This document shows, in pieces, positions 1 to 64,000 of a stretch of DNA of 64,000 nucleotides. Within the stretch, counting starts at the first letter, position 1. Each line of letters starts with the position of its first letter. This DNA comes from Mycobacterium mantenii (GTDB lineage: Bacteria > Actinomycetota > Actinomycetes > Mycobacteriales > Mycobacteriaceae): NCBI RefSeq assembly GCF_010731775.1, contig NZ_AP022590.1:5828001-5892000 (forward strand), given 5' to 3'. Both the position numbers and the translations under genes were made by a program. The notes below the pieces were generated by a model that did no database searches, was not told the origin of the DNA, and worked only from the letters and a program-made list of their open reading frames with translations.

Positions 1-645
1 GCGGCCGATCAGCACCTTGACGTGCCCGGCGATCACGCTCTCGAACAGCTTGCGGAACATCGTCTGATCGCCCCGGCCCCAGATGCCGCTGGGCCGAATC
101 GCACACGTCAACAGGCCGCCAACACCGTTCTGGCCCAACACGAATCGCTCGGCGATCACTTTGGTCTCGGTATACAGGTCGTTGAACCGGTCGGTGTAAG
201 GCAGCGTCTCGTCGCCGCCGGCGATGTTCTGGCCGCCCATCACGACGCTGTTGGACGAGGTGTAGACGAAGCGCTGCACCCCGGCCGCCTGCCCGGCGCG
301 GACCAGGTTCTCGGTGCCCCCGACGTTGACGCCGAAGCTGCGCTGCCGGTACTCGTCGGTCACCGACGCACCGCCCATCAGGTCGATGATCGCCGCGGTG
401 TGGAAGACGGTGTCGATACCGTCGACCGCTTGGGCGCACGCGGCCGTGTCGGTGATGTCGCCCTGCAGCACCTCCAGCCGCGGGTGTGGCGGCAGCGGCG
501 AGGGCGCGCGGTCGAAGGAGCGGACCTGATGCCCGCGGTCGAGCAGGGTGGTTACCAGGTTCGCGCCGACGAATCCGGAGCCCCCGGTGACCAGGACGCG
601 GCCGAGTTCGGCCGTCAGCGATGCATCACCCATGTCTGAGAGCAT
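1..645 (-). CDS. 3-beta-hydroxysteroid dehydrogenase/isomerase (N-terminal part)
   Basis: This enzyme of the extended SDR family oxidises 3-beta-hydroxysterols such as cholesterol to the 3-keto-4-ene form with NAD. The gene reads leftward and runs off the window, so about 215 N-terminal residues are visible. The Rossmann motif VTGGSGFVGANL lies near residue 20, and the catalytic YTETK lies near residue 160. The chosen ATG at 645 gives MLSDMGDAS, which matches my memory of M. tuberculosis Rv1106c (MLRRMGDAS). A second ATG at 633 is possible. It is followed leftward-to-rightward by the exonuclease VII genes on the same strand. Confidence 0.9.
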   Translation of the reverse strand, partial: MLSDMGDASLTAELGRVLVTGGSGFVGANLVTTLLDRGHQVRSFDRAPSPLPPHPRLEVLQGDITDTAACAQAVDGIDTVFHTAAIIDLMGGASVTDEYRQRSFGVNVGGTENLVRAGQAAGVQRFVYTSSNSVVMGGQNIAGGDETLPYTDRFNDLYTETKVIAERFVLGQNGVGGLLTCAIRPSGIWGRGDQTMFRKLFESVIAGHVKVLIGR

Positions 646-706
646 AACTGCAACGTGTTCCAAGTTGGCAAAGAGTTTTCAACCAAGACCCCCGATATCA
701 CCGAAT

Positions 707-973
707 TCAGCCATCCTCGGCCTCGCCCGCCGCGAGCGCATCCTCGATTTTCTTGCGAGCTCCAGCTAAGTGCTCTTCGCAGCGTTTAGCCAGCTGTTCG
801 CCTCTTTCCCATAGCTTCAGCGACTCATCGAGGTCCAAACCGCCCTGCTCCAGCACGCGGACGACCTCGATCAGTTCGTCCCGGCACGCCTCATAGCCCA
901 GATGACTAATAGGTGTAATGACTTCGCCCTCGTTCGGGGCGGGGGAGCCGTCCCCGCCGTTCTTACCCGCCAT
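707..973 (-). CDS. xseB: Exonuclease VII small subunit
   Basis: This 88-residue subunit of exonuclease VII binds several copies to each XseA and helps degrade single-stranded DNA in the cytoplasm. The helical core reads [20 protein letters not shown], followed by [22 protein letters not shown], the family signature. The start overlaps the 3' end of xseA by 11 bases, so translation is probably coupled. The length is normal for actinobacteria. Confidence 0.95.
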
Positions 974-2222
974 CGGTCCGTCCTTCGCTCACGGCGGCCA
1001 CGGCGCCGTCGGCCACCCGCACCCGCAGCCGCGTGCCCGCCGGCGCGTCATCGACCGAACGGAGCACGTGGCTCGTCGTCGCCCCGATGGCTTGCACGGT
1101 GGTTTGCACGATGGCGTAACCACGGGCCAGCGTCGCCGCCGGCCCCAACGTCGCCAGCCGCGCGCTCAGGTGGCCGACCCGCTCGGTCTCGGTGGCGGCC
1201 AGCCGGGTGATGTCCCGGCGAATCGCCGACCGCGCCCGGTGCACCTCGTCGGCACGCGCCGTCAACGCCGCCAGCGGCTCGGCCAGCACCGGGCGGCTGC
1301 GGATCTGGGCCAGCGCCCGCTGCTCGCGGGACACCCAGTTGCGCAACGCCTGCGCGCTGCGCCGGCGCAGGTCGTCGACCAGCCGCTGCTCGGCGGCGGT
1401 GTCGGGCACCACCTTCTTCGCCGCGTCGGTGGGCGTGGCCGCTCGCAAATCGGCGACCAGATCGCACAGCGGGTTGTCGGGTTCGTGGCCGACCGCGCTG
1501 ATCACCGGGGTGCGGCAGGCCGCGATGGCGCGGCACAGCGTCTCGTCGGAGAACGGGAGCAGATCCTCCACGCTGCCGCCGCCTCGGGCGATCACGATGA
1601 CGTCGACCTCGCCGTCACGATCGAGTTCGCCTAGCGCCCCGACGATCTGGGCGACCGCGTTGGGGCCTTGGACCGCGGTGTTGCGCACCGCGAACCGCAC
1701 GCCGGGCCAGCGTGCGGTCGCCACGGTCGTCACGTCGTGCTCGGCGGCGCTGGCCCGGCCGGTGATCAGGCCAATCATGTTGGGCAGGAAGGGGATCGGC
1801 CGCTTGAGCCGCGGATCGAAAAGCCCTTCGGCATCCAGCAGCCGGCGCAGCCGATCGATGCGGGCCAGCAGCTCGCCCACGCCGACAGCGCGAATCTCGG
1901 TGAGCCGCAAGGAGAATGTGCCCCGGCCCGTGTAAAAAGACGGCTTGCCGCGCACCACAACCTGCGTGCCCTCGGCCAGCTTCACCGGCGCGTTCAGCAC
2001 CAGATCGCGCGGGCACGTCACCGTCAGCGACATGTCGGCGGCCGGGTCGCGCAGCACCATGAACACGGTTTTGGAGTCCTGCCGCATCGAGATCTGGGCC
2101 AGCTGGCCCTCGACCCAGACGGTGCCCAGCTTGTCGATCCAGCCCGCGACCCGGATGGCCACCGCACGTACCGGGAACGGGTTCTCGGCGGAATTCGGTT
2201 CGGAGGTAACGGCCGGGGTCAC
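963..2222 (-). CDS. xseA: Exonuclease VII large subunit
   Basis: This 419-residue catalytic subunit cleaves single-stranded DNA to oligonucleotides. It has an N-terminal OB-fold (roughly residues 15-115, with [10 protein letters not shown]), then the nuclease domain with [18 protein letters not shown] and the family motif [18 protein letters not shown], and a helical C-terminus that binds XseB. The start is GTG at 2222. It overlaps the upstream gene by four bases (ATGA-type) and the downstream xseB by 11, which indicates one operon. Confidence 0.95.
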
Positions 2223-2818
2223 TTCGCGTTCGCGCGGGTGATCCTGTTGGCGAGCAGCGTCTGGAACGGTGCGCGGCCCTTGGTGGCCTGCTCGTAGGCC
2301 AGCAGGGCTTCGAGTTCGTCCACGCGCAGCGATTGCAGACGGGCCCGCAGCTGCGCCAGCGTCAGCGACGAGTAGTCCAATTCGGCGACGACCGCCGGCT
2401 GCGGAACCGACGCGTTGGCGGCCGGCTTCTTCGATTGCCGGGCGCCCTTGGTCAGGGCGCTGGCGTCCTCGTGCGCGTCGGCCACCGAGTACAGCGCGAA
2501 CCGGCCCTCGGCCCGGCGCTCGCCCTCACCGCCGTCCTGCGGCGCGCCGTTAGCGGCGTCGATCGCGTCGTTGAGGTCCTCGTCGAAAGTCGCCCATTCC
2601 GGTTTTTCGTCCCGGGGCGGGAAAATCGATTCGAGGGTGCTGTCGCCCTTGATCGCCAGCTCCGCGAGGTTCTGCTGAAAGCGCATCACGATGTGCGCCG
2701 CCTGGCTGGCCAGTGTCATCGGGTACATCAGGATGGTTTTCGGCAGCCTGATGGTCTCCTCGACGGCGAGCGTCGCCGCGCCGACCAGCAGCCGAACTCC
2801 ATACGGTGCAGTGCCCAT
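2219..2818 (-). CDS. Conserved mycobacterial protein, possibly lipid-droplet associated
   Basis: This protein of 199 residues corresponds by position and sequence to Rv1109c. The N-terminal third is amphipathic or hydrophobic ([19 protein letters not shown]), the middle is polar and low in complexity, and the last 45 residues form a helical segment ([25 protein letters not shown]). I recall close relatives being named lipid droplet-associated protein, but no motif here proves it. It is the first gene of the xseA-xseB transcript and overlaps xseA by four bases. Confidence 0.75.
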
Positions 2819-2907
2819 GGGTCCAAGATTGCCCTAAGCGGCGGCTAACTCCAAGCCCACCGGTGCGAGCTGGCAACCCCGTGTCGGCAGTCAGTACCCT
2901 GGACGTC

Positions 2908-3906
2908 ATGCCGCCGACCATCGACATGGGGATTCCCGGCGCGGTCCGATCGGTAGCCGGCGAACCAGCCCGCAAGCGAGTGCTCCTGGCCGAGCCGCGC
3001 GGATACTGCGCGGGCGTCGACAGGGCCGTGGAGACCGTGGAACGCGCCCTGGAGAAGCACGGCCCACCGGTGTACGTGCGTCACGAGATCGTGCACAACC
3101 GGCACGTGGTAAGCACGCTGGAAAAGGCTGGTGCGGTGTTCGTCGAGGAGACCGACGAGGTGCCCGAGGGCGCCATCGTGGTGTTTTCCGCGCACGGCGT
3201 CGCGCCCACGGTGCACGCCGCCGCCGCCGACCGCAACCTGCACACCATCGACGCCACGTGCCCCCTGGTGACCAAGGTGCACAACGAGGCCAGGCGATTC
3301 GCGCGCAACGACTACGACATCCTGCTCATCGGCCACGAGGGCCACGAGGAGGTCGTCGGCACCGCCGGGGAGGCGCCCGACCACGTGCAGCTGGTCGACG
3401 GGGTCGCCGGCGCGGACAAGGTGACGGTGCGCGACGAGAACAAGGTGGTGTGGCTGTCCCAGACCACCCTGTCGGTCGACGAGACCATGGAAATCGTCGA
3501 GCGGCTGCGGGAACGGTTCCCGAAGCTGCAGGATCCGCCCAGCGACGACATCTGCTACGCGACGCAGAACCGGCAGGTCGCGGTCAAGGCGATGGCGCCG
3601 GCGTGTGAGTTGGTGATCGTCGTCGGCTCTCGCAATTCATCGAATTCGGTGCGGCTCGTGGAAGTGGCGCTGGGCGGCGGGGCCGCGGCCGCGCACCTGG
3701 TCGATTGGGCCGACGACATCGACCCGGCGTGGCTGGAAGGCGTCACCACGGTGGGCGTCACCTCGGGTGCGTCGGTTCCCGAAGTCCTGGTCGAAGGCGT
3801 GCTGGCACGGCTCGCCGAGTGCGGCTACGACGTGGTGCAGCCGGTCACGACCGCGCAGGAGACCCTGGTGTTCGCGCTGCCGCGCGAGATCCGGTCGGTT
3901 CGCTGA
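2908..3906 (+). CDS. ispH: 4-hydroxy-3-methylbut-2-enyl diphosphate reductase
   Basis: IspH (LytB) performs the last step of the MEP pathway, converting HMBPP to IPP and DMAPP with a 4Fe-4S cluster. The three cluster cysteines are visible in [23 protein letters not shown] and [11 protein letters not shown]. The substrate motifs HEIVHN, SAHGV and GSRNSSNS are also present. The ATG at 2908 ([11 protein letters not shown]) is chosen because it matches the M. tuberculosis LytB2 N-terminus. The open frame extends upstream to 2806, but that would overlap the divergent neighbour. The product is 332 residues long. Confidence 0.96.
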
Positions 3907-3958
3907 GCCACCGAGCGCTCAGACCACCGGCGGCGACCCGTCGCACCCGCCTGCGCCG

Positions 3959-5173
3959 CTAGACGTCGTACTCCCAGGATTCCGCCGGGGGCTGTCCGTG
4001 CGACCGTCCGGGTGTCCGCGAGCGGCTGCGGCGCTCGGTGTGCGGCTCGCGCGGCGGATCTTGCGAACCGGTGCCGCGGTAGCGGACCTGCGAGATGGGG
4101 TGATGCGTCCCGGTGGAGCCGTTTGACGGGGGCCGCTTGCGCCTCGGTTCGTAGGACGGCTCGTAGGGCTCGCGGCTCTCGTAGCGGTTCTCATACCGGC
4201 CCGCGGAATTCGGGCCGCTCGGCGGCTCGTACCTGTCCCGGTAGGACTCGAAGCCGTCGAAACGGCTGCTCCGCGGCGTGGGCCGCTCGTACGGGCTGCG
4301 GCGGGTGCGCGGCTCGCGACGGGCGTCCCGCCCGCCGCGGGGATCGGGGTCGGCGTCCGGCCGGGGTCGGCGGCGTGACCGCCGGGGCGGCTCGGCGGCG
4401 TCGTAGTCGCGCGCCGGCGCGGCGCTGCGGCGGGTGCTGCGCCTCGGCCGCTCGGGCCGCTCGACCGGTTCGGACCCGTCGCCCAGAGGCTCGCGCGCAT
4501 GCCGGGAACGGGTCCGGGCCGAACGCGTGGAGGTGCGGGTGCTGCGCGTCGTGCGGCGGGTCCGCGACGTGGATCCCGACGTGTGGCGGCGGGGGGAATC
4601 GGTGCTGTCGTCGGCGTCGTCCGCGTCGGCGTCGGACTGCAGCACGGACTGCGCTTTGGCGACGATGCCGTTGAAGAAGGACTTCACGCCGGCACCCGCG
4701 CCGCCGGCGGTGTCCTCAACGGTGTTCGCGGTTGTGCTTGGCGTGTAAGCGTTTCCGAAGTACCAGCGGGCCAGCCCGATCGCCAGCACCGCGCCCGCGG
4801 TGCCCAGCATCAGCGGGAAGCGCTCGATCAGCGGATAGCCACAGTTGATCAGCAGGTCTTTGAGCCGGCCCATTTTGGCGTCATGGAACAGCCAATAGGC
4901 GCCCGGGACCGCGCCGAAAAGGATCAGGGGCGGCTGGATGATCGTGGTGAAGATGCCATCCTGGCGCACCGCCAGCACCGCCGCCACGCAGCCGGCTATA
5001 TAGAAGCCGGCGAAGACGTGGGTCAGTTCCTTGTGACCAGCGTCAATTCCGTAGCCGATGGCGGTCGCGGTGACGGCGATAAGCAGGGCTGCGTACCAGG
5101 GGACACCTGGGATCTTTGGATGGATCGAACGGTGGGCACCCTCCACCGCCGAACTTGCCCGCTGTGCTGACAC
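3959..5173 (-). CDS. Membrane protein with long Arg/Ser/Pro-rich tail (Rv1111c-like)
   Basis: About 404 residues. The first 140 contain three to four membrane segments (WYAALLIAVTATAIGYGI, HVFAGFYIAGCVAAVLAV, TTIIQPPLILFGAVPGAYWL and a fourth near LGTAGAVLAIGLARWYFG). The remaining 250 are a disordered tail rich in Arg, Ser, Pro, Asp and Tyr. The GTG at 5173 (VSAQRASSAVEG) is preferred to a TTG at 5269. I think the membrane part is the DUF6542 type. Function is unknown. It converges on ispH, with about 50 bases between the stops. Confidence 0.8.
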   Translation of the reverse strand: MSAQRASSAVEGAHRSIHPKIPGVPWYAALLIAVTATAIGYGIDAGHKELTHVFAGFYIAGCVAAVLAVRQDGIFTTIIQPPLILFGAVPGAYWLFHDAKMGRLKDLLINCGYPLIERFPLMLGTAGAVLAIGLARWYFGNAYTPSTTANTVEDTAGGAGAGVKSFFNGIVAKAQSVLQSDADADDADDSTDSPRRHTSGSTSRTRRTTRSTRTSTRSARTRSRHAREPLGDGSEPVERPERPRRSTRRSAAPARDYDAAEPPRRSRRRPRPDADPDPRGGRDARREPRTRRSPYERPTPRSSRFDGFESYRDRYEPPSGPNSAGRYENRYESREPYEPSYEPRRKRPPSNGSTGTHHPISQVRYRGTGSQDPPREPHTERRSRSRTPGRSHGQPPAESWEYDV

Positions 5174-5316
5174 ATGTAGACCGTACCGGGAATGGGCCGA
5201 AAGGCCCGTAAATACCTCGTAGGGATCACGGGCGTGCCACGCCCGGGGCGCGCGATCGGCGGCGACCAACGGTCCCCGGCGCCCGTCGGCGCCAAGACCC
5301 CTAGACTTGGTTCCCC

Positions 5317-6408
5317 GTGAGCCTGAGCCTGGGAATAGTGGGTTTGCCCAACGTCGGCAAGTCGACCTTGTTCAACGCGCTGACCCGGAACAACGTGGTG
5401 GCGGCCAATTATCCGTTTGCGACGATCGAGCCCAACGAGGGCGTCGTCCCGCTGCCCGATCCCCGGCTGGACAAGCTGGCCGAGATGTTCGATTCCGAGA
5501 AGATCGTGCCGGCGCCGGTGACGTTCGTCGACATCGCCGGCATCGTCAAGGGCGCCTCCGAGGGCGCCGGGCTGGGCAACAAGTTCCTGGCCAACATCCG
5601 CGAGTGTGACGCGATCTGCCAGGTGGTGCGGGTGTTCGCCGACGACGACGTGGTGCACGTCGACGGCAAGGTCGATCCGGCCTCGGACATCGAGGTGATC
5701 GAGACCGAGCTGATCCTCGCCGACATGCAGACGCTTGAGCGTGCGGTGCCGCGGCTGGAAAAGGAAGCCCGCAACAACAAGGAGCGCAAGCCCGTGCACG
5801 AGGCGGCCGTCGCCGCGCAGGCCGTACTGGACTCGGGCAAGACGCTGTTTTCGGCCGGCGTCGACACGTCACTGCTGCGCGAGCTGAATCTGATGACCAC
5901 GAAGCCGTTTCTGTACGTGTTCAACGCCGACGAGTCCGTGCTGACCGACGATACCCGCAAGGCCGAGCTGAGCGCGATGGTCGCACCTGCCGACGCGGTG
6001 TTCCTCGACGCGAAGATCGAGGCCGAACTCCAAGAGCTGGACGACGAGTCGGCTGCTGAGCTGCTGGAGTCGATCGGGCAAACCGAGCGTGGACTCGATG
6101 CGTTGGCCCGGGCCGGTTTTCACACCCTCAAGCTGCAGACCTACCTGACGGCGGGCCCAAAAGAGGCGCGCGCGTGGGTGATTCACCAGGGCGACACCGC
6201 GCCGAAGGCCGCGGGGGTGATCCACACGGACTTCGAAAAGGGCTTCATCAAAGCCGAAATCGTCTCCTACGAGGACCTGATCGCCGCGGGTTCGATGGCG
6301 GCGGCCAAGGCGGCCGGCAAGGTGCGCATGGAGGGCAAGGATTACGTCATGGCCGACGGCGACGTAGTCGAGTTCCGACACGGGGCAACAACAAAGCCGT
6401 CGAAGTAG
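5317..6408 (+). CDS. ychF: Redox-regulated ATPase/GTPase YchF (OLA1 family), altered C-terminus
   Basis: YchF is an Obg-related P-loop NTPase that associates with ribosomes. G1 is GLPNVGKST (about residues 8-16), Switch II is VDIAGIVKGAS, and a C-terminal TGS domain ends the protein. The family normally ends in a sequence like DVVEFRFNV. Here it reads DVVEFR and then HGATTKPSK, so the last codons have been replaced. Copies of the normal end lie downstream (see repeats). The start is GTG. A possible -10 box TAGACT ends nine bases before it, which would give a leaderless or nearly leaderless transcript. Confidence 0.95.
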   Translation: MSLSLGIVGLPNVGKSTLFNALTRNNVVAANYPFATIEPNEGVVPLPDPRLDKLAEMFDSEKIVPAPVTFVDIAGIVKGASEGAGLGNKFLANIRECDAICQVVRVFADDDVVHVDGKVDPASDIEVIETELILADMQTLERAVPRLEKEARNNKERKPVHEAAVAAQAVLDSGKTLFSAGVDTSLLRELNLMTTKPFLYVFNADESVLTDDTRKAELSAMVAPADAVFLDAKIEAELQELDDESAAELLESIGQTERGLDALARAGFHTLKLQTYLTAGPKEARAWVIHQGDTAPKAAGVIHTDFEKGFIKAEIVSYEDLIAAGSMAAAKAAGKVRMEGKDYVMADGDVVEFRHGATTKPSK

Positions 6409-6426
6409 TCGTCTGATGAGGGGGGC

Positions 6427-6777
6427 ATGATGCATTACCGGCTTTATGAATCTGCAGGCTTCCTGGGCTCGCATCCAGCTTTCGCCGACTCGGACGACTT
6501 TGATGCACTGCGGCTCTGGGCCGTGAAGCACAATGACTGGAAGGGTGTCCGGACCGCCGCAGTGATCGTGTCGGACGCCGGCCGCGTCTGGTACGTGAGT
6601 CGGAGCGGAAAGGCGCGGGAGGCCAGCGATGAGCGGTCGCCCACTGGCGGCGCCTCGCAGGTGTCGAAGCTGATCGCCCGGCTGGAGGACCGTTACACCC
6701 CTGAGAGTGCCATTCAGCTCGGCTACGACGTTCCTGGGCCAGAGAGGTGGACGCACAAGACAATTCCTGTGACGTAG
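6427..6777 (+). CDS. Unknown 116-residue protein in ychF-end cassette 1
   Basis: I do not recognise this protein. It has no membrane segment or signal peptide, and is mixed alpha/beta with many aromatic residues (HYRLYESAGF, WAVKHNDWKGV, VWYVSRSG). A G-rich ribosome site (GAGGGGGG) precedes the ATG at 6427; a second ATG follows directly. It begins 18 bases after the altered ychF stop, and a degraded copy of the ychF end follows it at 6791. It is therefore probably cargo brought in with the insertion. Confidence 0.6.
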   Translation: MMHYRLYESAGFLGSHPAFADSDDFDALRLWAVKHNDWKGVRTAAVIVSDAGRVWYVSRSGKAREASDERSPTGGASQVSKLIARLEDRYTPESAIQLGYDVPGPERWTHKTIPVT

Positions 6778-6790
6778 ACGAGCAGCGCCG

Positions 6791-6823
6791 GCCGACGGGG
6801 ACGTGGTTCGGATCAACGTCTAC
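6791..6823 (+). repeat. Degraded copy 1 of the ychF 3' end
   Basis: GCCGACGGGGACGTGGT matches the codons for ADGDVV at the ychF end, followed after a short deletion by a version of TTCCGGTTCAACGTCTAG. It lies outside any reading frame that continues it, directly after the first cassette gene. Confidence 0.55.
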
Positions 6824-6855
6824 ATCGAAGTCGTGACTGTGGTGAAGGAGGCGAC

Positions 6856-7314
6856 GTGACCGACGAGTCGAGGCCATTTCGGGCTGAGATCGAGGAGATC
6901 CTTGTCAACCGTTCGAGCACGCGCTTCGGCAAGGTCGCTGCGGGTATGAAGCGAGGGCTCAGCGACGCCGAAATGGCGCAGGAGGCCGTCGCGGCCGGTG
7001 AGCCCATCCGCGCGGACAGCGTCGCGGCGGTGCGCAGGATCGTCCGCCTCTCCCTGGATGACGAACTCGTGACCGCGCCTTCCGAGGCCGAGGAGCAGGC
7101 CAACCTCTTCCGCGAGTTGCTGAATCACCACTGTTCGCCCGGATTGCTTCAACACATCACCAGCCGCTTGACCCGACTGCAGGCAGTTGGCCCCAATGTC
7201 AAGTTGACGCCGCTGGGCGCGGGCCACCTCGGCGCGAACGCCGCGTCGCAGCGAGAGAAGCTCCCGCCGCTTTGCCCAGTGTGCAATCAATTCCATAGTG
7301 GCGAGTGTCTGTGA
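6856..7314 (+). CDS. Unknown protein with C-terminal CxxC-H-C knuckle, cassette 2
   Basis: This protein has 152 residues, starting at a GTG with the good ribosome site AAGGAGG seven bases upstream. It is predicted mostly helical and soluble. It ends in LCPVCNQFHSGECL, a CxxC...H...C pattern like a small zinc knuckle. The body (MAQEAVAAGEPIRADSVAAVRRIVRL) resembles a helix-turn-helix region, but I cannot assign a family. It lies between two copies of the ychF 3' end and has no equivalent that I recall in the M. tuberculosis region. Confidence 0.6.
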   Translation: MTDESRPFRAEIEEILVNRSSTRFGKVAAGMKRGLSDAEMAQEAVAAGEPIRADSVAAVRRIVRLSLDDELVTAPSEAEEQANLFRELLNHHCSPGLLQHITSRLTRLQAVGPNVKLTPLGAGHLGANAASQREKLPPLCPVCNQFHSGECL

Positions 7315-7337
7315 CGCGGCCCGCCAGAGCGGTCGGG

Positions 7338-7376
7338 GCCGACGACGACGTGGTGGAGTTCCGGTTCAACGTGTAG
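7338..7376 (+). repeat. Intact copy 2 of the ychF 3' end
   Basis: These 39 bases read ADDDVVEFRFNV then TAG, the usual C-terminus of YchF, although no ychF gene precedes them. Similarity to ychF begins at the GCC GAC codons and does not extend further upstream. Confidence 0.8.
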
Positions 7377-7405
7377 TCGAGTTCCAGTTCAACGTGAGCA
7401 AGTAG
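7376..7405 (+). repeat. Short copy 3 of the ychF 3' end
   Basis: TCGAGTTCCAGTTCAACGTG directly follows copy 2 and would read VEFQFNVSK and a stop. It is a second, tandem, slightly diverged ychF terminus. Confidence 0.6.
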
Positions 7406-7455
7406 GCATCGCGCGGAATCGAGATTCGGCGACACGGGTTTCGGCAGCTGGTCTA

Positions 7456-8100
7456 ATGATCGCCATGCCGCTTGTTGAACGTGCGCTTACCGCTCTGGCT
7501 CGCCAGCTCGGTGAACCAACTGGGTTCGCAGGCCGGGTGGTCGGACGGCTGCTCAACCGTGGCAATCGGTCAATTGTCGTCGCTGCGGTCGCCGCCACGG
7601 GTTGCGGACCAGCGGCCGAAGTCGCCGACATCGGATTTGGCGGAGGCGTCGGACTCGACATCTTGCTCGATCGCAACGGCACGGTTGTTCACGGCGTCGA
7701 GATGTCGGAGACGATGCTCACAGAAGCAAAGCGCAGGTTCTCTGACGACATTGCTCGCGGGCGGTTACGTCTGTATTCCGGTCGGATGGAGAGCCTGCCT
7801 CTCGAAGATTCCGCACTAGACGCGATCATCTCGACGAACACGATCTATTTCGTACCGGACCTCGCCGCAGCTCTGAGTGAGCTGGTTAGAGTGCTGCGGC
7901 CGGGCGGGCGACTGGTACTCGGGGTTGGTGATCCGGATCAGATGTCCAAAATGCCCTTCACCCGCCATGGATTCCGGTTGCGCCCCATCGACGAACTTGT
8001 GCCGACTATCCGCGAGGCGGGTTTTGGTCAGATTGAGGACAGGCGCGTCGGTGATGGCCAAGGCGCCTTCCATCTTTTGGTGTGCGACTTGCCGGGCTGA
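7456..8100 (+). CDS. Class I SAM-dependent methyltransferase, cassette 3
   Basis: A 214-residue methyltransferase of the type-11 group. The SAM-binding motif I is EVADIGFGGGVGLDIL (about residues 55-70). The acidic motif II is HGVEMSETML, followed by the post-I region SNTIYFVPDLAAALSELVRV and LRPGGRLVLGV. The N-terminus (LARQLGEPTGFAGRVVGRLLN) resembles the lid of small-molecule methyltransferases. The substrate is unknown. The ATG at 7456 has a weak ribosome site; ATG 7465 is an alternative. It lies between ychF-end copies 3 and 4. Confidence 0.85.
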   Translation: MIAMPLVERALTALARQLGEPTGFAGRVVGRLLNRGNRSIVVAAVAATGCGPAAEVADIGFGGGVGLDILLDRNGTVVHGVEMSETMLTEAKRRFSDDIARGRLRLYSGRMESLPLEDSALDAIISTNTIYFVPDLAAALSELVRVLRPGGRLVLGVGDPDQMSKMPFTRHGFRLRPIDELVPTIREAGFGQIEDRRVGDGQGAFHLLVCDLPG

Positions 8101-8149
8101 CGTGGCGACTCCCTTGTGCACCACTTACAAAGCGGCGAGATGTTTATCG

Positions 8150-8186
8150 GTGACGGAACTCGGTCGCGTTCCGGTTCAACGTCTAG
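8150..8186 (+). repeat. Copy 4 of the ychF 3' end
   Basis: GTCGCGTTCCGGTTCAACGTCTAG is a near-perfect ychF terminus and is preceded by a partly matching GTGACGGAACTCG. As the distal copy, it may be the remains of the original ychF end before the insertions. Confidence 0.7.
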
Positions 8187-8219
8187 TCCGCCGCAGGACG
8201 GGCCGCCTATCCTTGCCGG

Positions 8220-8810
8220 GTGAGTGACACGTGCGAGCAGGGTTGTGACTGCTGCAGCACCGTCGATGTGGCGCCCATTCGAGACGGCGAGCGCGACGCC
8301 GAATGGGCGCGCGCCGCCAGCTGGGCCCGCTGGCTCGCCTGGGCGAGCCTGCTGTGGATGTGCGCCGAGGGCGCACTCGGCCTCTGGCAGGGATTCGCAA
8401 CGGGTTCAATCTCTTTGACCGGCTGGGCGCTCGGCAGCGCGGTCGAAGGACTGGCGAGTTTAATCGTCGTCTGGCGGTTCACCGGGTCGCGCACCCTGTC
8501 GGCGACGGCCGAGCGGCAAGCGCAACGCGGTATCGCGGTTTCGTTCTGGCTCATCGCTCCGTACATCGCCGCGGAATCGGTGCACAACCTGCTCACACAT
8601 GCGCGTCCGGAGAGCACGGTCATCGGCATCGTCCTAACCGCTCTGGCATTGGTGCTCATGCCGGGTTTGGGTTGGGCCAAGCGGAGACTGGGCCGAAGGC
8701 TGGAATCACAGGCAACCGCCGGAGAAGGTACACAAAACTACCTGTGCGCAGCCCAGGCCGCCGCAGTGCTGGCCACCCTGGCCGTCCTCGCCGTCTGGCC
8801 TGGCGGCTGA
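8220..8810 (+). CDS. Cation-transporter-like membrane protein, cut short by an in-frame TGA
   Basis: This 196-residue membrane protein resembles CDF-type cation transporters. It has a cysteine cluster at the N-terminus (CEQGCDCC) and four to five membrane segments (for example WLAWASLLWMCAEGALGLW and VIGIVLTALALVLMPGLGWA). The GTG at 8220 is the start. The TGA at 8808-8810 is followed in the same frame by 28 codons encoding WLDAAAGLVIAGLAVSEGIE and ending in DCC. That tail looks like the true final membrane helix and metal-binding end. A TGG-to-TGA change would explain this, so the gene may be a recent pseudogene or be read through. Confidence 0.7.
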   Translation: MSDTCEQGCDCCSTVDVAPIRDGERDAEWARAASWARWLAWASLLWMCAEGALGLWQGFATGSISLTGWALGSAVEGLASLIVVWRFTGSRTLSATAERQAQRGIAVSFWLIAPYIAAESVHNLLTHARPESTVIGIVLTALALVLMPGLGWAKRRLGRRLESQATAGEGTQNYLCAAQAAAVLATLAVLAVWPGG

Positions 8811-9003
8811 TGGCTGGACGCGGCGGCCGGACTGGTCATCGCCGGCCTCGCCGTCTCGGAAGGGATCGAAGCCTGGCGCGGCCGCGATTGCTGCTGACGC
8901 CGCCGCGTGCATCCGCCGACCGACCGTGCCTAAACGCCCGGGGACGCCCGCCAAATCCGAATTACTACTTGCCCGGATCCCCGTCTAGGGAAATTCTGAA
9001 GGT

Positions 9004-9387
9004 ATGGCGACTGTAAAGCGGGCTGTGCGGCGGTCTACGAGCGCCCTGGTGGGTGGCGCGCTGGTGCTGTCCGCACTGGGTTTGGCCGGCGGCACCGTCG
9101 CCCATGCGGCTCCGGCCCCGGCTCCCACCGGTCACTGGTGCCCGGGCGATCCATGGAACCCGGCCTGGGGCAATGTCTCCGACTGGGACTGGAACCACTG
9201 CCACGACTGGCAACGTCCGGGCGGCCCGTCGGCCCCCGCGGGGTGGGGACCCTGGGGCCCTCCGCCGGCGTGGGCACCACCGCAGCCGCCCCAACCGGCC
9301 TGGGCGCCCGGGGCGCAGATGATGTGGAACCCCACCGGCGCCGGTAGCTGGGGAATCTGGAACAACGGAATATGGACGCCGATCTGA
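9004..9387 (+). CDS. Small secreted Trp/Pro-rich protein
   Basis: This protein has 127 residues. A Sec signal peptide (basic MATVKRAVRR, hydrophobic ALVGGALVLSALGLAGG) is likely cleaved after AHA near residue 35. The mature part is very rich in Trp, Pro and Gly (HWCPGDPWNPAW, DWDWNHCHDW, WGPWGPPPAWAPP), with two cysteines that could pair. I do not know its function. A degraded coiled-coil gene begins just downstream. Confidence 0.75.
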   Translation: MATVKRAVRRSTSALVGGALVLSALGLAGGTVAHAAPAPAPTGHWCPGDPWNPAWGNVSDWDWNHCHDWQRPGGPSAPAGWGPWGPPPAWAPPQPPQPAWAPGAQMMWNPTGAGSWGIWNNGIWTPI

Positions 9388-9433
9388 TCCGACCCCGCGG
9401 TCCAAATCGGGTGCAACTGGTGCGCCAGCTGAG

Positions 9434-9745
9434 CTGGAAGGCCGGGAGCACGCGCTCGACGAGCGCGAGGAAATCCTGGCCCATCGCGAGGCTGAACTCA
9501 CGCGACGCGAATTTCAGGCCGGTAGAAGAGACCGGGTCGCCGATCAGCGCGACCGGATCGCGGACGAGCGCGAGCGGTTGGCGGACGAGCGCGAGTAACG
9601 CGCGGACGAACGCGAGGGCACGGCCGCGGAGCGCGAGCGCGTGCAACGCGTGGAAGAGCGAGGCATGCGCGCCCGCGCGAGGCGGGAGCAAGCCGACGTC
9701 GACCGTGAGACGGCGCGAAGCGAACGAGGCGGCGACGGCGCTTAG
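9434..9745 (+). pseudogene. Coiled-coil protein remnant with in-frame stop
   Basis: One frame encodes a continuous charged heptad-like repeat (ALDEREEILAHREAELTRRE, then ADERERLADERE) that is broken by TAA at 9596-9598. It continues in the same frame (RADEREGTAAERERVQRVEE) to TAG at 9743. No convincing start codon is in frame upstream. The motif DEREXXADERE is typical of mycobacterial coiled-coil hypotheticals. A single nonsense change plus loss of the start would explain it. Confidence 0.6.
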
Positions 9746-9854
9746 TCGGTGACCATGGGTACGCGCCCGCGGCAAACTGCAGAAACCGACCTCGGAACCA
9801 CAGGTGTTTTGCTGCCGAAAATATACCGGTGTGTAATAAGTTGGCTCTAAATGC

Positions 9855-9892
9855 GGCGCAGGTCATTGTCCTTTTAGCGAATGACCTGCGCC
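9855..9892. terminator. Perfect 13-bp hairpin upstream of the DCSG-peptidase-like gene
   Basis: GGCGCAGGTCATT (9855-9867) pairs exactly with AATGACCTGCGCC (9880-9892) across a 12-base loop. Surrounding DNA (9800-9925) is AT-rich for this genome. It could be a factor-independent terminator or a structured leader. The role is not established. Confidence 0.5.
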
Positions 9893-9937
9893 ACAAATTT
9901 TGGTTTGCAATAAATCTTATTGCTAGCCTCCCTGCCC

Positions 9938-10504
9938 ATGGTCGTTATTGCAACATTGATGTCGTTGATCGGTCAGGTCTCCGGCACGCCTTATATTGCG
10001 GGTGGAGATTCGCCCGCCGGGACCGATTGTTCGGGACTCGCATCGTGGATTGCGAATGCGGCAACCGATAGGCCCGTTTTTGGAAATCGATTCAACACTG
10101 GAAACGAAGAGGGTGCATTGCTGGCGCGCGGCTTCCAATATGGAACCGCTCCCAACGCGTTGGTCATCGGCTGGAACGGTGGCCACACCGCGGTGACACT
10201 GCCGGATGGAACATCGGTCTCCAGCGGTGAGCGAGGCGGCGTCCACGTCGGTGGCCCCGGCGCCTACCAGGCCGGATTCACGCATCACATGTTCCTCCCG
10301 ATGGCACCGGACGGTGGTGGCGCGCCACCGCCGGATGCTCCGCCGCCATTCTTCGCTCCGCCGCCCCCGCCGGATGCCTCGCCTCCGCCGCCGGATGCCC
10401 CGCCGCCCCCGCCGGATGCTCCGCCTCAGCCGCCGTTGGACGCCCCTGCGCCGCCGGCCGTTTTAATCGACGCTCCGGCACCACCACCTCCGCCGGCCCC
10501 CTGA
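9938..10504 (+). CDS. NlpC/P60-like secreted or surface protein with Pro-rich tail
   Basis: About 188 residues. The short catalytic-type domain carries GTDCSGLASW (candidate catalytic Cys) and NGGHTAVTLPDG (candidate His), as in NlpC/P60 cell-wall peptidases. After residue 125 it becomes a proline-rich tail built of PPPDAPP-like repeats, typical of mycobacterial surface proteins. ATG 9938 is chosen; an in-frame TTG lies at 9920, and neither has a clear ribosome site. No classical signal peptide is seen. Hairpins flank it on both sides, and its upstream DNA is AT-rich, which suggests acquisition. Confidence 0.65.
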   Translation: MVVIATLMSLIGQVSGTPYIAGGDSPAGTDCSGLASWIANAATDRPVFGNRFNTGNEEGALLARGFQYGTAPNALVIGWNGGHTAVTLPDGTSVSSGERGGVHVGGPGAYQAGFTHHMFLPMAPDGGGAPPPDAPPPFFAPPPPPDASPPPPDAPPPPPDAPPQPPLDAPAPPAVLIDAPAPPPPPAP

Positions 10505-10692
10505 ATTACCTTTATCAGGCCGCGTGGGAATTGCTAATTGATAACAAATAGGCCGCATTCGCGCGGAGGATAATGGCGAGTTGTATCGCCCGGTCAACCC
10601 CGGTGGTTCGGTGTCCGGCGAATTGTGAAGTGTCACTGTTATCGGCCAATGTGTGACCCGCGCCACCAGTGACGCACGATTGTAATGCGGCG

Positions 10693-10734
10693 AAAGTGTG
10701 CTCATGTGCCATCTGTGGCGCATGAGCACACTTT
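10693..10734. terminator. Near-perfect 19-bp hairpin
   Basis: The arm at 10693-10711 (AAAGTGTGCTCATGTGCCA) pairs with 10716-10734 across a TCTG loop, with one G-T pair. The outer A and T runs make it look like a bidirectional intrinsic terminator after the peptidase-like gene. The rest of the 360-base gap (10505-10866) shows no gene that I can support. Confidence 0.6.
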
Positions 10735-10866
10735 GCTGTAACCATTACCCCGCGAACTTCCGTCCTACTGTCCCCGCCACGCGACGGCCACGGGCCGATA
10801 GGCTGGCGCTGCCCGCGGAGACCGGGCGGGCATAACTCCGAAGCAGCGAACCTAGGCGGGGCCGCA

Positions 10867-11190
10867 ATGATCTTCATCGTCGTCAAGTTCGAGACCAAAC
10901 CCGAGTGGACCGACCGGTGGCCGGATCTCGTCGCATCGTTCACCGCGGCCACGCGCGCCGAGGAAGGCAATCTGTGGTTCGAATGGTCGCGCAGCCTGAA
11001 CAACCCGGCGGAGTACGTCTTGGTCGAGGCGTTCCGCGACGACGAGGCGGGCGGTGTCCACGTCAACAGCGATCACTTCAAGCGAGCGATGCGAGAGCTG
11101 CCTCAGGCGCTGAAGTCCACGCCCAAGATCATCAACCAGACCATCGACGCCACGGGCTGGTCGGAGATGGGCGAGATGGCGATTGGCTAG
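10867..11190 (+). CDS. Antibiotic-biosynthesis-monooxygenase (ABM/YgiN) family protein
   Basis: This 107-residue protein has the ABM dimeric alpha-beta barrel fold: beta strand MIFIVVKFETKP, helix WTDRWPDLVASFTAATRAEEG, strand NLWFEWSRS and strand EYVLVEAFRD, with a conserved His in VNSDHFKRAM. Such proteins act as quinol or haem-related monooxygenases, or bind small aromatics. The substrate cannot be read from sequence. The ATG at 10867 follows a GGCGGGG ribosome site. Confidence 0.8.
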   Translation: MIFIVVKFETKPEWTDRWPDLVASFTAATRAEEGNLWFEWSRSLNNPAEYVLVEAFRDDEAGGVHVNSDHFKRAMRELPQALKSTPKIINQTIDATGWSEMGEMAIG

Positions 11191-11197
11191 CTTTCGA

Positions 11198-11878
11198 CTA
11201 GTCGAGCGCGATTTCGATCTCGTCGCCCAGGGCATAACCCGGTGTGAGTGGGAGCCTGTCCCCGCTCCAGAACGATCCCGGGTCGAAGTAGTTGGCGTAC
11301 TTCTCCGTGGTCAGCAGCCCTATTTCCTCATAGGTGATGGCCACCGTTTCAGCGCAGTAGGCGACCTCCAGGCCCAGCCGCTGGCGCTCTTTGCGTCGCT
11401 GCGTCGATTCTCGAACCTTCTTGTCCACGAACGGGATTCCGCGCGTCCAGTCGTAGGCGTTCGGGAGCCGGCCGCGCAGCCACCGGCCGGTCAAGCGCAT
11501 GGTGGTCGGAAACGCGGTGCCGTCCATCCGCGCGATCACGCGCAGCAGCTTGTTCTCCTGCTCCCGGGTGGCCGGCGGCGTCAGCTGGCGTAGCCAGCAC
11601 CGTTGGTGGTAGCGCTGCGACCACTGCAACACCGATTGCGCAAGGTCGTTGAGTTGCACGCCACGATGATTCGTTCCGGTCCACAGGTCGACGAGCTTGT
11701 CACCCAGTTCGGCGTGCCAGATCAGCGGCGGCAGGTCGTCGATGGCCACCGTCATGCCGACGTGGTTCACGGGGCTGTTCGTCAGCGTCTGGATGGCGCG
11801 GTCCGGTCCCGAGCCGCCGCGGAACAGCCAGAGGTCGCCGGTGCGGGTCTGCTCGAGCGCTTGGTTCAAGGTGAGCAT
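11198..11878 (-). CDS. YiiX-like permuted NlpC/P60 protein (Rv1118c-like)
   Basis: About 226 residues. The permuted papain-fold signature is visible: NHVGMTVAIDD (candidate His, about residue 38) and a later AYCAETVAIT (candidate Cys). The start MLTLNQALEQTRTGDLWLFRG at 11878 is preferred, because the upstream 35 codons look non-coding and the family begins at this sequence. Relatives hydrolyse amide bonds in the cell envelope or lipids, but function here is unproven. It converges on the ABM gene with seven bases between stops. Confidence 0.75.
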   Translation of the reverse strand: MLTLNQALEQTRTGDLWLFRGGSGPDRAIQTLTNSPVNHVGMTVAIDDLPPLIWHAELGDKLVDLWTGTNHRGVQLNDLAQSVLQWSQRYHQRCWLRQLTPPATREQENKLLRVIARMDGTAFPTTMRLTGRWLRGRLPNAYDWTRGIPFVDKKVRESTQRRKERQRLGLEVAYCAETVAITYEEIGLLTTEKYANYFDPGSFWSGDRLPLTPGYALGDEIEIALD

Positions 11879-12035
11879 CGTCGTGTAAGCCCGTTCGCCG
11901 CTGCAGCTTTCGCCACTGTCGTCGCCAATACCAGCCCGGCGGTACGTCACGCGCGATGCGTTTGCCGTACGTTGCGGGCACACAAGTCAATCACAACCGG
12001 GCCATCACGACTCGGCTGCGCATAGCCTTGGTGTC

Positions 12036-12245
12036 ATGCGCAATGTGTGGAAGTGGCTGGGGTTGGCCGGTGCCGCCGGTGTCGTCGCCGGGGGTGTGCT
12101 GGTGGTTCGCGACGAACGCAAACGACGCGCATACACCGCCGACGAGGTCCGCGGTCGGCTGCACCAGCGGTTGGCCGAATACGACGGGGACGGCCTTCAG
12201 TCCGGCTCGGAATCGGCCGGGGATTCGACGGCGAACAAGCGGTAG
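12036..12245 (+). CDS. Small single-pass membrane protein
   Basis: Sixty-nine residues. One N-terminal membrane helix ([18 protein letters not shown]) is followed by a basic-acidic cytoplasmic tail ([27 protein letters not shown]) that looks like a conserved mycobacterial small-protein pattern. It starts at ATG 12036. The last 49 bases overlap the 3' end of the converging cyclase gene. Function is unknown. Confidence 0.6.
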
Positions 12246-13021
12246 GTGCCCGAAAACCCCTTCAGCTCCGCGTCGCGGCCCCCGTCGAACCGGATCCCAT
12301 CGCAGTCGGAAAGCGCGTCGCGCACGGGCTGACTCACCAGGATCTGGCCACCGACCGCCTGTGCGGCAACCCGAGCCGCCATCGCGACGTTGCGGCCGAA
12401 CAGATCTTCGCCGCGGCGCACCGAGCGCCCCATGTGAATGCCGATCCGGACGCGAATCTCCTCGCGCCGCTTGCGATTCGCATCCCTGTGCAACGCACGC
12501 TGCAGGTCCATGCCGCACCGCACCGCTTGTTCGGCGCGAGCGAACGCGATCATGAATCCGTCGCCCTGGCTCTTCACCACATGACCGGACCGCCGCTGCA
12601 CCAGATCCGAGACCAGCTTGTCGTGCGAGCTGATCAGCTTGACCCACGCCCGGTCGCCGATTCGCTCGTTGAGCGCGGTGGATTCCTCGATGTCGGAGAA
12701 CAAGATCACCACCCGGCCGTCCGGGGTGACGCGGGCGAGGTCGGGTCGCTCGACTTCCGCCCAGTCCGCGAGGTCCTCGATGCTGCTGCGCACCGCCGCG
12801 CCGAAACCCTCCTTGCGCATCAGGTTGGCGGTGTTCCACACCCTTTTGACGGCCTCGCGACCACCCGACAGCAGCTGATTGCGGGTATCGGTCCGCTGGC
12901 GCAACTCGTCGAGCTCCCGCTGACTGCGCACGAGCAACTGCCACAGCACGATCAGGGCGACGCCTTCGAGCGCGGCGATCCCGGCAAGGATGTAGACCGC
13001 AACGTGCAGCGCGTCATGCAT
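12197..13021 (-). CDS. Class III adenylyl/guanylyl cyclase, membrane-anchored
   Basis: About 274 residues. An N-terminal membrane helix ([21 protein letters not shown]) and a coiled linker ([18 protein letters not shown]) precede a class III cyclase domain. The first metal-binding Asp lies in [12 protein letters not shown], the second in [12 protein letters not shown], and the transition-state motif is [14 protein letters not shown]. It therefore looks able to make cAMP. The ATG at 13021 has GGAAGG nine bases upstream. As I recall, the M. tuberculosis counterpart (Rv1120c/Rv1119c) is fragmented, whereas this copy appears whole. Confidence 0.85.
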
Positions 13022-13151
13022 GCCGGTCATCCTTCCAAGGCTGCGGTCCACCCAGCTTGTCGGCCCAATTTGCAGTGTCTAGTGTTGAGTCCGCCGGCCG
13101 CGGGTAGTGATCTCAAGGGAGCCGATCAGGTGACTTTCGGGAGGAGCGATT

Positions 13152-14561
13152 TTGGCCGAGGACGACAGTAACCCATCTGACCTGCTGGTGATCTTCGGAA
13201 TCACCGGCGATCTGGCGCGAAAAATGACGTTTCGCGCGTTGTACCGGCTCGAGCGCCGCAAGGAGCTGAACCATCCGATCGTGGGTGTGGCCAGCGACGA
13301 CATCACCCTCGAGCAGCTACAGGGTCGGGCGCGCGATGCCATCAAGGCGTCGGGGGAGAAGTTCGACGACGCCGTCTTCGACCGGCTGGCGGACCGACTG
13401 TCCTACCTGCACGGCGACGTCACCGACGCCGATCTCTACAAGCAGCTCGCCAAGAAGATCCCGTCGGATTCCCATCCGCTCTACTACCTGGAAATGCCGC
13501 CGGCCTTGTTCGCGCCGATCGTGGAGAACCTGGCGAAAGCGGACCTGCTGGAGCGGGCGCGGGTGGCGGTGGAGAAACCGTTCGGCCACGACCTGGACTC
13601 GGCGCGCGACCTCAACGCGCGGCTACGCGCGGTGCTGGACGAAGACCAAATCCTGCGCGTGGACCACTTTTTGGGCAAACAGCCGGTCGAAGAATTGCAG
13701 TACCTGCGGTTCGCCAACAACGGGCTGGCCAAGCTGTGGGACCGCGACAGCATCTCCGAGATCCAGATCACCATGGCCGAGGACTTCGGCATCGAGGACC
13801 GCGGCAAGTTCTACGACGCGGTGGGCGCACTGCGCGACGTCGTGCAAAACCACCTGCTGCAGGTGCTGGCGCTGGTCGCCATGGAGCCGCCGGTCGGCGC
13901 GGGCGCCGACGACCTGAACGACAAGAAGGCCGAGGTTTTCCGGGCGATGCCGGCGCTGGATCCGGAGCGTTGCGTCCGCGGACAATACCGCGGCTACACC
14001 GACGTCGCGGGCGTGGCAAAGGATTCGACCACCGAGACCTACATCGCGCTGCGGACCGAGATCGACAACTGGCGCTGGGCCGGAGTGCCGATCTTCCTGC
14101 GCGCCGGAAAGGCGTTGCCGGAGAAGGTCACCGAGGTCCGGATGTTTCTGCACCACGTTCCCGGGTTTTCGTTCCTGCCCAACCGCCGGCCGCCCGAGTG
14201 CAACCAGATCGTGCTGCGCATCGACCCCGATCCCGGGATGCGGCTGCAGTTGTCCGCCCAGGCCCGCGATTCGTGGCACGACGTGCACCTGGACTCGTCG
14301 TTCGCCGAGGATCTCGGCGAACCGGTCCGGCCCTACGAGCGGTTGCTGTACGCCGCGTTCAACGGGGATCGCCAGCTATTCGCCCGTGAAGATGCCATCG
14401 AGGAGACGTGGCGCATCGTGCAGCCCGTCTTGGACAGGCCGGGCCGAATCCACCATTACGACCAGGGCTCCTGGGGACCCGAGGCCGCGCACGCGGTGGT
14501 GCGTGGTCACCACAACTGGCAAGAGCCGTGGTTGCCGCGCAGCACGCCCAACCAACACTAG
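13152..14561 (+). CDS. zwf: Glucose-6-phosphate 1-dehydrogenase
   Basis: This enzyme oxidises glucose 6-phosphate to 6-phosphogluconolactone, the entry to the oxidative pentose phosphate pathway. It has 469 residues, with the nucleotide-binding motif FGITGDLARKM near residue 15. The catalytic RVDHFLGK lies near residue 170, and EKPFGHDL is also present. The start is TTG at 13152 behind GGGAGGA. It resembles Zwf1 (Rv1121) of M. tuberculosis. The next gene, gnd, follows after 14 bases, so the two enzymes of the branch are co-transcribed. Confidence 0.95.
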   Translation: MAEDDSNPSDLLVIFGITGDLARKMTFRALYRLERRKELNHPIVGVASDDITLEQLQGRARDAIKASGEKFDDAVFDRLADRLSYLHGDVTDADLYKQLAKKIPSDSHPLYYLEMPPALFAPIVENLAKADLLERARVAVEKPFGHDLDSARDLNARLRAVLDEDQILRVDHFLGKQPVEELQYLRFANNGLAKLWDRDSISEIQITMAEDFGIEDRGKFYDAVGALRDVVQNHLLQVLALVAMEPPVGAGADDLNDKKAEVFRAMPALDPERCVRGQYRGYTDVAGVAKDSTTETYIALRTEIDNWRWAGVPIFLRAGKALPEKVTEVRMFLHHVPGFSFLPNRRPPECNQIVLRIDPDPGMRLQLSAQARDSWHDVHLDSSFAEDLGEPVRPYERLLYAAFNGDRQLFAREDAIEETWRIVQPVLDRPGRIHHYDQGSWGPEAAHAVVRGHHNWQEPWLPRSTPNQH

Positions 14562-14575
14562 GGAGACGGGACACG

Positions 14576-15598
14576 ATGCAGCTTGGGATGATCGGCCTCG
14601 GCCGGATGGGCGCGAACATCGTCCGCCGCGTGGTCAACGACGGACACGAATGTGTGGTGTACGACCACAACCCCGACGCGGTCAAGGCGATGGCGGGGGA
14701 GGACAGGACCACCGGAGTGTCCTCGCTGCAGGAGCTCGCCGAGAAGCTGACGACGCCGCGGCTCGTCTGGGTCATGGTTCCGGCGGGGACGATCACCACC
14801 GGGGTGATCGGCGAGCTGGCCAAGACGCTCGAATCGGGGGACATCGTCATCGATGGCGGCAACTCCTACTACCGCGACGACATCAGTCACGCAAAGACAC
14901 TGTCGGAGAAGGGGATTCACTTCCTGGACTGCGGGACCAGCGGTGGTGTGTGGGGCCGGGAACGCGGCTACTGCCTGATGGTCGGTGGCGACGATGAGGC
15001 CTTCGCATACGCCGAGCCGATTTTTGCCAGCGTCGCACCGGGCGTCGACGCGGCGCCGCGCACCCCCGGCCGGGACGGCGAGGTCGCGCAGGCGGAGAAG
15101 GGCTACCTGCATTGCGGGCCGGCCGGTGCCGGGCACTTCGTGAAGATGGTGCACAACGGAATCGAATACGGCATGATGGCTTCGCTCGCCGAGGGGTTGA
15201 ACATTCTGCGCAATGCCGACATCGGCAAGCACGTGCAAGAGGGTGACGCCGAAACCGCACCGCTGTCCAACCCGGAGTTCTATCAGTACGACTTTGACAT
15301 CCCCGACGTCGCCGAGGTGTGGCGTCGCGGCAGCGTCATCGGATCCTGGCTGCTGGACCTGACGGCGATCGCGCTGCACGACTCGCCGGATCTCAAGGAG
15401 TTCTCCGGCCGGGTGTCCGACTCCGGGGAGGGACGCTGGACCTCCATCGCGGCGATCGACGAGGGGGTGCCCTCACCGGTGCTCACCACCGCGCTGCAGT
15501 CCCGCTTCGCGTCGCGCTCGCTCGACGACTTCGCCAACAAGGCGCTCTCGGCGATGCGCAAGCAATTCGGCGGCCACGCCGAGAAGCCGGCGAACTAG
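14576..15598 (+). CDS. gnd: 6-phosphogluconate dehydrogenase (short, decarboxylating type)
   Basis: This protein has 340 residues. It begins with the dinucleotide motif MQLGMIGLGRMGANIVRR, and it contains VIDGGNSYYRDD, the substrate loop DCGTSGGVWG and the catalytic-lysine region HFVKMVHNGIEYGMM. The length is that of the bacterial short form (GndA/YqeC-like), not the 470-residue enzyme. It converts 6-phosphogluconate to ribulose 5-phosphate. The ATG at 14576 lies behind AGGGAGACGG. The stop overlaps the converging hydrolase by four bases. Confidence 0.93.
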   Translation: MQLGMIGLGRMGANIVRRVVNDGHECVVYDHNPDAVKAMAGEDRTTGVSSLQELAEKLTTPRLVWVMVPAGTITTGVIGELAKTLESGDIVIDGGNSYYRDDISHAKTLSEKGIHFLDCGTSGGVWGRERGYCLMVGGDDEAFAYAEPIFASVAPGVDAAPRTPGRDGEVAQAEKGYLHCGPAGAGHFVKMVHNGIEYGMMASLAEGLNILRNADIGKHVQEGDAETAPLSNPEFYQYDFDIPDVAEVWRRGSVIGSWLLDLTAIALHDSPDLKEFSGRVSDSGEGRWTSIAAIDEGVPSPVLTTALQSRFASRSLDDFANKALSAMRKQFGGHAEKPAN

Positions 15599-16458
15599 CG
15601 GCGGTTGACGAACGCGACCACCGCGTCGCTGAAGGCGTCGTTGTCGTCGCCGGCCGCGGTGTGCCCGGCGTTGGACAGTTCGACGAACTCGGCGCGCGGC
15701 ACGGTGGCCAGGAAGTGCCGTACGCCCTCGGGGCTCACCACGTCGGACAGCTTGCCGCGGATCAGCAAGACGGGGATCGTCAGATTCTTGGCGGCCTGCT
15801 CGAAGCTCTCGGTGCGCAGTTCGGGATCGTCGCCCGGCTTGGTCATGAACGCCGGGTCCCAGTGCCAGTACCAGCGGCCGTCGCGCAGGCGCAGGTTCTT
15901 TTTCAAGCCCTCGGGGCTACGTGGCTTGCTTCGGTAGGGCAGGTAGGCGGCGACGGCGTCGGCGGCCTGCTCCAGGGAGTCGAAGCCGTCGAGGCCGCTG
16001 AACATGAAATCCCGGATGCGGGCACTGCCGCCCTTTTCGAATCGGGGGACCACGTCGACGAGCACCAATCGGGTCACCTTCGCCGGTCCGGCCCGGTGAG
16101 CGGCGAGGATCCCGGTCAGCCCGCCCATGCTGGCCCCGATGATCGTCACGGGCCGGCCGATCGCGTTCAGCACCCGCATGACGTCGGCCGTCAGCGTCTC
16201 GATCTCGTAGTCGGCGTCGGGGGAGCGTGCACTGTCCCCATGCCCCCGCGAATCCAGCGCCACCACGTGCAGGCCCTCATCGGCCAGCGTCTGGCCGGTG
16301 CTTTTCCAGGAAAACCGGTTCTGGCCGCCCCCGTGCAACATCAGGATGCTCGGTCGCCCGGCACCGTCGGAGCTGCGGTTCCATTCGTCGGCGACCAGGG
16401 TAATCCCGTCGACACCGGCAAACTCAACCGTCTCGGGACTGCTACTGACGGTACTCAT
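15595..16458 (-). CDS. bpoB: Alpha/beta hydrolase (bpoB-type, putative peroxidase/esterase)
   Basis: This protein has 287 residues with the alpha/beta-hydrolase layout: oxyanion strand LMLHGGGQNRFSW, nucleophile elbow GASMGGLTG (Ser about residue 124), and a C-terminal acid and His in SNAGHTAAGDDND. It matches the position of Rv1123c, annotated bpoB, a non-haem peroxidase. The real substrate is unknown, and esterase activity is equally possible. It is transcribed against gnd. Confidence 0.85.
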   Translation of the reverse strand: MSTVSSSPETVEFAGVDGITLVADEWNRSSDGAGRPSILMLHGGGQNRFSWKSTGQTLADEGLHVVALDSRGHGDSARSPDADYEIETLTADVMRVLNAIGRPVTIIGASMGGLTGILAAHRAGPAKVTRLVLVDVVPRFEKGGSARIRDFMFSGLDGFDSLEQAADAVAAYLPYRSKPRSPEGLKKNLRLRDGRWYWHWDPAFMTKPGDDPELRTESFEQAAKNLTIPVLLIRGKLSDVVSPEGVRHFLATVPRAEFVELSNAGHTAAGDDNDAFSDAVVAFVNRR

Positions 16459-16578
16459 GCGATCTGACGTTACATAGGCCGGTTAAGCACTGTTCCGCGG
16501 GTGGACGACGCGATGAATTTCTGTCGGCGACGGGGTCTATCCATCGCGAAGACCAACGACCATCAAGGAGGCCCCGGC

Positions 16579-17049
16579 ATGCCCTCGATCACCCCGTCGC
16601 TGTGGTTCGACGACAACATGGAGGAGGCCGCGAAGTTCTACACCTCGGTGTTCCCGAACTCCCACATCGAAGGGTTCAATCAGACCACCGACGCCGGACC
16701 GGGCCGGCCCGGTACCGTCCTGTCGGGCAGCTTCGTGCTGGACGGCACCCGGTTCATCGGCATCAACGGCGGTCCGCACTTCTCGTTCGACGAAGCGGTG
16801 TCTTTCACGATCCACTGCAAGGACCAGGACGAGGTCGACTACTACTGGAAGCGGTTGACCGACGGCGGCGAGGAATCACAATGCGGCTGGCTCAAAGACC
16901 GCTTCGGCCTGAGCTGGCAGATCGTCCCGGACCGCCTCTACGAACTGATCGGCGATCCCGATCGGGCGCGCGCGGCGGCGGCCACCCAGGCGATGTACGG
17001 CATGCGCAAGATCATGATCGCCGAGCTGGAACGGGCCGCCGCGCTGTAA
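16579..17049 (+). CDS. VOC-superfamily (PhnB-like) protein
   Basis: About 156 residues of the glyoxalase/bleomycin-resistance fold in the PhnB-like group: MPSITPSLWFDDNMEEAAKFYTSVF, then FVLDGTRFIGINGGP and the characteristic GEESQCGWLKDRFGLSWQIVP. Members bind metals and small molecules; the substrate is unknown. The ATG at 16579 has a strong AAGGAGG site, so the 26 upstream codons are excluded. Confidence 0.9.
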   Translation: MPSITPSLWFDDNMEEAAKFYTSVFPNSHIEGFNQTTDAGPGRPGTVLSGSFVLDGTRFIGINGGPHFSFDEAVSFTIHCKDQDEVDYYWKRLTDGGEESQCGWLKDRFGLSWQIVPDRLYELIGDPDRARAAAATQAMYGMRKIMIAELERAAAL

Positions 17050-17163
17050 TGGTGAAAACGGCTGGGACAGAGATATTTTGACGTTCTGTCGACCCGGGGC
17101 GGTGCGTCGTGCGGCCGCACAGGTTAGGTTGATCCCTGCGGAGGCGTCGAGCAGGGAGTGGAC

Positions 17164-18072
17164 ATGGCTGAACCAGGCTGGATCGACGTGACCAGCCCCG
17201 CGGGGGACCTCAAGGCCCTCACCTGGGGCCCCAAGGACGGCCCCCTCGCGTTGTGCCTGCACGGCTTCCCCGACACGCCCTACGGCTGGCGCAAGGTGGC
17301 TCCCCGGCTTGCCGCGGCGGGATGGCGGGTGGTCGCGCCCTTCATGCGCGGATACGCGCCGTCGTCGATCCCGGTCGACGGCGGCTATCAGGTCGGCGCG
17401 CTGATGGACGACGCCCTGCGGGTGCGCTCGGCCGCCGGCGGCACCGACAACGACGTGATCATCGGCCACGACTGGGGCGCGATCGCCGGCACCGGACTGG
17501 CCGCCATGCCCGACAGCCCCTTCACTAAGGCGGTGATCATGTCGGTGCCCCCGTCGGCGGCGTTCCGTCGGCGCGGCGGTAGCGCTGGAGAGCGGGGCCG
17601 GCTGGCCGCCCATGTGGCGCGGCAGGCCTTTCGCAGCTGGTACATCATGTACTTCCTATTGCCCTGGCTGCCAGAGCATTCCGCGTCCTGGGTGTTGCCG
17701 CTGCTGTGGCGGCGGTGGTCGCCGGGCTATCGCGCCGACGAGGACTTGCGGCACGTCGACGCCGCGATCGGGGCGCCGGAGAGCTGGCGCGCGGCCCTGG
17801 GACCGTACCGCGCCACCATTCGCAACACCCGGCCCTCGGCGCGGTATGCCGAATTGAACCAGCTGTGGACCCAAGAACCCGTGCTGCCGTGCCTGTACCT
17901 GCATGGCCGCGACGACGGTTGCATGACACCGGCTTTCGCAAGTTGGGCGGAGAAGGTGCTGCCCGCGGGCAGCGAGGTCGCCATCGTCGAACACGCCGGC
18001 CATTTCCTGCAACTCGAACAACCCGACAAGGTCGCCGATCTGGTGCTCGGGTTCATCGGCTCACCCGGCTGA
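17164..18072 (+). CDS. ephC: Epoxide hydrolase-like alpha/beta hydrolase
   Basis: About 302 residues. The oxyanion motif LHGFPDTPYGWRK, the nucleophile Asp in IIGHDWGAIAGT (about residue 101) and the late His in EHAGHFLQLEQP define the epoxide-hydrolase group. It corresponds to EphC (Rv1124). A GTG two codons upstream (17158) is an alternative start. The next gene starts within about 30 bases, so the two are probably an operon. Confidence 0.88.
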   Translation: MAEPGWIDVTSPAGDLKALTWGPKDGPLALCLHGFPDTPYGWRKVAPRLAAAGWRVVAPFMRGYAPSSIPVDGGYQVGALMDDALRVRSAAGGTDNDVIIGHDWGAIAGTGLAAMPDSPFTKAVIMSVPPSAAFRRRGGSAGERGRLAAHVARQAFRSWYIMYFLLPWLPEHSASWVLPLLWRRWSPGYRADEDLRHVDAAIGAPESWRAALGPYRATIRNTRPSARYAELNQLWTQEPVLPCLYLHGRDDGCMTPAFASWAEKVLPAGSEVAIVEHAGHFLQLEQPDKVADLVLGFIGSPG

Positions 18073-18101
18073 CACGGGGTCGGGTCGTGGCGGGACACCG
18101 G

Positions 18102-19328
18102 ATGGCGGCGGTCGATGCGCAGTTCTACTGGATGTCGGCCAAAATCCCCAACGACGAGTTTCTGCTCTACGCGTTCGACGGCGAGCCCGCCGATTACCCG
18201 CGCGCCGTCGAGCAGCTCTGCCGGCGGGCCAACGCCGACCCGGCGCTGACGATGCGGGTCCGCGACCGAAGCCGATGGCGCTACCCGCGGTGGGTGCCCG
18301 CGGCGGTCACGCCCGAGCAGGTGGTCCGCCACAGCCTCGCCGATCAGAGCTGGGACGACGTCCTGGCGGCCGTCGCCGGCCTCGCCGATGACCAACTGGA
18401 CATTCGCCGTACGGCCTGGCGGCTGCACGCCTTCACCCCGGTGCGCGGCATTCCGGGCGTCGCCGGGCCCGGCGCCGTCGCGGTCCTGCAGGTCGCGCAC
18501 GCGCTGGCCGACGGCGCCCGCTCCGCGGCGATGGCGGCGTGGCTGTTCGGCCGGCCCGACCCCGTGCCCCGGGTGCCCAGCCCACGGCCGGGATTCCTGC
18601 CCTGGCGCGCCGTCCAGGCGGCGCGCACCCATCACCGGCGCGAGCGCGACATCCGCGCGGGCCTGCTCGCTCCCAGGGCCGGGCCGCGTCCGTTGCTGCC
18701 GACGAACGCGCGCCCCGACGGCGCCCGCGCGGTGCGGACGTTGGTGCGACACCGTTCGCAGCTGCCCGGTCCCACGGTCACCGTCGGCGTGCTCAGCGCG
18801 GTCTCCGAGGCGCTGTCCAATCTCATTGGGGAGCAGACCGATTCGCTGGGTGCCGAGGTTCCAATGGCCAAAGCCGGTACACCGCACGCGCACAACCATT
18901 TCGGCAACATCGTGGTGGGGCTGTACCCAAAGCTCGGACCCCAAGCCCGCGCCGAGCGGATCGCGGCCGACCTGGCCAACGGGCGGCGCCGCTTCGGCCA
19001 CCCGGCCACCCGGGCCGCCGACCGGGCGTTCGCGGCGATGCCGGCCGGGCTGTTGCATTGGGGCATAGCACAATTCGACGCCCAAGAGAATGCGACGCAG
19101 GTGTACGGAAATACCGTGGTGTCCAGCGTCAATCGCGGGGCGGCCGATCTGAGCTTCGGAGGCGCCCGCGCGGTGCTGACGTCGGGATACCCGGCGCTGT
19201 CGCCGATGATCGGGCTGACGCACGGCGTGCATGGACTCGGCCAGACCATCGCGATCAGCGTGCACGCAGCCGAGTCGGCCGTCCCGGACATTGACGCCTA
19301 CGTAGCGCTGCTCGAGGCCGCGCTATAG
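18102..19328 (+). CDS. Condensation/wax-ester-synthase-like protein (Rv1125-like)
   Basis: About 408 residues. The motif QVAHALADGARS (about residue 130) resembles the HHxxxDG acyltransferase motif of WS/DGAT and condensation-fold enzymes, but the first His is Gln-Val-Ala-His-Ala, so only one His of the pair remains. Later PHAHNHFGNIVVGLYP and NRGAADLSFGGA fit the second half of that fold. It may transfer acyl groups or be an inactive relative. ATG 18102 is chosen; GTG 18087 is also in frame. Confidence 0.65.
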   Translation: MAAVDAQFYWMSAKIPNDEFLLYAFDGEPADYPRAVEQLCRRANADPALTMRVRDRSRWRYPRWVPAAVTPEQVVRHSLADQSWDDVLAAVAGLADDQLDIRRTAWRLHAFTPVRGIPGVAGPGAVAVLQVAHALADGARSAAMAAWLFGRPDPVPRVPSPRPGFLPWRAVQAARTHHRRERDIRAGLLAPRAGPRPLLPTNARPDGARAVRTLVRHRSQLPGPTVTVGVLSAVSEALSNLIGEQTDSLGAEVPMAKAGTPHAHNHFGNIVVGLYPKLGPQARAERIAADLANGRRRFGHPATRAADRAFAAMPAGLLHWGIAQFDAQENATQVYGNTVVSSVNRGAADLSFGGARAVLTSGYPALSPMIGLTHGVHGLGQTIAISVHAAESAVPDIDAYVALLEAAL

Positions 19329-19340
19329 CTATTTCGCGAG

Positions 19341-19955
19341 CTATTGCGCGTCACCGGATCTGGCCGCCTCTTCGCGGGTCAGACCAGAGGCGACGATCAG
19401 CTCCTCATGCAGTTCGAACCACACCGTGTGGTAGGAGTCGATCAACGGACGGCTTAGCCACGTCGTCTCCCCGGCCTTAATTTTGTCCAGTGCCGCAGTC
19501 AGTTTCATCGCGTAGGCGCTCAACCGCGGCAGTTGTGCCGCAGCCGCCTCGATGATCGGCATCACGCGCGCGTGCACATCGTCGAGACGGGCCAGCACCG
19601 CGGCGTCGTAGTCGGCGTCGTCGTGGGTGTTGGGAACGCCGGCCGGTCCACCCTTGAGCTGCCAATCCGTCACCAGACGTTTGAAATCGGCGTTGACGGC
19701 CCGGAAGTCGTCATAGGCGGCGGCCATCGCGGTCGGCTCCATGCCCTCGCGCTCCTCGGCGAGCAACCCCGCGAGCCGCTCGCTGCCGCTGAGCGTGATC
19801 CGCAACGTCGCACCTCCGGTCAGCAGGCCCGCGGCGGTCAGCCGCTCGACAACGGGGGTGATGTCGCCGAGGTCCGCACCCAGCGTCGCGGCCAGGTCGG
19901 CAGGACTCACCCGACCCTTGAGCCGAACCCCTTGCAGCACAGCCAGTTCAGTCAT
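19341..19955 (-). CDS. Conserved protein with winged-helix N-terminus (Rv1126c-like)
   Basis: This protein has 204 residues. The first 70 (VLQGVRLKGRVSPADLAATLG, DITPVVERLTAAGLLTGGATLRITLSGSERLAG) look like a winged-helix domain. The rest is helical with Trp and Tyr-rich stretches (SRPLIDSYHTVWFELHEELI). It overlaps the ppdK stop by four bases and is co-transcribed after it. In M. tuberculosis the same pair occurs, so it may act with the PEP-synthase-like protein. This is inference only. Confidence 0.75.
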   Translation of the reverse strand: MTELAVLQGVRLKGRVSPADLAATLGADLGDITPVVERLTAAGLLTGGATLRITLSGSERLAGLLAEEREGMEPTAMAAAYDDFRAVNADFKRLVTDWQLKGGPAGVPNTHDDADYDAAVLARLDDVHARVMPIIEAAAAQLPRLSAYAMKLTAALDKIKAGETTWLSRPLIDSYHTVWFELHEELIVASGLTREEAARSGDAQ

Positions 19956-21532
19956 GACGCTGCCCCCGATGCCAGGCGCAGCGCGATCAGCATCACGATC
20001 AATGGCGTCGCCGAGACCACATCGGTATGCCCGCCGTCCAGCATGGCGCGCACGGCCGCTTCGGAGCTTTCCTTCAGCCGCGGGTAGTCGCCCGCGGCAT
20101 GGGCACGCAGCGGGCTGATCCCCCGGGCGATGTTCGTCAGCTCACGCAGTTCCGGAGTATCGTCTTCCGACCATGCCGACAGGCTCAGATTGCCTTCGCG
20201 CACTTCGCCTTCGCCGCCGTCAACGGTGATGTGCTTTCCGGCCAGCGTTGCCGCGACCCCGCTGCCGCAGCCCACCACGGCCACCCGGCCGAGTTCGCGG
20301 CTGACCACGGCCGCATGGCTGGCGGCGCCGCCGACCTCGGTGACGATGCCCTGCGCGGCCAGCATGCCCGACACGTCTTCGGGCCGGGTGTGATCGCGCA
20401 CCAGGATCACCGGCTCGCCGCGATCGGCGGCGCGCAGTGCCTCGTCGACATCGGTGTACGCCGTGCCCGAGGCCACCCCCGGGCACGCCGGTAGACCCTT
20501 GGCTAAAAGTGGTGCCGCCAAACGTGTTTCCGGCTGTAGGCCGGGCTGCAACAGGGTCTGGACATGCGCCGGGGTCACCCGCCGCAGTGTCTCCGCGTCG
20601 TCGATGAGTCCCTCGTGCCGCAGCTGCAACGCCGAGCGCACCGCCGCCTGCGCCGAGCGCTCCGCCGCCCGTGTCTGCAGCAGCCACAGCTTGCCGTCCT
20701 CGACGGTGAACTCGATCTCCTGGATGTCGGAGTCCAACCGCTCCAAGCGGCGGGCGGCGTCGATCAGCTCGTCGTAGACGGCCGGCTGCTCGTCGCGGAG
20801 TGCGGTGATCGGTTCGACGTCGACCGATCCCGATACCACGTCGTCGCCCTGGCCGCCGGGCAGCCATTCGCCGAACGGTTCGTTGTCGCCGGTGATCGGA
20901 TTGCGGGAAAAGAAGGCTCCGGCACCGGAATCGGGGCCGTGGTTGCCGAACACCATCGCCTGCACGACGACCGCGGTGCCGTGCTGATCGTCGATTCGGT
21001 AGTGGGCGCGATAGGCAACCGCGCGAGGTGAGTGCCACGAGGCGAACACCGCCTCGATGGCGGCCCGCAATTGCGCGTACGGGTCGGACGGCACCGATTC
21101 GTGTTCGCCAACGCCGACGATGCGCCGATACATGTCCGAGAACCGGCGGCGGGTGTCGTGGGCGAACGCTTCGCTACCGTCCACCGCCAGTGCCCGCTCG
21201 ACGGCGTCGTCGATGCCGAGATCGAGGATGGTGTCCATCATGCCCGGCATGGACTGGGTGGCCCCGGAGCGCACGCTGACCAGCAGGGGATGCGGGCCTC
21301 GCCCGAATGTGCGCGACGTCTGCGCCTCCAGCCAGCGCATCCGGTCGAGCACGGCATCCCAGACGGCGTCCATGGTCGCCCCGGGATCGGCCAGATACCG
21401 CAGGCCCACCGCGGTGGTGATGCAGAACGCGGGCGGCACCGGCAGGCTGTGCCGGCGCATCGCCTCGATGCCGTGGCCCTTATTGCCCAGCAGCTCCCGC
21501 GGGTGGCCCGATTTGCCGTCCAGCAACACCAC
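19952..21532 (-). CDS. ppdK: Pyruvate phosphate dikinase-like protein, short form
   Basis: This protein has about 526 residues. The N-terminal ATP-grasp part carries VSVRSGATQSMPGMMDTILDLG and QAMVFGNHG. The swivelling phosphohistidine domain carries GGAASHAAVVSREL (His that is phosphorylated). A full PPDK has about 870 residues; the C-terminal PEP/pyruvate-binding barrel is absent, as also in Rv1127c, so the reaction is uncertain. The start is GTG 21532. A better N-terminus might begin with MSSYTTEG near 21640 in another frame, joined through a run of five G, so a small frameshift here is possible. Confidence 0.85.
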   Translation of the reverse strand: MVLLDGKSGHPRELLGNKGHGIEAMRRHSLPVPPAFCITTAVGLRYLADPGATMDAVWDAVLDRMRWLEAQTSRTFGRGPHPLLVSVRSGATQSMPGMMDTILDLGIDDAVERALAVDGSEAFAHDTRRRFSDMYRRIVGVGEHESVPSDPYAQLRAAIEAVFASWHSPRAVAYRAHYRIDDQHGTAVVVQAMVFGNHGPDSGAGAFFSRNPITGDNEPFGEWLPGGQGDDVVSGSVDVEPITALRDEQPAVYDELIDAARRLERLDSDIQEIEFTVEDGKLWLLQTRAAERSAQAAVRSALQLRHEGLIDDAETLRRVTPAHVQTLLQPGLQPETRLAAPLLAKGLPACPGVASGTAYTDVDEALRAADRGEPVILVRDHTRPEDVSGMLAAQGIVTEVGGAASHAAVVSRELGRVAVVGCGSGVAATLAGKHITVDGGEGEVREGNLSLSAWSEDDTPELRELTNIARGISPLRAHAAGDYPRLKESSEAAVRAMLDGGHTDVVSATPLIVMLIALRLASGAAS

Positions 21533-21750
21533 GGAATGCTCGATCGGCGGGGCCTCGTGTGCGCTCGACGCGTGTTGGTGGGCGCCGCCTCGTGCGGTAC
21601 GAGCCGTGGTGCACCCCCTCTGTGGTGTAGCTGCTCATCGGGCCAACGTCGGAACGACCGCTATGTTCCCACACCGACCTGCGGATTCGGCGACGTAGCT
21701 GCTCGGCGGCTATTGCCCTGGCACCCTGCCGATGATCTAGGTTTACAGAT

Positions 21751-22272
21751 ATGACTTCGTATGACACGTTCCATGATGTCGGGTTACTGATCCTGCGGCT
21801 GGTGTTAGGCGTGACGTTGGCCGCCCACGGCTACAACAAGTTCTTCGGCGGTGGCCGCATCCCGGGCACGGCGCGGTGGTTCGAGAGCATCGGCATGAAG
21901 CCCGGTAAGTTTCACGCGACCGTGGCAGCCAGCACGGAAATGGCCGCCGGCCTGGGCCTGGCCGCCGGCTTGCTCACCCCGATCCCGGCGGCGGGCTTCG
22001 TTTCGCTGATGCTGGTCGCGGCCTGGACGGTGCACCGCGCGAACGGCTTCTTCATCGTCAAAGAGGGTTGGGAATACAACCTGGTGCTGGCGGTCAGTGC
22101 GGTCGCGGTAGCGACGGTGGGGGCCGGCAAGTACAGCCTGGACTGGCTGATCTTCGGCAAGAACTGGATGGACGGCTGGCAGGGCCTGCTGATCTCGGCC
22201 GGGCTGGGCCTGGCCGGGGCGATCGGTCAGCTGGCCATCTTCTACCGGCCGCCAGCCAAGCAAGCCGGTTGA
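21751..22272 (+). CDS. DoxX-family membrane protein
   Basis: This protein has 173 residues with four membrane helices. The DoxX features are VGLLILRLVLGVTLAAHGYNKFFGG, then FHATVAASTEMAAGLGLAAGLLTP. Family members associate with membrane redox and oxidative-stress complexes; the exact role is unknown. It is divergent from ppdK, with about 220 bases between the starts. A scrap of a 13E12 gene begins at its stop. Confidence 0.88.
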   Translation: MTSYDTFHDVGLLILRLVLGVTLAAHGYNKFFGGGRIPGTARWFESIGMKPGKFHATVAASTEMAAGLGLAAGLLTPIPAAGFVSLMLVAAWTVHRANGFFIVKEGWEYNLVLAVSAVAVATVGAGKYSLDWLIFGKNWMDGWQGLLISAGLGLAGAIGQLAIFYRPPAKQAG

Positions 22273-22326
22273 TCAGGGGTCATCGTCTTCTTCCGCGAGG
22301 ACCTTTTCGGGGTGGTGGAAGGTGTT
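22273..22326 (-). pseudogene. C-terminal scrap of a 13E12/DUF222 gene
   Basis: On the minus strand these bases encode NTFHHPEKVLAEEDDDP and a stop. That resembles the C-terminus of mycobacterial 13E12 (DUF222-HNH) proteins. Upstream homology stops in this frame. In M. tuberculosis a 13E12 gene (Rv1128c) follows ppdK at this place. The stretch 22330-22529 contains nothing else that I can support. Confidence 0.4.
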
Positions 22327-22529
22327 GGGCGGGGTTGACCGCGAATCTGCGAACTACACTTCACCCACTTGCCGACTGGTGGCGCGGCTGTCAGTAGTGC
22401 GGGGTCTGCGGCGTCGCAATCTGTTGGCCCGCATCGGCCTGCAGCGATTCCCGGACAAGCTGTTTGAGTCGACGACGACCGGCGCGCCGACGCCAGGGAT
22501 TGAGAAGCGTCTCCGCAGGCGACAGCCGA

Positions 22530-23072
22530 TCAACCGCAGCGATCACTAGTACGCTCACGGCCGAGTTGCTCGTTGGCCCGGTCGGCCAGGCAATCGTAAT
22601 GGGCCGTTATGTCCTCGACCTTCTGAAAGCCGGGCGCGTTGATCTTAAGCGCGCGGAAACGCTCGAACTCAAAGGTTGCGGCGCCCAGCGCCTCCCAGCA
22701 TGGTGCGTCGACAATGGTCAATCTGCCAATCGCAAACGCATGGTTTAGGACGTGCCCCGCAGTGGCCGCCGCCTTTGCGGCCGGCGATGGGCCGGGCCCG
22801 TTGTCGTCGATGACACCCTCCTGCAGATGGGCATGCCTGTCGGCCAGTTCAAGTTCGGCCATACGCAACTCGAGCTCGCGGGCCTGGAACTCGAAATTGG
22901 CCGCGACAATGTCGCTGATGGCTTGCCGCTGTGGCGCCCGGTAGGTGTCAAGGCTGCGCCGGTGCTCACGCCTCCACGCCAGGCCGAATGTTGCCACGGA
23001 ACCGATCACACCACCAGTGACGTACTTGAGGCCCTCGCGGCTCTCGAAGACTTGACCGCCTCCAAAACCCAC
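22530..23072 (-). CDS. Unknown membrane-anchored protein
   Basis: This protein has 180 residues, starting at GTG 23072. One N-terminal membrane segment (YVTGGVIGSVATFGLAW) is followed by basic residues, then a long helical region (FQARELELRMAELELADRHAHLQEG), likely a coiled coil. I do not recognise the family. Codon use is less GC-biased than in the core genes. The 240 bases upstream (23073-23312) hold no gene I can support. Confidence 0.5.
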   Translation of the reverse strand: MGFGGGQVFESREGLKYVTGGVIGSVATFGLAWRREHRRSLDTYRAPQRQAISDIVAANFEFQARELELRMAELELADRHAHLQEGVIDDNGPGPSPAAKAAATAGHVLNHAFAIGRLTIVDAPCWEALGAATFEFERFRALKINAPGFQKVEDITAHYDCLADRANEQLGRERTSDRCG

Positions 23073-23312
23073 GACATAAACCGGAGGCTATCGGCGTGTA
23101 GCGACGGCCCGGCACCTTTCACGTCGGCGGGCCGCTGCCGTCGATAGACGTGGCGGATGCGCTGCTGGATGAACGCTACGACATGGTCGGGGACACTTGC
23201 TACAGGAATTTTCACAAATCCGCATGTACCTAACCTCGCACGCGCTTAGGCTTCTATCGGCGAATTCGGGCAACGTCACCAACGCGAACCTCACCAAGGG
23301 GGTTTGGCAAGC

Positions 23313-23690
23313 ATGTTGTCCCGCGCAACTGTGATCGCAACACGCGCCTTCGCAACTGGAGTTGCGGTGGCTGGAATCGCCTTCGCGGCACCGGCTCATG
23401 CGGACGATGCTGACTTTATTCAGTTTCTAACGGAACACGGCCTCGGCTGCGGGGAAGGATCAATCAAGTGCAAAAGTGCCGACGATCTGATCCAACTTGG
23501 CCACTCTGTGTGCTACGACATCGACGTCAACGGACAAACCCCGGTACGAGCCGCCGATAAGGCTGTAGAGATCGGCGAGGGCTGGATCAACAGGGAGCAA
23601 GCCGCAGATCTAGTCGCCGCGTCCATCGTTAATTACTGCCCGTGGGATAAAGCCCAGGTCTCGGGCGGCACAGGGGACGGCGACACTTAA
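23313..23690 (+). CDS. Secreted DUF732-family protein
   Basis: About 125 residues. The signal peptide has a hydrophobic core FATGVAVAGIAFAAPAHA and is cleaved before DDADF. The mature part is the DUF732 type: DADFIQFLTEHGLGC, an acidic-Cys pattern (C...C...C), and a helical end (GWINREQAADLVAASIVNYCP). Such proteins are abundant small secreted proteins of mycobacteria; their role is unknown. ATG 23313 follows AAGGGGG. Confidence 0.85.
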   Translation: MLSRATVIATRAFATGVAVAGIAFAAPAHADDADFIQFLTEHGLGCGEGSIKCKSADDLIQLGHSVCYDIDVNGQTPVRAADKAVEIGEGWINREQAADLVAASIVNYCPWDKAQVSGGTGDGDT

Positions 23691-23758
23691 CAGCTGACGG
23701 AAGCTTTGGCTGCATGTTGTCTCGGGCGGTTCTTCTCGCGGCAGCTAAGGAGATTCAA

Positions 23759-23980
23759 TTGAAGAAAATCACACTGGTCACCACGGCCGCCGTCGCCATG
23801 CTGATCCTCAGTGGCGGAGGTGCTCAAGCAGATCCGCCACCCCCACCTGCTCCACCGAGCCCAGCCCCCGGGCTCTCACCCGACGCAGCGCAGGCTTACC
23901 AGCGCCAGTGGGAGCGGATGCAGTCCTACCCATGCGGGTTGTCCATCCAGTCCGATCCGATGCCGCACTGGGCATTTTGA
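23759..23980 (+). CDS. Small secreted Pro-rich protein
   Basis: About 73 residues from TTG 23759, which has AAGGAG seven bases upstream. An N-terminal signal peptide (LKKITLVTTAAVAMLILSGG) is cleaved after AQA. A proline linker (DPPPPPAPPSPAPG) and a short helix with one Cys follow. The gene ends about 15 bases before the IS3-family element, so its original C-terminus may have been changed by that insertion. Confidence 0.6.
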   Translation: MKKITLVTTAAVAMLILSGGGAQADPPPPPAPPSPAPGLSPDAAQAYQRQWERMQSYPCGLSIQSDPMPHWAF

Positions 23981-24057
23981 GGTGAGCCCGTCGTAGTGGT
24001 CCAGTCGTTGTGGGACTCTGTTGGCCGAGTGTTCGGGCAGGAAGAATCGACGACGAC

Positions 24058-24346
24058 ATGGCATCGAACAAGCGCCGGCGGCATACGCCGGATCAGATCA
24101 TCCGCAAGCTCGCCGAGGGCAAACAAGCTGCTCGCGTCGGGTCAGGAGCTGGCTGAGGTTTGCCGGCATCTGGAGGTTGCGGAGTCCACGTGGCACCGCT
24201 GGGTGGCCCAGTACGGCGGCAAGAAGGCCAACGACGCCAAGCGGCTCAAGGAACTCGAAGCCGAGAACGCCCGACTCAAGAAACTGGTGGCCAACCAGGC
24301 CCTCGACATCGACATGCTCAAGGAGATCTCGGCGGGAAACTTCTAA
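24058..24346 (+). pseudogene. IS3 transposase OrfA, frameshifted
   Basis: The reading starts at MASNKRRRHTPDQIIRKLAEG. An extra G at about 24118 then moves the homology to another frame, NKLLASGQELAEVCRHLEVA and STWHRWVAQYGG. It continues through the leucine-zipper region (AKRLKELEAENARLKKLV) to a stop at 24346. Removing one G restores the usual HTH OrfA of about 95 residues. Confidence 0.85.
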
Positions 24347-24349
24347 CCC

Positions 24350-25197
24350 CGAGCCGCAAGCGCAGTGCCGTTACGGCGTTGCGCGACCGGTTCGGGGTGT
24401 CTGAGCGCCGCGCCTGCACCGTGGTGGGCATCCACCGCTCCACAATGCGCCTGACCCCGGCGCCGATCACCACCGAGGAGGCCGAGTTGCGGGCCTGGCT
24501 GCGCCGGTTCTCCACCGAGCGGCCCCGTTGGGGGTGGCGGCGAGCCGCGAAGATGGCCCGCCGCCCCGGGTGGCAGGTCAACAACAAGCGCATCCACCGG
24601 CTGTGGCGTGCCGAGGGCCTGCGGGTCCCGCAGCGCCGCCGCAAGAAACGGTTGACCGGTATCGGTGTCGCTGTGGGCGCGATGTCGCCGATTCGCCCGA
24701 ATGCCATCTGGGCGATGGACTTTCAATTCGACACGACCGCCGACGGCCGCATTTTGAAGATGTTGAACGTGATAGAGAGTTCACCCGTGAAGCGCTCGCG
24801 ATCGAGGTTGATCGCCGCATCGGCGCCGACGGTGTCGTCGAGGTGTTGGATCGACTGGCTCTCACCCACGGGGCGCCGCACTACGTGCGGTTCGACAACG
24901 GCCCGGAGTTCGTGGCGCACGCCGTGCATGACTGGTGCCGATTCCACTGTGCTGGCTCATTTTTCATCGATCCAGGGTCGCCGTGGCAGAAACGCCTGGA
25001 TCGAGTCGTTCAACGGCCGGCTGCGTGACGAATTACTCAACGCGTGGCGCTTCGACTCCCTGCTGGAAGCCCGCGTGATCATCGAAGACTGGCGTCGCGA
25101 CTACAACGCCAACCGGCCCCACTCCGCCCACGGTGAACTCACCCCGGCCGAGTCCGCTCTACAGTGGACCACGACCCATCAACCCCAAGCCGCATAG
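24350..25197 (+). pseudogene. IS3 transposase OrfB (DDE), two frameshifts
   Basis: The integrase-core protein begins near RKRSAVTALRDRFGVSERRA, with the HTH_21-type RPRWGWRRAAKMARR, and reaches the first catalytic Asp in AIWAMDFQFDT. At about 24775 the homology changes frame (EFTREALAIEVDRRIGADGV, then VRFDNGPEFVAHAV with the second Asp). At the AAA run 24990-24992 it returns to the first frame, with NAWIESFNGRLRDELLNAWR carrying the Glu. The two shifts compensate, but the segment between them is out of frame. Confidence 0.85.
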
Positions 25198-25253
25198 CGA
25201 CTGGACTACCAAAAGTGGGGAATGATGTTGTGGTTGTGCCAGCCTGCACGGAG

Positions 25254-25595
25254 TCAAACGTCCTGGAGCTGCGCCAGACGCCGCTCCCGGGCGATGAGAA
25301 AGAGTGGAACGGCCACGCTGATATCGACGACGAACCCCAGCACGACGTACACCCACAGGTACTTGACGTCGGTCCTGCGTGCCTCGACAACCATGAAGAC
25401 CAGCACTGCGACGGAAACCAACGTCAGGTCGATGGTCATTGAGCTGACCGCGTGATTGGCGAAACAGCTGGCGAGGAAGTCGAGCGTGTCTCCGCCGGCC
25501 GAGAAGTACGCGATGTTGTGCGCCCAGGTGGCGATGAGCGCCACCAGCGCGATCACACCGTAAAGGATGCAGAGGTTTCTTCGAGCAGCGGTCAT
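25254..25595 (-). CDS. DUF2834-family membrane protein
   Basis: About 113 residues from ATG 25595 (MTAARRNLCILYGVIALVAL). Three membrane helices (LCILYGVIALVALIATWAHN, DLTLVSVAVLVFMVVEARR, YLWVYVVLGFVVDISVAVPL) and the pattern RRTDVKYLWVYVVLGF match DUF2834. Function is unknown. It lies between the IS3 element and the IS256 remnant, whose end abuts its upstream region. Confidence 0.75.
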   Translation of the reverse strand: MTAARRNLCILYGVIALVALIATWAHNIAYFSAGGDTLDFLASCFANHAVSSMTIDLTLVSVAVLVFMVVEARRTDVKYLWVYVVLGFVVDISVAVPLFLIARERRLAQLQDV

Positions 25596-25650
25596 ACCCG
25601 TCAGTATTTGGTCATCAGAGCAATTGTCAATACCTGTGGATCGGGTTGTT

Positions 25651-26057
25651 TCAGGAAACCTCCGTTTCGGTTGGTTCGATAGGTTCGGTGAGCGTGATGT
25701 CGATGAGGCGTTCGAGCAGTTTGCCTTTTTGGAGCACACCGCGCGGCATGGACGAGGCGACTAGGTGCGGGACGTTGGCGGCCCGCACCCGTGCTTATGA
25801 GCGCTCAATGACCTTGTAAGCCATGACAATACCGGCCGCACGTGAACGCGGGCCCTTGGTCACTTTGGTCGTCAAACGCACGGTCGCGAATATCGACTAA
25901 TCGGATTGGCGGCGCGCAGGTGAACCCAGTGCTCGGCCGGATACTTTGTAGAAGTCCAGCAGCAAGTCGGCGTCCTCGACGATCTTGGCGACCACCTTGG
26001 GATGCGTGGCACCGTAGTCGGTCTCGAACGCCTCTGATCGCAACTTGGGCGTGCTCC
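25651..26057 (-). pseudogene. IS256-family transposase remnant (C-terminal part)
   Basis: Reading leftward through several frames gives ETDYGATHPKVVAKIVEDAD, then YPAEHWVHLRAANPI and FATVRLTTKVTKGPRSRAAG. It continues with MAYKVIER and ends at KGKLLERLIDITLTEPIEP. This order is that of the second half of IS256-type transposases. At least three frame changes and an internal stop show it is dead. AATTGTCAATACCTGTGGAT downstream looks like an element end. Confidence 0.8.
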
Positions 26058-26104
26058 ATTTCGCTTACGTCCCTCACGGTCGATGAGTACGGCCATACCG
26101 AGGG

Positions 26105-26248
26105 AGCCCGCGTGATCATCGAAGACTGGCGTCGCGACTACCACGCCAACCGGCCCCACTCCGCCCACGGTGAACTCACCCCGGCTGAGTTCGCTCTACA
26201 GTGGACCACAACCCATCAACCCCAAGCCGCATAGCGACTGGACCACCA
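26105..26248 (+). mobile_element. Right-end fragment of the same IS3 element
   Basis: It encodes ARVIIEDWRRDYHANRPHSA and the rest of the OrfB C-terminus, then the right inverted repeat CGACTGGACCACCA. It is nearly identical to 25069-25211. Only about 144 bases of the element are present. The interval 26249-26427 holds no gene I can support; LPSRAIADALLDERRELTGL is an open scrap that ends at 26416. Confidence 0.85.
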
Positions 26249-26427
26249 AACGGGTCCCCTTCAATTCAAGCAGTGCTGATTGCGTGTTAAACAGTGCTGA
26301 ACGGTGGCAACTCGCCGCCGTTGGCACCTTAGGGGGAGCTGGGCATCCTGCTGCCGTCAAGAGCCATTGCGGATGCGCTGCTGGATGAGCGCCGGGAGCT
26401 GACCGGGCTGGGCTAATTAAACCGGAC

Positions 26428-26700
<273 letters not shown>

Positions 26701-27059
26701 CCCTTCTGATGGCGATCTCACTGTGAGGTCGCAGGGAAATGTAGCGTGCCCTCGCTCCGCTCGCGGTGGTTTTGGTCGGTTCGAAAAGTGATCTAGATCA
26801 TGGGGCGAGCTGGGATTGGTGGCGGCTCTTCGCCCCCGGGGTGCGGCTCGGGAGCGGGGTGGGCGACAGCCGTCGGTAGGTGTAGCGGACACGCTTTCGC
26901 GAAGGGCGCCGCGAGCGCGCGCCGGGTGCGTTGGAGGCCACAACAGAACTTTTCTCAAACCTCGCTGTCGGCAACACAGAAGCCCTCAAGCTGCCTCCAA
27001 CGAACGGGCCCGTCGCAAAAGAGAACGCCACCCCCATTTCGGAGAGGTTTGGAAAGTAG

Positions 27060-28089
27060 TTGTCCCGTACATCTTTCGTCGCCGCGGCTTTGGCACTAGT
27101 TTTTTCCATGCCAGGCTGCTCCTCACCGGGTCCCTCTCAAGGTGCTCCTCATACGGCAACCCCCGCCCTGACCGCCGCACCCACCTCCACCCGCGCACCC
27201 GGCGCTGACTTTCACGGTCCAGTGGTGGGGGAATGCGATGCCGAGTCCGGTGCGTCGGTGACCTACATCAAGAAGCTGAATCTCACGACGGGAGAGGAGG
27301 TTGACACCGGTAGAAGTTTCCGATCCCTGGGTGTAATGCCAACACTGGCCCCTGGGCGGTTCAGCGGACGGAACAACAATGGAGTCCCGATAAAACCAAG
27401 CAGGTATGGGAGAGCAGTGAAGCCGGCCATATCGGTTTTAAGGGCACCCAAACTGGTCAGGTCACAGATGTGACATGTCTCCTAGCGCCAACTAATGGTG
27501 ATTTCCAGCAAAAGCCCCGGCACAAGAATCCATTATTCGCCGCGGACGGTACCCCTGGTATTTCTGGACCAAGATGCGCGCGGCACAAATGGTGGTCAAT
27601 GGAAGTGGTTTGATCTGAACACGCAGAAAATCGTGAAGACACAGACTGGATATCCAGGAGACCCCAGCCCTGTCGCACCTTTTTCAGCGGAAGGCTTTCT
27701 GGGCCCCCAAGGTGAGGTCGAGCCGATCAACAGCACCGCCGGCCAAATGGGATTGCTGGATTCGGACATTTGCGGAAGGCCGATCCGATGGTTGAATGAC
27801 AAGCAGTACCTGACGGTTGGAGATTCAACAGACGGATTGGGAACCACCCCTGTATCTATCCGACTTTCGTCCTGGCAGCCGAACATACGAGTCATGCGGT
27901 AAGGCACTGAGTCCTACCGTGCCCAGGAACGTCGGGGCAATGAAAGATGCCATCATCGACCCTACTGGCAATATTTACTTTCTAATGAATGGTTCCAATG
28001 ATCTCGCCCTCTATCAGGCCAACCCCGCCGACCCTTCGCAACCCAAAAAATTACCGTTTAAAGGTGCCTTTTTGGGTAAATGGTTTTGA
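27060..28089 (+). pseudogene. Broken lipoprotein gene
   Basis: A signal sequence with a lipobox-like end (LSRTSFVAAALALVFSMPGC, TTG start with a GGAAAG site) leads into GPVVGECDAESGASVTYIKK. Homology then passes through other frames. First QQWSPDKTKQVWESSEAGHI appears near 27380. Next comes FLDQDARGTNGGQWKWFDLN from about 27562, then YLSDFRPGSRTYESCGKALS from about 27850, ending with LPFKGAFLGKW at 28086. At least three frameshifts are needed. The original was about 335 residues, with repeated strands like a beta-propeller. The function is unknown. The gap 26701-27059 shows no gene. Confidence 0.65.
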
Positions 28090-28285
28090 AAGCCCGCGGG
28101 TTTTCGCTGGGTGGGAGTGAGCCGAATGGGCGATCCGGCCGCAAGAATTAGAGGGCTGCTGCCTTGATCGTCTCCACGCAATACGGACACACCTTCTCAT
28201 CGACAGCCCTATAGTCGTGCAACCCCGCCGTGGGTACAGGTTGCCGATGTGCCCCTTCAATTCGCTGCACAACCGGTGACAACAA

Positions 28286-28530
28286 CGTTCGCGTGGGACA
28301 GCTTGCCGCCCAATTCCGCGGAACTGGCTTGGCGGGCAATGGAATTGATCAACGGGTGTTCCAGGGACGGTATCCGCCGGCGCAGCCGCTCGAAGCGCCG
28401 CAACAACGCCAGTTGCTCTGGGGGGGGTCAGTGCCTCGCAGTCGAAGGCGGCGACCCCGTCGAACGCCGCGTCGAGCGTGTCCAGGGCGGCCGTCAGCGC
28501 CTCGCGATCAACGGCTCCCGCAGCACTCAA
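28286..28530 (-). pseudogene. N-terminal scrap of a 13E12/DUF222 gene
   Basis: It begins with ALTAALDTLDAAFDGVAAFD then CEALT. After a run of eight C (28420-28427) it continues in another frame as PPEQLALLRRFERLRRRIPS and LEHPLINSIARQASSAELGG, the normal 13E12 N-terminus. One extra C causes the shift. After KLSHAN, homology ends. A separate scrap at 28148-28230 encodes YRAVDEKVCPYCVETIKAAA, a zinc-ribbon end of another protein. Confidence 0.65.
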
Positions 28531-28630
28531 AAACCGCCGCTCAGGGACTACTGAAACATAAGTGACACAAGTGATTCGAGGAGCCGGGTGTCACGCATGG
28601 CGAACATGACGACCGCCGGCCGAAGCCGAA

Positions 28631-28867
28631 TCAGTTGCTCAGCACCAACTTCCAGTTGCCGTTGACGTTGCGGTCCGGAACGCACCAGAAGTTGTTCCAG
28701 CTTCCCGGCGTCGTGGCCTTCACGCCCGGGCCGGCGTTCTGACACGCCTCCCGCGTGGGGTAGTTGCCCTCGGTCTGAATCGTGTCGGCGTTGCTGACGC
28801 CCACACCGACCGTGAGCAGCCCGGCCAACGCCAGCAGACCCGCGGCGGCAAAACGCTTCATGTCCAT
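28631..28867 (-). CDS. Small secreted protein
   Basis: About 78 residues from ATG 28867, with AGGAGG five bases upstream. The signal peptide MDMKRFAAAGLLALAGLLTV is cleaved near SNADT. The mature part (YPTREACQNAGPGVKATTPG, then WNNFWCVPD) has two cysteines, a pattern seen in small mycobacterial secreted proteins. Function is unknown. Confidence 0.75.
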   Translation of the reverse strand: MDMKRFAAAGLLALAGLLTVGVGVSNADTIQTEGNYPTREACQNAGPGVKATTPGSWNNFWCVPDRNVNGNWKLVLSN

Positions 28868-28946
28868 CCAATCCTCCTGTGGGAGCACGAACCGGCATTA
28901 ACCGTATGCGGAATGGACAGACCGCGTAGTGCTTTTCGTCGGGAAG

Positions 28947-29561
28947 CTACGTTTGCTGCAGCGCCACCGCGGTGGCCACCGCTTCTAGCAGGCGACCGAG
29001 TTGCCCGGCGTCCCCGACGGTTCGGTCCCCGGCCGCCAGCCGGGTGAAGACACCGGCGATGAACGTGGTGACGGCGGTGGTCTGCGCGGCCAGCAGGGCC
29101 GGGTCGCGGGTGTCCGGCTGCAGGTGGGCGATGGCGTCGCGGGCCATGCCGTTGATCCGGGCGACGAACACCTGCGATGTTTCGGCCAGGCCCGGATCGC
29201 GAGCGGCGCCCAGCAGCAGTTCGTGGCGCGCTCTGTTCAGCATCAGCCCGGATCCGTTGGCCTGCATCATGGTGAGCCGGGCCAGGTGCGCGAACGGCGA
29301 GTGCGGATCGACCGGCTCGTCGATCACGGACTGCAGGTTGGCCACGTCGATCTCCGCGACGCGCTTGCCGACGCCGCGCAGCAGGGCCACGCGGGTGCGG
29401 TAGTAGTACGACGTCGTGCCCTCGGGGACACCGGCGACGCGGTCGACCTGCCCGTGGGTCAGCCCGCGCGAGCCGTCCTCGGCCAGCACCCGGATCGCCG
29501 CATCGCACAGGTCGCGGCGGCGTTCGTCGCCGTTGCGTTTTCGGGTTCCGGTGGTGGCCAT
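28947..29561 (-). CDS. TetR-family transcriptional regulator
   Basis: This protein has 204 residues. The N-terminal HTH is RRRDLCDAAIRVLAEDGSRG, then LTHGQVDRVAGVPEGTTSYYYRTR. The C-terminus is a ligand-binding helical domain. ATG 29561 is chosen (MATTGTRKRNGDERRRD). It lies eight bases after the stop of the SDR gene and is in the same transcript. The divergent promoter region at 30341-30429 contains an inverted repeat that may be its operator. Confidence 0.87.
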   Translation of the reverse strand: MATTGTRKRNGDERRRDLCDAAIRVLAEDGSRGLTHGQVDRVAGVPEGTTSYYYRTRVALLRGVGKRVAEIDVANLQSVIDEPVDPHSPFAHLARLTMMQANGSGLMLNRARHELLLGAARDPGLAETSQVFVARINGMARDAIAHLQPDTRDPALLAAQTTAVTTFIAGVFTRLAAGDRTVGDAGQLGRLLEAVATAVALQQT

Positions 29562-29569
29562 GACCGTCC

Positions 29570-30340
29570 TCAGCGCAGCACGGTGCCGCCGTCGATGTTG
29601 ACGACCTGGCCGTTGATCCATTCGCCCTCGGCCGAGAGCAGGAAGGCGACCAGCGCGGCGACGTCGCCGGGATCGCCGACGCGGGGTCCCCGGATGCGTT
29701 TGAGCGCGGCAGCTTCCAGGTCCGGCCATTGCGGCACCGAACGGATGGTCTCGGTCGCGGTGAACCCGGGTGCGACAGCGTTGCACCGGATGTTGTCCTT
29801 TCCCCACCGCGACGCGACGTGGCGGGTGAGCGCGCCGATGCCGGCTTTGGCGGTCGCATAGGCCGGCCGCGCGGGCTCGCCCTGGAACGCCGCCGCCGAG
29901 GACATGTTGACGATCGCCCCGCCGCCGCGGCTGAGCATCTGCGGGATGGCGTATTTCAACGCGGCCGCATACCCGCGCAGGCTCACCGCCATCACCCGGT
30001 CCCAGACGTCGAAGTCGATGTCGACGACGTCGGTGTCTGCGCGGATGGTGCTCATGTCGGCGCCCACGTTGAACAGCAGGTCTACCCCGTCGTAAGTGGT
30101 TGCGGCACTGTCGATCAGGTCCGCGACCGACACCGGGTCGGACAGGTCGAAGGCCACGTGGGTCGCCGTGCCCCCGGCCGCGGCGACGCGCGCGGCGGTC
30201 TGCTGCGCGGCGTCGGCGGCGACGTCGCCGATGACCACCCGGCAGCCCTCCTCGCCCAGCCGTGCGGCGGCCGCCGCGCCGAGACCGGTGGCGCCGCCGA
30301 CGACGACCGCCACCTTGCCGGCCAGACCGCGCAGTGCCAT
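29570..30340 (-). CDS. Short-chain dehydrogenase/reductase
   Basis: This classical SDR has about 256 residues: cofactor motif VVVGGATGLGAAAA, NVGADM in place of the usual NNAG, catalytic Ser in VNMSSAAAFQG, YATAK catalytic pair (about residues 155-159), and a C-terminal GGTVLR. ATG 30340 follows an AAGGGG site. It diverges from the MBL operon and is co-transcribed with TetR. The substrate is unknown. Confidence 0.88.
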   Translation of the reverse strand: MALRGLAGKVAVVVGGATGLGAAAAARLGEEGCRVVIGDVAADAAQQTAARVAAAGGTATHVAFDLSDPVSVADLIDSAATTYDGVDLLFNVGADMSTIRADTDVVDIDFDVWDRVMAVSLRGYAAALKYAIPQMLSRGGGAIVNMSSAAAFQGEPARPAYATAKAGIGALTRHVASRWGKDNIRCNAVAPGFTATETIRSVPQWPDLEAAALKRIRGPRVGDPGDVAALVAFLLSAEGEWINGQVVNIDGGTVLR

Positions 30341-30361
30341 GAGCACCCCTTCCCGCCTCAA

Positions 30362-30419
30362 GGATCCCGGAAGATAGGGATCCCGGAAGATATTGACTTT
30401 ACCTCTAGAACTGTAGAGG
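30362..30419. promoter_or_regulatory. Divergent control region with direct and inverted repeats
   Basis: GGATCCCGGAAGATA occurs twice (30362-30376, 30378-30392), with a 16-base period. TTGACT at 30393 resembles a -35 box for the rightward operon. CCTCTA-N6-TAGAGG (30402-30419) is a perfect inverted repeat between it and the ATG at 30430. A repressor bound there would block that promoter; the neighbouring TetR protein is the obvious candidate. Confidence 0.6.
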
Positions 30420-30429
30420 ATCGCCAGTC

Positions 30430-31701
30430 ATGGCTGGGATTCATCGGGAGCGCCCCGGGGCCGGCGATCTCGCGGCGGCGACGGACACCCCCGCGCTACC
30501 CCTGGGCGACGGCGTCTGGATGTCCCCGGGGGTCTCCAACTCCTATGCGGTGGCCACCGACGAGGGGCGGGTCATCGTCAACGGCGGGCTGGTCTTCGAA
30601 GGACCCTTGCACCGCAAGGCTTTTGCCGACGTGGCCGGCCCGACGCGGGCCATCATCGTCACCCAGGGCCACGCCGACCACTGGGGCGGGGTGAACTCGC
30701 TGCGCGACGAGGAAACCCAAGTGCTGATGCACCGCAACTACCGGTACTGGCGCGACGACAACGCGCTGCTCATGGGGTACCGCGTGCCCAAGACGTCGTT
30801 CGCCTTCCAGAAGTTTTCCGACGCCGTGCTCGAGCACTTCAAGACGATCGACCCGGCGACCATCGACTTCTCGTTTCCCGAGCCGACCACGACCTTCGAC
30901 CAGCGCCATGGAATGACGGTCGGCGGGCGCGCCTTCGAAGTGGCGTGGACGCCAGGGGGCGAGACCACCGACGCGCTGGCGGTGTGGCTGCCCGAGAATC
31001 GAATCCTGTTCAGCGGCAATCTGTTCGGTCCACTGTTCGGCCATGTCCCGAACCTGATGACCATCCGCGGCGACAGGTACCGCGATCCGATCCTCTACAT
31101 CGAGTCGTTGAACACCGTGCTGGATTACGGACCGCGGCGACTGATCACGGGCCACTTCGCTCCGATCGAGGGCGCCGACCGCATCGCCGAGGAAGTCACC
31201 GCGATGCGCGACGGGATGCAGGCGGTGCACGATCGCACCGTCGAACTGATGAACTCCGGAGCCGACATCCACACCGCGATGCGCGATGTCAAGGTGCCCG
31301 AGCAGCTCGACATCGGCGAGGGCTACGGCAAGACCTCCTGGAATGTACGGGCCATCTGGGAGATGTACACCGGATGGTTCCGGCATCGATCCACCACCGA
31401 ACTGTATGGCGTGGCGCAGGATTCGGTCGCCGCCGACGTGGTCAGCGCCGCTGGCGCCGAAGCGCTCACCGACGCGGCGCGCGCTCAACTGACCGCCGGG
31501 CGGCCGGTGCAGGCCATCCACCTCACCGACCTGGTCCTGGCCGCCCAGCCGCTGCATGCGGCGGCCCGGGCGGTGGCCGCCGACGCGCACGAAGTTCTGC
31601 TGACCGGAACCGAAAACTTCTGGGAGAAGGCCTGGCTGGCGAAATCCATCGACGAACTGAGATCCGACGAATTGAAGACCTCAGAAAGGGCATTGGAATG
31701 A
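30430..31701 (+). CDS. MBL-fold alkylsulfatase-like hydrolase
   Basis: This protein has 423 residues. The metallo-beta-lactamase fold shows VTQGHADHWGGVNSL (about residue 77). The usual HxHxDH begins with Gln, so one metal ligand is changed. Later LFSGNLFGPLFGHVPN and LITGHFAPIEG are present. The C-terminal third (EMYTGWFRHRSTTELYGV) is the alkylsulfatase dimerisation region. It probably hydrolyses a sulfate or other ester, but the altered motif makes the reaction uncertain. It is the first gene of a four-gene operon. Confidence 0.8.
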   Translation: MAGIHRERPGAGDLAAATDTPALPLGDGVWMSPGVSNSYAVATDEGRVIVNGGLVFEGPLHRKAFADVAGPTRAIIVTQGHADHWGGVNSLRDEETQVLMHRNYRYWRDDNALLMGYRVPKTSFAFQKFSDAVLEHFKTIDPATIDFSFPEPTTTFDQRHGMTVGGRAFEVAWTPGGETTDALAVWLPENRILFSGNLFGPLFGHVPNLMTIRGDRYRDPILYIESLNTVLDYGPRRLITGHFAPIEGADRIAEEVTAMRDGMQAVHDRTVELMNSGADIHTAMRDVKVPEQLDIGEGYGKTSWNVRAIWEMYTGWFRHRSTTELYGVAQDSVAADVVSAAGAEALTDAARAQLTAGRPVQAIHLTDLVLAAQPLHAAARAVAADAHEVLLTGTENFWEKAWLAKSIDELRSDELKTSERALE

Positions 31702-32447
31702 ACACCGTCAACTTCGATTTCACCGGCGCCCACGTGCTGGTGACCGGCGGCACCAGCGGCATCGGCAACGCGATCGCCGCCGCGTTCGCCGGTGCCGGTG
31801 CCGCGGTCACGGTGACCGGCACCCGCGGGTCGGCCGCAGACTATCCCGAGGCGGAGCTGGGCGCGTTCACCTACCGGCAGTGCCAGATCCAGGATTCCGA
31901 ATCCGTTGACGCCCTGGCCGATTCGCTGGGTGAACTGGACATCCTGATCAACAACGCGGGCGGCCCCTATCCCGCGGGCGACGAATACGACCCGGACGGC
32001 TACGTCGCGTCGGTGACGCAGAACATGCTGGGCCCGATGCGGCTGACCATGCGCTGCCATGAGCGCCTGAAATCCAGCCGGGCGTCCGGCGGCGCGAGCG
32101 TCGTCAGCGTGGTCTCGATGTCCGCGTTCCGCTCGGCGGTCTTCGTCCCGGGCTACGCGTCGTCGAAGATGGGTCTGATCGCCCTGACGATGAACCTGTC
32201 CCGCCGATGGGCCAACGACGAGATCCGGGTCAACGCCATCGCGCCCGGGCTCATCGACACCCGAATGACCCACCCGGCCATGGGGATTCCCGAGGTGATG
32301 GACGTCGAGATCGGCTTCCACACCCCGCTCGGCAGGCCCGGCACACCCAAGGACTGCACCGGCGCGGCGCTCTTCCTGTGTACCGACGCCGCCTCCTACA
32401 TCACCGGCAGCACGATCGCCGTCGACGGCGGATACCTGACGGTCTGA
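31698..32447 (+). CDS. Short-chain dehydrogenase/reductase
   Basis: This classical SDR has 249 residues: VLVTGGTSGIGNAIAAAFAG, NNAGG, VVSMSAFRSAVFVPG with catalytic Ser, YASSK, and a C-terminal GSTIAVDGGYLTV. The ATG overlaps the stop of the MBL gene (ATGA). The sulfotransferase-like gene follows four bases after its stop. The substrate is unknown. Confidence 0.9.
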   Translation: MNTVNFDFTGAHVLVTGGTSGIGNAIAAAFAGAGAAVTVTGTRGSAADYPEAELGAFTYRQCQIQDSESVDALADSLGELDILINNAGGPYPAGDEYDPDGYVASVTQNMLGPMRLTMRCHERLKSSRASGGASVVSVVSMSAFRSAVFVPGYASSKMGLIALTMNLSRRWANDEIRVNAIAPGLIDTRMTHPAMGIPEVMDVEIGFHTPLGRPGTPKDCTGAALFLCTDAASYITGSTIAVDGGYLTV

Positions 32448-32450
32448 GCG

Positions 32451-33644
32451 ATGAAGGCCCCGAACGAACTGGCCGACCTCTCGACCACCGACGACGTCTT
32501 CGAGCTGGCGGCCCGACGCACCGGTCTCATCGAAATCGACTCCGACTCGTGGCGGGATGGATTGCAGCTCATCCTGGACGAGCTCAACACCTCACCGGTG
32601 TTCACTCCGTTCGGCCGCGAACGGGTCCTCGACGACGCCACCAACGCGCTGGGGCGGCGCATGCAGGTGCACGGTTACATCGCGGCACACCCCGAGGTGC
32701 TGGACACGCCCGTCGAGCGGCCACTGATCGTGCTCGGCATGCCGCGCACCGGGACCACGGTGATCAGCTACCTGCTCGACCAGGACCCGGGCCGGCGATC
32801 GCTACTGCACTGGCAGTGCGTGGAACCCATCCCGCCCGCCGGCACCGACACATTGCGCACCGACCCGCGATGCCTGGCCCTGCTGGAGGAGCAGCGCAAG
32901 ATCCTCGAGCTGGTCACGCAGGCGAAAATGCCGCTGCCGCACTGGGAAGACGCCGACGGCCCGACCGAGGACATGTTCATCCACAACCAGGATTTCAAGG
33001 GCCTGTCCTGGGATTCGTTCCTGCCGACGGATCGCTACGCGCGCTGGCTCTTCGACGAAGCCGACTTGAGCAGCACCTACGAATACCAGAAGCGGTACCT
33101 GCAGGTGCTGCAGTCCACCGCGCCCGGCAACTGGAGCCTGAAGATGCCGTCGCACTCGGTGCACATCGAGGCGCTGCTCAAGGTGTTCCCCGACGCGCGG
33201 CTGATCTGGGCGCACCGCGACCCGTACAAGGCCACCGGGTCGCTGTGCAACCTGTGGCGGCTGCCGCAGAGCCTGGTGATGAACACCGAACTGCTGGACC
33301 AGACGGACATGGGTCGCAACGCGATGTGGCAGATGCGCTACCACGTCGAGCGGCCGCTGCGGGTGCGCGACCGGATCGGCGACGAACGGTTCTTCCACAT
33401 GTACTACCACGAGATGATGCGCGACCCAATGGACGTGATGCGGCGCATCTACCAGTGGGCGGACGAACCGCTGACCGCGGACACCGAAGCGCGCATGCGC
33501 AATTGGCTCACCGAGCACCCCCAGGACCGATTCGCGCTGAACGCCTATCGCCTCGAGGAATACGGCCTGAGCGTCGAACAGCTCGCACCCACCTTCGCCG
33601 AGTATCTCGAGACCTTCGACATCGAACTGGAGGGCACGCCGTGA
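32451..33644 (+). CDS. Sulfotransferase-family protein
   Basis: This protein has 397 residues. The PAPS-binding 5'-phosphosulfate loop is LIVLGMPRTGTTVISYLL (about residue 93), followed by the 3'-phosphate region IWAHRDPYKATGSLCNLW and WSLKMPSHS. It matches the large actinobacterial Sulfotransfer_3 group, whose members often sit in lipid or steroid operons and are rarely characterised. Gene overlaps (four bases with the ADH gene) show one transcript. Confidence 0.85.
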   Translation: MKAPNELADLSTTDDVFELAARRTGLIEIDSDSWRDGLQLILDELNTSPVFTPFGRERVLDDATNALGRRMQVHGYIAAHPEVLDTPVERPLIVLGMPRTGTTVISYLLDQDPGRRSLLHWQCVEPIPPAGTDTLRTDPRCLALLEEQRKILELVTQAKMPLPHWEDADGPTEDMFIHNQDFKGLSWDSFLPTDRYARWLFDEADLSSTYEYQKRYLQVLQSTAPGNWSLKMPSHSVHIEALLKVFPDARLIWAHRDPYKATGSLCNLWRLPQSLVMNTELLDQTDMGRNAMWQMRYHVERPLRVRDRIGDERFFHMYYHEMMRDPMDVMRRIYQWADEPLTADTEARMRNWLTEHPQDRFALNAYRLEEYGLSVEQLAPTFAEYLETFDIELEGTP

Positions 33645-34651
33645 AAGCAGTCGTGGTCACCGGGCCGGGCAAGGCCGAGGTCCTCGACACCGAGTGCCCC
33701 CGCGTCGGCCCGCGCGACGCGCTGGTGCGGATGCGCGCCTGCGGCATCTGCGGTTCCGACGCGTTCTACATCACCCTCGGCGGCATCCCGCCACGCCAGG
33801 GGCACACCCCGCTCGGACACGAACCCGCCGGGGAGATCGTCGAGGTGGGCGCGCGGGTGACCGGGCTGTCCGTCGGCGACCACGTCGTCATCAATCCGAT
33901 GGTCGCGCCCAGCGGCATCATCGGCAACGGCGGCGCCACCGGAGCGCTGGCCGACTATCTGCTCATCGAAAATGCCGTCCGCGGAACAAGTCTCGAAGTG
34001 ATCCCGGATCACATACCGTGGGAAGTGGCCGCACTCAACGAACCGATGGCCGTCGCGCGCCACGGCGCCAACCGCTGCCAACCCGAACCGACGGACAAGG
34101 TCGTCGTGTTCGGGGCAGGGCCGATCGGGCTGGGCGCCGTACTGGCCTTCAAATCCCTTGGTGTCGGCCATGTTGTCGTCGCGGACCTGATCCCGGGCCG
34201 CCTGAAGAAGGCGCTGCAGATCGGCGCCGACGCCGTCATCAACTCCGCCGAAGAGGACGTGGTGGCCCGGCTGATCGAATTGCACGGCCAAGGCGAATCG
34301 ATGTTTCCCGGCAAAGCCGGCACCGACATCTATCTCGACGCGGCCGGGGTGCCCGCCGTCGTCAACACCGCGCTGGCCGCCGCGAAGAAGGGCGCCACCC
34401 TGGGAATCGTTGGCGTGCACAAGGAGCCGGTGCCGGTCGAGTTCGTCAACGTGATGAGCAACGAGATCACCATCCTCGGATCGATGGGCTACCCCGACGA
34501 AATCTTCGAGGTGACCAGGGATCTCGTCGCAAACTGGGAGAAGTACGCGCTGATCGTCAGCCACAGGATCCCGTTCGACAACGTCGGCGAGGCGCTCGAG
34601 CTGGCGCACACCCCGGGGGCCGCGGACAAGGTCGTCGTCACGTTCTGCTGA
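33641..34651 (+). CDS. Zinc-type (MDR) alcohol dehydrogenase
   Basis: This protein has 336 residues. The catalytic zinc ligands are Cys in ACGICGSD and His-Glu in GHEPAGEIVEVG. The NAD motif is VVFGAGPIGLGAVLAF. The lobe that normally carries four structural-zinc Cys (after VVINP) has none here: it reads MVAPSGIIGNGGATGALADY. The start is GTG 33641, overlapping the previous stop. It may oxidise an alcohol released by, or fed to, the preceding enzymes. Confidence 0.87.
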   Translation: MKAVVVTGPGKAEVLDTECPRVGPRDALVRMRACGICGSDAFYITLGGIPPRQGHTPLGHEPAGEIVEVGARVTGLSVGDHVVINPMVAPSGIIGNGGATGALADYLLIENAVRGTSLEVIPDHIPWEVAALNEPMAVARHGANRCQPEPTDKVVVFGAGPIGLGAVLAFKSLGVGHVVVADLIPGRLKKALQIGADAVINSAEEDVVARLIELHGQGESMFPGKAGTDIYLDAAGVPAVVNTALAAAKKGATLGIVGVHKEPVPVEFVNVMSNEITILGSMGYPDEIFEVTRDLVANWEKYALIVSHRIPFDNVGEALELAHTPGAADKVVVTFC

Positions 34652-34669
34652 CGTCGGTCCCCTGCGCCC

Positions 34670-35530
34670 CTAGGGGCCGGTGTATCCCGGCGGGTTGACG
34701 CCGTCCACCCAGAAGTCGACGCCCAGCTTCGAGCCGGGAATGCAGTCGTACACCGACAAATCCTTGACGCCGGAATCCACCAGTACGTCCTCGCACAGCA
34801 GCATGTTGCCGGTGAACTCCTTGGCCGGCTTGGTGAGGATGACGTAGGCCGCGTCGGAGTAGATCTCGGGCTTGCGGGCGCGTCCCATCGCCTCGTCGCC
34901 GCCGAGCAGGTTCTGCACCGCGGCGGTGGCCACCAGCGTGCGCGGCCACAGCGTGTTGGAGGCGATCCCCTCGTCGCGCATCTCCTGCGCGATGCCCAAC
35001 GCGCACAGCGTCATACCGAACTTGGCCATCATGTACGCCGTCGGCTTCAGCCATTCCTGGCCCAGCAGCACCGGCGGCGACAGCGTCAGGATGTGCGGGT
35101 TCTCCCGGCCCTTCATGTGGGGCAGACACGCCCGCGACACCGCATATGTGCCCCGCACCTGAATGCCGTTCATCAGGTCGAACCGCTTCATCGGCACCTC
35201 GGTGATGGAGCCCAGGTTGATCGCCGACGCGTTGTTGACGCAGATGTCGATGCCGCCGAATTGTTCGACGGTCTTGGCCACGGCCGCCTCAACCGAATCC
35301 GGGTCGCGGACGTCCCCGACGATCGGCAGCGCCTGTCCGCCCGCTTCCTCGAGCTCCTTGGCGGCGGTGAACACCGTCCCCGGCAGCTTCGGGTGCGGCT
35401 CGGCGGTCTTGGCGATCAGCGCGATGTTGGCGCCGTCCTGCGCAGCGCGCTTGGCGATCGCCAGGCCGATACCGCGGCTGGCGCCGGAGATGAACATGGT
35501 CTTGCCCTGCAGGGACGTTTCGTGGGACAT
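34670..35530 (-). CDS. SDR family oxidoreductase (Rv3224-like, HSDL2-type)
   Basis: This protein has 286 residues. TMFISGASRGIGLAIAKRAA is the cofactor motif, followed by NNASAINLGSI and YMMAKFGMTL (Tyr-Lys pair). It lacks the C-terminal SCP2 domain of eukaryotic HSDL2. It closely matches Rv3224, which also neighbours sigH. It is convergent with the ADH gene and divergent from sigH. Confidence 0.9.
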   Translation of the reverse strand: MSHETSLQGKTMFISGASRGIGLAIAKRAAQDGANIALIAKTAEPHPKLPGTVFTAAKELEEAGGQALPIVGDVRDPDSVEAAVAKTVEQFGGIDICVNNASAINLGSITEVPMKRFDLMNGIQVRGTYAVSRACLPHMKGRENPHILTLSPPVLLGQEWLKPTAYMMAKFGMTLCALGIAQEMRDEGIASNTLWPRTLVATAAVQNLLGGDEAMGRARKPEIYSDAAYVILTKPAKEFTGNMLLCEDVLVDSGVKDLSVYDCIPGSKLGVDFWVDGVNPPGYTGP

Positions 35531-35628
35531 GGCGTCACACTAACGCCACGCCCGATCGGGCCGGATCGGGGTCCGATCGGGGCGGCCGGGGTCGCCGCGC
35601 GGCCAGATCGCGCTCCGGAGCTGGCGTC

Positions 35629-35676
35629 GAAATAGCGTGGAAATAGCGTGGAAATAGCGGGGTCGCGCGCGCTGTT
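35629..35676 (+). promoter_or_regulatory. Three 11-bp tandem repeats and candidate SigH promoter
   Basis: GAAATAGCGTG is repeated three times in 35629-35661, the last copy ending differently. GGAA at 35650-35653 followed by 20 bases and GTT (35674-35676) resembles the GGAA/GTT recognition sequence of SigH/SigR-type factors. This would be an autoregulatory promoter. The 11-base period is about one helical turn. Confidence 0.4.
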
Positions 35677-35872
35677 GATCAAGTCGGTCTCACATGCGGT
35701 GGAGCGGACCCGGACGGACAGTGTCGGGGTCAGCCTTTAGATTGGGAGTAGCAGCGTGGTGTCAACGGCGACGAGCCTGTTGGGCGAGGAGTTGTTGGCT
35801 GGCCTCCTTGCGAGTCCGGGGGCGCTTTCGGTGCTCACCGGGAACACCGCCGCAGAAGGGACCGGGAGGATC

Positions 35873-36535
35873 ATGGCCGACTCTGAAGATGGCCGCGACG
35901 GCGCGACGGGGCCCGAGATTCCCGAACCCGCAGCGCACGAGGAGACGGACGCGGAATTAACGGCGCGATTCGAACGCGACGCGATTCCCCTGTTGGACCA
36001 GCTCTACGGCGGTGCGCTGCGCATGACGCGCAATCCCGCCGACGCCGAAGACCTGCTGCAAGAGACCATGGTCAAGGCCTATGCGGGATTCCGCTCGTTC
36101 CGGGCCGGCACCAATCTCAAGGCGTGGCTGTACCGGATCCTGACCAACACCTATATCAACAGCTACCGCAAGAAGCAGCGCCAACCGGCCGAATATCCGA
36201 CTGAGGAGATCACCGACTGGCAGCTGGCCTCGAACGCCGAGCATTCGTCCACCGGACTGCGGTCGGCCGAGGTCGAGGCCCTCGAGGCGCTGCCGGACTC
36301 GGAGATCAAAGAGGCGCTGGCGGCGTTGCCGGAAGAATTCCGGATGGCCGTCTACTACGCCGACGTCGAGGGTTTCCCGTACAAGGAAATCGCCGAGATC
36401 ATGGATACGCCCATCGGAACGGTAATGTCACGGCTGCACCGCGGCCGACGGCAGCTGCGTGGCCTGTTGGCCGACGTTGCCAAGGAGCGGGGCTTCAACC
36501 GCGGTCAGCAGACGCACGAGGAGGTGTCGTCATGA
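35873..36535 (+). CDS. sigH: ECF RNA polymerase sigma factor SigH
   Basis: SigH controls the response to oxidative and heat stress (thioredoxin system, proteases). It has 220 residues: sigma-2 domain ([36 protein letters not shown]) and sigma-4 domain ([33 protein letters not shown]). ATG 35873 matches the known M. tuberculosis start. The frame is open upstream to GTG 35756, which has GGGAG seven bases before it, so a longer isoform is possible. The stop overlaps rshA by four bases. Confidence 0.95.
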
Positions 36536-36849
36536 GCGAGTTCTCCGGCCAGGGCGGTGCTTCGCCCGATGCCTGCCCCAACGACGAATCCCATGGCAGC
36601 GTCGGCTGCGCGGAGGTCATCCGCCAGGTCTGGCTGCTGCTCGACGGGGAATGCGGCCCCGACACCCGCGAGCTGCTGCGCCAGCATCTCGAGGCATGCC
36701 CCGGCTGCTTCAAGCACTACGGGCTCGAAGAGCGGATCAAGGCGCTGATCGCCACCAAATGCCGGGGCGAGAAGGCCCCCGAGGGATTGCGCGAGCGGCT
36801 ACGGCTCGAGATCCGGCGCACCACGATCATCCGGGGTACGCAGACGTAG
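36532..36849 (+). CDS. rshA: Anti-sigma factor RshA
   Basis: This protein of 105 residues binds and holds SigH inactive under reducing conditions. The zinc-associated anti-sigma motif HLEACPGC (HxxxCxxC) is present in [20 protein letters not shown], preceded by a Cys in DGECGP. Oxidation of these cysteines releases SigH. Its ATG overlaps the sigH stop, so the two are translationally coupled. Confidence 0.95.
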
Positions 36850-36859
36850 TAGCGACCCT

Positions 36860-36934
36860 TTACGAGTTGGGCCGCTTGCCGTGGTTGGCCTTGCTGTGCT
36901 TGCGGTCGCGCTTCTTCCGGCCCCGTTTGGCCAT
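36860..36934 (-). CDS. Ribosomal protein bL37 (24 residues)
   Basis: This very short gene reads MAKRGRKKRDRKHSK and ends in HGKRPNS. It has a strong GGAGGA site seven bases before the ATG. The sequence matches my memory of the 24-residue mycobacterial large-subunit protein bL37 seen in cryo-EM structures of M. smegmatis ribosomes. Nearly half its residues are Arg or Lys, as expected for an rRNA-binding peptide. It is convergent with rshA and normally escapes gene finders. Confidence 0.85.
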   Translation of the reverse strand: MAKRGRKKRDRKHSKANHGKRPNS

Positions 36935-37174
36935 GGTGAAAATCCTCCGTGATTGCTTGTCAAACCAGGCGCCCAGCGCCCGTTGGCTTGTCGACCATTC
37001 TCTCACGAGACGTCCTGTGCAGTGTCTTCGCCCTCGTGGGGGCCCGTCGGGGGCCCGTGTGCCGCGGTCCCGACCGGTCCTGTGGTTCGATGTATCCGAG
37101 CCTGAATGGGCCTGATAGAACCGTGATGAACCAGCAGCCAGCCTTGCGCGAAGGCCGAAACGAGTGGGGTGAAG

Positions 37175-37390
37175 ATGGCGGAGGATGTGCGTGCCGAGAT
37201 CGTGGCCAGCGTGCTCGAAGTCGTGGTGAACGAGGGTGACGAGATCGGCAAAGGCGACATCGTGGTGCTGTTGGAGTCGATGAAGATGGAGATCCCCGTC
37301 CTGGCCGAAGTCGGCGGCACCGTCAGCAAGGTCAGTGTCGCGGTGGGTGACGTCATCCAGGCGGGCGACCTCATCGCGGTGATCAGCTAG
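37175..37390 (+). CDS. Biotinyl carrier protein domain protein (TB7.3-like)
   Basis: This protein of 71 residues is a single biotinyl-lipoyl domain with the biotinylation motif LLESMKMEIPV (the Lys of MKM, residue 38). It could be a carrier for acyl-CoA carboxylase, although no carboxylase is adjacent. ATG 37175 matches Rv3221c; a GTG at 37169 is also in frame. The gap 36935-37174 contains no other gene. Confidence 0.9.
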   Translation: MAEDVRAEIVASVLEVVVNEGDEIGKGDIVVLLESMKMEIPVLAEVGGTVSKVSVAVGDVIQAGDLIAVIS

Positions 37391-37442
37391 CCGTCCGGGG
37401 CCCCCTCGATTAACACGCCGGGAACGACCCGGGGAGTCAGCG

Positions 37443-38942
37443 ATGTCAACTCTCGGTGATCTGCTTGCCGAACACACCATGCTGCCGGGCAACGCGGTGG
37501 ACCACCTGCACGCGGTGGTCGGGGAGTGGCAGCTGCTTGCCGACCTGTCCTTCGCCGACTACCTGATGTGGGTGCGCCGCGACGACGGCGTGCTGGTCTG
37601 CGTGGCGCAGTGCCGGCCGAACACGGCGCCCACGGCGCTACTGACCGACGCGGTGGGCACCGCCGTCGGATCCGACCGGTTGGGCCTGGTGGCCGAGACA
37701 TTCGCGTCGGGCACCGCCCACCGGGATGACGTTGCGGGACATGAAGATTCGTGGTTGCCCGGCACCCACATCGAGGCGTCTCCGGTGCGCTACGGCGGCA
37801 AGGTGGTGGCCGTGCTCACCCACCATCAGACTGCGTTGGCCGCCGACCGCGCGTCCGGTCAGCTGGAGATCGCGTACCGGGAGTGCGCCGCCGATCTGGT
37901 CCACATGCTCGCGGAGGGAACGTTCCCGGACGTGGGGGACGTGGTCATGTCGCGTTCGACCCCGCGGGCCGGTGATGGCTTCATCCGCCTTGATGTGCAC
38001 GGCGTCGTCGCGTACGCCAGTCCCAACGCGCTGTCGGCCTACCACCGGATGGGCCTGACCACCGAGCTGGAGGGACACCACCTCATCGAGGTCACCCGCC
38101 CGCTGATCTCCGACCCGTTCGAGGCCCAGGAGGTGGCCGAGCATGTGCAGGACCTGGTGGCCGGCGGGCGCAGCATGCGCATGGAGGTCGACGCCGGGGG
38201 AGCAACCGTGCTGCTGCGCACGCTGCCGCTGATGGTCGACGGCGCCAGCGCCGGTGCGGCGGTGTTGATCCGCGACGTCACGGAGGTCAAACGCCGCGAC
38301 CGCGCGCTGATATCCAAGGACGCCACCATTCGGGAGATCCACCACCGGGTGAAGAACAACCTGCAGACCGTGGCGGCGCTGTTGCGCCTGCAGGCCCGCC
38401 GCACGGTCAACGCGGAGGGGCGGGAAGCCCTCATCGAATCGGTGCGCCGCGTGTCGTCGATCGCGCTGGTGCACGACGCGCTGTCGATGTCGGTGGACGA
38501 ACAGGTGAACCTGGACGAGGTCATCGACCGGATCCTGCCGATCATGAACGACGTGGCGTCGGTGGACCGGCCGATCCGCATCAACCGGGTCGGCGATCTG
38601 GGGGTGCTGGACTCCGACCGGGCCACCGCGCTGATCATGGTGATCACCGAACTGGTGCAGAACGCGATCGAACACGCCTTTGACCCGGCGACCGAGGAAG
38701 GCTCGGTGACGATTCGCGCCGAGCGTTCCGCGCGCTGGCTCGACGTGGTGGTGCACGACGACGGCCGCGGGCTGCCGGAAGGATTCAGCCTGGAGACCTC
38801 CGACAGCCTCGGTCTGCAGATCGTGCGGACCCTGGTGTCGGCCGAGCTGGACGGCACCCTGGGCATGCGTCAGGCGTCCGCCCGCGGCACCGATGTGGTG
38901 CTACGGGTGCCGATCGGCCGGCGGACCCGCTTGCTGCTGTAG
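37443..38942 (+). CDS. pdtaS: Sensor histidine kinase PdtaS
   Basis: This protein has 499 residues. Domains in order: GAF (about 10-150), PAS (about 175-285), HisKA_2 dimerisation with REIHHRVKNNLQTVAALLRL (phospho-acceptor His near 300), and an HATPase domain (ELVQNAIEHAF, VVHDDGRGLPEGF, SLGLQIVRTLV). There are no membrane segments, so it is a cytosolic kinase. In M. tuberculosis PdtaS signals to the RNA-binding regulator PdtaR, encoded elsewhere. ATG is the start; a terminator follows. Confidence 0.93.
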   Translation: MSTLGDLLAEHTMLPGNAVDHLHAVVGEWQLLADLSFADYLMWVRRDDGVLVCVAQCRPNTAPTALLTDAVGTAVGSDRLGLVAETFASGTAHRDDVAGHEDSWLPGTHIEASPVRYGGKVVAVLTHHQTALAADRASGQLEIAYRECAADLVHMLAEGTFPDVGDVVMSRSTPRAGDGFIRLDVHGVVAYASPNALSAYHRMGLTTELEGHHLIEVTRPLISDPFEAQEVAEHVQDLVAGGRSMRMEVDAGGATVLLRTLPLMVDGASAGAAVLIRDVTEVKRRDRALISKDATIREIHHRVKNNLQTVAALLRLQARRTVNAEGREALIESVRRVSSIALVHDALSMSVDEQVNLDEVIDRILPIMNDVASVDRPIRINRVGDLGVLDSDRATALIMVITELVQNAIEHAFDPATEEGSVTIRAERSARWLDVVVHDDGRGLPEGFSLETSDSLGLQIVRTLVSAELDGTLGMRQASARGTDVVLRVPIGRRTRLLL

Positions 38943-38964
38943 GACCGGTGACCCGCACGCAAAG

Positions 38965-39000
38965 GTGCGGCCCCGACTTTCGTCGAGGCCGCACGGTTTT
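38965..39000. terminator. Intrinsic terminator between pdtaS and whiB1
   Basis: GTGCGGCC and GGCCGCAC form an 8-bp outer stem. CGAC and GTCG extend it inside around a TTTC loop, and GGTTTT follows. It lies between two converging genes and could serve pdtaS, and the reverse strand in part. Confidence 0.75.
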
Positions 39001-39012
39001 GCGGTATCTGGG

Positions 39013-39267
39013 TTATACCCCGCTGCGGGCCTTCGTCCGGGCGTTGCGGCGCTTCAGTGCACGTCGCTCGTCTTCGCTCATGCCGCCCCATACGCCCGAG
39101 TCCTGGCCCGTGTTCAGGGCCCAACCGAGGCAATCTGTGGTCACCGGGCACCGATTACAGACCAGTTTCGCGTCAGCGATCTGCGCGAGCGCCGGGCCAC
39201 TGTTCCCTACCGGGAAGAACAGCTCCGGGTCTTCGTCACGACAGACCGCCTTGTGGCGCCAATCCAT
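39013..39267 (-). CDS. whiB1: Redox-responsive transcription factor WhiB1
   Basis: This protein has 84 residues and four iron-sulfur cysteines (C9 in HKAVCRDED, C37 and C40 in VCNRCPVTTDC, C46), then the turn GVWGGMS and a basic tail RRALKRRNARTKAR. In M. tuberculosis WhiB1 holds a 4Fe-4S cluster that reacts with NO, binds SigA, and is essential. A CRP-type site lies about 165 bases upstream. Confidence 0.97.
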   Translation of the reverse strand: MDWRHKAVCRDEDPELFFPVGNSGPALAQIADAKLVCNRCPVTTDCLGWALNTGQDSGVWGGMSEDERRALKRRNARTKARSGV

Positions 39268-39428
39268 ACGTCTTTACTCCTTACTGAGTGCGCAGCAAGG
39301 CGCACGGCCATTTTCTTCGGCTGTTAACGCGTGCAGAGGAAAAGGAGTCCGGACTCCTACGTAAATTTCTGCATGCAACCTTTTGATCGTTTCACAGGCT
39401 CAACAGATGTCAATAGCGTGAGTTCGCT

Positions 39429-39444
39429 CGTGGGCTATCTCACT
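39429..39444 (-). promoter_or_regulatory. CRP (Rv3676-type) site upstream of whiB1
   Basis: On the minus strand this reads AGTGAGATAGCCCACG, which I recall as identical to the published CRP site of the M. tuberculosis whiB1 promoter. It would couple whiB1 expression to cAMP. A weaker second half-match (CGTGAGTTCGCTCGTG) lies at 39417-39432. The rest of 39268-39548 is intergenic. Confidence 0.75.
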
Positions 39445-39548
39445 TTGATCAACTCGTAGCCAAGCCCTTACTCCGTTGTACTACACTCCACGGGCTGCTC
39501 CCCGGAAAATTTCGCCCGCACGGGCCGCCGGCGCATCGTTATCGCAGG

Positions 39549-40514
39549 TCAGTGCCGTTTCTGCTGTGGAGGGGCGACCACCGCCAGCGCGTCCGGGACC
39601 GCTTTGAACGTCATGGTTTCGCGCACGCCGAGGTAATCGCCGTCGAATTGGCAGGCGACGGGGCCTCCGGTGGAGGTAACTCGCAGGCACGGCAGGTCGT
39701 CCTCGGTGATGAGGTGCTTGAAGTTGAAGGTGGGCCGCTTGGCGAACATCTGCCGCACGATTCGCAGGGTCGGGATCGGCTTCATGGTGGTGGGCGCGAA
39801 GACCCCCAGGCCCGACTCGAAGCTGCAGCCGGGGTTGGTCCACACCGGGCGTTCGTTGGCGAAGGTCCACGGGCTGGAGTTCGACACGAACGCGAAGCTC
39901 ACCCCGGTGAGGGGTTCGCGGCCGGGAAGTTCGAGCGTCAGCATCGGCTCGCGGCGGGTGTAGGCCCACACGGCGGGCACCGCCGCGCGGATGTAGCGCC
40001 ACGCGGAAACCTTGCCGCCCTTGTCCCGTTCGGCCTCCACCGCGGCCACCACCTCGGCGTCGACGCCCATACCGGTGTTGAAGACGGCCCAGCGCTCGCC
40101 GCAGTCGATCAGCCCGATCCGCCGCCAGGTGCTGCGCCGCTGGTAGTCGTCGAGCAGCTGGATGAGCTGGTTGGTGGCCGCGACCGGATCCGCGGAGATG
40201 CCCAGGGACCGTGCCAGCACGTTGGCCGAACCGCCGGGCACGACGGCGACCGCCGGTATCGGGCCGGTCGGAAGTTGCCCGGGCCGGCCGAGCAGGCCGT
40301 TGACCACACCGCTCACCGTGCCGTCGCCGCCGTGCACGACCACCAGGTCGATCCCGTCAGCGACGGCCTTCTGCGCGAGCTCGGTGCCGTGACCGCGATG
40401 GTTGGTGTGTTCGACGCTGAGCTGCAGGCGGCTCTTGAGCGCATGTGCCAGCAGGTCGCGACCGGCGGCCGTGGTGGAAGTGGCTGTGGGGTTGACGATC
40501 AGCACGGCCCGCAT
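39549..40514 (-). CDS. Diacylglycerol/sphingosine-kinase-like lipid kinase (YegS type)
   Basis: This protein has 321 residues. MRAVLIVNPTATSTTAAG is the N-terminal nucleotide-binding strand-loop, and VVHGGDGTVSGVVNGL is the catalytic GGDGT motif (about residue 60). A C-terminal half typical of DAGK proteins follows (NTGMGVDAEVVAAVE, FAFVSNSSPW). It probably phosphorylates a lipid. ATG 40514 is chosen, because the 20 upstream codons lack family similarity. It corresponds to Rv3218. Confidence 0.87.
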   Translation of the reverse strand: MRAVLIVNPTATSTTAAGRDLLAHALKSRLQLSVEHTNHRGHGTELAQKAVADGIDLVVVHGGDGTVSGVVNGLLGRPGQLPTGPIPAVAVVPGGSANVLARSLGISADPVAATNQLIQLLDDYQRRSTWRRIGLIDCGERWAVFNTGMGVDAEVVAAVEAERDKGGKVSAWRYIRAAVPAVWAYTRREPMLTLELPGREPLTGVSFAFVSNSSPWTFANERPVWTNPGCSFESGLGVFAPTTMKPIPTLRIVRQMFAKRPTFNFKHLITEDDLPCLRVTSTGGPVACQFDGDYLGVRETMTFKAVPDALAVVAPPQQKRH

Positions 40515-40690
40515 GAGGCACGAGCTTATGCGGTGCGACGATGCGCGCCGCATCGCGGCGGGCGGTGGGGGCATCCCCAGCCGCGGAGCGGCGAGGGGGC
40601 GAGCGCCGCAATCGGCTGATGCGGGCCGCCTAAGCCCGCGCTGTGGGGAACCGCCAAGGCACGGACGGCGGCCCTGACTACGCTGTCGCT

Positions 40691-41122
40691 GTGACGCCGC
40701 CAGCCGCCCCGACCTCCGTTCGCCGCGCCGGCCTGGTCGTTGTCCTGCAGGGGATTGCGGCTTTGACCGTGGCGGTGGTGTTGGTGGTGCGCGGGATCGC
40801 GGGAGCCGACCAGCAGGTGGTCAACGGCCTGGCGACGGCGGGGTGGTTCGTCCTGGTCGGTGCCGCGGTGATCGCCGCGGGGCGCGCGCTGATCCTCGGC
40901 AAGCGCTGGGGCCGCGGGCTGGCGGTGATCACCCAGCTGCTGTTGCTGCCGGTGGCGTGGTACCTCGCGGTCGGATCACATCAGCCCGGCTTCGGGATTC
41001 CGGTGGGCGCGGTTGCGCTGGTCGTGCTGGGATTGCTCTTCAGTCCCGCCGCGGTGCGCTGGGCCGCCGGCGCTCAGGGCGATTCCGCCAACCCTGCCAG
41101 CGACGGCCCGGACAGCCGGTAG
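40691..41122 (+). CDS. Membrane protein (Rv3217c-like)
   Basis: This protein has 143 residues and four membrane helices (LVVVLQGIAALTVAVVLVV, LATAGWFVLVGAAVIAAGRA, LAVITQLLLLPVAWYLAVG, IPVGAVALVVLGLLF). GTG 40691 (VTPPAAPTSVRRAG) is preferred to an upstream ATG at 40643. The last 49 bases overlap the 3' end of the converging acetyltransferase gene. No function is known. Confidence 0.8.
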   Translation: MTPPAAPTSVRRAGLVVVLQGIAALTVAVVLVVRGIAGADQQVVNGLATAGWFVLVGAAVIAAGRALILGKRWGRGLAVITQLLLLPVAWYLAVGSHQPGFGIPVGAVALVVLGLLFSPAAVRWAAGAQGDSANPASDGPDSR

Positions 41123-41556
41123 GTGGTCCATCGGCGCTGTGGTTCCCCGCCGATGCCGTCGTAGAGCCTGATGGCGTCGGCGTTCCAGTTCAGCACCGCC
41201 CAGGACAGCCGCGTGTAACCCCGCCGCAGGCATTCGGATGCCAGCGCGGCCAGCAGTGCCCTGGCCAGCCCGCGCCGGCGAAACTCCGGACGCACGAACA
41301 GGTCTTCCAGATAGATGCCCGCCACGCCGTCCCAGGTGGAGAAATTGACGAACCACAGTGCCATCGCCGCATTTTCGCCGTCCACCTCGGCCACGTGCCC
41401 GTACACCGTCGGCGGATCGCCGAAAAGCGCTGCCGCTATTTGTGTTTCGGTCACCATGCACTGATCGGCGGCGTGCTCGAAGTCGGCCAGCGCGTGGATC
41501 ATCTCGGTGATCGCGGCGGTGTCTTCCCGCAACGCACGACGGATGTGCCGGCTCAT
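41074..41556 (-). CDS. GNAT-family N-acetyltransferase
   Basis: This protein has 160 residues. The acetyl-CoA-binding motif A is IYLEDLFVRPEFRRRGLARA, followed by LSWAVLNWNADAIRLYDGIG (motif B). The substrate is unknown; relatives acetylate polyamines or amino acids. Its ATG overlaps the entC stop by four bases, so it is co-transcribed with the isochorismate synthase. Confidence 0.9.
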   Translation of the reverse strand: MSRHIRRALREDTAAITEMIHALADFEHAADQCMVTETQIAAALFGDPPTVYGHVAEVDGENAAMALWFVNFSTWDGVAGIYLEDLFVRPEFRRRGLARALLAALASECLRRGYTRLSWAVLNWNADAIRLYDGIGGEPQRRWTTYRLSGPSLAGLAESP

Positions 41557-42653
41557 TGCTCGACTCCCAGGGCGTTCAGGATGGTGCCGAATTTCGTTGT
41601 CGTTTCCGCGACTTCGTCGTCGGGGTCGGACTCGGCGACGATACCGCCGCCCGCCCGCGCCAGCGCGCTGCGCCGGTCCGCCGACAGCTGCGCACAGCGC
41701 AGCGACACCACCCAGCGGCCGTCGCCGCGGGCGTCACACCAGCCCACCGCCCCGGCGTAGAACCCGCGGTCGCCTTCCAGCTCGTCGATCAGCTGCATCG
41801 CGGCCTTGGTCGGCACTCCGCCGACCGCCGGTGTGGGGTGCAGCGCCAACGCCAAATCGATTGCGGTCGTTGATGTATCACGCAAACGTCCACCGATCGG
41901 CGTGCACAGATGCCACACGGTGGCGGTGCTGCTCAGCTGCGGTTCGGCGGCGATGGACAACTCGTCGCACAGCGGTTGCAGGGCGTCTTTGATGGTCTCG
42001 ATGACCAGCTGGTGCTCGTGACGGTTCTTGGCCGAGGAGACCAGCGCGGCGCCGTTGGCGGCATCGGCGTCCGGGTCGGCGGCGCGCGGGGCCGAGCCGG
42101 CGAACGGCCGGCATTCGACACGGTCGCCGCTGCGCGCCACCAGGAGCTCGGGGCTGGCGCCCACCAGCACCGCCCCCGCATACTTCTCGCCTGCGGCGGT
42201 CAGATCGACCAGGTAGCCGTAGGCCGCGGGGTCCGCCGCGATGAGTCGGCGCAGCACCACCCGCGCATCCAGCGGGGCGTCGGCAATCAGCCGTAAGGCG
42301 CGGGCCAGCACCACCTTGTGCAGCGGGTTGTCGACCGCGGCGAGCTGCTCACACGCCCGGCGGATCCGGTCCCGGTAGTCGATCGGTGGTGGGATGGCTT
42401 CGGCCACCCGCACCGACGGCAGCCCGCCGGTCGGCCAGTCCGGCGGTCCCTCGGCGCGGCGCACCGCGTCGGGCGTCAGCAGCGCCGCGGGGCGCTCGAC
42501 GTCAAAAGGCAACGCGCCCAAGACAATCGGCGTTTCCCCCGAACGCAGCGCGGCCTGCGCCGCGGCCACGTCGCCATACCGGCGCCGCACCCCGTCGGCG
42601 AGCAGGGTTTGCGTCGGCCCGCACAGCGCGAACGGCGGTTCGTGGTTGCTCAC
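41553..42653 (-). CDS. entC: Isochorismate synthase
   Basis: This protein has 366 residues and converts chorismate to isochorismate for salicylate-derived siderophore or menaquinone synthesis. Motifs: KVVLARAL, LVGASPELLVARSGDRVECR, PFAGSAPRAAD, SSAKNRHEHQLVIETI and HPTPAVGGVPTKAA, and the Mg-binding end GGGIVAESDPDDEVAETTTK. GTG 42653 (VSNHEPPFALCG) matches the M. tuberculosis EntC start region. It overlaps both neighbours by four bases, forming one operon. Confidence 0.93.
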   Translation of the reverse strand: MSNHEPPFALCGPTQTLLADGVRRRYGDVAAAQAALRSGETPIVLGALPFDVERPAALLTPDAVRRAEGPPDWPTGGLPSVRVAEAIPPPIDYRDRIRRACEQLAAVDNPLHKVVLARALRLIADAPLDARVVLRRLIAADPAAYGYLVDLTAAGEKYAGAVLVGASPELLVARSGDRVECRPFAGSAPRAADPDADAANGAALVSSAKNRHEHQLVIETIKDALQPLCDELSIAAEPQLSSTATVWHLCTPIGGRLRDTSTTAIDLALALHPTPAVGGVPTKAAMQLIDELEGDRGFYAGAVGWCDARGDGRWVVSLRCAQLSADRRSALARAGGGIVAESDPDDEVAETTTKFGTILNALGVEQ

Positions 42654-43261
42654 CCGGGTTTGATCGCCTGTGGCTGGCTGGTCAATCCGAGTGCGGCGAG
42701 CTGTCGCACGCCGTGCTCGAATCCGCAAACGGCGATGGAGCCGGCCAGCATCCAGAAGCGGCTGCCCTCGACGAGGGGCAGCTCCACCCAGCGGGTGATC
42801 ACCGACCGGGAGAAGTGGCTGTGCCCCACGAACACCACGTCGCGCGAGCCCATGTGCTCCAACGCGAAGGCGACGGCCCGATCGGCGCGGTCGCTGACCT
42901 GCGCCACGCTCTCGCCACCGGGACAGCCGTGCGTCCAGACCAGCCAATCGGGCACCGATTCGTGGATCTGCGGGGTCGTCAGCCCCTCGTAGGATCCGTA
43001 GTCCCATTCGGCGATCAGCGGGGAGACCTCGTCGACGGTGAGCCCGGCCAGTTTGGCCGTGGTCAGGGCACGGATTCGCGGGCTGCTCACCACCAAGGGG
43101 TCGGCGAGGTTCAGTTCACGCAGAACGCGGCCGGCCAGCTCGGCCTGGACGCGGCCGGTGTCGGTGAGTTCAAGGTCGGTCCGGCCCGTGTGCTGGCCGG
43201 ATTTCGACCACTCGGTCTCGCCGTGCCGGAGCAGGACCAGGCGATGGTTGTGCAAGCCCAT
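42650..43261 (-). CDS. Histidine phosphatase-superfamily acid phosphatase
   Basis: This protein has 203 residues. The catalytic LVLLRHGETEWS carries the phospho-acceptor His, with Arg in SSPRIRA and a late His in VFVGHSHFSRSV. It was named gpm2/entD in early annotations, and the M. tuberculosis protein (Rv3214) was later shown to be a phosphatase rather than a mutase. It is the first gene of the entC operon. Confidence 0.9.
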   Translation of the reverse strand: MGLHNHRLVLLRHGETEWSKSGQHTGRTDLELTDTGRVQAELAGRVLRELNLADPLVVSSPRIRALTTAKLAGLTVDEVSPLIAEWDYGSYEGLTTPQIHESVPDWLVWTHGCPGGESVAQVSDRADRAVAFALEHMGSRDVVFVGHSHFSRSVITRWVELPLVEGSRFWMLAGSIAVCGFEHGVRQLAALGLTSQPQAIKPG

Positions 43262-43380
43262 ATCAACCGATTCTGCCGGACGACATGCCGGGCCCGTCGG
43301 CCGCAGCGCCCGGCGAGCGAACGTGCCAGGATGGGCGTTGTTGAGCGCACGGCGACGACGCAGAGGGGAGAACCGCGCCT

Positions 43381-44184
43381 ATGGCTGCTAGGACCCGGGT
43401 ATTGGCGGTGGCCAACCAAAAGGGCGGCGTCGCCAAGACGACGACTGTCGCCTCGCTAGGCGCGGCGATGGTCGACGAGGGTAAGCGGGTGCTGCTGGTC
43501 GACCTCGACCCGCAGGGCTGCCTGACCTTTTCGCTGGGCCAGGACCCCGACAAACTACCGGTGTCCGTGCACGAGGTGCTGCTCGGCGAGGTCGAGCCCA
43601 ACGCCGCGCTGGTCGAGACGGCGGAGGGGATGACGCTGCTGCCGGCCAACATCGACCTGGCCGGCGCCGAGGCGATGCTGCTGATGCGGGCCGGGCGCGA
43701 GTATGCGCTCAAGCGCGCGCTGGCCAAGCTCGGCGACCAGTTCGACGTGGTGGTCATCGACTGCCCGCCGTCGCTGGGTGTGCTCACCCTCAACGGGCTG
43801 ACGGCCGCCGACGAGGTCATCGTGCCGCTGCAGTGCGAGACCCTCGCGCATCGCGGGGTCGGTCAGTTCCTGCGCACCGTCGCCGACGTCCAGCAGATCA
43901 CCAACCCGGATCTGCGGCTGCTCGGCGCCCTGCCGACGCTGTACGACTCGCGCACCACCCACACCCGCGACGTGTTGCTCGACGTCGCCGACCGCTACAG
44001 CCTGCCGGTGCTGGCACCGCCGATTCCGCGCACCGTGCGGTTCGCCGAGGCCAGCGCCTCGGGCTCGTCGGTGATGGCCGGCCGCAAGAACAAGGGTGCG
44101 GTGGCCTACGGCGAGCTGGCGGCGGCGTTGCTCAAGCACTGGAAGAGCGGCAAGCCGCTGCCGACCTTCGCCGTCGAGGTCTAG
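43381..44184 (+). CDS. ParA-family ATPase (Soj-like)
   Basis: This protein has 267 residues. The deviant Walker A is NQKGGVAKTTTVASL (about residue 14), followed by LLVDLDPQGCLTFSL and VVIDCPPSLGVLTLNGL. It lies apart from the chromosomal parAB locus, corresponding to Rv3213c, and has no ParB gene beside it, so it may position something other than the chromosome. An IS110-family element begins just after its stop. Confidence 0.88.
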   Translation: MAARTRVLAVANQKGGVAKTTTVASLGAAMVDEGKRVLLVDLDPQGCLTFSLGQDPDKLPVSVHEVLLGEVEPNAALVETAEGMTLLPANIDLAGAEAMLLMRAGREYALKRALAKLGDQFDVVVIDCPPSLGVLTLNGLTAADEVIVPLQCETLAHRGVGQFLRTVADVQQITNPDLRLLGALPTLYDSRTTHTRDVLLDVADRYSLPVLAPPIPRTVRFAEASASGSSVMAGRKNKGAVAYGELAAALLKHWKSGKPLPTFAVEV

Positions 44185-44189
44185 ACGGT

Positions 44190-45292
44190 ATGAGGAGGCT
44201 GGGGCCTCGCCACATGTGAACGTGGGTTGCTGTCAGGAAGTTGGTCCTGGCCAGTAGAGCCACAGATGTGGATGGAGGCCCCAGTGAAGATTCAGCGTAC
44301 GAGTGTTGGGTTGGATGTGCACGCGCGATCGGTGGTCGGGTGTGGTCTGGATGGGGATACCGGGGATCGTCTATTGCGGTGGACGAGCCTGGATCCGTGA
44401 GCATGAGCGGTGGCTGCGTCGGCAGCGGTTCGACAGCGCCGCGCTGCAGCTGGCCTACGACACCGCTTTCGACGCGATGCTGGCCACCCTCGAGCGCCGG
44501 GAGCGTCTCGATACCGCGATCGCCGAGATGGCCGCTGATTCGCAGTTCACCCCGGTGGTGACCCGGCTGGGGTGTCTGCGCGGGGTGTCCACGCTGACCG
44601 CGTTCGGGCTGGCCGCCGAGATTGGTGACTGGTCTCGGCTGACTGGCCGCAGTATCGGCGCCTACCTGGGGCTGGTGCCCAGCGAGTACTCCTCAGGAGC
44701 GACGCGGACCCAGGGCGCGGTGACCAAGACCGGCAATGGTCATGCCCGCCGACTGCTGGTCGAAGCCGCTTGGCATCACCGAGCCCCCTACCGGCCGGGC
44801 ACTGTGATGCGGCGCCGTTGGGATGCCGCATCCCCCGCCGCGCGGGCCCGTGGCCAGGCCGGTAATCGGCGCCTGCATGAACGCTGGATGCGTTTCGATG
44901 AGCGCAAGAAACGCTCGGTGGTGGCCAACGCCGCGATCGCGCGTGAGCTGGCCGGATGGTGCTGGTCGCTGGCCGTCCTCGACGACTGAGCGGCCCACAA
45001 ATGTCCAGATGAGTCACCGAGGTGCCGGCAAGCGTCTTGGAGTGACCCGCGTCGCCGCTATGAGCGATCGTGTTGCAACACAACCGATCACGCTCGACAT
45101 CTAGACAAGCGGACCGCTCCGACTCGAAAGTCCCGTCCTGCGGTAGCCAACCCGCGTATATCAGACTGACACGCGTCGACACGACACGCTCGGCACCAGA
45201 CAAATGACTTATCTGGTCAACGAAGCGGCGGCCATGACGACGGTTGCGGCCGCCGCTTCACCCTGCCCACTTGACAAGATGTCTCCCATATC
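44190..45292 (+). mobile_element. IS110-family element, internally deleted
   Basis: A transposase N-terminus and C-terminus are joined with about 160 residues missing. The 3' flank runs to ACTTGACAAGATGTCTCCCA, close to what I recall as the right end of a group of mycobacterial IS110 elements. No terminal inverted repeats were found, which is normal for this family. Boundaries are approximate. Confidence 0.6.
44284..44989 (+). pseudogene. IS110 transposase with internal deletion
   Basis: GTG 44284 opens VKIQRTSVGLDVHARSVVGC and runs to a TGA at 44398. From about 44400 a different frame encodes EHERWLRRQRFDSAALQLAY and the IS110 C-terminus. That includes RLGCLRGVSTLTAFGLAAEI, then YLGLVPSEYSSGATRTQGAV and TKTGNGHARRLLVEAAWHHR. 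The middle of the DEDD/C-terminal linker region is gone. It cannot make an active transposase. Confidence 0.85.
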
Positions 45293-45404
45293 AGTGGCGA
45301 TCGCAAGCGCGGCGGAGCCGGGCGCAGCGGGTCGCCACCATCGGGTCTAGTGGCGATCGCAAGCGCGGCGGAGCCGGGCGCAGCGGGTCGCCACCATCGG
45401 GTCT
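45293..45404. repeat. Perfect tandem repeat, 2 x 56 bp
   Basis: 45293-45348 and 45349-45404 are identical. The unit contains GGCGATCGCAAGCGCGGCGG and GCGCAGCGGGTCGCCACCAT. A diverged inverted relative lies at 53812-53868, so this is a dispersed intergenic family. It starts exactly where the IS110-like element appears to end. Confidence 0.95.
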
Positions 45405-45490
45405 GGCCCAGGCCCCGCGAGCATGGGGGATATGGACGAATTCTGGGTCATTTTCGTACCTAAGGCCCACACTCGACGGCCCTGTTCTCA

Positions 45491-46717
45491 CTAGCCCAAG
45501 GCGACCACGGTGTCGCCGCGCTGCTCGAGCACCCGGGATCCGATCACGGCCGGGAACACCGGTTTCCCGGCCGGCGGCGCGCTCGTCGACCGGTCCACCG
45601 GGATGTAGCGTTCGTTGGCCCCGGTGAGCGGGTCGTAGAGCCCGATGGCTCCGCTGACCGGCACCAGGAGCCGGCCGGCCATCATCACCCCTGGCCCCAG
45701 CGGCGCCGTCGTGCCGCCCGCCGCGATGGTGTAGCGCAGTGCCATCGTGCCCGCGTCGAAAACCATCAGCGAATCGCCCGTCCACCAGGTGATCAGGGTG
45801 CCCGGATGGGAAGTCACCGCCGAGCGCGACGGGGGCTTGGCCAGCGGCGTGCTCGACACGGTGGCGCCGGTTTCGTCGATCACGTCGACCCGGGGCTGGG
45901 GCGCCGGCAGGTAGACCGCGGTGGTGTTCTCCGAGACGGCCAGCACCCGGGCGCCCGAATCCGGCGCGATCCCCGGTTCGGCCACGATGTGTTGCTGGGG
46001 TTCGTCGTCATCCTTGCCGGGGCGCAGCAGCACCAACCGCAGGTCGGCCTGATTCGCGCAGCTCTCCAGCACCGACACCGCCTGCGAACTGGCCGCGGCC
46101 GAAAAGAGCTTGCATCCGGAGTGCAGTCCGCGCGTCGCCGGTTTCACCCGGGCGTCGGTCTCGCCGTAGGTCAGCATCCGGACCATGTCCGAACGCCAGA
46201 GTTCCAGCCGGGTGTCGCCGACCGACAACACCGTCATGCCGTCGGAGGAGAGCCGCACCTGCGGATCGGCGTAGCCGCTGCGGGCGGGCCCGCGACGGCC
46301 GGTGGAGCCGTCCAGTGTGCTCACCTGCCCGCAGCCGCGGTCGTCGCGGTAGACCGCGACGGCGTAGCGGTACAACCAGGTGACCCCGCACAGATCGGTG
46401 TCGCGGGCGTAGCTCCAGCGGGACTGGCCGGTGTCGGGATCGCGCCCGTCGATCCGGCGGCCCGCACCGGTGACGACCTCCCCGCCGGCCACGACCGGGG
46501 CGGTGGTTGCCGGACTGGCGGCGCTCCACAGCTGTTTCAGACCGGCCGGCACCTGCCGGGCGGGGCTCGGGTTGGATGCGGGGACGGCCGCGGGCCGGCT
46601 GGTGGTGGCCCGGGCGTCGCTGGTCCACCAGATCAGCGCCGCGACCGCTGCGACGACGACCGCGATGGCCGCGGCGGCGAGGATGTCGCCCTTGGTCCGG
46701 CGCTCGGGTCTGACCAT
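45491..46717 (-). CDS. Membrane-anchored beta-propeller-like protein (Rv3212-like)
   Basis: This protein has 408 residues. A short basic N-terminus (MVRPERRTKGD) and one membrane helix (LAAAAIAVVVAAVAALIWW) anchor an extracellular domain with repeated WD/PQQ-like strands (TLDGSTGRRGP, LWRSDMVRMLTYGE, GAIGLYDPLTGANERYIPV). ATG 46717 matches the M. tuberculosis start; the frame continues upstream into rhlE but is not needed. The role is unknown. Confidence 0.8.
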   Translation of the reverse strand: MVRPERRTKGDILAAAAIAVVVAAVAALIWWTSDARATTSRPAAVPASNPSPARQVPAGLKQLWSAASPATTAPVVAGGEVVTGAGRRIDGRDPDTGQSRWSYARDTDLCGVTWLYRYAVAVYRDDRGCGQVSTLDGSTGRRGPARSGYADPQVRLSSDGMTVLSVGDTRLELWRSDMVRMLTYGETDARVKPATRGLHSGCKLFSAAASSQAVSVLESCANQADLRLVLLRPGKDDDEPQQHIVAEPGIAPDSGARVLAVSENTTAVYLPAPQPRVDVIDETGATVSSTPLAKPPSRSAVTSHPGTLITWWTGDSLMVFDAGTMALRYTIAAGGTTAPLGPGVMMAGRLLVPVSGAIGLYDPLTGANERYIPVDRSTSAPPAGKPVFPAVIGSRVLEQRGDTVVALG

Positions 46718-46733
46718 GCGTCGGCGTGGGCTT

Positions 46734-48266
46734 TTAGTTGCTGTGCGGGGCGGCCGCTGTGGCGGCTTGCCCTTCCGCCGGCTTGCGGCGCCGACGGCGG
46801 CGTCGGGTGGAGCCGGCGTTGCCCGGGGGCGAGGCGGCAGGTGTTTCCGCGGCGGCCTCGCCGTTGCTGCTCGCGGACCCGTTGTTCGACGGGTGGGCGG
46901 TGACGGGCTGGCCGCCACGGGTGCGCCGGCGGGTGCCGGAGCGGCGCGCTGGCTTCTCCGACTTCTGCTCCGGCTTCCTGCCGTCGCGGTCGCCGGTGCG
47001 GCGCTGACCCTGCGGCTTACGGGCCGTGCCCACGGTGCCGGCGGCCTCGGCGGGGATGTCCAGTTCGGCGTAGAGGTGCGGAGAGTTGGAGTAGGTCTCG
47101 GCGGGCGCGGGGCAGTCCAGCCCCAGCGCCTTGTCGATCAGCGACCAGCGGGGCAGCTCGTCCCAATCCACCAGGGTGACCGCGACGCCGGTCTTGCCGG
47201 CGCGACCGGTGCGTCCGATGCGGTGCACGTAGGCCTGCTCGTCCTCGGGAATCTGGTAGTTGATGACGTGGGTGACGTCGTCGATGTCGATGCCGCGGGC
47301 GGCCACATCGGTCGCGACCAGCACGTCGACATCGCCGGTCCGGAAGGCCTTCAGCGCCTTCTCGCGGGCCACCTGGCCCAGGTCGCCGTGCACCGCGCCG
47401 ACCTTGAAACCGCGCTCGGCCAGGTCATCGGCCACCTTCTGCGCGGTGCGCTTGGTGCGGGTGAAGATCATCGTGGCGCCGCGACCTTCGGCCTGCAGAA
47501 TGCGGCTCACCATCTCCACCTTGTCCAGGGCGTGTGCCCGGTAGACGTACTGCACGGTGGTGTCGTGGGTGGCCGCCGAGTGCGGCGCTTCCGCCCGGAT
47601 GTGGGTGGGCTGGTTCATGAAGGTGCGGGCCAGCGTGATGATCGGGTCCGGCATGGTCGCCGAGAACAGCATGGACTGCCGGTCGGTCGGGATTTGGCGC
47701 AGGATGCGCTCGATGTCGGGCAGGAAGCCCAGGTCGAGCATCTCGTCGGCTTCGTCGAGCACCAGCACCGACAGCCCGCCGAGTTGCAGGTGATTCTGTT
47801 GGCTCAGGTCGAGCAGCCGGCCCGGCGTGCCCACCACGACGTCGGCGCCGGCGCGCAGCGCCTCGATCTGCGGTTCGTAGGGGCGCCCGCCGTAGATGGG
47901 GACCACCGACAGCGGCCGGCCGTCTTCGGCGGTCAGGTGCTTGGCCGCCAGCGTCAGGTCACCGGTGACCTGCAGGCACAGCTCGCGGGTGGGCACCACG
48001 ATCAGGGCTCGCGGTGTGCCGTTGAGCGGCCGCGCGGCGGTGCCGGCGGTGATGCGCTGCAGCAGCGGCACGCCGAAGGCGAAGGTCTTGCCCATACCGG
48101 TGCGGGCCTGGCCGATCAGATCGTCGCCGGCCAGCGCCATCGGCAGGGTCAATTCCTGGATGGCAAAAGGGCTTTCGATTCCCTTTTCGGCAAGTGCGCG
48201 CACGATTTCGTCGCGGACGCCGAGTTGGGCAAAGGTCAGTTCAGTTGTGCTGGTGAGTGTGGTCAT
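46734..48266 (-). CDS. rhlE: DEAD-box ATP-dependent RNA helicase
   Basis: This protein has 510 residues. The Q-motif ([20 protein letters not shown]), Walker [13 protein letters not shown], the DEAD box [15 protein letters not shown] (FSATMP) and [10 protein letters not shown] are all present. The C-terminal 130 residues form a basic Arg/Pro/Ser tail typical of RNA-binding extensions. ATG 48266 ([12 protein letters not shown]) is chosen. The 280 bases upstream hold its promoter region; I see no other gene there. Confidence 0.93.
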
Positions 48267-48546
48267 GCGTGGGTAGATAGCCTCTCGGTGACGTATCGGT
48301 TGGGGTCGGTATTTCTCTGTCGCGGTCACGCGCGCACGAGTTCCGACTCCGAATACGTCGCCGAGTCGCCGGCCCTGGCTCAGTCTGGGAGGGCCCCAGT
48401 CAGGGCGGGCCAGCTGTGCACGCACATTTCGCCGATAGCGGCTTGAAAAACAATTACGGCATAAATACAGCCGCCATCTACCTACATGATAGCTGGTCGA
48501 CAGCTGGCTCCCATTTCGCGCTAAGTCAGCCGACTACAGTGTTGCC

Positions 48547-49266
48547 ATGACCCGGCCCTCCTGCGAGCCCTCCCAAGCCGACCCGGAAGCCGACCGCATC
48601 GGCGATTCGCCCGCCCCGCGGCTGTCGGCTGATCACCCGGGTGTCAACGAGTTGTTCGCGGTCCTGGCCTACGGCGAGATCGCCGCGTTCTACCGGCTCA
48701 CCGACGAGGCGCGGATGGCCCCCGACCTGCGCGGACGGATATCGATGGCGAGCATGGCCGCCGCCGAGATGCAGCACTACGAGCGGCTGCGCGACGCGCT
48801 GGAAAGCCGCGGCGTCGACGTGGTGCCGGCGATGTCCAAGTACGTCTCGGCGCTGGAGAACTACCACCGGCTGACGATGCCCAGCACGTGGCTGGAGGCT
48901 CTGGTGAAGACCTACGTGGGCGACGCCCTGGCGGCTGATCTGTACCTGGAGATCGCGGACCGCCTGCCCGACGAGGTCGCCGATGTGGTGCGCGCGGCGC
49001 TGGCGGAGACCGGGCACTCGCAGTTCGTCGTCGCCGAGGTGCGCGCCGCGGTGACCTCCAGCGGCAAGCAGCGCAGCCGGCTGGCGCTGTGGTCACGCCG
49101 CCTGTTCGGCGAAGCGATCACCCAGGCCCAGTACCTGCTGGCCGACCACGACGAGCTGGTCGACCTGGTGATGGCGGGCGCCGGCGGCCTGGGCCAGCTC
49201 AACGCGTTCTTCGACCGTCTGCAGCACACGCACGACCGGCGCATGCACGAACTGGGCCTGAGCTGA
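48547..49266 (+). CDS. Ferritin-like-fold protein (Rv3210c-like)
   Basis: This protein has 239 residues and is all helical. Carboxylate and His residues of a ferritin-like di-iron fold are arranged as AYGEIAAFYRLTDEA, ASMAAAEMQHYERL, VGDALAADLYLEI and LAETGHSQFVV. It resembles the tRNA hydroxylase (MiaE-like) group, but the reaction is not known. It starts at ATG 48547 and is divergent from rhlE. Confidence 0.78.
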   Translation: MTRPSCEPSQADPEADRIGDSPAPRLSADHPGVNELFAVLAYGEIAAFYRLTDEARMAPDLRGRISMASMAAAEMQHYERLRDALESRGVDVVPAMSKYVSALENYHRLTMPSTWLEALVKTYVGDALAADLYLEIADRLPDEVADVVRAALAETGHSQFVVAEVRAAVTSSGKQRSRLALWSRRLFGEAITQAQYLLADHDELVDLVMAGAGGLGQLNAFFDRLQHTHDRRMHELGLS

Positions 49267-49297
49267 TCCTCAGCGCAGCGGGTCGCGGCGATAGGGC

Positions 49298-50032
49298 TCA
49301 GCGTGCGCAGGTCGCCATGTTCGAGTTGTTGCCCGACGCGATCACCCGCTGACCGGCGGCGTTGAAGATCGAGCAGCTGAGCTGACCGTAGAAGCTGGTC
49401 GCGACGACCGATTCGGTCTGCACGCCCGGGTTCAGCACCACCACCTTCGACCACGGCAGCGACACGTTGAACTCGGTCTGCGGCACGCCCCGCGCGTCGG
49501 TGTAGACGATGTTCACCAGGTCCAGCAGCTGCTTGGTTCCGTTCACGCTGTAGACGACGGTGCGCGGGTTCAGCGCGGCCGTCGGCGGTGCCGCAGCTAG
49601 CGGCGGCGCGACGGTGGGCGCTGCCGCCGAAGGCGGTGCGGTGGGCGCGGCGCTGGGTGTGGTGACCGTGGTGAAGGTCTCGGCCGGCAACTGGGACGGG
49701 CCGGGGGCGGCGCTGGGCGGCACGGATGCCTTGGTGGTCGCTGGCGCCGAGGTCACCGGGTGCGGGACCGGCGCACCCAGCGTGGCCTTGGTCGACGCGC
49801 TGTCGCCGCTGTTGATGACGACGGCGGTGGCGATGGCGCCCAGGGCTACCACCGCTCCCACGATCGCCGTGGCGGGACGCCAGCGCGAGTCGGCCGGCCA
49901 GCCCGTCCAGTTGTAGTCGGCGTTCAGGTAGGGATCGGTATCGCAGGCGTCGTCAACGTCGTCGTCGGGGTAAGCCCGGATCCTGTCGTCGAGGTGCGGC
50001 AGTGTGGTACCCATGGTGCCGAAGTTAGCCAT
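49298..50032 (-). CDS. Membrane protein with MmpS-like C-terminal domain (Rv3209-like)
   Basis: About 244 residues. An acidic N-terminus, one membrane helix (PATAIVGAVVALGAIATAVVI), an 80-residue Pro/Ala/Thr linker and a C-terminal beta domain are visible. The domain VVYSVNGTKQLLDLVNIVYT, LPWSKVVVLNPG and GQLSCSIFNAAGQRV resembles MmpS proteins, which act with MmpL lipid transporters. No mmpL gene is adjacent. ATG 50032 is chosen; an ATG at 50014 is possible. Confidence 0.75.
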   Translation of the reverse strand: MANFGTMGTTLPHLDDRIRAYPDDDVDDACDTDPYLNADYNWTGWPADSRWRPATAIVGAVVALGAIATAVVINSGDSASTKATLGAPVPHPVTSAPATTKASVPPSAAPGPSQLPAETFTTVTTPSAAPTAPPSAAAPTVAPPLAAAPPTAALNPRTVVYSVNGTKQLLDLVNIVYTDARGVPQTEFNVSLPWSKVVVLNPGVQTESVVATSFYGQLSCSIFNAAGQRVIASGNNSNMATCAR

Positions 50033-50237
50033 GTGAAAACACAGATCGGCTATCGCGCGGGTGTGTGAGACAACCTGCAAGCGAATCGTTATCGGGCTGC
50101 GACCGTGGTCCCGCTTTCGCTGACCGCGAAGTGTGGGGCTGTAGGCGGTGGTGGTCAGCCGCGTCCACTAGCCTCTGCTGACAGGGCTGGGACTGCAACA
50201 CCTGCGGAAAGCGTCAATACCCATGGAAGGGGTGACC

Positions 50238-52409
<2,172 letters not shown>

Positions 52410-52411
<2 letters not shown>

Positions 52412-52534
52412 CCCGCCGACGATGTGCGCCGCGCGGCGGCGTAAGGAGGAGGCGGGCAATCGACCCAGCCCGCCGACGATGTGCGCCGCGCGGCGGCGTA
52501 AGGAGGAGGCGGGCAATCGACCCAGCCCGCCGGC
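52410..52534. repeat. 57-bp tandem repeat (MIRU-like), two units and a partial
   Basis: 52410-52466 and 52467-52523 are identical, and a truncated third copy (AGCCCGCCGGCG) follows. The first unit begins within the TAG stop of the DUF3152 gene. Each unit contains ATGTGCGCCGCGCGGCGGCG and the ribosome-site-like TAAGGAGGAGG. It lies just before moeB1 and could be a length-polymorphic, translation-coupling spacer. Confidence 0.95.
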
Positions 52535-52613
52535 GCGCGTTGCCGCGTCCCCGGCGGGCTGCTGTGATGGTGGTAGACGCTCACCGCTAGGCCGACCGAG
52601 GAGATGTTTCGCA

Positions 52614-53798
52614 GTGCCGACGCCGCTGCCGCCCCTGGTGGCACCCGCAGACCACCTGACCGGCGATGAGGTGGCCCGCTACAGCCGTCACCTCATCATT
52701 CCGGACCTGGGTGTCGACGGGCAGAAGCGACTCAAGAACGCCCGGGTGCTGGTGATCGGCGCCGGCGGCCTCGGGGCGCCGACGTTGCTCTACCTGGCGG
52801 CGGCCGGCGTCGGCACGATCGGCATCGTCGACTTCGATGTGGTCGACGAGTCGAACCTGCAGCGCCAGATCATCCACGGCGTCGCCGACGTCGGACGGTC
52901 CAAAGCCCGCTCGGCGCGCGACTCGATCGCCGCGATCAACCCGCTGGTCGACGTGCGGCTGCACGAGTTCCGCCTGGACTCCACCAACGCCGTCGAGTTG
53001 TTCGGCTGCTACGACCTGATCGTGGACGGCACCGACAACTTCGCCACCCGGTATCTGGTCAACGACGCGGCGGTGCTGGCGAAAAGGCCCTACGTGTGGG
53101 GCTCGATCTACCGCTTCGAGGGCCAAGTCTCGGTGTGCTGGGAGAACGCGCCGGACGGTCGCGGACTCAACTACCGGGATCTCTACCCCGAGCCGCCGCC
53201 GGCCGGCTCGGTCCCGTCCTGCGCCGAAGGCGGGGTGCTGGGCATCGTCTGCGCCTCCATCGCGTCGGTGATGAGCACCGAAGTGATCAAACTCATCACC
53301 GGGATCGGCGACTCCCTGCTGGGCCGGCTGATGATCTACGACGCGCTGGAGATGAGCTACCGCACCATCGCGATCCGCCGGGATCCGTCGGACGCGTCGA
53401 GGCCGAAGATCACCGAGCTCGTCGACTACGAGCAGTTGTGTGGCGTGGTGCCCGAGCCCTCGGCGCACGAGGCCACGTCTTCCATCACCCCGCGGGAGTT
53501 GCGCGACTGGCTGGATTCCGGCAAGAAGCTGGCCCTGATCGACGTGCGTGAGCCCGTGGAGTTCGACATCGTGCACATCGACGGGGCCCAGCTGATCCCG
53601 CAGTCGTCGATCAATTCCGGTGAGGGGCTGGCAGAGCTGCCGGCCGATCGGCTGCCGGTGCTGTACTGCAAAACGGGGGTGCGCTCGGCCCAGGCGCTGG
53701 AGGTGCTGCGCAAGGCCGGATTCGCCGACGCGGTGCATTTGCAGGGCGGGATCGTGGCCTGGGCGCAGCAGATGCAACCCGACATGGTCATGTACTGA
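52614..53798 (+). CDS. moeB1: Adenylyltransferase/sulfurtransferase MoeZ-type
   Basis: This protein has 394 residues. The N-terminal ThiF/MoeB domain adenylates sulfur-carrier proteins: VLVIGAGGLGAPTLLYLAAA, VDFDVVDESNLQRQ, DGTDNFATRYLVND. The C-terminal rhodanese domain has the catalytic Cys in VLYCKTGVRSAQ. It supplies activated sulfur for molybdopterin and cysteine or thioamide pathways in mycobacteria. GTG 52614 follows GAGGAG. It matches Rv3206c. Confidence 0.93.
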   Translation: MPTPLPPLVAPADHLTGDEVARYSRHLIIPDLGVDGQKRLKNARVLVIGAGGLGAPTLLYLAAAGVGTIGIVDFDVVDESNLQRQIIHGVADVGRSKARSARDSIAAINPLVDVRLHEFRLDSTNAVELFGCYDLIVDGTDNFATRYLVNDAAVLAKRPYVWGSIYRFEGQVSVCWENAPDGRGLNYRDLYPEPPPAGSVPSCAEGGVLGIVCASIASVMSTEVIKLITGIGDSLLGRLMIYDALEMSYRTIAIRRDPSDASRPKITELVDYEQLCGVVPEPSAHEATSSITPRELRDWLDSGKKLALIDVREPVEFDIVHIDGAQLIPQSSINSGEGLAELPADRLPVLYCKTGVRSAQALEVLRKAGFADAVHLQGGIVAWAQQMQPDMVMY

Positions 53799-53811
53799 CC
53801 GAAAACGGCTG

Positions 53812-53868
53812 TCAGACGGCGGCGACCCGCCGCGCGCGGCTTCGCAGCACTTGCGATCACCGCTTGTT
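53812..53868. repeat. Inverted diverged copy of the 56-bp intergenic repeat
   Basis: The minus strand reads GATCGCAAGTGCTGCGAAGC and later GGCGGGTCGCCGCCGTC. This aligns along its length with the 45293-45404 unit. It lies between moeB1 and the TIGR02569 gene. Confidence 0.7.
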
Positions 53869-53889
53869 GGACTCGTTTAGAGTACCGGT

Positions 53890-54744
53890 GTGACAGTCGA
53901 GCCACCGCCGGACCATGTGCTGTCGGCGTTTGGCTTGGCCGGCGTGAAACCCGTCTATCTGGGTGCCAGCTGGGAGGGCGGCTGGCGGTGCGGCGAAGTC
54001 GTCCTGTCGTTGGTGGCCGACAACGCGCGCGCGGCCTGGTCCGCGCGGGTCCGCGAGACCCTGTTCGTCGACGGCGTTCGGCTGGCCCGCCCGGTCCGTT
54101 CCACCGACGGGCGCTACGTCGTTTCCGGGTGGCGGGCAGACACCTTCGTGGCCGGGACGCCGGAGCCCCGCCATGACGAAGTCGTCTCGGCGGCGGTGCG
54201 CCTGCACGAGGCGACGGGCAAACTGGAGCGACCCCGCTTCCTGACCCAGGGGCCCACGGCGCCGTGGGGTGACGTCGACATCTTCATCGCCGCCGACCGC
54301 GCGGCCTGGGAGGAACGTCCGTTGGCCGCGGTGCCACCGGGCGCCCGGGTGGCCCCTCCGACGGCGGACGCCGAGCGCTCGGTGGAGCTGCTCCACCACC
54401 TCGCCACCCTGCGCAAGCCGACCAAGAGCCCCAATCAGCTGGTCCACGGGGACCTTTACGGCACAGTGCTTTTCGTCGGCACCGCGGCGCCGGGCATCAC
54501 CGACATCACCCCGTACTGGCGCCCCGCCTCGTGGGCGGCCGGTGTGGTCGTCATCGACGCGCTGTCCTGGGGGGAGGCCGACGACGGGCTCATCGAGCGC
54601 TGGAACGCCCTGCCGGAATGGCCGCAGATGTTGTTGCGCGCGTTGATGTTTCGCCTCGCAGTCCACGCCTTGCACCCGCGCTCCACCGCCGAGGCGTTCC
54701 CCGGCCTGGCCCGCACCGCGGCGCTGGTCCGGCTGGTGCTATAG
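53890..54744 (+). CDS. TIGR02569-family protein (Rv3205c-like)
   Basis: This protein has 284 residues, starting at GTG 53890. It is an actinobacterial family with a kinase-like appearance: a HGDLYGTVLF motif (about residue 186), like the HGD of aminoglycoside phosphotransferases. The usual DxD is less clear (ITDITPYWRPASWAAG). Function is unknown. It is convergent with the alkyltransferase-like gene, overlapping by six bases. Confidence 0.8.
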   Translation: MTVEPPPDHVLSAFGLAGVKPVYLGASWEGGWRCGEVVLSLVADNARAAWSARVRETLFVDGVRLARPVRSTDGRYVVSGWRADTFVAGTPEPRHDEVVSAAVRLHEATGKLERPRFLTQGPTAPWGDVDIFIAADRAAWEERPLAAVPPGARVAPPTADAERSVELLHHLATLRKPTKSPNQLVHGDLYGTVLFVGTAAPGITDITPYWRPASWAAGVVVIDALSWGEADDGLIERWNALPEWPQMLLRALMFRLAVHALHPRSTAEAFPGLARTAALVRLVL

Positions 54745-55041
54745 CGTCGGTCTGTAGAACTCGTAGCGGACTTCGCTCAGCGCGATCTTGCCGTCGGTCG
54801 CCAGCACGCCCTCGGCGCGCAACAACTCCAGCTGCCGGGTCGCCAGGTGTCGCGCCGGGCGCCCCGAGGCGGTGATCACCCGGTGCCAGGGCAGGTCCGA
54901 GGAATCGGTCCGCATGATCCAGCCGACGATGCGCGGGCTGGAAAGCCCTGCGACAGTGGCGATGTCGCCGTAGGTGGCGACCCGGCCGAGCGGGATCGCG
55001 GCGACCAGCGCACGCACCCGCTCGACTTGCTCGTCGGTCAC
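54739..55041 (-). CDS. Alkyltransferase-like (ATL) DNA-binding protein
   Basis: This protein has 100 residues with the MGMT fold: VATYGDIATVAGLSSPRIVG, then SSDLPWHRVITASGRPA. The catalytic PCHRV of alkylguanine transferases is PWHRV, with Trp in place of Cys, the mark of ATL proteins. Those bind O6-alkylguanine and direct it to nucleotide excision repair. GTG 55041 is chosen; GTG 55050 is possible. It lies just downstream of lipV on the same strand. Confidence 0.9.
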   Translation of the reverse strand: MTDEQVERVRALVAAIPLGRVATYGDIATVAGLSSPRIVGWIMRTDSSDLPWHRVITASGRPARHLATRQLELLRAEGVLATDGKIALSEVRYEFYRPTL

Positions 55042-55052
55042 CGGCGCCACGG

Positions 55053-55838
55053 TCAGCGGGCTTCCAACAGCTCGCGGGTCAGCGCGGCGACTTCGTCGGG
55101 CTTGGCGTAGGGCACCATGTGGTTGCAGTCGAAGTTCAGCAGCCGGAAATTCGCTCCCAACCGCTGCGCCAAGCCGTTGATCAGCGTGTCGGTGACATAC
55201 GGCGGCGTGGTCCGCTCGGCGCGCACCAGGACGGTCGGCGTGTTCGCCGGCGGCAGCACGGTGTCGCGGGCCAGCTCGCTCCAGTACGACATCATCGCCG
55301 GCAGGCTGACCCGCCAGCCGTAGCGCCCGCTCGCCAGCGTGATCAGATGCTCGTCGATCTCGCCGTCCAGCAGGGCCGGTTGGACATCGGACCACGAGCC
55401 GTGCACCTTTTCCATCCGCGCTTCCTCGGCGTCCGGATAGTCGGGCGAGGACAGCATCGCCTCGGCGATCTCCCGCATCCACTCGCCGTCCAGTCCGACC
55501 GCCGGGTCGAGCAGCAGCAACCCCGCCACCTGGTCTCGGCGGGTCGCGGCCAGGTGCATCGCCAGGCCGCCGCCGAAGGAGTGACCCACGATCACAACCG
55601 GGGTGTCGGGCTGCTCGTCGAGCAGCGCGGCCAGCGCCGCGACATTGGCGTCGATGGTCCACGGGGCCGCCCACGATGACCTGCCGTGGCCGATCAGATC
55701 CGGTGCGGCGATGCCGATCCCGGGCAGAAGGCCGGACAGATGCTGCCAACGCTGCCCGTGGCCGGTCAGCCCGTGCAACGCCAGGATCCGAGCCGGACCG
55801 GACGGGCCGTAGCGGTGCACGTGCAGCTTCGCGGTCAC
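55053..55838 (-). CDS. lipV: Alpha/beta-hydrolase, lipase-like
   Basis: This protein has 261 residues. LALHGLTGHGQRW (oxyanion), VVIVGHSFGGGLAMHLA (nucleophile Ser about residue 93) and a C-terminal His in FDCNHMVPYAKPDE make a full triad. It corresponds to LipV (Rv3203). The start is GTG 55838. The next gene is the ATL protein, 11 bases away. Confidence 0.88.
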   Translation of the reverse strand: MTAKLHVHRYGPSGPARILALHGLTGHGQRWQHLSGLLPGIGIAAPDLIGHGRSSWAAPWTIDANVAALAALLDEQPDTPVVIVGHSFGGGLAMHLAATRRDQVAGLLLLDPAVGLDGEWMREIAEAMLSSPDYPDAEEARMEKVHGSWSDVQPALLDGEIDEHLITLASGRYGWRVSLPAMMSYWSELARDTVLPPANTPTVLVRAERTTPPYVTDTLINGLAQRLGANFRLLNFDCNHMVPYAKPDEVAALTRELLEAR

Positions 55839-55883
55839 CCGTCGATGGTGCCAGCCGCCGCTACCTGGGGCGGCGGGTGGCCC

Positions 55884-56087
55884 TCAGGCACCCTCGTCCC
55901 AATCGTCCTCGGTGGAGACGACGTAGGCCTGCTCGATCACATCGGCCTCGTTGGCCTCACGGTCCCCCGCGGCCAGGTACTCGGTGTCCAGGCCGGTCTC
56001 GTCGTCGGAATCGGCGGGCCGCAGTTGCTCCGCCGCGTCGCCTTCAGGCGCCTCGTCGATGGGAAAACCGCGTTCGTCGTCCGTCAT
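55884..56087 (-). CDS. Small acidic protein (Rv3202A-like)
   Basis: This protein has 67 residues, about a third Asp or Glu, with no membrane segment or Cys. GGAGGG precedes ATG 56087. VIEQAYVVSTEDDWDEGA at the end is its only distinct motif. It probably stays disordered. It is divergent from adnA. Its function is unknown. Confidence 0.75.
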   Translation of the reverse strand: MTDDERGFPIDEAPEGDAAEQLRPADSDDETGLDTEYLAAGDREANEADVIEQAYVVSTEDDWDEGA

Positions 56088-56193
56088 CTGGAACCCTCCT
56101 CACCATTCTTCGGGCCGCTCCGATGTCCAGGGTAAGAGCCGGCGTCCGCGCCGGCAGTGCGAACTTGTCACACCCTGGTGATTGCATGCAGCC

Positions 56194-59100
56194 ATGCCAT
56201 ACACCTGGGACGCCGACGCGGGTGCTCTGCTGGTGCCCGGCGCACGCGGGGTAGTTCGCGTCCTCGGGGGGCCCGGCACCGGCAAGAGCAGCCTGCTGAT
56301 CGATGCCGCGGTCGCTCAGATCGGCGCGGGGGTCAATCCGGAATCGGTTCTGCTGCTTACCGGTTCCGGCCGGATGGGGATGGCCGAACGAGGCACCCTG
56401 ACGACGGCGTTGCTGCGCTCGCGCTCCACGGACACGGGCCGGGCCGCCGTGAGCGAGCCGCTGGTGCGGACCGTGCACGGGTACGCCTACGCGGTGTTGC
56501 GCCGGGCCGCCGAGCGCGCCGGCGAGGCGCCCCCGCGGCTGGTCACCAGCGCCGAGCAGGACGCCATCATCCGGGAACTGCTGGCCGGCGACCTCGAGGA
56601 CGGCCCGCGGGCCGCGACGGCGTGGCCGGCCCAGCTACGGCCGGCGCTGAGCACCGCGGGTTTCGCCACCGAGCTTCGTAACCTGTTGGCCCGCTGCGCC
56701 GAACGCGGTGTGGACCCTCAGGAACTGGAGCGGCTGGGCCGTCGTTGTAGCCGGCCGGAATGGACCGCCGCCGGTCAATTCGCGCGCCAGTACGAGCAGG
56801 TGATGCTGCTGCGGGCGGCGGTGGGCACAGCCGCGCCGGAGGCCACCACGCCCGCGTTGGGCGCCGCCGAATTGGTGGGTGCCGCGCTGGAGGCGTTCGC
56901 CGTCGACCCCGAACTGCTGTCCGCCGAACGCGGCCGGATCCGCGTCCTGTTGATCGACGACGCCCAGCAGCTCGACCCGCAGGCGGCCCGCCTGGTTCGG
57001 GTGCTCGCGGCGGGCGCCGAGCTGGCGCTGATCGCCGGGGATCCCAACCAGGCGGTGTTCGGCTTCCGCGGCGGCGAATCCGCTGGGCTGCTCGGCGGCG
57101 ACACGCCGTCGGTGACGTTGACGACGTCACATCGCTGCGCCCCGGCCGTGGGGCGCGCGGTCAGCGGTATCGCCGGCCGGTTGCCCGGCGGCAGCGGCGG
57201 CCGGCGGATCGACGGGGTCGGCGAGGGCGAGGGATCGGTCACGGTGCGTCTGGCCGCGTCGGCGCACGCCGAGGCGGCGACGATCGCCGACGCGCTGCGG
57301 CGCGCACACCTGGTCGACGGTGTGCCCTGGTCGCAGATGGCGGTCATCGTCCGGTCGGTGCCGCGGGCCGGTGCGCGATTGCCGCGCGCATTGGCCGCCG
57401 CCGGGGTGCCGGTGGCCGCGCCCGCGGTGCCCGGGCCGTTGTCCCAGGAGCCGGCGGCGCGGGCGTTGCTTACCGTGCTGCTGGCCACCGCCGACGGGCT
57501 CGACACGCAGCAGGCGCTGGCATTGGTGACCGGCCCCATCGGTCGCGTCGACCCGGTTTCGCTGCGCCAGCTGCGCCGAACCCTGCAGCGCGCCAACCCC
57601 GATCGCGCATCGGCAGATGTCGCCGAACTTTTGGGCGAGGCGCTGTCCGCCGACGCGCTCCCCGCGGGCCCGCAGGTCGCCCCGCTGCGCAAGGTCCGCG
57701 CGGTGCTGGAGGCGGCCGCGCACTCGCACCGCGCCGGCGACGACCCGCGCTACACCCTGTGGGCCGCCTGGCACCGCTCGGGCTTGCAGCGCCGCTGGCT
57801 GTCGATGAGCGAACGCGGCGGTCCCGCCGCGGCCCAGGCCACCCGGGACCTCGAGTCGGTGACCGCGTTGTTCGACATCACCGACGACTATGTGTCGCGC
57901 ACCTCGGGTGCGTCGTTGCGCGGCCTGGTCGAGCACATCGCCGCGCTGGCACTGCCGGGTGTCAGCCCCGAGCCGGTCGCCGTGGCCGAGCAGGTCAGGG
58001 TGCTCAGCGTGCACGCCGCGCTGGGGCACGAATGGGATTTCGTCATCATCGCCGGATTGCAAGATGGGTTGTGGCCCAACACCGTTCCGCGTGGTGGCGT
58101 GCTCGGTACCCACCGGCTGCTGGATGTGCTCGACGGGGTCGGCGCGGACGTCTCGGCGCGGGCGCCGCTGCTGGCCGAGGAGCGCAGGCTGCTGGTGGCG
58201 GCGATGGGCCGGGCCCGGCGCCGGTTGCTGGTGACGGCTGTCGACAGCGACACCGGTGGGGCGGGGTGCGAGGCCGCGCTGCCATCTGCGTTCTTCGCCG
58301 AGATCGCGCAGTGGGCGGACGACGACGCCGATGTCGCCGGCGTACCACCGGTCTCGGCGCCGCGGGTGTTGTCCGCGGCCGCGCTGGTGGGCCGGCTGCG
58401 GGGTGTGGTGTGCGCGCCCGACGGGGCGGTCGACGAGCACGCCCGCGACTGCGCGGCAACGCAATTGGCCCGGTTGGCCAAAGCCGGCGTGCCTGGCGCC
58501 GACCCCTCCGGGTGGCATGGCCTGACCCCGATCAGCACCAGCGAACCGCTGCGGGACAGCGGCGATGTCGTCACCCTGACGCCGTCGACCATGCAGACCC
58601 TCAACGACTGCCCGCTGCGCTGGCTGGCCGAACGGCACGGCGGATCCAATCCGCGCGACGTGCGCTCGACGATCGGGTCGGTGGTGCACGCCCTGATCGC
58701 CGAACCGCTCAGGAGCGAATCGGAACTGCTGGTTGAGCTGGAGCGCGCCTGGAAGCGGCTCCCCTTTGCGGCGCAATGGCATTCGGACAACGAGCTGGCC
58801 CGCCACCGTGCCATGCTGGAGGCGTTCTTCGAGTGGCGGTCGCAGACCCGAGGGGCGCTGACCGAGGTCGGAGTCGAGGTCGAGATTGAGGGGACCGTGG
58901 CAACCGGGGACGGCGGCGAGGTGCGGCTGCGCGGGCGGGTCGACCGCCTGGAGCGCGACGCCGCCGGCCGGCTGGTGATCGTCGACATCAAAACCGGCAA
59001 GACGCCGGTCAGCAAGGACGACGCCCAACAACACGCCCAGCTGGCGATGTATCAGCTGGCGGTGGCCGCGGGCCTGGTCGGCGACGGGACCGACAATGCG

Positions 59101-59331
59101 GAGCCCGGCGGTGCGCGGCTCGTGTACCTCGGCAAGGCCGGGGCGTCCGGAGTGGCCGAACGCGAACAGGATCCGCTGACCGCGGCCGCCGGCGACGAAT
59201 GGCGAGACGTCATCGCGCGAGCGGCCGACGCGACGTCCGGCCCGCAGTTCATCGCGCGGCGCAACGACGGCTGCTCGCACTGTCCCATCCGTCCGTCCTG
59301 CCCCGCCCACGTCGACGGGCCGCAGCGGTGA
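56194..59331 (+). CDS. adnA: AdnA subunit of the AdnAB helicase-nuclease
   Basis: AdnAB resects DNA double-strand breaks in mycobacteria. This protein has 1045 residues. A UvrD-like motor has Walker A LGGPGTGKSSLL (about residue 26) and LLIDDAQQLDPQ in place of a canonical DExx box (about 250). The C-terminal RecB-type nuclease has VIVDIKTGKTP (about 927) and QHAQLAMYQLAV. Four Cys of an iron-sulfur cluster lie in LNDCPLRW and near the end in CSHCPIRPSCP. The start ATG 56194 is preferred to TTG 56182. adnB overlaps it by four bases. Confidence 0.92.
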   Translation: MPYTWDADAGALLVPGARGVVRVLGGPGTGKSSLLIDAAVAQIGAGVNPESVLLLTGSGRMGMAERGTLTTALLRSRSTDTGRAAVSEPLVRTVHGYAYAVLRRAAERAGEAPPRLVTSAEQDAIIRELLAGDLEDGPRAATAWPAQLRPALSTAGFATELRNLLARCAERGVDPQELERLGRRCSRPEWTAAGQFARQYEQVMLLRAAVGTAAPEATTPALGAAELVGAALEAFAVDPELLSAERGRIRVLLIDDAQQLDPQAARLVRVLAAGAELALIAGDPNQAVFGFRGGESAGLLGGDTPSVTLTTSHRCAPAVGRAVSGIAGRLPGGSGGRRIDGVGEGEGSVTVRLAASAHAEAATIADALRRAHLVDGVPWSQMAVIVRSVPRAGARLPRALAAAGVPVAAPAVPGPLSQEPAARALLTVLLATADGLDTQQALALVTGPIGRVDPVSLRQLRRTLQRANPDRASADVAELLGEALSADALPAGPQVAPLRKVRAVLEAAAHSHRAGDDPRYTLWAAWHRSGLQRRWLSMSERGGPAAAQATRDLESVTALFDITDDYVSRTSGASLRGLVEHIAALALPGVSPEPVAVAEQVRVLSVHAALGHEWDFVIIAGLQDGLWPNTVPRGGVLGTHRLLDVLDGVGADVSARAPLLAEERRLLVAAMGRARRRLLVTAVDSDTGGAGCEAALPSAFFAEIAQWADDDADVAGVPPVSAPRVLSAAALVGRLRGVVCAPDGAVDEHARDCAATQLARLAKAGVPGADPSGWHGLTPISTSEPLRDSGDVVTLTPSTMQTLNDCPLRWLAERHGGSNPRDVRSTIGSVVHALIAEPLRSESELLVELERAWKRLPFAAQWHSDNELARHRAMLEAFFEWRSQTRGALTEVGVEVEIEGTVATGDGGEVRLRGRVDRLERDAAGRLVIVDIKTGKTPVSKDDAQQHAQLAMYQLAVAAGLVGDGTDNAEPGGARLVYLGKAGASGVAEREQDPLTAAAGDEWRDVIARAADATSGPQFIARRNDGCSHCPIRPSCPAHVDGPQR

Positions 59332-62300
59332 CCCCGCCGCGGCCGCGCTACAGCCCCGCCGAATTAGCCGGCGCGCTGGGACTTTTCCCGCCCACCGATG
59401 AGCAGGCCGCAGTCATCGCCGCGCCGCCGGGGCCGCTGGTGGTCATCGCCGGCGCCGGTGCCGGCAAGACCGAAACCATGGCCGCGCGGGTGGTGTGGCT
59501 GATCGCCAACGGCTACGCCGAGCCCGGTCAGGTGCTGGGATTGACGTTCACCCGCAAGGCCGCCGCCCAGCTGCTGCGCCGGGTCCGGTCCCGACTGGCT
59601 CGGCTGGCCGGTGTCGGTCTGGGCGTGCCGAGCGCCGGCGGTGACGCGGCCGTCGACATCGAGGGCGCGCCGACGGTCAGCACCTATCACGCCTTCGCGG
59701 GCTCGCTGTTGCGCGACTACGGGCTGTTGCTGCCCGTCGAGCCCGACACGCGGCTGCTCAGCGAAACCGAGTTGTGGCAGCTGGCTTTCGACGTGGTCAA
59801 CGAATATCCCGGGGAATTGCGAACCGACAAGACGCCGGCGGCCGTCACCTCGATGGTGCTGCGGCTGTGGGGGCAACTGGCCGAGCACCTGGTGGACACC
59901 AGCCAGCTGCGCGACACCCACGTGGAGCTGGAGAGGCTGATCCATTCGCTGCCCGCGGGTCCCTATCAACGGGACCGCGGCCCCAGCCAATGGCTGCTGC
60001 GGCTGCTGGCCACCCAGACCGAGCGTGCGGAATTGGTGCCACTGCTCGACGCTCTGAACGACCGGATGCGCTCCGCGAAGGTGATGGACTTCGGCATGCA
60101 GATGGCCTCGGCGGCCAGGCTGGCGGCGACGTTCCCGCAAGTCGGCGAGGACCTGCGCCGCTGCTACCGGGTGGTACTGCTCGACGAGTATCAGGACACC
60201 GGTCACGCCCAACGCATCGCGCTCTCAGCACTATTCGGCGCTGGAGTCGACGACGGGCTGGCGCTCACCGCCGTCGGTGACCCCATTCAGTCGATCTACG
60301 GCTGGCGCGGTGCTTCGGCGACCAACCTGCCCCGATTCACCACCGACTTCCCCCGATCCGACGGCACTCCGGCGCCGATCCTGGAGTTGCGGACCAGCTG
60401 GCGCAATCCGCCGCGGACCCTGCGTGTGGCCAACGCGGTGTCGGTGGAGGCGCGGCGGCGGTCGGTGGCCGTGCACGCGCTGCGCCCGCGCCCGGATGCC
60501 CTGCCCGGCACCGTCCGCTGCGCCTTGCTGCCCGACGTCACGGCCGAGCGCGAATGGATCGCCGGCCACCTCGAGGCGCAGTACCAGCGGGCCCGCGACG
60601 AGGGCGTCAGCCCGCCGACGGCCGCGGTGTTGGTGCGCCGCAACGCCGATGCCGCGCCGATCGCCGACGCGCTACGTGCTCGCGGAATCCCTGTCGAGGT
60701 CGTCGGGCTGGCCGGGCTGCTGGCCATTCCGGAGGTCGCCGAGGTGGTGGCCATGCTGCGGCTGGTCGCCGATCCGACGGCCGGTCCGGCGGCGATGCGG
60801 GTGCTCACCGGCTCACGCTGGCGCCTCGGTGCCCGCGACCTCGCGGCGCTGTGGCGGCGTGCGCGTGCGCTCGGCGGGGTTGTGCAGCCCGCCGAGTCGG
60901 CCTCGCCCGAGTCGATCGCGAGTGCGGCCGGCCCCGACGCCGATGCGGTATGCCTGGCCGACGCGATCGCCGATCCCGGTGTGGCCGAGGCATATTCGAC
61001 CGCCGGGCATCAGCGCATCACCGCCCTGGCCGCCGAACTGAGCGCACTGCGCGCCCACCTGGGCCATCCGCTCCCAGATCTGGTCGCCGAGGTGCGCCGC
61101 GTGCTGGGCATCGACTGCGAAGTCCGGGCCGCGGCGGGGGCCGGCGCCGGCTGGGCCGGCACCGAGCACCTGGATGCGTTCGCCGACGTCGTCGCCGGTT
61201 ACGCCGAACGCACCAACGACGCCGCAACCGGGCCGGCGGACGCATCGGCGTCCACGTCGGTGGACGGGCTGCTGGCATTCCTGGACGTCGCCGAGTCGGT
61301 CGAGAACGGTTTGGCGCCGGCACCATTGGCGGTCGCCCGCGACCGCGTCCAGGTGCTCACCGTGCACTCCGCGAAGGGGCTGGAGTGGCAGGTCGTCGCG
61401 GTGGCCCACCTGTCCGGCGGCACCTTCCCCTCGACGGCGTCGAAGAGCACCTGGCTCAGCGACGCCGCGGAGCTGCCGCCGCTGCTGCGCGGCGACCGCG
61501 AGGCCGGGGGTGCTCTGGGCATCCCGGTCATGGATACCTCGGATGTCACCAACCGAAAGCAGCTGTCGGACAAGATCTCCGAGCATCGCCGCCAGCTCGA
61601 GCAGCGGCGCATCGACGAGGAGCGGCGATTGCTGTATGTCGCCATCACCCGGGCGGAGGACACCCTGCTGGTGTCCGGGCACCACTGGGGGGCCACCGGC
61701 ATCAAGCCGCGCGGCCCGTCGGACTTCCTGTGCGAAATCAAGGCCGTCATCGACGATTCGGCGGCGGCCGCCGATCCCTGCGGGTCGGTTGAGCATTGGT
61801 CGCCGCCGCCCGCCGACGGCGAACGAAACCCGTTACGCGACGACGTCGTCGAAGCGGTATGGCCGCCCGATCCGTTGGCGGCGCGGCGCAACGACGTCGA
61901 GCGTGGTGCCGCGCTGGTGACTCAGGCGTTGCGCTCCGGCACGGCCGACCCGGGCGCGGATGTGGACGGCTGGGCCGCCGACGTGGATGCACTGCTGGCC
62001 GAGCGTGCCCGGGCGGTGCAGCCGCCGCCGCGCGTCCTGCCCGGCCAGTTGTCCGTCAGCTCGCTGGTCGGCCTGGCGCGTGACCCGGCGGGCACGGCGC
62101 AGCGGCTGCGGCATCGGTTGCCGTCCCGGCCGGAGCCGCATGCGTTGCTGGGCAATGCCTTTCACGCGTGGGTGCAGAAATTCTACGGCGCCGAGTGTTT
62201 GTTCGATCTCGGCGATCTGCCGGGCGCGGCGGATTCCGACTTCGGCGACAGCGCAGAATTGGCCGCGTTGCAGAATGCCTTCACCGAATCGCCTTGGGCC

Positions 62301-62651
62301 GCACGCACTCCCGTCGCCGTTGAGCTGCCGTTTGAAATGCCGATCGGCGACACCCTGGTGCGCGGGCGCATCGACGCGGTCTTCGCCGACCCCGATGGTG
62401 GCGCCACGGTGGTCGACTGGAAGACCGGTGAACCCCCACGCGGGCCGGAAGCGATGCGGCATGCCGCCGTCCAACTCGCCGTGTACCGCTCGGCCTGGGC
62501 GGCGTTGGCCGGCATCCCGGAATCCTCGGTGCGCACCGCATTCCATTACGTGGGTGCCCGCACGACCGTGATCCCCGACGAGTTGCCGAGCGAGGCCGAG
62601 GTCGCGGGCCTGCTGATGGATCCGGACGCTTCCCGCCTTGTCCGGGTGTGA
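59328..62651 (+). CDS. adnB: AdnB subunit of the AdnAB helicase-nuclease
   Basis: This protein has 1107 residues. The full SF1A motor shows Walker A VIAGAGAGKTETMAARVV (about 40), LTFTRKAAAQLLRRV, the DExx box VVLLDEYQDTGHAQR (about 285), GDPIQSIYGWRGA and LTVHSAKGLEWQVV. The C-terminal nuclease has AVFADPDGGATVVDWKTGEP (about 1020) and QLAVYRSAWA. It is the lead translocating motor of the pair. The GTG start overlaps the adnA stop (GTGA), so the subunits are made together. Confidence 0.93.
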   Translation: MTPPRPRYSPAELAGALGLFPPTDEQAAVIAAPPGPLVVIAGAGAGKTETMAARVVWLIANGYAEPGQVLGLTFTRKAAAQLLRRVRSRLARLAGVGLGVPSAGGDAAVDIEGAPTVSTYHAFAGSLLRDYGLLLPVEPDTRLLSETELWQLAFDVVNEYPGELRTDKTPAAVTSMVLRLWGQLAEHLVDTSQLRDTHVELERLIHSLPAGPYQRDRGPSQWLLRLLATQTERAELVPLLDALNDRMRSAKVMDFGMQMASAARLAATFPQVGEDLRRCYRVVLLDEYQDTGHAQRIALSALFGAGVDDGLALTAVGDPIQSIYGWRGASATNLPRFTTDFPRSDGTPAPILELRTSWRNPPRTLRVANAVSVEARRRSVAVHALRPRPDALPGTVRCALLPDVTAEREWIAGHLEAQYQRARDEGVSPPTAAVLVRRNADAAPIADALRARGIPVEVVGLAGLLAIPEVAEVVAMLRLVADPTAGPAAMRVLTGSRWRLGARDLAALWRRARALGGVVQPAESASPESIASAAGPDADAVCLADAIADPGVAEAYSTAGHQRITALAAELSALRAHLGHPLPDLVAEVRRVLGIDCEVRAAAGAGAGWAGTEHLDAFADVVAGYAERTNDAATGPADASASTSVDGLLAFLDVAESVENGLAPAPLAVARDRVQVLTVHSAKGLEWQVVAVAHLSGGTFPSTASKSTWLSDAAELPPLLRGDREAGGALGIPVMDTSDVTNRKQLSDKISEHRRQLEQRRIDEERRLLYVAITRAEDTLLVSGHHWGATGIKPRGPSDFLCEIKAVIDDSAAAADPCGSVEHWSPPPADGERNPLRDDVVEAVWPPDPLAARRNDVERGAALVTQALRSGTADPGADVDGWAADVDALLAERARAVQPPPRVLPGQLSVSSLVGLARDPAGTAQRLRHRLPSRPEPHALLGNAFHAWVQKFYGAECLFDLGDLPGAADSDFGDSAELAALQNAFTESPWAARTPVAVELPFEMPIGDTLVRGRIDAVFADPDGGATVVDWKTGEPPRGPEAMRHAAVQLAVYRSAWAALAGIPESSVRTAFHYVGARTTVIPDELPSEAEVAGLLMDPDASRLVRV

Positions 62652-62745
62652 CCTGCGCCGCCCGAGTATTGAGGCGGCTGTGGCCATGGTTACATAAGAC
62701 GCGTGCGTGTCTCGTGCGCAGAAGTCAAGCCGGTGACGGGCCGCC

Positions 62746-63816
62746 GTGGGCAACGGTAGGTCCCGGAAGCTGAGCGGTCTGGACGAAACCCTTACTGCTC
62801 AGCGCGGTCACCAGCTGATCGGCGTGGTGCGCATCCCCGAAGAGCATGCGAGTCCCATCCGCGTCATCACCCGCCGCCTGGGCATCGCGCTGGTGGTGCT
62901 GTTCGCCGCGGCCGTCATCGTCTACCTGGACCGCACCGGTTACCGCGACGTGCGGGGCGAGCCGCTGACCTTCCTGGACTGCGTGTACTTCTCCGCGGTG
63001 TCCCTGTCGACGACCGGCTACGGCGACATCACGCCGTACACCGAAACCGCACGTCTGGTTCACACCCTGATCTTCACCGCGCTGCGGATCGCGTTCCTGG
63101 CCGTGTTGGTCGGCACCACGCTCGAAGTGCTCTCCGAGCGGTCCCGGCAAGGGTGGAAGATTCAGCGTTGGAGGAGCAGAGTGCGCAACCACACCATCGT
63201 GATCGGCTACGGCACCAAGGGGAAAACGGCGGTCGCCGCCATCCTCAGTGACGAGGCCGCCCAGGGCGAGGTCGTCGTCGTCGACACCGATCGCAGCACC
63301 CTCGAGCACGCCGAAAGCGCGGGCCTGGTCACGCTGCACGGCGACGCGACCAAAGCCGATGTGCTGCGGCTGGCCGGCGCCCAGCACGCCGCGTCCATCA
63401 TCGTGGCCACCAGCCGGGATGACACCGCGGTGCTGGTGACGTTGACGGCGCGCGAGATCGCGCCCAACGCCAAGATCGTCGCCTCGATCCGGGAGACCGA
63501 GAACCAGCACCTGCTGCAGCAGTCGGGCGCGGACTCGGTGGTGGTCTCCTCGGCCACCGCCGGCCGGCTCCTCGGGCTTGCCACCACCACGCCCAGCGTT
63601 GTCGAGATGATCGAGGATCTGCTGACTCCTGACGTCGGGCTGGCCATCGCCGAGCGTGAAGTGGAGCAGGCCGAGGTCGGCGGATCGCCGCGGCACCTAC
63701 GCGACACCGTGCTCGGCGTGGTGCGCGACGGCCACCTGCTGCGCATCGGTGCGCCGGAAGTGGATGCCATCGAGGCCAACGACCGGCTGCTCTACATCCG
63801 AAACGCCGACCACTGA
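62746..63816 (+). CDS. Potassium channel with TrkA-N (RCK) domain
   Basis: This protein has 356 residues. Two membrane helices flank a pore with the selectivity filter LSTTGYGDITPY (about residue 88). A cytoplasmic RCK domain follows: VIGYGTKGKTAVAAI, VVDTDRSTLEHAESAG, HGDATKADVLRLAGA. It is a two-TM gated K+ channel subunit, matching Rv3200c. The start is GTG 62746. Its stop overlaps the nudC start. Confidence 0.92.
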   Translation: MGNGRSRKLSGLDETLTAQRGHQLIGVVRIPEEHASPIRVITRRLGIALVVLFAAAVIVYLDRTGYRDVRGEPLTFLDCVYFSAVSLSTTGYGDITPYTETARLVHTLIFTALRIAFLAVLVGTTLEVLSERSRQGWKIQRWRSRVRNHTIVIGYGTKGKTAVAAILSDEAAQGEVVVVDTDRSTLEHAESAGLVTLHGDATKADVLRLAGAQHAASIIVATSRDDTAVLVTLTAREIAPNAKIVASIRETENQHLLQQSGADSVVVSSATAGRLLGLATTTPSVVEMIEDLLTPDVGLAIAEREVEQAEVGGSPRHLRDTVLGVVRDGHLLRIGAPEVDAIEANDRLLYIRNADH

Positions 63817-64000
63817 TGGCGATCGCGGACTTTCAGCTGCGCAGCGTCCCGCTGTTGTCCCGCGTGGGCGCCGACCGTGCCGATGAGCTGCGCACCGACG
63901 TCGAGGCGGCCGCCGCGGGCTGGGCGGATGCGGCCGTGCTGCGGGTGGATTCGCGCAATCAGGTGTTGGCCGCCAACGGCCGGGTGGTGCTCGGCGCCGC
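63816..64000 (+). CDS. nudC: NAD-capped RNA/NADH pyrophosphatase NudC (N-terminal part)
   Basis: Only the first 61 residues lie in the window. DFQLRSVPLLSRVGADRADE and VLAANGRVVLGAA match the mycobacterial NudC N-terminus. The Nudix box and zinc motif are downstream of the window. The ATG overlaps the stop of the potassium-channel gene, so the two are probably co-transcribed. Confidence 0.85.
   Translation, partial: MAIADFQLRSVPLLSRVGADRADELRTDVEAAAAGWADAAVLRVDSRNQVLAANGRVVLGA

Follow-up and report, generated by a model that had tools for sequence, protein, structure and literature searches.

Why the ychF gene of Mycobacterium mantenii ends in an unusual C-terminus, and why further copies of its 3' end follow at intervals, was the question raised by the 64,000-nt stretch of DNA analysed here, referred to below as the window. 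A preliminary description had read this locus as the product of serial site-specific insertion at the end of the gene, a reading that our analysis supported. The gene (5317–6408, Pfam YchF-GTPase_C) keeps its native sequence up to VVEFR, the last native position being 6378, and its product ends in ...VVEFR-HGATTKPSK rather than in FRFNV, exactly as had been described. The replaced C-terminus with its stop codon (6379–6408) reads as the P' arm of a large serine integrase (LSR) site, of the type found in G123, G195, G039 and G045. It is followed by cassette 1 (6409–6790), with an ORF of 116 amino acids (6427–6777), junction 1 (6791–6836), cassette 2 (6837–7337), with an ORF of 152 amino acids (6856–7314), and junction 2 (7338–7376), whose stop codon is abutted by a second half-site (7376–7405). 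Cassette 3 (7406–8132) carries a methyltransferase ORF (7456–8100, Pfam Methyltransf_11) and is separated by an LSR-type P arm (8133–8162) and junction 3 (8163–8186) from a cation-efflux-like gene (8220–8810), which scores slightly under the Pfam cut-off. All these features, including ychF, the three cassette ORFs and the flanking gene, are on the + strand. The ORFs of cassettes 1 and 2 had no Pfam match; relatives of the former were present in 6 of 325 other genomes of the genus (E 1e-10), and those of the latter amounted to 104 proteins among the matches listed, itself included, one of these relatives being annotated on a Mycobacterium plasmid. The window contained no tRNA and returned nothing from Rfam at E 1, and its genome contained no LSR of the ychF-associated group.

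The repeated ychF ends proved to be real. With a 24-nt profile built from native ends (threshold 13), scores of 44.0, 21.6 and 35.6 were obtained for the copies at 7338–7376, 7376–7405 and 8163–8186, respectively. The first, a complete older ychF end (ADDDVVEFRFNV, stop retained), and the second (VEFQFNVSK and a stop) agreed with their earlier description, except that the copy then said to be exact has ADDD where native ends have ADGD. The last copy had been placed at 8150–8186; its ychF-like part is 8163–8186 (GTCGCGTTCCGGTTCAACGTCTAG), the oldest ychF end remaining, and 8133–8162 represents an arm that also occurs in LSR elements from other genomes, not decayed ychF sequence. The copy at 6791 had been mistaken for a decayed FRFNV end. 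It consists of an ychF-arm copy (6791–6806), with about 10 nt of the core absent, and a displaced replaced tail, FGSTSTSKS and a stop (6807–6836), which resembles FGSMSTSKS (L056) and FGSTSTSKG, the latter found beside LSR elements. Similarity begins at the codons for A-D in two of the four copies (6791 and 7338) and ends at the stop in two (7338 and 8163), and not in all four as had been stated.

The profile was also applied to 80 relatives sampled solely for their ychF, loci without an ychF end having been removed beforehand. An extra downstream ychF end or a replaced YchF C-terminus marked 38 of the 80 as bearing traces of insertion at this site; the extra copies numbered 48, against none on the reverse strand and none upstream. 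No hit of at least 13 was obtained in 719 kb of reverse strand or in 677 kb of upstream sequence, and a previous form of the profile gave 9.4 as its best background score. Genomes with at least two ends were counted by eye, and some of these ends may lie away from ychF. GC-rich sequence and a short motif could suggest that such matches come from chance or from a common low-complexity gene end, the latter a possibility that the preliminary description had itself considered; the probability of this is negligible, since these controls and a reversed pattern, which gave no hit in 396 genomes, rule it out. When phages and plasmids were searched with short ychF-end sequences, the matches, ychF-like records aside, were mostly no better than chance.

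The insert-free state of the site was looked for among relatives. Cassette 3 of the window lies directly behind ychF in the close relative G048; the window has 986 additional bp there, and the comparison represents the insert-free state for cassettes 1 and 2 (offset 0). Taken with its context, junction 2 of the window is the same as the G048 ychF end. More generally, in genomes devoid of a given insert the old downstream DNA was flush behind ychF at offset 0, in keeping with the prediction made for insert-free strains; a clean ychF directly before the 8220 gene, the other part of this prediction, was not found, and in both loci with that flank (L003 and L004) a decayed ychF end precedes it. 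The half-site VEFQFNVSK was retained in G048, G276 and G007 and decayed in G046. The methyltransferase unit is also present in G276, G007 and G048, and recurs in several species with both ends flush. In two genomes it is 87.8–90.5% identical end to end, for 82.5–84.4% in ychF, in a comparison which lists pairs only if the identity of the cassette is at least that of ychF minus 1%. The unit was absent from the phages searched, and the plasmid records yielded no more than 56 nt of one of its ends, in a single Nocardia.

Cargo at the same site varies between genomes, which had been proposed as the sign of a true hotspot: 58 families were distinguished among the main ORFs from 87 segments of cassette size (median 0.73 kb) at 57 loci, and repeated ends without any variation of cargo, which would have spoken for another origin, were not what we observed. 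Twelve near-duplicate loci were left out of this count and of those of displaced tails and of 60 arrays given below. Main genes in the same orientation as ychF stop a median of 37 nt before the crossover. A strand bias was seen (60 of 86 main ORFs, p = 0.0003, a value which is too strong, the ORFs being partly homologous), with main ORFs picked mechanically, so that some, mostly on the opposite strand, may be spurious. As had been noted for the window, the cassettes appear to be devoid of recombinase, a Pfam search of 30 of their proteins having returned none.

A recombinase does occur outside the cassettes: elements that carry one occupy the ychF end too and bring the same tails, in keeping with one of the earlier suggestions. 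A related LSR was present in 17 of 396 genomes of the genus, and in 14 of these 17 an element of 7–17 kb lies between ychF and the LSR, with the YchF tail replaced. The LSR match begins within about 65 nt of the crossover. Resolvase and Recombinase domains were detected in L145, L147, L149, L151 and G035, the other members of the group being assigned by similarity only. The element of G035, the only one scanned for capsids, encodes the LSR and a major head protein within about 10 kb; G035 carries a cassette as well. Tails identical or nearly identical to HGATTKPSK stand beside LSR elements, that of G123 being exactly HGATTKPSK, and integrase-less cassettes carry the same tail types. YchF, a conserved GTPase, tolerates that its last residues are replaced repeatedly.

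In G035, ychF ends and LSR junctions are identical as far as a GT, which points to the GT at 6367–6368 as the likely crossover dinucleotide in the window. Of the 34 replaced tails (14 from LSR elements), 28 have a motif displaced outward by 5 bp relative to native ychF, where its position is fixed by FNV. At least 5 of the 7 motif letters are matched by 25 of these 28 shifted tails, against 316 of 29,400 random windows in the control; for the window's own tail, agreement with the motif at the shifted place is no better than 4 of 7 letters, a score that a different position equals. A 5-bp offset has been reported between the attP and attB sites of LSRs (PMC3783163); the same paper states that attL recombines poorly unless a directionality factor is present, which counts against the model favoured below. 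An arm profile trained on LSR elements exceeded its 99.9th background percentile at 32 of 109 cassette junctions (28 of 99 distinct ones), LSR-linked loci being left out of all junction counts. In a leave-one-out analysis, 13 of 13 LSR arms tested passed the same cut-off, two of them barely. The P arm behind cassette 3 of the window scores 18.6, for a percentile value of 3.42. The sequence TATCGG, present at several junctions and taken, by eye in L052, for a leftover of a RelE toxin gene, was reassigned to the P arm, since its fixed spacing is common to LSR elements.

In the model that we favour, the ychF 3' end would be the attachment site of an LSR family carried by phage-like elements and would also gather small integrase-less cassettes, usually with one accessory gene each. 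Crossover would take place at the GT within the VVEF codons, the incoming arm providing the new YchF C-terminus and the old ychF end being displaced behind the cargo, and repeated rounds would build an array with the newest unit adjoining ychF. Excision and insertion of the cassettes would depend on a phage-borne LSR acting in trans; this step is our inference, as is the route by which they would reach new hosts. Comparison between genomes established the precise insertion point, the displaced ends, the LSR elements with the same tails and the units common to several species, and a serial insertion driven by LSRs is well supported. Phage-like elements using the same site have apparently helped to insert the recombinase-less cassettes; movement in trans by phage LSRs may be the best explanation, although unproven. 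Taken as a whole, the reading of the ychF end as an LSR attachment site and a platform for cassettes moved in trans is rather probable.

The LSR model does not account for the ychF-arm-copy junctions or for the lack of both LSR halves in first cassettes, and the absence of an LSR of this group from the window's genome also speaks against it. With thresholds chosen by us, the 99 distinct junctions split into 28 with an LSR-type arm, 29 with an ychF-arm copy (22 long, 7 short) and 42 with neither, the arm-copy threshold being reached by 21 of 3223 GTSGA windows, true junctions among them. The two younger junctions of the window, at 6791 and 7338, carry an ychF-arm copy and no LSR arm and are therefore not simple attP x attB products; the position of a repeated site-specific event at the gene end stands, with perhaps more than one mechanism behind it. 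Of the arrays in which no LSR element was recognised (60), the YchF tail is replaced in 15 and native in 45. An LSR arm at the first junction was found in 19 of the 45 native-end arrays and in none of the 15 with a replaced tail, which lowers the odds for the trans-mobilised reading. Displaced tails were seen in 4 arrays, never on the reverse strand, one of them directly behind an LSR arm. L039, tried as a second target gene with an ORF ending in VEFRFQATSGQQKK, corresponds to a cassette ORF running into a displaced tail.

Arm copies could also arise by one-sided homologous recombination, a foreign ychF entering through the body of the gene with its tail and cassette, its other end joining close to the resident ychF end and displacing it, the tails having been made by LSRs elsewhere and then spread in this way. 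Such an import would explain the pairing of replaced tails with ychF-arm copies (6 of the 15 arrays), the varied starts of these copies, one of which exceeds 45 nt in L054, and the two younger junctions of the window, which are of this kind. However, it gives no LSR arms at native-end arrays, and the start GCCGAC shared by several arm copies (by eye) is unexpected under random joining, so that we consider it unlikely. Another possible source of the arm-copy junctions, quite improbable in our view, is tyrosine integrases that act on this gene end and whose sites share a longer core. Integrases of this type were found at the ychF end of the viral contigs L144 (Pfam) and L153 and behind an ychF-end copy in L151 (Pfam), but a motif scan of 114 loci gave no convincing match (two were judged spurious) and no array was found with arms matching the L144 element. 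As the sole cause, a tyrosine recombinase was rejected on the lack of a convincing motif match and on the fit of the arms to LSR sites.

The small segments may also be regarded as scars of LSR elements that lost integrase and phage genes by deletion, in the manner of CIMEs, defined in PMC7563491 as decayed elements keeping att sites. Apart from the LSR element of L132 and four named phage records, the only matches to five integrases in a tblastn search were fragments within the arrays L116, L048 and L114; L048 and L054 have genes in common with LSR elements, and 4 of 108 array ORFs match the 14 elements, beyond which further parent elements may exist. Yet the other 104 have no match, and the methyltransferase unit is flush at both ends. 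Moreover, with gene ends a median of 37 nt before the crossover and the LSR match within about 65 nt, scars would require numerous separate deletions, all ending within this short gap. Such an origin is doubtful, and trans mobilisation by LSRs remains our preferred reading. The ychF end is a defined spot to look for accessory genes; its arrays offer natural targets and partners for a serine integrase family, and its cassettes a testable case of the spread of small genes without their own recombinase.

Integrons are the classical means by which single genes are gathered; their cassettes lie mostly in one orientation, the most recent closest to the platform at which they are stacked. The ychF arrays likewise contain single genes, mostly in one orientation, with the newest nearest the platform, but the motif scan of the 114 loci revealed no integron integrase and the arms fit serine integrase sites. 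We know of no integron counterpart in mycobacteria, and searches of open-access papers found none described at ychF. It is conceivable, if still somewhat doubtful, that Mycobacteriales possess a second natural gene-cassette system, integron-like and served in trans by phage-borne LSRs, with the ychF 3' end as platform, single genes with half-sites as cassettes, and successive C-termini recording the order of integrases.

A prophage of S. pneumoniae (PMC6375853) sits between dnaN and ychF and thus also adjoins the gene, but on its upstream, promoter side and with another integrase and site. Mycobacterial PICIs and phiRv1-like elements use serine integrases (PMC10654092, whose main text makes no mention of ychF); the G035 element, with its LSR and head protein, is similar to them, whereas the ychF cassettes are integrase-less and not satellites. 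CIMEs, as presented in PMC7563491, derive from conjugative or mobilisable elements and span 1.2–13 kb when cargo-bearing. They share with the ychF units retained att sites, missing recombination genes and a tandem arrangement at a gene 3' end; the ychF units are smaller in the median and have phage-like LSR elements as candidate parents. SCC/ECC elements, according to PMC6222049, use the large serine recombinases CcrAB at the rlmH 3' region. In both systems LSRs insert at a conserved gene's 3' end, cargo varies and att remnants are displaced, but the site here is ychF instead of rlmH, and most units at ychF are recombinase-less and carry one gene.

The 3' end of ychF is very probably a recurrent insertion point that serine integrases use. 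A 24-nt profile built from native FRFNV ends (n=53, later n=61) was scanned downstream of ychF in relatives. Among 80 loci from genome contigs, chosen as best ychF matches and not for end copies, 33 contained extra copies (48 in total), 17 a replaced tail (another YchF C-terminus, read as the P' arm of a large serine integrase, LSR) and 38 either; the same loci gave no match on the reverse strand (719 kb) or upstream (677 kb). When 396 genomes of the genus were searched with a pattern, a ychF end turned up in 349 and at least two in about 81 (counted by eye); the reversed pattern was absent from all 396. In other genera of the family, at least two ends were counted by eye in about 21 of 186 genomes.

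The window belongs to a 6.19 Mb, one-contig genome, and its YchF is closest (96–97%) to records of Mycobacterium colombiense and other Mycobacterium. As the preliminary description had stated, ychF (5317–6408, + strand) ends in HGATTKPSK where FNV is expected, and three small cargo units follow, each with a piece of the ychF 3' end behind it. These are a 116-aa ORF (cassette 1, 6409–6790), a 152-aa ORF (cassette 2, 6837–7337) and a methyltransferase (cassette 3, 7406–8132), before an older flank with the gene at 8220–8810, all on the ychF strand. The junctions at 6791 and 7338 are copies of the ychF arm, and the window's last junction scores above the 99.9th background percentile with the LSR left-arm profile. 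At 7376–7405, a second half-site (VEFQFNVSK-stop) adjoins the stop codon of ychF, 23 nt beyond the first half-site, in the same place as in three other genomes (G048, G276, G007). Since the displaced tail at 6807–6836, FGSTSTSKS-stop, differs from the present HGATTKPSK-stop, at least two insertion events probably occurred in the window, cassette 2 being the first.

The insertion model proposed earlier was supported when ychF ends of relatives were aligned. The 400 nt that follow a distal copy in one genome began, at offset 0, right after the true end of ychF in a second genome for loci L019 and L027 vs L022, L054 vs L041 and L084, and L052 vs L041. The best comparison for the window was G048 (methyltransferase 98.6%, YchF 97.2% identity), where the methyltransferase unit directly adjoins the ychF end; the window is nearly identical from 7338, as far as aligned, and is thus longer by 986 bp. 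The core-to-core unit, bounded by ychF-end crossover regions, is also directly behind ychF in G276 (90.5% identity, 832/846 nt covered) and G007 (87.8%, 845/846). In these two genomes ychF DNA is 84.4% and 82.5% identical to that of the window, below the methyltransferase unit.

A related methyltransferase occurred in 51 of 297 genomes searched. In all 12 at about 82% or more (window counted) a same-strand ychF end precedes it, with ychF itself inside the fetched stretch in 11; in G093 the evidence is an end copy located 630 nt in front of the methyltransferase gene. Eighteen further loci were fetched (50–56% identity); ychF or an end copy was nearby in 5, on the opposite strand, and in 13 neither was. 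Such distant relatives (about 50%) stand in ychF arrays in opposite orientation (G035:C19:85662-86276; L034, L045, L129), which suggests separate captures.

Cargo variation at one site, the mark of a true hotspot in the preliminary description, was found: 87 segments of 200–2600 bp (median 731 bp) in 57 loci carried a main ORF in 86 cases, from 58 families. Sixty main ORFs have the same orientation as ychF, and the median distance from their stop to the crossover behind it is 37 nt. Pfam matched 26 of 30 cassette proteins, including F420H2 quinone reductase, Phd antitoxin, glyoxalases, DUF1801, aquaporin, AbiTii, CPCC, SDR, SnoaL/LEH, polyketide cyclase, AAA/CPT, RibD_C, GGACT, trypsin-like, PIN, PEMT, YjdM, CMD, AadA_C, MerR and hydrolase. 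An array segment of Nocardia farcinica (L112:14221-15039) encodes an AadA_C nucleotidyltransferase-like protein. AbiTii is the first cassette of L054, and in the LSR element of G035 the gene nearest to ychF (L160:10579-11436) encodes the abortive-infection protein Abi_alpha; both are possible defence cargo.

The G035 LSR had matches at E 1e-40 in 106 of 396 genus genomes, 17 of them at 51% identity or more. In the 14 of these 17 with ychF in the fetched stretch, the order is ychF, replaced tail, 7.4–16.9 kb, and an LSR facing back to ychF. The core lies within about 65 nt after the LSR match in 13 of the 14 (decayed in G353); the exception is G045, with a broken LSR and a core further away. 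G393 and G347 show the core with ychF outside the stretch; no core was visible in the LSR stretch of G288, nor by eye in the 7 of 13 next-best loci that could be inspected. Among 13 LSRs, identity is 53–89% in the DNA-binding part, and the catalytic parts are a mosaic; similarity patterns differ between the two parts (G123, G195, G307 and others), as if catalytic domains had been exchanged while ychF targeting stayed. Scanning viral contigs for the ychF end yielded 10 hits. In L145, L147, L149 and L151 a 449–470 aa protein with Resolvase and Recombinase domains (Pfam) begins near the end copy; in L144 and L153 this place is taken by small integrases of the tyrosine type (Pfam support for L144 only). 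A tyrosine integrase (PF00589) also lies behind the end copy at L151:1386-2549, and a flank like that of L151 is common to several mycobacteria (L048, L044, L101, L106 and, judged by eye, G355 and G039). The ychF end seems to serve a second, unrelated kind of integrase too.

Repeated events at the ychF end, claimed from the window, are supported by its two different tails and by four sites within arrays where a replaced tail has itself been displaced (L039, L061, L078, L208), none on the reverse strand. In L208 (G085) an LSR arm, a junction with an LSR-type P arm, directly precedes the displaced tail, so an LSR element evidently did enter an already occupied site. In L039, 679–1132 behind ychF, a cassette ORF crosses the junction into the displaced tail, ending VEFRFQATSGQQKK; to judge from this reading frame, insertion can append arm-encoded residues to a cassette protein.

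We prefer to read the integrase-less cassettes as passengers moved in trans. In 60 arrays where no LSR element was recognised, the first cassette had a native end in 45, of which 19 had an LSR arm, 8 an arm copy and 18 neither. It had a replaced tail in the other 15, of which 6 had an arm copy and 9 neither. Replaced tail and LSR arm were paired in 0/60, so no cassette with a complete attP was found among these arrays; LSR elements, unlike cassettes, possess both halves. This zero count lowers the odds of movement in trans. Scars of LSR elements, and import of ychF together with its neighbours, are serious rivals and may explain part of the arrays. LSR fragments lie inside L116, L048 and L114, and matches to LSR elements were found for 4 out of 108 ORFs in arrays. 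According to PMC3783163, attL recombines inefficiently without a directionality factor. Tail leftovers stand behind the stop in several native-looking ends (e.g. L015, L019, L079); reversion of replaced tails to FNV is one possibility, and spread of tails through ychF import another.

The LSR-linked tails are HGATTKPSK-like (G123, G195, G039, G045), FGSTSTSKG (G035, G353, G315, G307), HGQPSK (G085, G204), FQTTSGGKAAAK (G084), HG-stop (G213, G206) and FGTTSTSKG (G069), and the same kinds occur in integrase-less arrays (window, L061, L070, L003, L045, L042). In several respects the site looks like that of a serine integrase. In 12 LSR elements, the left arm and reverse-complemented right arm agree at 11–16 of 30 positions. 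Both arms vary together, with TTGTTGC on either side in three HGATTK elements and ACGTTGAT-like sequence on either side in elements of the FGSTST kind, G315 and G307 among them. The crossover is probably at GT, because identity ends there in G035. Left arms from 15 LSR-linked sites were made into a profile, and the cut-off was set at the 99.9th percentile of its scores in 7958 background windows; 32 of 109 cassette junctions scored above it (28 of 99 distinct, the window's last included). Native ends have, by definition, an AACGTCT-like sequence 3 nt past VVEFR. Among 34 replaced tails, 28 have their best match to it 8 nt past that point, 25 of these with at least 5/7 letters (window's own tail 4/7, tied; random-window control 316/29,400). 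In the attachment sites described in PMC3783163, zinc-ribbon motifs are 5 bp nearer the centre in attB than in attP.
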